A model generated the notes under the pieces. It had not been told where the DNA came from, did no database searches, and saw nothing but the letters and a program-made list of their open reading frames with translations. The position numbers and the translations under genes are program-made. 14,515 bases of DNA from positions 1-14,515 of the forward strand of contig JAIXVO010000491.1 in NCBI GenBank assembly GCA_027482985.1. The letters are read 5' to 3'. Source of the DNA: Cyanobacteriota bacterium. GTDB lineage: Bacteria > Cyanobacteriota > Cyanobacteriia > Leptolyngbyales > Leptolyngbyaceae. Positions within the stretch are counted from its first letter, which is position 1. Each line of letters starts with the position of its first letter. This document shows, piece after piece, positions 1 through 14,515 of the stretch.

Positions 1-3000
1 ACATTCCAGTGCGCGCCAAGGTACTGGTGCCCATTGTCGAGCATGGGTCTAAGCAGGTTTGGGGGTTGTTAATTGGGCATCATTGCGATCGCCCCCACAG
101 ATGGCAACCTTGGGAACTGGAGCTTTTGCGGCAGCTCAGTCAGCATTTGGCGATCGCAGTTCGGCAAATTAAGCTGTATGACCAGCTTCAGCAAGAGCTG
201 CGCCAGCGACGGCAGGCGGAGCAGTCTCTTCGGGCCAGCGAGGCCCGCCTGCAACTGGTCACAGACTCTGTTAATGGTTGTATTGCCTATGTGGATGCCG
301 AGCAGCGCTATCAGTTTGTCAACCACACCTACGAAGTGTGGTTTGGGCGGCAAAAAGCAGATATCTTAGGGTGCACAGTGGCCGCCGTGATTGGTTCCAG
401 CGCCTACGGCAAGACTCGTGCCTACATCGAGCGCGTCCTCGCCGGGGAAACAGTGACCTACGAGATGGAACTGCCCTATCGCTCAGGAGGGCCCCGCTAC
501 GTTTCGGCTTCCCTGGTGCCCGACCGTGGCAGTGATGGGCAGATCAATGGCTACTACGTGCTGATCACCGATATTAGCGATCGCAAACAAGCTGAAGCAC
601 ACCTCGAAATAGTATCGACTCGGCTTAATTTAGCGGTAGAGTCGGCTGATCTCGGCATTTGGGATTGGGATATCACCCGAGATCACCTGGTGTGGGATGC
701 GCGTATGCACGCCCTCTATGGGACGACTCCTGACGAATTTGGGAACCTGTATCAGGCCTGGCTGAGCCGAGTACATCCCGAAGACCAGGCCTATGCTGAA
801 GCGGCTATTCAATCTGCTCTAAGGGGAGAAAAATCCTACGACATCGAATTTCGGGTAGTGCATCCTGACCAAAGCCTGTATTACATCAAAGCCAATGCCT
901 TAGTGCAGCGTGACGCCGCAGGCAATCCCTACCGCATGACAGGGATTAATTACGACATTACCGATCGCAAACAAGCAGAGGTTGAAGTACGCGACCAGGG
1001 CCAGCGGGAAAAACTGCTGCGGGAGATTACCCAGCGGATTCGTCAGTCGCTTGATTTGACCACCATTTTTGCGACCGCCTGTGACGAAATTCGAGCGGTG
1101 TTGCAGTGCGATCGGGTGGGTATTTTCAAGTTTGATCTGGCCTCACACTACACCACGGGCGAGTTTTGCGCCGAGTCTAGGGCCGATGAGTTTGCCACTA
1201 TTTTGGGCATCCCCGTGCAAGACCACTGCTTTGGCGAGCAATATGCCGAGCAGTACCGCCAGGGCCGGTATCTGATCTCCGCCGACATTTTTCAAAACGG
1301 CATCTCGCCCTGCCATGCCGATATCTTAGAGCAGTTTAGCGTGCGGGCTTGCATGGCAATGCCGCTAATGCAGGGGGAAGCGCTATGGGGACTGCTCTGC
1401 GTGCATCAGTGTGGCAGCCCCCGCGCTTGGCAGCCCGCCGAAATCGATCTGGTCCATCAACTGTCTACTCAGATGGCGATCGCGATTCAGCAAGCCCACC
1501 TTTATAAGCAAACCCAGTCTGAATTGCAGGTGCGCAAACAAGCTGAGAAAAAGATTGCCCTCCAACTGCGTCAGCAGCAAGCCCTGGCTGCGATCACCCA
1601 GCACACCCGTGAAACCCTCAATGTCACCGAAATTCTAGGTACGGTTACCCAACAGGTCAAGGATATTCTCCGGGGCGATCGCGTCATCATCTTCCGGCTC
1701 TTCGACAACGGACACACCTGCATCCTAGAAGAAGCCGTTGCCCCCAATTTGCCATCTCTCAAACAGATGCATTGGGATGACGAAGTTTGGTCTAGCGAGA
1801 TTTTGCAGACCTTTTGGCAAGGCAAGCCCCGCATCGTGCCCGATGTCATGAACGATCGCTGGACTGAATGCCTGCAAGACTATTACTTGGCCGGGCAAAT
1901 TCAATCTAAAATGGTCGCCCCAATTCTGCAAGATTGCCGCAACGGCAATCCAAATCGGTGGGTCAACCCTGAAAACAACACCGCCCTCTGGGGCATTTTG
2001 GTGATCTACGCCTGCCAACCCCGCCAGTGGAAAGTACAGGAAGCAGAGCTATTGCAGCTGATTGCCAACCAGTTGGCGATCGCCATTCAGCAATCTACGC
2101 TATTTGAGCGCCTCCAGCAAGAGTTGCTAGAGCGTCAGCATGCCCAGCAGCAGCTCACCGAGCGCAACGAACAACTAGCCAGGGCAACCTACATGAAGGA
2201 TGAATTTTTGGCCAACATGAGCCACGAAATTCGGACTCCCATGAATGGCGTCATCGGCATGACCAAACTTGCCCTCGAAACCGCGCTAACGACTCAACAG
2301 CGGGGCTATCTCACCAAAATCGATAAATCGGCGGCAGTCCTGCTCCATCTTATTAACGACATCCTAGACTTCTCCAAAATTGAAGCCGGTAAGCTTCATC
2401 TAGAGCAGGTGCCCTTCTTCCTAGAGGAGGTACTGACCAACTTGTCCGACGTGACCAGCCTGCAAGCTGACGCAAAAAGTCTAGAGCTGTTGTTCAATGT
2501 GTCCCTTGAGACACCTCTCCAGCTCACAGGGGATCCCCTACGGCTAGGTCAGATTCTATTGAATCTCGTTTCTAACGCGATCAAATTTACTGAGACAGGT
2601 CATATTCTGATATCTGTCAGTTTGGTGACCTGTCAAGCGGCGGTCGCTACCCTGCGGTTTGCCATTGAAGATACTGGCATTGGTCTCAGCGAAGACCAAC
2701 AAAGCCGTCTATTCCAGGCCTTTTCCCAGGGAGATGCCTCAACCACGCGGCGCTTTGGCGGCACGGGCCTAGGACTCGTCATCTCTAAGCGCCTAGTCAA
2801 CCTCATGCAGGGGGAGATCGGCGTCGAAAGCACCTTGGGAGCAGGCAGCACCTTTTGGTTTACGGCGACTTTTACTACCTCCGCCTGCGATCAAAATCTG
2901 CTGGCCAGGTGTCCCCAGGCCCGAGCCACTGGCGGTCGAGTGCTGGTTGTAGACGACAATCCGGCAGCGCGAGCCATCTTGGTGGACATCCTCATCAACT

Positions 3001-4445
3001 TAAACTTTGAGCCAGCAGCAGTGGCCTCAGGCGTCGAGGCGATCGCCGCCCTGGTCGAGGCCTATCAACAACAGCAGCCCTACGATGTGGTCATGGTTGA
3101 CCACATCATGCCCGAGCTAGATGGCCTGGCCCTAATTCAGCAAATCAATCAGCAGGCAGTACTGTCGGCCCTGCCCAAGATCATTATGGTTACGGCCCAT
3201 CGCCAGATCGACATTCAGTCCTTGGCCCAGGCTGCCGGTGTTTCCCACATTCTGTACAAACCCATTCAGCCCTCCCTCCTGCTGAATGCTTTACTTGAAA
3301 CGCTCTCTTCCCATGGATTGCAGGCCACCATACCCGAGCCCCCCGACAGCTTACCGCCGGTACGGCCAAGTCAGTCAGCCCTGCTCAGTCATGTGCGGGT
3401 CTTGCTGGTGGAAGACCACGAGATCAATCAGGAGCTGGCGATCGAGCTCTTGACCCAGGCGGGGGCAACCGTCGTTGTTGCCAACAATGGGCAAGAGGCC
3501 TGTGACTATGTTGCCTGCGAGGCGTTTGATGTGGTGCTGATGGATTGCCAGATGCCTGTGATGGACGGCTATGAGGCAACCCAGCACATCCGTACAATGC
3601 CCCAGGAAGAACAGATTCCCATCATTGCCATGACGGCAAATGCCATGCAGGGCGATCGCGAAAAATGTCTACAAGTCGGCATGAATGATTACCTGACCAA
3701 ACCCATTGTCAAAGAAAACCTATACTCGGTTATCCAGCGATGGGTGCCCCCTAAACAGCTCCCCGCCCCATCCCCCGCCCCATCGATTTCCCTACCCCTC
3801 ACCCCAGCCACCCCTGGCGATTTAGATGCGGCGACCTTTGCCCCCCTGCGTCTGTTTGATACAACCCTGGGGCTGTACTACGTCAACGATAACCCGGTGC
3901 TCTATCGCAAACTGCTGCTGCGATTTCTGACCCAGCAGGCAGACTTTAGTCAGCAAATTGAGCAGGCGATGGTGGCAGGCGATCTCAGCACAGTTCTTCA
4001 CCTAACCCATAGCCTTAAAGGATTATCTGGCACCCTGGGCTGTAAAACGCTACAGACAAAAGCAGCCAGATTAGAAAACATTTTGCGTGAGCAAGAAGAT
4101 TCTGACTTAGACGGTGCGCTAGCCGAAGTTGTACACACATTAGCAGAGGTACTGTCAGAACTCGAAACTTGGGCAATCTCTCAGCAGCCTGCCCCACCCC
4201 CTCCGCAGACGGCTACCGTAGACTGGGCGGCGGTTACGACCCACTGCCATAGGATGGCAGAAGCCTTAGAGGTCAACTTAGGTGAGGCCATGGCAAATTT
4301 AACATTTCTTCAAGAGATGCTATGGAATGTTCCCGATGCCTATGAACTGGTGAATACTCTGACAACAGCGATCGATTGCTTCGATATTGGCGCAGCAAAA
4401 ACTACGTTGCAGAATCTAGTTGCATTAGCGGAGACTCATTCATAA
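1..4445 (+). CDS. Hybrid histidine kinase with a DXCF cyanobacteriochrome-like GAF and C-terminal Hpt (5'-partial)
   Basis: A multi-sensor histidine kinase with a complete internal phosphorelay, probably cytoplasmic (no membrane segment seen). The frame is open through the left edge and the visible part begins inside a GAF domain, so the GTG at 9 is unlikely to be the start. Residues counted from that GTG: GAF tail 1-58; PAS 74-195; PAS 206-325; GAF 341-503; GAF 529-700; HisKA with His739 in SHEIRTP; HATPase with N-box Asn856 and DTGIG at 888; REC with Asp1031; REC with Asp1179; a Pro-rich linker about 1249-1275; Hpt with His1334 in THSLKG; then about 90 helical residues. The middle GAF has DHCF (405-408) and Cys435-His436, the two-cysteine pattern of DXCF cyanobacteriochromes, so bilin-based light sensing is likely. 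The stop overlaps the start of a REC-GGDEF-EAL gene, its probable phosphorelay partner. Domain calls are firm; the light role and the partner are inferences. Confidence 0.93.
1029..1515 (+). other. Domain: GAF, candidate DXCF dual-cysteine cyanobacteriochrome photosensor
   Basis: This sub-region of the kinase encodes a complete GAF domain. The canonical bilin-linking Cys-His pair is at 1311-1316 (SPCHADIL context), followed by FSVRA. About 28 residues earlier, at 1221-1232, lies D-H-C-F, the Asp-X-Cys-Phe motif whose cysteine forms the second, reversible bond to the bilin in DXCF cyanobacteriochromes such as the PixJ type. The stretch ADIFQNG before the Cys-His and [10 protein letters not shown] after it also fit the family. 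Both cysteines being present argues against a non-binding relative. The absorbing colours cannot be read from the sequence. Confidence 0.75.
4430..4433 (+). promoter_or_regulatory. Ribosome binding site for the REC-GGDEF-EAL gene
   Basis: GGAG lies 11 bases before the ATG at 4445, inside the end of the kinase gene. It supports the start at 4445, where the protein begins directly with a REC domain. The same frame stays open upstream to a TTG at 4376, but that stretch lies inside the kinase gene and would add 23 residues with no domain match. Confidence 0.5.
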
Positions 4446-6277
4446 TGCCTCAACCCGAATCTAAAATCCTGATCGTAGACGATCAGCCCGAGAACATTCG
4501 GGTGCTTATAGAAGCGCTTAAGGAAGAGTATGCCACCATTGCTGCCACTAGCGGAGCTAAAGCTAAGGAATTAGCCTGTAAGCATCCTCAACCCGATCTG
4601 ATCTTGCTGGATGTTGTGATGCCGGATATTAGCGGCTATCAGCTATGCGAGGAGTTGAAACAGGATCTGGCGACCAGACATATTCCCATCATTTTTGTGA
4701 CTGGTCTCGGTGACGCCGAAGACGAAGCCAAAGGATTTAGTTTTGGCGGGGCTGACTACATTATCAAGCCGATAAACCCCATAGTGGTAAGAGCCCGCAT
4801 CAAAAGTCACCTGACCATTTTGCGCTTAACTCAGCAGTTGCAAGGCATCAATGAGCTGCTAGAACAAAAAGTTTTAACTAGAACGGTGGAACTCGAAAAA
4901 GCGCTGAAAAAAATTCAGCAGCGGACTCAAGACCTCCATAGGGCGGTATATACCCACGCTCTCACTGGGCTACCCAGTCGCGCGTCTCTGATCGAATCTC
5001 TGCAATCGTTGTGTGATAAATTTGTCGGCAAGCAAAAACCCTTTGCCCTGATAATTCTGGATTTTGTTCGGTTCAGCCTGATCAATAACTCCTTGGGGCA
5101 TGCGCTGGGTGATCAAGCCTTAACTGAGGTTGCTCGGCGTCTTCAGACCATCCTTCGCCAGGGCGATGTTCTGTATCAAACTGGCGGCGATGAGTTTTGT
5201 TTTCTAACATTTCAGCTCAAAACTGAAGCTGAAGCAGCAGAATATGCTGAGCAAATCTTAGCCAGCCTATCTAACAGCATCAAAGTAGGTGGCCATGAGA
5301 TCTTTGTGCATGCTTGCATGGGAATTGTTACCGATAGCCAGCATTCCCAAACTCCGATTGAGATTTTGCGCGACGGAGATACGGCTCTACAACGGGCTAA
5401 GGCAGAAGGAACTGAAGGATACTACATTTTTCAGTCCGACCTCCATGAAGCTGCAATCCATCGACTCGATTTAGAAAACGCCCTAAATCATGCCATTAAA
5501 AATGAAGAGTTTTTGCTATTTTATCAACCTATCATAAATTTAAATACTAATCAGATCGATGGCTTCGAAGCATTAATTCGTTGGCAGCGTCCAAATCATG
5601 GAATCATATCTCCTGAAGTTTTCATACCCTGCCTAGAAGAAACAGGGATGATTGTACCAGTGGGGAAATGGGTTCTGCAACAAGCCATTCAGCAACTGGT
5701 AATTTGGCAGGCTGAATTTGGCTTTTTATCTATGAGCGTAAATTTGGCAACTCGGCAACTTAATCATCCAAATTTTCTCGCCGATCTCGATTCGGCTCTA
5801 CAAGCGGCCCCACTTTACCCTGGCTGTTTAAAATTAGAAGTAACAGAAAGTGGCTTGATCGAAAATCAAGAAAAAACCCTGGAAAAAATCCATGCAATTC
5901 GCGAGCGTGGTCTCCGCATTAGTATTGACGACTTTGGCACCGGCTATTCCTCCCTTAGCTATCTAAAACAACTGCCGGTGGATATTCTAAAAATTGATCG
6001 CTGTTTCATCAAAGACATTGGCGCTAATGGCGAAAACTCTGAAATCGCCAAGGCCATTCTCTACATCGGTGATGCTCTAGGGATGAGTATTGTCGCCGAA
6101 GGATGCGAAACTCAGGCTCAAGTTGATTTTCTACGCCAACTTAACTGCCCCTATGCTCAAGGTTATTTGTTTGCTAAACCGATGTCTTCGGAGGATGCTA
6201 CCCACTGGCTTCAGAGCCACCGTCTAGAACACCCTGGAGTTAAGGACTTTGCAAACCATGGCCCAAGCATCATCTAA
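4445..6277 (+). CDS. Response regulator with GGDEF and EAL domains (cyclic di-GMP turnover)
   Basis: A 610-residue output protein that probably makes or breaks down the second messenger cyclic di-GMP under phosphorylation control. REC 5-125 has acidic pair Asp12/13, phospho-acceptor Asp56, Thr86 and Lys108. A coiled-coil linker (about 130-165) leads to GGDEF 171-340 with GGDEF at 247-251 and an RxxD inhibitory site at 238-241. EAL about 350-600 has EAL at 375-377 and matches to the other family motifs: SVNLA, EVTES, DDFGTGYSS, LKID, VAEGCET and QGYLF. The phosphodiesterase therefore looks active. The cyclase is less certain: the usual DxD-x-FK-x-IND stretch reads DFVRFSLINN, keeping the first Asp and the Asn but losing the second Asp and the Lys. 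The start shares one base with the kinase stop (TAATG), implying one operon and translational coupling. The gene is AT-richer than its neighbours and has no GCGATCGC site. Confidence 0.94.
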   Translation: MPQPESKILIVDDQPENIRVLIEALKEEYATIAATSGAKAKELACKHPQPDLILLDVVMPDISGYQLCEELKQDLATRHIPIIFVTGLGDAEDEAKGFSFGGADYIIKPINPIVVRARIKSHLTILRLTQQLQGINELLEQKVLTRTVELEKALKKIQQRTQDLHRAVYTHALTGLPSRASLIESLQSLCDKFVGKQKPFALIILDFVRFSLINNSLGHALGDQALTEVARRLQTILRQGDVLYQTGGDEFCFLTFQLKTEAEAAEYAEQILASLSNSIKVGGHEIFVHACMGIVTDSQHSQTPIEILRDGDTALQRAKAEGTEGYYIFQSDLHEAAIHRLDLENALNHAIKNEEFLLFYQPIINLNTNQIDGFEALIRWQRPNHGIISPEVFIPCLEETGMIVPVGKWVLQQAIQQLVIWQAEFGFLSMSVNLATRQLNHPNFLADLDSALQAAPLYPGCLKLEVTESGLIENQEKTLEKIHAIRERGLRISIDDFGTGYSSLSYLKQLPVDILKIDRCFIKDIGANGENSEIAKAILYIGDALGMSIVAEGCETQAQVDFLRQLNCPYAQGYLFAKPMSSEDATHWLQSHRLEHPGVKDFANHGPSII

Positions 6278-6318
6278 ACCTTCTTCCCAACACTATTGCC
6301 AGCGAAACGATGGAGCCC

Positions 6319-6450
6319 CTAGGCCAGCAGCATGAGGGGGCTGTCTCTGCGGTTGAGAAAGCAGGCCTCAATGTCCGCTGCTAGCAGAGGTTTAGAAAAT
6401 AGATAGCCCTGCCCCAGTTCGCATTCGAGCAGGGCACTTGCGGTAATCGA
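6319..6450 (-). pseudogene. Relic of the C-terminal end of an EAL-domain protein
   Basis: Read on the - strand, this stretch encodes LLECELGQGYLFSKPL and about 20 further residues to a TAG at 6319-6321. QGYLFSKPL (6385-6411) is the conserved closing motif of EAL cyclic di-GMP phosphodiesterases, normally preceded by a Cys-containing stretch like the one here. Upstream on the - strand the EAL match fades. The neighbouring frame offers NRLPQV just before it, which would fit a frameshifted continuation (weak evidence). No catalytic EAL residues remain, so it is non-functional. It is not a copy of the neighbouring + strand EAL gene, whose equivalent stretch differs (CPYAQGYLFAKPM). Confidence 0.6.
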
Positions 6451-6552
6451 TTGCCACATAGCAGGGCTGCTGCGACATTTTACCCAAACGAGAAACGCGC
6501 TCAAGTCACTGCACTATCTATGGATTGTCTGAGCTCGGCAGGTCAAAATATT

Positions 6553-6572
6553 AATAATCCTAAAGGATTATT
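6553..6572. repeat. AT-rich hairpin (8-bp stem, 4-base loop)
   Basis: AATAATCC, then TAAA, then GGATTATT form a perfect short inverted repeat. It may help end transcription from the upstream operon, about 275 bases after its last stop codon. No T-run follows, so it is not a classical intrinsic terminator. Confidence 0.35.
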
Positions 6573-6619
6573 TAACCGAAAAAACACAGGTCAGCCCTTT
6601 GCGCCAGCGACTTCTCTAA

Positions 6620-6749
6620 GAGGGTGTTTGAAAAGGGTTGTCCCAGGTCTGATTTGCCACCAAGAGACAGCAAAAACACTGGTTTTTGAGGACATTAGCC
6701 TACGGCCTAGGTATAACCTGAGACGCTCTTTGACTTTTCAAACACCCTC
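6620..6749. mobile_element. MITE, 130 bp, with 16-bp perfect terminal inverted repeats
   Basis: The left end GAGGGTGTTTGAAAAG (6620-6635) is matched exactly by its reverse complement at 6734-6749. TAA flanks both ends (6617-6619 and 6750-6752) as a 3-bp target duplication. Beyond the perfect repeats, GTCCCAGGT on the left resembles GTCTCAGGT on the inverted right end after a gap of a few bases, so the similarity extends inward. CAAAAAC/GTTTTTG (6671-6688) forms a small internal hairpin. The element has no coding capacity. The end sequence and a TNA target fit a non-autonomous derivative of an IS5-family element; the family assignment is an inference. Confidence 0.75.
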
Positions 6750-6865
6750 TAACGAGCAAATCGGCTCTGTATCCTAAAAATTATATAAATTATAGAAAAT
6801 ATAGGCCTGGGGGAAGGTGGACTTAAAAAAACGTCTTATTACTCAGGTTCTGGGAAAACTAAACT

Positions 6866-6870
6866 AAGGA
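6866..6870 (+). promoter_or_regulatory. Ribosome binding site favouring a TTG start for the CBS-PAS kinase
   Basis: AAGGA ends 11 bases before the TTG at 6882 and 23 bases before the in-frame ATG at 6894. Spacing favours TTG. Many cyanobacterial genes lack such a site, so the ATG remains possible. The two proteins would differ by four residues only. Confidence 0.4.
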
Positions 6871-6881
6871 TAGATTTCCCA

Positions 6882-9800
6882 TTGGCTCTTCATATGCGCC
6901 ATACTTTTGTTGACATTACCGCTTTTGTAGCCAGCACAACATCGGTCATCGATGTCGTGGGCTTAATGGGAAATAGCCAACCGCGACTTTCCTGTGTTTT
7001 TATTGCTGACGGAGAAAATTTGGTCGGCAGTTTTGCCGAGAGCGCGCTGCTGCCGCTGCTGGCCCAGGGGCGATCGCTCGCCGATCTGACCATGGCTGAG
7101 GTGATGCAGACGCCAGTGATCAGCGTGCGGCAGTCTGATCTCAGCGATATCTCAATTCCAGTGCAACTTTTACAGCAGCACGCCACCGACTGTCTGGCCG
7201 TGCTAGATGAGCAGGGTGCCCTGGCGGGGGTGATTACCCGAGGCAGTTTGCAACCCCACCTGTGGGAGGTGCTTCAGGCCCAGCAGGCCCAACTCACGCA
7301 CCAGCAGGAGGTGGCCACCATCCTCAGTCAAAGTGCTGCCCAGTATCAGGCCTTGCTCCAGGCGCTGCCCGACTTGGTCATCCAAACCTCGGCAGAGGGG
7401 GTCTATCTCGACCGCGTGGGCTCTGCTGACTTCGGGCTCTACTGTGGCGATGCAGACCTGGTGGGCAAACGGGGCGAGGAGATTTTGCCAGCCGAGGTAG
7501 CGGCCCGACGCCTAGAGTACATTCGGCAGGCCTTGCAGACAAGACAGCTGCAAATCTATGACCAGCAGCTTGTCATCAACGGCAGCCTGCGCACTGAGGA
7601 AGTCAGAATTAATGTCTGCGGCGACAACCAAGTGCTGGTGATCGTGCGCGACATTACCGATCGCAAAACCCTGGAAGACACCAACCGCGCCATCCTCGAA
7701 GCGATTCCTGACTTGCTGGTTCGCATTAACTGGCAGGGGCAATATCTGGGGATATTGAGTGGTGGCTCGGTCAAAAAAGTGCTGCTACCCCCATCGGATG
7801 TCTCCCCCGGCACCGTGTATGACGTGTTGCCCTACCATCTGGCGGAGCAGAAAGCCCAGGCCGCTCAGCGAGCCCTGGAGACAGGAACCATTCTGCTCTA
7901 CGAGCAGCAGATTGAGATCAACGGCGAGCTCTGTTGGGAAGAGGTGCGGGTTAGCCCCATCAATGGTGATGAAGCTCTGTTGATGATTCGCGATATTAGC
8001 GAGCGTAAACAGGCTGAAATTGCCCTATATGAGCTCAATCAAGAGCTAGAAGCTCGGGTCGACGAGCGCACGGCGGCGCTCCGTGCCAGCGAAGAACGCT
8101 GGCACCTCGCCGTCGAGGGCAGTGCCCTCTCTATATGGGATTGGAATGTGACAACCGGGCAGGTTTTTCGCACCAACCGCTGGTACGAATTGCGGGGGCT
8201 GCCTGAGAATGAGGTCAGCAGTGCCCCAGAAGCTTGGTCTGATCAGATCCACCCCGATGACCGCGATCGCGTCCTGACCACTATGGCTGACCATCTGGCC
8301 CACAAGACAGCGTTCTATCAGCAGGAATATCGCATTCAATGCAAAGACGGTGCCTATATTTGGATACTTGACCGGGGCCTGGCCATCTGGGATGAGGCCG
8401 GTAACCCAACCCGCTTCATCGGCTCCGAAATGGATATTACCCCACGTAAACAAGCCGAACTAGAGGCCCAAACGCTGAGGCGGCAGCTGGAGTTTGTGAT
8501 CTCCTCTAGCCCAGCGGCCATCTTTACCTGCAAGCTCGACGGGGACACTACCTGCATGAGCGACAATATTGTCAACCTGACTGGATATACGTCCGCAGAG
8601 TTTTTGTCCCGCCCCGATTTTTGGACGATCCACCTCCATCCTCAGGATGCACCACGCCTGTTGGCAGAGCTGCCAGCCCTGTTTGACCAGGGGCAGCATA
8701 TCCACGAATATCGGTTTTTGCACAAAGCTGGACATTACGTGTGGATACGCAACGAACTGCGGCTGATGCGCGATGCCCAGGGCACACCGGTCGAAATTGT
8801 GGGCTACTTTGCCGATATTGGCGATCGCAAAGCCATTGAAAATCAGCTCCGAAAGAGCGAAGCCGCCCTGTCAGAAGCTCAGCGCATGGTGCATTTGGGC
8901 AGTTGGGAAGTCGATGTGGCCACCAACAAAATCAGCTGGTCCGATGAACTGTTCCATGTTTTTGGGCTTGACCCGAGCGAGCCTGAACCTAACTATGCGG
9001 AGCATTTCAATCTGATTCATCCCGAGGATCTCGATCGCCTAGAGCAGTGCTTGGATCGGGCCAGGCGGGAGGGCACCCCCTACGCAATCGAGCTGCGCAT
9101 TCTCAGGGTTGACGGCACCACCGGCTATCTAGACGCACGGGGTAAAGCCAAACGGGATAACCAGGGGCAAATTGTCAAAATCTTTGGCACTGCGCTCGAT
9201 ATTACCAGCCGAAAACTTGCTGAACTTGAGCGGCAAACCCTATCCAATCGTCTCAGCCTGGCTCTGAAATCCGGGGCGATCGGCTGTTGGGATTTCGATA
9301 TTCAACAAAACATCGGCCTCTGGGATGAGCGGATGTATGAGCTCTACGGCATTTCGCCTGGGACCAGGGGGTCTGTTTTACCCTGCGAGGTTTGGGCCAA
9401 TAGTATTCATCCCGACGATCTGCAAACCATAGAAACGTTGCTGCAGCAGGCCATTCTGGGGCAAGCCGTCTACGATCCTGAGTTTCGGGTCGTGCATCCC
9501 GATGGCAGCATCCACCACATCAAGGCCTACGGCATGGTGGTGCACGACGCCGAGGGCAATCCCAAGAGCATGATTGGGGTAAACCTAGACATTAGCGAGC
9601 GCAAACAAGCCGAAGAACGCCTACAGCAGATCAATGAACGACTCCGTTTAACCAACGCCGAGCTCGATCGCGCCACCCGCCTCAAAGATGAATTTTTAGC
9701 CAACATGAGCCATGAGCTCCGCACCCCGCTCAACGCCATTTTAGGCATGTCTGAGGGGCTCAAAGAACATGTCTTTGGCAGCTTAACTGATCGTCAAAGG

Positions 9801-11222
9801 CAGGCCGTTGAGACGATCGAGCGCAGCGGCACCCACCTGTTAGAGCTGATTAACGATATTCTTGATCTATCTAAAATTGAGGCGGGCAAGCTTGAGCTAG
9901 AGACGGCGTTAGTCAATGTTCAAGATCTGTGCGAATCGAGTTTAACCTTTGTGCGACAAATGGCTTTTTCCAAGGGTATTCGCCTGAGCCTAGAGAGCGT
10001 TCAGGTCATGCCAGATATTGCGGTTGATGAACGGCGCATTCGACAGATTTTGATCAATCTGCTCAGCAATGCCATCAAATTTACGCCCACCGATGGGCAG
10101 ATCACTCTGCGGGCTGGCGTTGAACAGCAAAACGGTATCGATCACCTCAAATTGTCGGTGATCGATACCGGCATTGGCATTGCCCCAGGCGATATCGCCA
10201 AACTCTTTCAGCCCTTTGTGCAAATCGACAGTAGTTTAAGCCGCCAATACAACGGCACGGGGCTAGGTCTAGCCCTGGTTCGCAAGATCGCTGAACTGCA
10301 TGGGGGCACGGTGTCAGTGACCAGTGAGGTCAATCAGGGCAGCTGCTTTACCCTTGATCTGCCCTACCTTACAGAAAGAGCCCTACCGGCGATCGCCACC
10401 TCAACGCCCCCAAGCAGCCTGCTCGATATCCATAACTCCCGCGTCCTTGTGATCGAAGACTCTGCCACAGCGGCAGGTCAGATCGCTCGCTATCTTGAAG
10501 AGCAAGGGATGGAATCTATCATCCGCTCCAGCGGCGATCAGGTGATGAGCGATGTGATCACGTTCCAGCCGGCCCTGATTATTCTCGATATTTTGCTGCC
10601 CAATCTGTCTGGATGGGATGTGCTACGGCAGCTCAAAACCGCTCCCGAAACCCTAGCCATCCCGGTCATTGTGGTGTCTGTCGTAGACGAGCGATCCTAC
10701 GGGTTGTCCCTCGGCGCATCAGAGTATTTGGTTAAACCCATTAGCCGCCACCAGCTGCAGCAGGCGATCGAGAGACTGTCACACAACCCCCAGGCACCCC
10801 TGTCTCGACCGCCGGTTGTCCCCTTGCCCGACTCGTCTCAACCGGCGGTCGAGACGCCGCTGATTTTGCTAGCCGAAGACAATGACATGAATGTGGCTAC
10901 GGTTTCCAGCTACCTCACAGCCCTAGGGTATCGCCTGATCTACGCAAAAAATGGTCAGACAGCCGTCGAGCTGGCCCAAACTCAGATGCCCGACCTGATC
11001 TTGATGGATATTCAAATGCCCGATATGGATGGGCTAGAGGCCATGCAGCTGATCCGCAGCGACGCTCGCTGTGCCAATATCCCCATCGTGGCCCTAACCG
11101 CCTTGGCCATGCCCGGCGATCGAGAGCGATGCCTAGCCGCAGGCGCGAATCACTACCTGTCAAAGCCCTTCAAAATGAAAGCGTTAAAGGGTTTAATTCA
11201 GCAGCTTTTGCAGTCGGCCTAA
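6882..11222 (+). CDS. CBS-PAS(x6) hybrid histidine kinase with two receiver domains
   Basis: A 1446-residue cytoplasmic-looking sensor kinase. Residues 5-125 form a CBS pair, a module that often binds adenosine nucleotides. Six PAS domains follow at about 150-262, 267-378, 405-525, 536-652, 663-780 and 789-910. Most end in the usual D-I-x-x-RK motif, and a coiled-coil linker lies at 381-406. HisKA has His944 in SHELRTP; HATPase has N-box Asn1063, VIDTGIG and NGTGLGL; REC 1186-1305 has Asp1236 and REC 1325-1440 has Asp1376. No Hpt is present, so onward transfer would need an outside partner. PAS 1 and 2 look like a tandem duplication (YDQQLVING and YEQQIEING at matching places). The ligands of the PAS domains cannot be told from sequence. 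Start TTG 6882 is chosen on ribosome-site spacing; ATG 6894 is possible. Stop TAA. Confidence 0.92.
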   Translation: MALHMRHTFVDITAFVASTTSVIDVVGLMGNSQPRLSCVFIADGENLVGSFAESALLPLLAQGRSLADLTMAEVMQTPVISVRQSDLSDISIPVQLLQQHATDCLAVLDEQGALAGVITRGSLQPHLWEVLQAQQAQLTHQQEVATILSQSAAQYQALLQALPDLVIQTSAEGVYLDRVGSADFGLYCGDADLVGKRGEEILPAEVAARRLEYIRQALQTRQLQIYDQQLVINGSLRTEEVRINVCGDNQVLVIVRDITDRKTLEDTNRAILEAIPDLLVRINWQGQYLGILSGGSVKKVLLPPSDVSPGTVYDVLPYHLAEQKAQAAQRALETGTILLYEQQIEINGELCWEEVRVSPINGDEALLMIRDISERKQAEIALYELNQELEARVDERTAALRASEERWHLAVEGSALSIWDWNVTTGQVFRTNRWYELRGLPENEVSSAPEAWSDQIHPDDRDRVLTTMADHLAHKTAFYQQEYRIQCKDGAYIWILDRGLAIWDEAGNPTRFIGSEMDITPRKQAELEAQTLRRQLEFVISSSPAAIFTCKLDGDTTCMSDNIVNLTGYTSAEFLSRPDFWTIHLHPQDAPRLLAELPALFDQGQHIHEYRFLHKAGHYVWIRNELRLMRDAQGTPVEIVGYFADIGDRKAIENQLRKSEAALSEAQRMVHLGSWEVDVATNKISWSDELFHVFGLDPSEPEPNYAEHFNLIHPEDLDRLEQCLDRARREGTPYAIELRILRVDGTTGYLDARGKAKRDNQGQIVKIFGTALDITSRKLAELERQTLSNRLSLALKSGAIGCWDFDIQQNIGLWDERMYELYGISPGTRGSVLPCEVWANSIHPDDLQTIETLLQQAILGQAVYDPEFRVVHPDGSIHHIKAYGMVVHDAEGNPKSMIGVNLDISERKQAEERLQQINERLRLTNAELDRATRLKDEFLANMSHELRTPLNAILGMSEGLKEHVFGSLTDRQRQAVETIERSGTHLLELINDILDLSKIEAGKLELETALVNVQDLCESSLTFVRQMAFSKGIRLSLESVQVMPDIAVDERRIRQILINLLSNAIKFTPTDGQITLRAGVEQQNGIDHLKLSVIDTGIGIAPGDIAKLFQPFVQIDSSLSRQYNGTGLGLALVRKIAELHGGTVSVTSEVNQGSCFTLDLPYLTERALPAIATSTPPSSLLDIHNSRVLVIEDSATAAGQIARYLEEQGMESIIRSSGDQVMSDVITFQPALIILDILLPNLSGWDVLRQLKTAPETLAIPVIVVSVVDERSYGLSLGASEYLVKPISRHQLQQAIERLSHNPQAPLSRPPVVPLPDSSQPAVETPLILLAEDNDMNVATVSSYLTALGYRLIYAKNGQTAVELAQTQMPDLILMDIQMPDMDGLEAMQLIRSDARCANIPIVALTALAMPGDRERCLAAGANHYLSKPFKMKALKGLIQQLLQSA
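10133..10170. repeat. Perfect inverted repeat, 14-bp arms, inside the kinase ATPase domain
   Basis: CGGTATCGATCACC at 10133-10146 is matched exactly by its reverse complement at 10157-10170, with a 10-base loop. It lies in coding sequence that includes the Asp-Thr-Gly codons of the ATP-binding G1 box. Confidence 0.85.
10802..10855. repeat. Perfect inverted repeat, 17-bp arms, in the REC-REC linker
   Basis: GTCTCGACCGCCGGTTG at 10802-10818 is matched exactly by its reverse complement at 10839-10855, with a 20-base loop. It falls in the Pro/Ser-rich linker between the two receiver domains, where an in-frame insertion would be tolerated. The stem is GC-rich and should be stable in mRNA. Confidence 0.9.
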
Positions 11223-11400
11223 GCCCAGTTCTGCGCCCAGGATCGTTGAGTCGCCATATCCTTAAATGAGCTTGTGATTTAAATTTTTAACCAGAGGATT
11301 GTCGCAGCAAGGTTGGTTGAAAAAGCCATAAAGAAATAAAAGCCGTATTATTACATAGAGTCTGAGATTCATTTTCTTTGGGCCTCAATTTCTCTGTAAG

Positions 11401-11410
11401 ATTACGTAAT
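11401..11410. promoter_or_regulatory. Palindrome ATTACGTAAT upstream of the NACHT gene
   Basis: A perfect 10-bp palindrome in the leader, of the size expected for a dimeric regulator site. No known regulator motif matches exactly; the GTA at 11396 is not followed by a correctly spaced TAC, so it is not a standard NtcA site. Confidence 0.25.
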
Positions 11411-11464
11411 TCTGCTTATTCTTCTACTTTTCTTCCGGTTCTTCATGCGTATTCAAGGAAGAGG

Positions 11465-11474
11465 GGTATATACC
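11465..11474. promoter_or_regulatory. Palindrome GGTATATACC upstream of the NACHT gene
   Basis: A second perfect 10-bp palindrome, 112 bases before the ATG. It could be an operator or overlap a -10 element (TATATA). Function is unproven. Confidence 0.25.
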
Positions 11475-11585
11475 GAGTACCGTTGGAATCTGAAATTTCC
11501 CTACAGGTAAAACCCTCTAAGGAGAAGTGGATTCAGGATATAAGCCAATGCTATCTCGGATGGAATTAGTCCCCTGGGAATAACT

Positions 11586-13841
11586 ATGGCAAAACGATCA
11601 CTTAAAGCTTCTCGAGATGGAATTAGTCAAGCTAAGCGAGCCTTTGACCTGAAAGGATGGACTCAGGAATATCTGGCCGCAGAGGTAGAGTTACAGACTC
11701 GTCAGCCGATCTGGAAGTTCTTCTCGGGTCGCCCAGTAGAGCGCCATATATTTATCGATATCTGTTTTACCCTCGATCTCGATTGGGAAGATATTGTCGA
11801 TCGCTCGGCGTTTGTTTCAGAGTCTCCTCAACCGAGCGCTATTCCTCAAGGGGACGCTGAGCTGGCCGGGGAGGATGACATGGCCCTGGTGCGATCGCAC
11901 CTGATTACCCTGACCCAAGCTCAGTGCCAACTGCTAGAGCTGCCCCTCGACTTCCACCAACCCTTTACCCTGGCCCAGATTTATACCGACGCCTATGTGC
12001 ACCCTTACCAGCGATTGGGGCAACCCTCAAGTACGCCCAAATTGTTGGCTGAGCCAGCCATTCAGCCTCACTCTCGGGTAATGGTGCTGGGGGGGCCGGG
12101 GGCCGGCAAAACGACCCTGCTCCAACACCTGGCCTTAGAGATCGGCAGTGGTCATCTGCGAGCTGATGAGCAGATCTATCTGCCGGTCTTTTTGCGCCTG
12201 CGGCAGCTGACCCTGGTGCCTGAAGCCGACCTAGATGTGCAGCATTGCCTCAATCAGCGCTGGTTAGCCTCTGGGCTGACCCAGGCCCAAATTGATCATC
12301 TGTGGCAGCAGGGGCAGCTCTGGCTGCTGCTAGATGGCTGGGACGAGCTACCCAGTTCACGGCATCGGTTGGTGACTCAGCAAATCCAGACGCTGCTAGA
12401 CACCTATCCTGGGCTACGGGTGATCGTGTCGGGGCGCAGTGGTGGCTCTATGCCCCAGCTCAATGGCTTAGTCACCCTAGAACTGGCGGAGTTTGCCCCT
12501 CCCCAGATCGAGGCGTTTGTGTACCGCTGGTTTACGGCCAACCAGCCAACCCAGGGGCCGGTTTTGGCCGAAACTTGCTTAAAGGCGCTACACCATCCCA
12601 ATAACGATCGCCTCTGGGAAATGGCCCTCACCCCCATCTTGCTACACCTGATGTGTCTGGTCTTTCACAGCTCAGGGCAGTTCCCTGACCAGCGCAGCAA
12701 GCTGTACCAGCAGGCCCTCGATCTGTTGTTAGGGCAGTGGGATCAGCAGCGCGGCATTAGCCGCTGCCAGCCGCTGCAGCAGCTTTCTACCACCGATCTG
12801 CTGGGCATTCTCTGCGACGTAGCGACCCACAGCTTTGAGCAGGGCAAAGTCTTGCTCGACGAGGCCGAACTTTTGGGCCTCATTGCCCAAGCCCTGGCTC
12901 ACCGCGACCCGCAGGTGACTACCCTGGAACGGCGCTGGGCTGACAGCAAAGCCGTTTTGCAGATCTTGATCGAGCATTACGGCATGCTCACGGAGCGGGA
13001 GCTGGGCAGCTATGCCTTTGCCCACCTGAGTTTTCAGGAATATCTCACAGCCCGCCGCTGGGCGTTGACGGCGCTAGAGCGGCAGGGGACTAGCGACTGG
13101 GCCGACCTGGCGGTTCACTTGCCCGATGCCCGCTGGCGGGAAGTGATTGTACTCACGGTGGAAATGGCACCCCAGGCAGAAACTCTGTGTACCGCTCTCT
13201 GGCAGCAGAGCCAGCGCTATGTGTCGGCCCATCCTGAGCTGTGGCCCCTGCTGCAATGGGCGCAAACCCAGGCCGAGCAATCTGCTACCCCCTACCATCT
13301 GGCGGCTCTGCGAGGGTTTTACCTGGGCCTGCGACTGGGCCAGGGGCTCGATCTGGCCCTGGCCCTAGACGCTCGGCTGGGCGTTGACTTGCCGTCAGAT
13401 CTAGCCCTAGATTTAGCCCTGACCCAGCTACTGAATCAGGGGCAGCAATGGTTGAGCGCCCCCACGCCACAGGCAGGCTTTGACCTGCTGTTTGCCCTGG
13501 TTCTGCACCAGCGGTTTACCCTGGCCGAACCGTTTGCCCAAGATTTACAGCAGCTTCAGGCTCAATTACTCGATGCGCTGGACGACCAGGTGGGGCTGGT
13601 AACTTGGTGCGACAGGTTCGGGGCAGATTGGCTGCGATCGCTCAGTCACGCGATTACCACCCATCGCTACTGGGAGATTGATCTGATCGACCTATCCCCC
13701 TGCCCGTCCCTGGAAACTTACTACCAGATGCAGCGACTGCTGGTCGACTGCCTGCGCCACAATCGCACCCTAGCCGCCGCCACGGTGCGTACCTTCGAAC
13801 ATTGTTTATTGCTCTCTGAGGTACAGTATGAAGCCGCCTAG
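11586..13841 (+). CDS. NACHT-family STAND NTPase with N-terminal HTH-like domain
   Basis: A 751-residue regulatory or defence ATPase. Residues about 9-72 (RDGISQAKRAF, then GWTQEYLA, WKFFSGRPV and LDLDWEDI) match the HTH-like N-terminal domain found in many cyanobacterial NACHT proteins. The NACHT core has Walker A GGPGAGKTT (169-177, Lys175), Walker B LLLDGWDELP with Asp250, and the downstream FAHLSFQEYLTARR motif near 480-492. Residues about 579-625 are a Leu/Asp/Ala-rich stretch (LDLALALD, LALDLAL), and the C-terminus is helical. Bacterial NACHT proteins are STAND switches that oligomerise on sensing a trigger; several protect against phage. No separate effector domain is recognisable. ATG 11586 is preceded by GGGA at 11576-11579. 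The 3' end overlaps a GAF-PAS sensor gene by 14 bp, so the two are probably co-translated. The NTPase call is firm; the trigger and outcome are unknown. Confidence 0.92.
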   Translation: MAKRSLKASRDGISQAKRAFDLKGWTQEYLAAEVELQTRQPIWKFFSGRPVERHIFIDICFTLDLDWEDIVDRSAFVSESPQPSAIPQGDAELAGEDDMALVRSHLITLTQAQCQLLELPLDFHQPFTLAQIYTDAYVHPYQRLGQPSSTPKLLAEPAIQPHSRVMVLGGPGAGKTTLLQHLALEIGSGHLRADEQIYLPVFLRLRQLTLVPEADLDVQHCLNQRWLASGLTQAQIDHLWQQGQLWLLLDGWDELPSSRHRLVTQQIQTLLDTYPGLRVIVSGRSGGSMPQLNGLVTLELAEFAPPQIEAFVYRWFTANQPTQGPVLAETCLKALHHPNNDRLWEMALTPILLHLMCLVFHSSGQFPDQRSKLYQQALDLLLGQWDQQRGISRCQPLQQLSTTDLLGILCDVATHSFEQGKVLLDEAELLGLIAQALAHRDPQVTTLERRWADSKAVLQILIEHYGMLTERELGSYAFAHLSFQEYLTARRWALTALERQGTSDWADLAVHLPDARWREVIVLTVEMAPQAETLCTALWQQSQRYVSAHPELWPLLQWAQTQAEQSATPYHLAALRGFYLGLRLGQGLDLALALDARLGVDLPSDLALDLALTQLLNQGQQWLSAPTPQAGFDLLFALVLHQRFTLAEPFAQDLQQLQAQLLDALDDQVGLVTWCDRFGADWLRSLSHAITTHRYWEIDLIDLSPCPSLETYYQMQRLLVDCLRHNRTLAAATVRTFEHCLLLSEVQYEAA
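13818..13821 (+). promoter_or_regulatory. Ribosome binding site for the GAF-PAS gene
   Basis: GAGG lies six bases before the ATG at 13828, inside the end of the NACHT gene. It supports a start that overlaps that gene by 14 bp in the +1 frame. Confidence 0.6.
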
Positions 13842-14515
13842 CCCGCTGGAGTCGACCCACTTTCTCAACCTGGTATCTACCACAGCGCTGCGGCTATATC
13901 AGGCTGAAAATTTGGATGAAATCCTCCAAAACATCGTTCAGGATGTGCAGCAACTGCTGGAAACCGACCGGGTAGTCATCTACCAACTTGACTCTAAAAG
14001 CCAAGCCAAGTCGGTGGCCATGGCCGCTAAACCAGGCTTACCGCCGCTGCCCCATAGTTTGATCAACCTCACCCCCTGTCTCAATCAATGGTTAGCCGAA
14101 GCCACCCTGCAAGAGTTGCGGGCCGTCGACAACCTGGACGACAGCGATCTCGCCCTCTGCGATCTCACCCTCTGCGAGCAAACTCTGCTGGCGGCGCTGG
14201 GCGTTCAAGCCAGTCTGCTGATCCCGATTTACCTCAGCTCTGACTGGCAACGGTCTTTCCATTGGGGAGACGACGCTACCACCAGCCATGAAATTTGGGG
14301 TTTTTTGGTCGCCCAACAGTGCCATCCTCGCCAATGGAGCCCGCTCGAGAAAGCGTTTCTGCGCCAGCTAACCCAGCACCTCTTCCATGCCATTCAGCAG
14401 GTGCATCTGAGGCAATTTTCAGACCGGCTGATCGAGAGTGCGGTAGACGGCATCATTGCCCTCGATACCAACTATCGCTATCAGGTGTGGAATAGCCCCA
14501 TGGAGCAGTTGTCGG
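13828..14515 (+). CDS. GAF-PAS sensor protein, probably a signalling kinase (3'-partial)
   Basis: The reading frame starts at ATG 13828 and is open through the right edge, giving 229 visible codons. Residues about 25-195 form a GAF domain: LDEILQNIVQDVQQLL and TDRVVIYQL at the start, LLIPIYL and IWGFLVAQQCHPRQWSP in the middle, and FLRQLTQHLFHAIQQ at the end. A PAS domain follows (FSDRLIESAVDGIIALD). The GAF resembles cyanobacterial phytochrome-like domains. A cysteine sits at the canonical bilin position but is followed by Glu rather than His, so bilin binding is doubtful. A 15-bp tandem duplication at 14146-14175 gives DLALC-DLTLC just before that position. The unseen part probably holds further sensors and a kinase or cyclase output; this cannot be judged here. 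Overlap with the NACHT gene suggests a shared transcript and function. Confidence 0.85.
   Translation, partial: MKPPSPLESTHFLNLVSTTALRLYQAENLDEILQNIVQDVQQLLETDRVVIYQLDSKSQAKSVAMAAKPGLPPLPHSLINLTPCLNQWLAEATLQELRAVDNLDDSDLALCDLTLCEQTLLAALGVQASLLIPIYLSSDWQRSFHWGDDATTSHEIWGFLVAQQCHPRQWSPLEKAFLRQLTQHLFHAIQQVHLRQFSDRLIESAVDGIIALDTNYRYQVWNSPMEQLS
14146..14175 (+). repeat. 15-bp tandem duplication inside the GAF domain
   Basis: GATCTCGCCCTCTGC is followed at once by GATCTCACCCTCTGC, identical at 14 of 15 positions and in frame. The copies encode DLALC and DLTLC, so each supplies a cysteine. Confidence 0.9.

Follow-up and report, generated by a model that had tools for sequence, protein, structure and literature searches.

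A large cyanobacterial hybrid histidine kinase predicted to join a DXCF cyanobacteriochrome domain to a far-red-type one, next to a cyclic di-GMP response regulator gene

The window analyzed here, a stretch of 14,515 nucleotides, is one entire contig (G000:C694) of a cyanobacterial genome, G000, which is 84% complete and spread over 838 contigs. Its first gene (positions 3 to 4445, from the open frame and Pfam), which like all features of the kinase region lies on the forward strand, encodes a hybrid histidine kinase that is already open at base 3 and reaches its stop at 4445, its 5′ end being cut off by the contig start. The predicted domain order is the tail of a first GAF domain (GAF-A), two PAS domains, a GAF domain with a DXCF motif (GAF-B), a GAF domain of far-red type (GAF-C), HisKA, HATPase, two receiver (REC) domains, and Hpt, with Pfam matching GAF in three stretches of the protein (167 bits). 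GAF-A is represented by its C-terminal end (9 to 206), has a whole-domain near-copy close to the end of another contig, C672, and is followed by the PAS domains (264 to 950; PAS_4 at residues 88–196 and PAS_3 at residues 229–316). After the two complete GAF domains come HisKA and HATPase_c (2193 to 2867, with NMSHEIRTP at 2214), two receiver domains (2937 to 3734) in which motifs starting at 3090 and 3534 surround the expected phospho-acceptor aspartate, and an Hpt domain (3912 to 4163, with HSLKG at 4008). The stop of the kinase gene shares one base with the likely start of the next gene, in TAATG (4443 to 4447), and this next gene (4445 to 6277) encodes a REC–GGDEF–EAL response regulator with RxxD five residues before GGDEF (motif from 5156), EAL at 5567, and DDFGTGYSSL within a motif starting at 5918. 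Sequence and model show the motifs of the kinase, REC, Hpt, GGDEF, and EAL domains as well as the overlap of the two genes, and Pfam recovered every output component that had been announced in the original prediction, namely HisKA and HATPase, two REC domains, one Hpt domain, and the REC–GGDEF–EAL gene. The large hybrid kinase announced there stands as a kinase with REC–REC–Hpt, but its gene is incomplete, being open at the window start. Further along the contig lie a second large hybrid kinase (6882–11222), in which a CBS match accompanies several PAS domains, HisKA, HATPase, and two REC domains; a NACHT ATPase that ends in an NCH2 domain at its C terminus (11586–13841) and that anti-phage models matched weakly only; and the beginning of another GAF protein (13828–14514) that is cut by the contig end, is cyanobacteriochrome-like in its PDB matches (best E 1.8e-13), and carries a cysteine aligned to the canonical one, followed by Glu.

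The missing part of the kinase gene may lie elsewhere in the same assembly. Indeed, bases 1–791 of the window are 91.8% identical to the last 791 bases of C672 (G000:C672:12408-13198, L067), and the match stops at an end of each contig. In the closest relative found of the kinase gene, from genome G046, one open frame of about 2943 residues matches the gene of C672 in its first part and that of the window in its second part, in this order. The simplest reading is that the two contigs, compared here as separate sequences, are probably two strain variants of one gene, in which case C672 would supply the missing N-terminal half and the combined protein would approach 2800 residues, with a PAS array in front. 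The upstream copies of GAF-A (L067:12092-12622 and L061:6362-6898) have a cysteine in the canonical place, carry neither DXCF nor the following histidine, and sit on a long branch.

GAF-B (1008 to 1541, 178 amino acids, delimited by Pfam and supported by PDB matches, trees, and a structural model) is the domain that was originally proposed, between 1029 and 1515, to be a dual-cysteine cyanobacteriochrome; the GAF domain is real, though slightly longer than had been thought. The two motifs on which this proposal was built are encoded exactly where they had been placed: DHCF at 1221 to 1232, with its second cysteine C74 at 1227–1229, and the canonical Cys–His (C102 and H103) at 1311 to 1316. Given GAF-B's own composition, D.CF would arise at a fixed place with a chance of about 1e-4 and CH with a chance of about 1.5e-3. 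We scanned genomes with two peptide patterns containing neither motif, and in the best 80 loci, out of at least 570, a cysteine was found in the DXCF position in 72, in the canonical position in 76, and in both in 70, in the places that the family uses, while strict DXCF plus CH was kept in 60. Likewise, C74 and C102 are invariant in an alignment of relatives (its other nine rows being 51–64% identical to GAF-B), and a homologue search with the GAF-B region returned 1238 proteins with E values of 0.001 or less; the 120 listed among them contained 624 matching domains (several per protein), 300 of these having [DE]xCF and the canonical cysteine. In view of this conservation of both cysteines across relatives and loci, a chance motif was discarded. 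The nearest relative found, in G046, has EPCF where GAF-B has DXCF, which counts against strict motif conservation even at close range.

With regard to class, the phylogenies and the structural comparisons point in the same direction. In a 161-row tree, built from 30 homologue domains drawn at random together with rows selected by length and E-value, GAF-B falls in a clade of 108 rows (SH-aLRT 91), of which 94 carry [DE]xCF, 92 of these with the canonical cysteine as well; this clade holds no PDB reference. In a 63-row tree, whose rows were hand-picked like those of our 45-row and 30-row alignments, it belongs to an 11-row clade (bootstrap 98, SH-aLRT 92) with [DE]xCF in ten rows and DQWF in one, and this clade joins the red/green references at 91/87. 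In both trees GAF-B clusters with other DXCF domains, separately from the red/green domains themselves, and in neither does its clade include a domain of measured spectrum. The predicted model has a bilin-type GAF fold closest to solved cyanobacteriochromes, with the canonical cysteine in its helix followed by histidine, and the best solved relatives by sequence as by model are bilin-binding domains; GAF-B thus falls within the bilin-binding domains and not outside them, a placement on which the original assignment depended. Motifs, the 108-row clade, the model, and the recurrence of both cysteines across loci together uphold the DXCF dual-cysteine class. The classes and attachment cysteines of both GAF-B and its neighbor GAF-C are, at the level of sequence and predicted model, established; in NCBIfam, neither domain received a name, the best matches being far below cut-offs.

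Several known domains help to delimit this assignment. The best PDB sequence match of GAF-B is the dual-sensor histidine kinase PPHK (PDB 6oap), likewise a cyanobacteriochrome within a multidomain kinase; it differs in having DQYF for DHCF, without the second cysteine, and in grouping with miRFP670nano rather than with GAF-B. A PPHK/NpR3784 type was discarded for GAF-B in view of its DXCF cysteine and its separate tree position, and a red/green type in view of the valine at the Trp place of WXDXXL and, again, the tree position. TePixJ (PDB 3vv4, 4fof) shares with GAF-B the fold, the DXCF second cysteine, and the canonical Cys–His, whereas it has Asn at the D-ring site and falls outside GAF-B's clade in both trees, albeit on a long branch of unsure position. 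Five other GAF domains of G000 (L003, L004, L006, L011, and L018) also have D.CF, in the forms DPCF, DTCF, and DECF, and fall outside GAF-B's clade; taken with TePixJ, they indicate that the motif is not confined to a single lineage, in line with what is described in PMC11284453.

The color to which GAF-B would respond can be approached through two further pocket residues. A phenylalanine in strand beta2 (F53, 1164–1166), immediately followed by a cysteine (C54, 1167–1169), and a helix phenylalanine (F110, 1335 to 1337), present in AnPixJg2 and described for teal-DXCF domains, both stand alongside DXCF in GAF-B, from sequence and, for F53 and C54, alignment. The co-occurrence of these two phenylalanines with DXCF is the criterion given for teal-DXCF domains, in which they are linked to a trapped-twist mechanism (PMC5240096 and PMC5578081). 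At these beta2 and helix places, TePixJ carries Val and Leu, respectively, so that a blue/teal cycle would be expected for GAF-B rather than a blue/green one. As described in PMC5240096, teal-DXCF cyanobacteriochromes such as NpR1597g1 resemble GAF-B in DXCF, in both phenylalanines, and in kinship to red/green domains; likened in this way, GAF-B differs from them by two additional cysteines, one at the D-ring site and one following the beta2 phenylalanine. On the strength of the two phenylalanines, and by comparison with the class as described, a teal photoproduct is most likely for GAF-B. The original prediction had instead suggested a blue-to-green or similar switch, and a blue/green cycle of TePixJ type is one that we regard as unlikely: DXCF and CH are indeed common to GAF-B and TePixJ, and green or orange photoproducts have been described for some DXCF domains (PMC5578081), but the two phenylalanine places are occupied differently and TePixJ stands outside GAF-B's clade, as far as its long branch can be trusted. 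An insert-Cys type was also considered for C54 and dropped, C54 being in a strand of the model (residues 50–58) and not in a loop, a judgment made from the model.

The domain that follows, GAF-C (1575 to 2147, from PDB match, tree, and model), is cyanobacteriochrome-like as well and was absent from the original prediction. It matches PDB 6uv8 with an E of 3.1e-62 and 59.5% identity over 168 residues; its predicted model (pLDDT 87.2) likewise retrieves 6uv8 as the top Foldseek match (E 2.3e-20), and in the 63-row tree it shares a clade with this reference at 100/99. By alignment, GAF-C has a glutamate (E70, 1782 to 1784), Cys–Leu at the canonical attachment site (C99 and L100, 1869 to 1874), a lysine (K112, 1908 to 1910), and a tyrosine in the last strand (Y145, 2007 to 2009). 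The glutamate before the cysteine and the lysine 13 residues after it are arranged as in RcaE, and we take the Glu, Cys, and Lys positions to be the places of the protochromic triad. Among 34 far-red-like domains (45% identity or more), Glu, Cys, Leu, and Lys are kept in 32, and the last-strand residue that is Tyr in GAF-C is His in all 34, a histidine which the sources used do not treat as family-defining. The reference itself, identified in PMC11480761 as Anacy_2551g3 with a peak at 728 nm, has Trp, Glu, Cys–Leu, and Lys in common with GAF-C, whereas GAF-C has Tyr for His and one residue fewer soon after. From its kinship to this one measured domain, tempered by the tyrosine, GAF-C is probably a far-red domain.

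In this regard, we also weighed whether bilin binding might have been lost in one or both GAF domains, leaving them a structural or dimerizing role, the signal being given by the PAS domains. Such loss would fit with the several GAF domains of G000 that are devoid of one or both cysteines and with the replacement, by Y145, of an otherwise kept histidine in GAF-C; it appears highly improbable for GAF-B and GAF-C, since attachment cysteines were kept while the rest diverged, C74 and C102 being invariant among the relatives of GAF-B mentioned above and C99 nearly invariant in a hand-picked 30-row alignment whose other 29 rows are 55–65% identical to GAF-C. Bilin-binding GAF domains therefore remain the reading that we follow, and the genome of G000 encodes one ferredoxin-dependent bilin reductase and two heme oxygenases.

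The pairing of the two domains is itself recurrent. Defining far-red-like domains as those 44% or more identical to Anacy_2551g3, and the preceding domain as the best GAF-B match, we found a far-red-like GAF in frame within 200 bases after the GAF-B-like domain in 27 of the 80 loci (the best of at least 570), distributed across Nostoc, Pseudanabaena, Nodosilinea, Cyanobium, and others; the GAF-B-like motif is altered in a few of these tandems, for example, in L077, L093, and L106. In L111, a domain with DHCF and CH precedes a far-red domain that is 79.7% identical to Anacy_2551g3. G000 also encodes a second tandem kinase (L066, on G000:C80, 3456–7220), whose corresponding domains share 58% identity with GAF-B and 60% with GAF-C.

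The association with a cyclic di-GMP gene is found in a smaller share of relatives. A REC–GGDEF–EAL gene on the same strand, with its REC within about 250 bases of the kinase stop, was found just downstream in 12 of 88 related loci (L061, L074, L075, L076, L081, L089, L092, L094, L102, L108, L114, and L125), a count that was confined to loci of related kinases, that includes two contigs counted twice (L068/L096 and L069/L085) and loci cut short downstream, and that leaves out L112, L113, and L122, where GGDEF lies further off. In the other 76, some of which end before that point, no such gene was found just downstream, and eight of them (L062, L065, L073, L078, L084, L086, L097, and L137) have a REC-plus-kinase gene there instead. 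These 76 loci are the argument for regarding the kinase and the REC–GGDEF–EAL protein as neighbors and not partners, the kinase signaling to another regulator, which could sit elsewhere in the genome. Yet the two genes overlap in the window, and in G046, where a REC–GGDEF–EAL gene directly follows the kinase, they do so too provided that translation begins at the ATG at L061:11154; moreover, the arrangement recurs in 12 loci even though EAL domains are scarce in the genomes (G000 gave 4 matches, and the 58 genomes searched gave 0 to 31). We therefore consider a mere neighborhood to be unlikely and retain a functional partnership as the probable reading. The presence of the tandem in 27 of the best 80 loci, some of them with REC–GGDEF–EAL downstream, makes the wiring look selected. 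Its recurrence in relatives also means that it could be tested in a cultured one, such as Nodosilinea nodulosa PCC 7104 (L075), which has the gene pair.

On this basis, we consider it likely that a DXCF domain (GAF-B, most likely teal) and a far-red-type domain (GAF-C) operate together as parts of one hybrid kinase of very large size, and that this kinase signals to a cyclic di-GMP response regulator. Under this hypothesis, phycocyanobilin would be bound at Cys102 of GAF-B and converted to phycoviolobilin; in the dark, Cys74 would be added to C10 of the bilin, giving blue absorption, and light would free Cys74, the photoproduct then being held blue-shifted, in the teal, by the beta2 and helix phenylalanines. 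GAF-C would bind phycocyanobilin at Cys99 and absorb far-red light in its dark state. The helices linking GAF-B, GAF-C, and HisKA could transmit both states to the kinase, from which phosphate would reach the REC of the GGDEF–EAL protein by way of the kinase's REC and Hpt domains. RxxD before GGDEF and the EAL motifs suggest that this protein may make or break cyclic di-GMP, whose level would thereby depend on how short- and long-wave light are balanced. Bilin binding, both colors, and this phosphorelay are what we infer, the blue/teal reading being drawn from features of the class. As a matter of fact, light-color control of cyclic di-GMP by cyanobacteriochromes is known in Thermosynechococcus, where, according to PMC5871770, SesA, SesB, and SesC make or degrade cyclic di-GMP themselves, whereas in the present locus a kinase and a response regulator would form the link. 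If correct, our proposal implies that one kinase compares short-wave (blue/teal) with far-red light and passes the result on to cyclic di-GMP. GAF-B is one among many DXCF domains, and the parts are known, their combination here adding one more member to a widespread set; a search of the open-licence literature returned no paper joining cyanobacteriochrome, far-red, DXCF, histidine kinase, and GGDEF. The far-red neighbor and the linked cyclic di-GMP gene make this locus more noteworthy than a lone DXCF domain would be.

Several observations were counted against this proposal, among them the EPCF of G046, Y145 of GAF-C, the 76 loci devoid of the downstream gene, and a third pocket cysteine of GAF-B, C115 (1350 to 1352), which by alignment takes the place of N535 of TePixJ beside the D ring of the bilin. 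Position 115 is Asn in 289 and Cys in 3 of the 300 DXCF homologue domains (from the 120 proteins listed of 1238), and in the best 80 loci, out of at least 570, it is Asn in 62, Cys in two (L071 and L078), and Gln, Thr, Ser, or His in 16. Since the side chain of N535 in TePixJ moves or relaxes with the D ring upon illumination (PMC6955287), C115 might alter the photocycle, either by competing with C74 for the bilin or by changing dark reversion. The sharing of this cysteine by the window, G046, L071, L078, and the three DXCF domains would agree with such an effect, which we nevertheless hold to be distinctly doubtful, as the 16 loci with Gln, Thr, Ser, or His show that the site tolerates substitution. 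A bolder version, in which the C115 thiol adds to or competes for the bilin in a three-cysteine pocket with a novel DXCF photocycle and, together with the Tyr-for-His far-red domain, forms a light-ratio sensor whose photochemistry lies outside the described lineages, seems very unlikely. A search of the open-licence literature returned no paper on a third cysteine in cyanobacteriochromes. The cysteine at position 54 is rarer still, being found in none of the 300 DXCF homologue domains and in none of the 80 loci (the best of at least 570), and the unusual residues of the pocket offer natural variants that could be used in color-tuning work.
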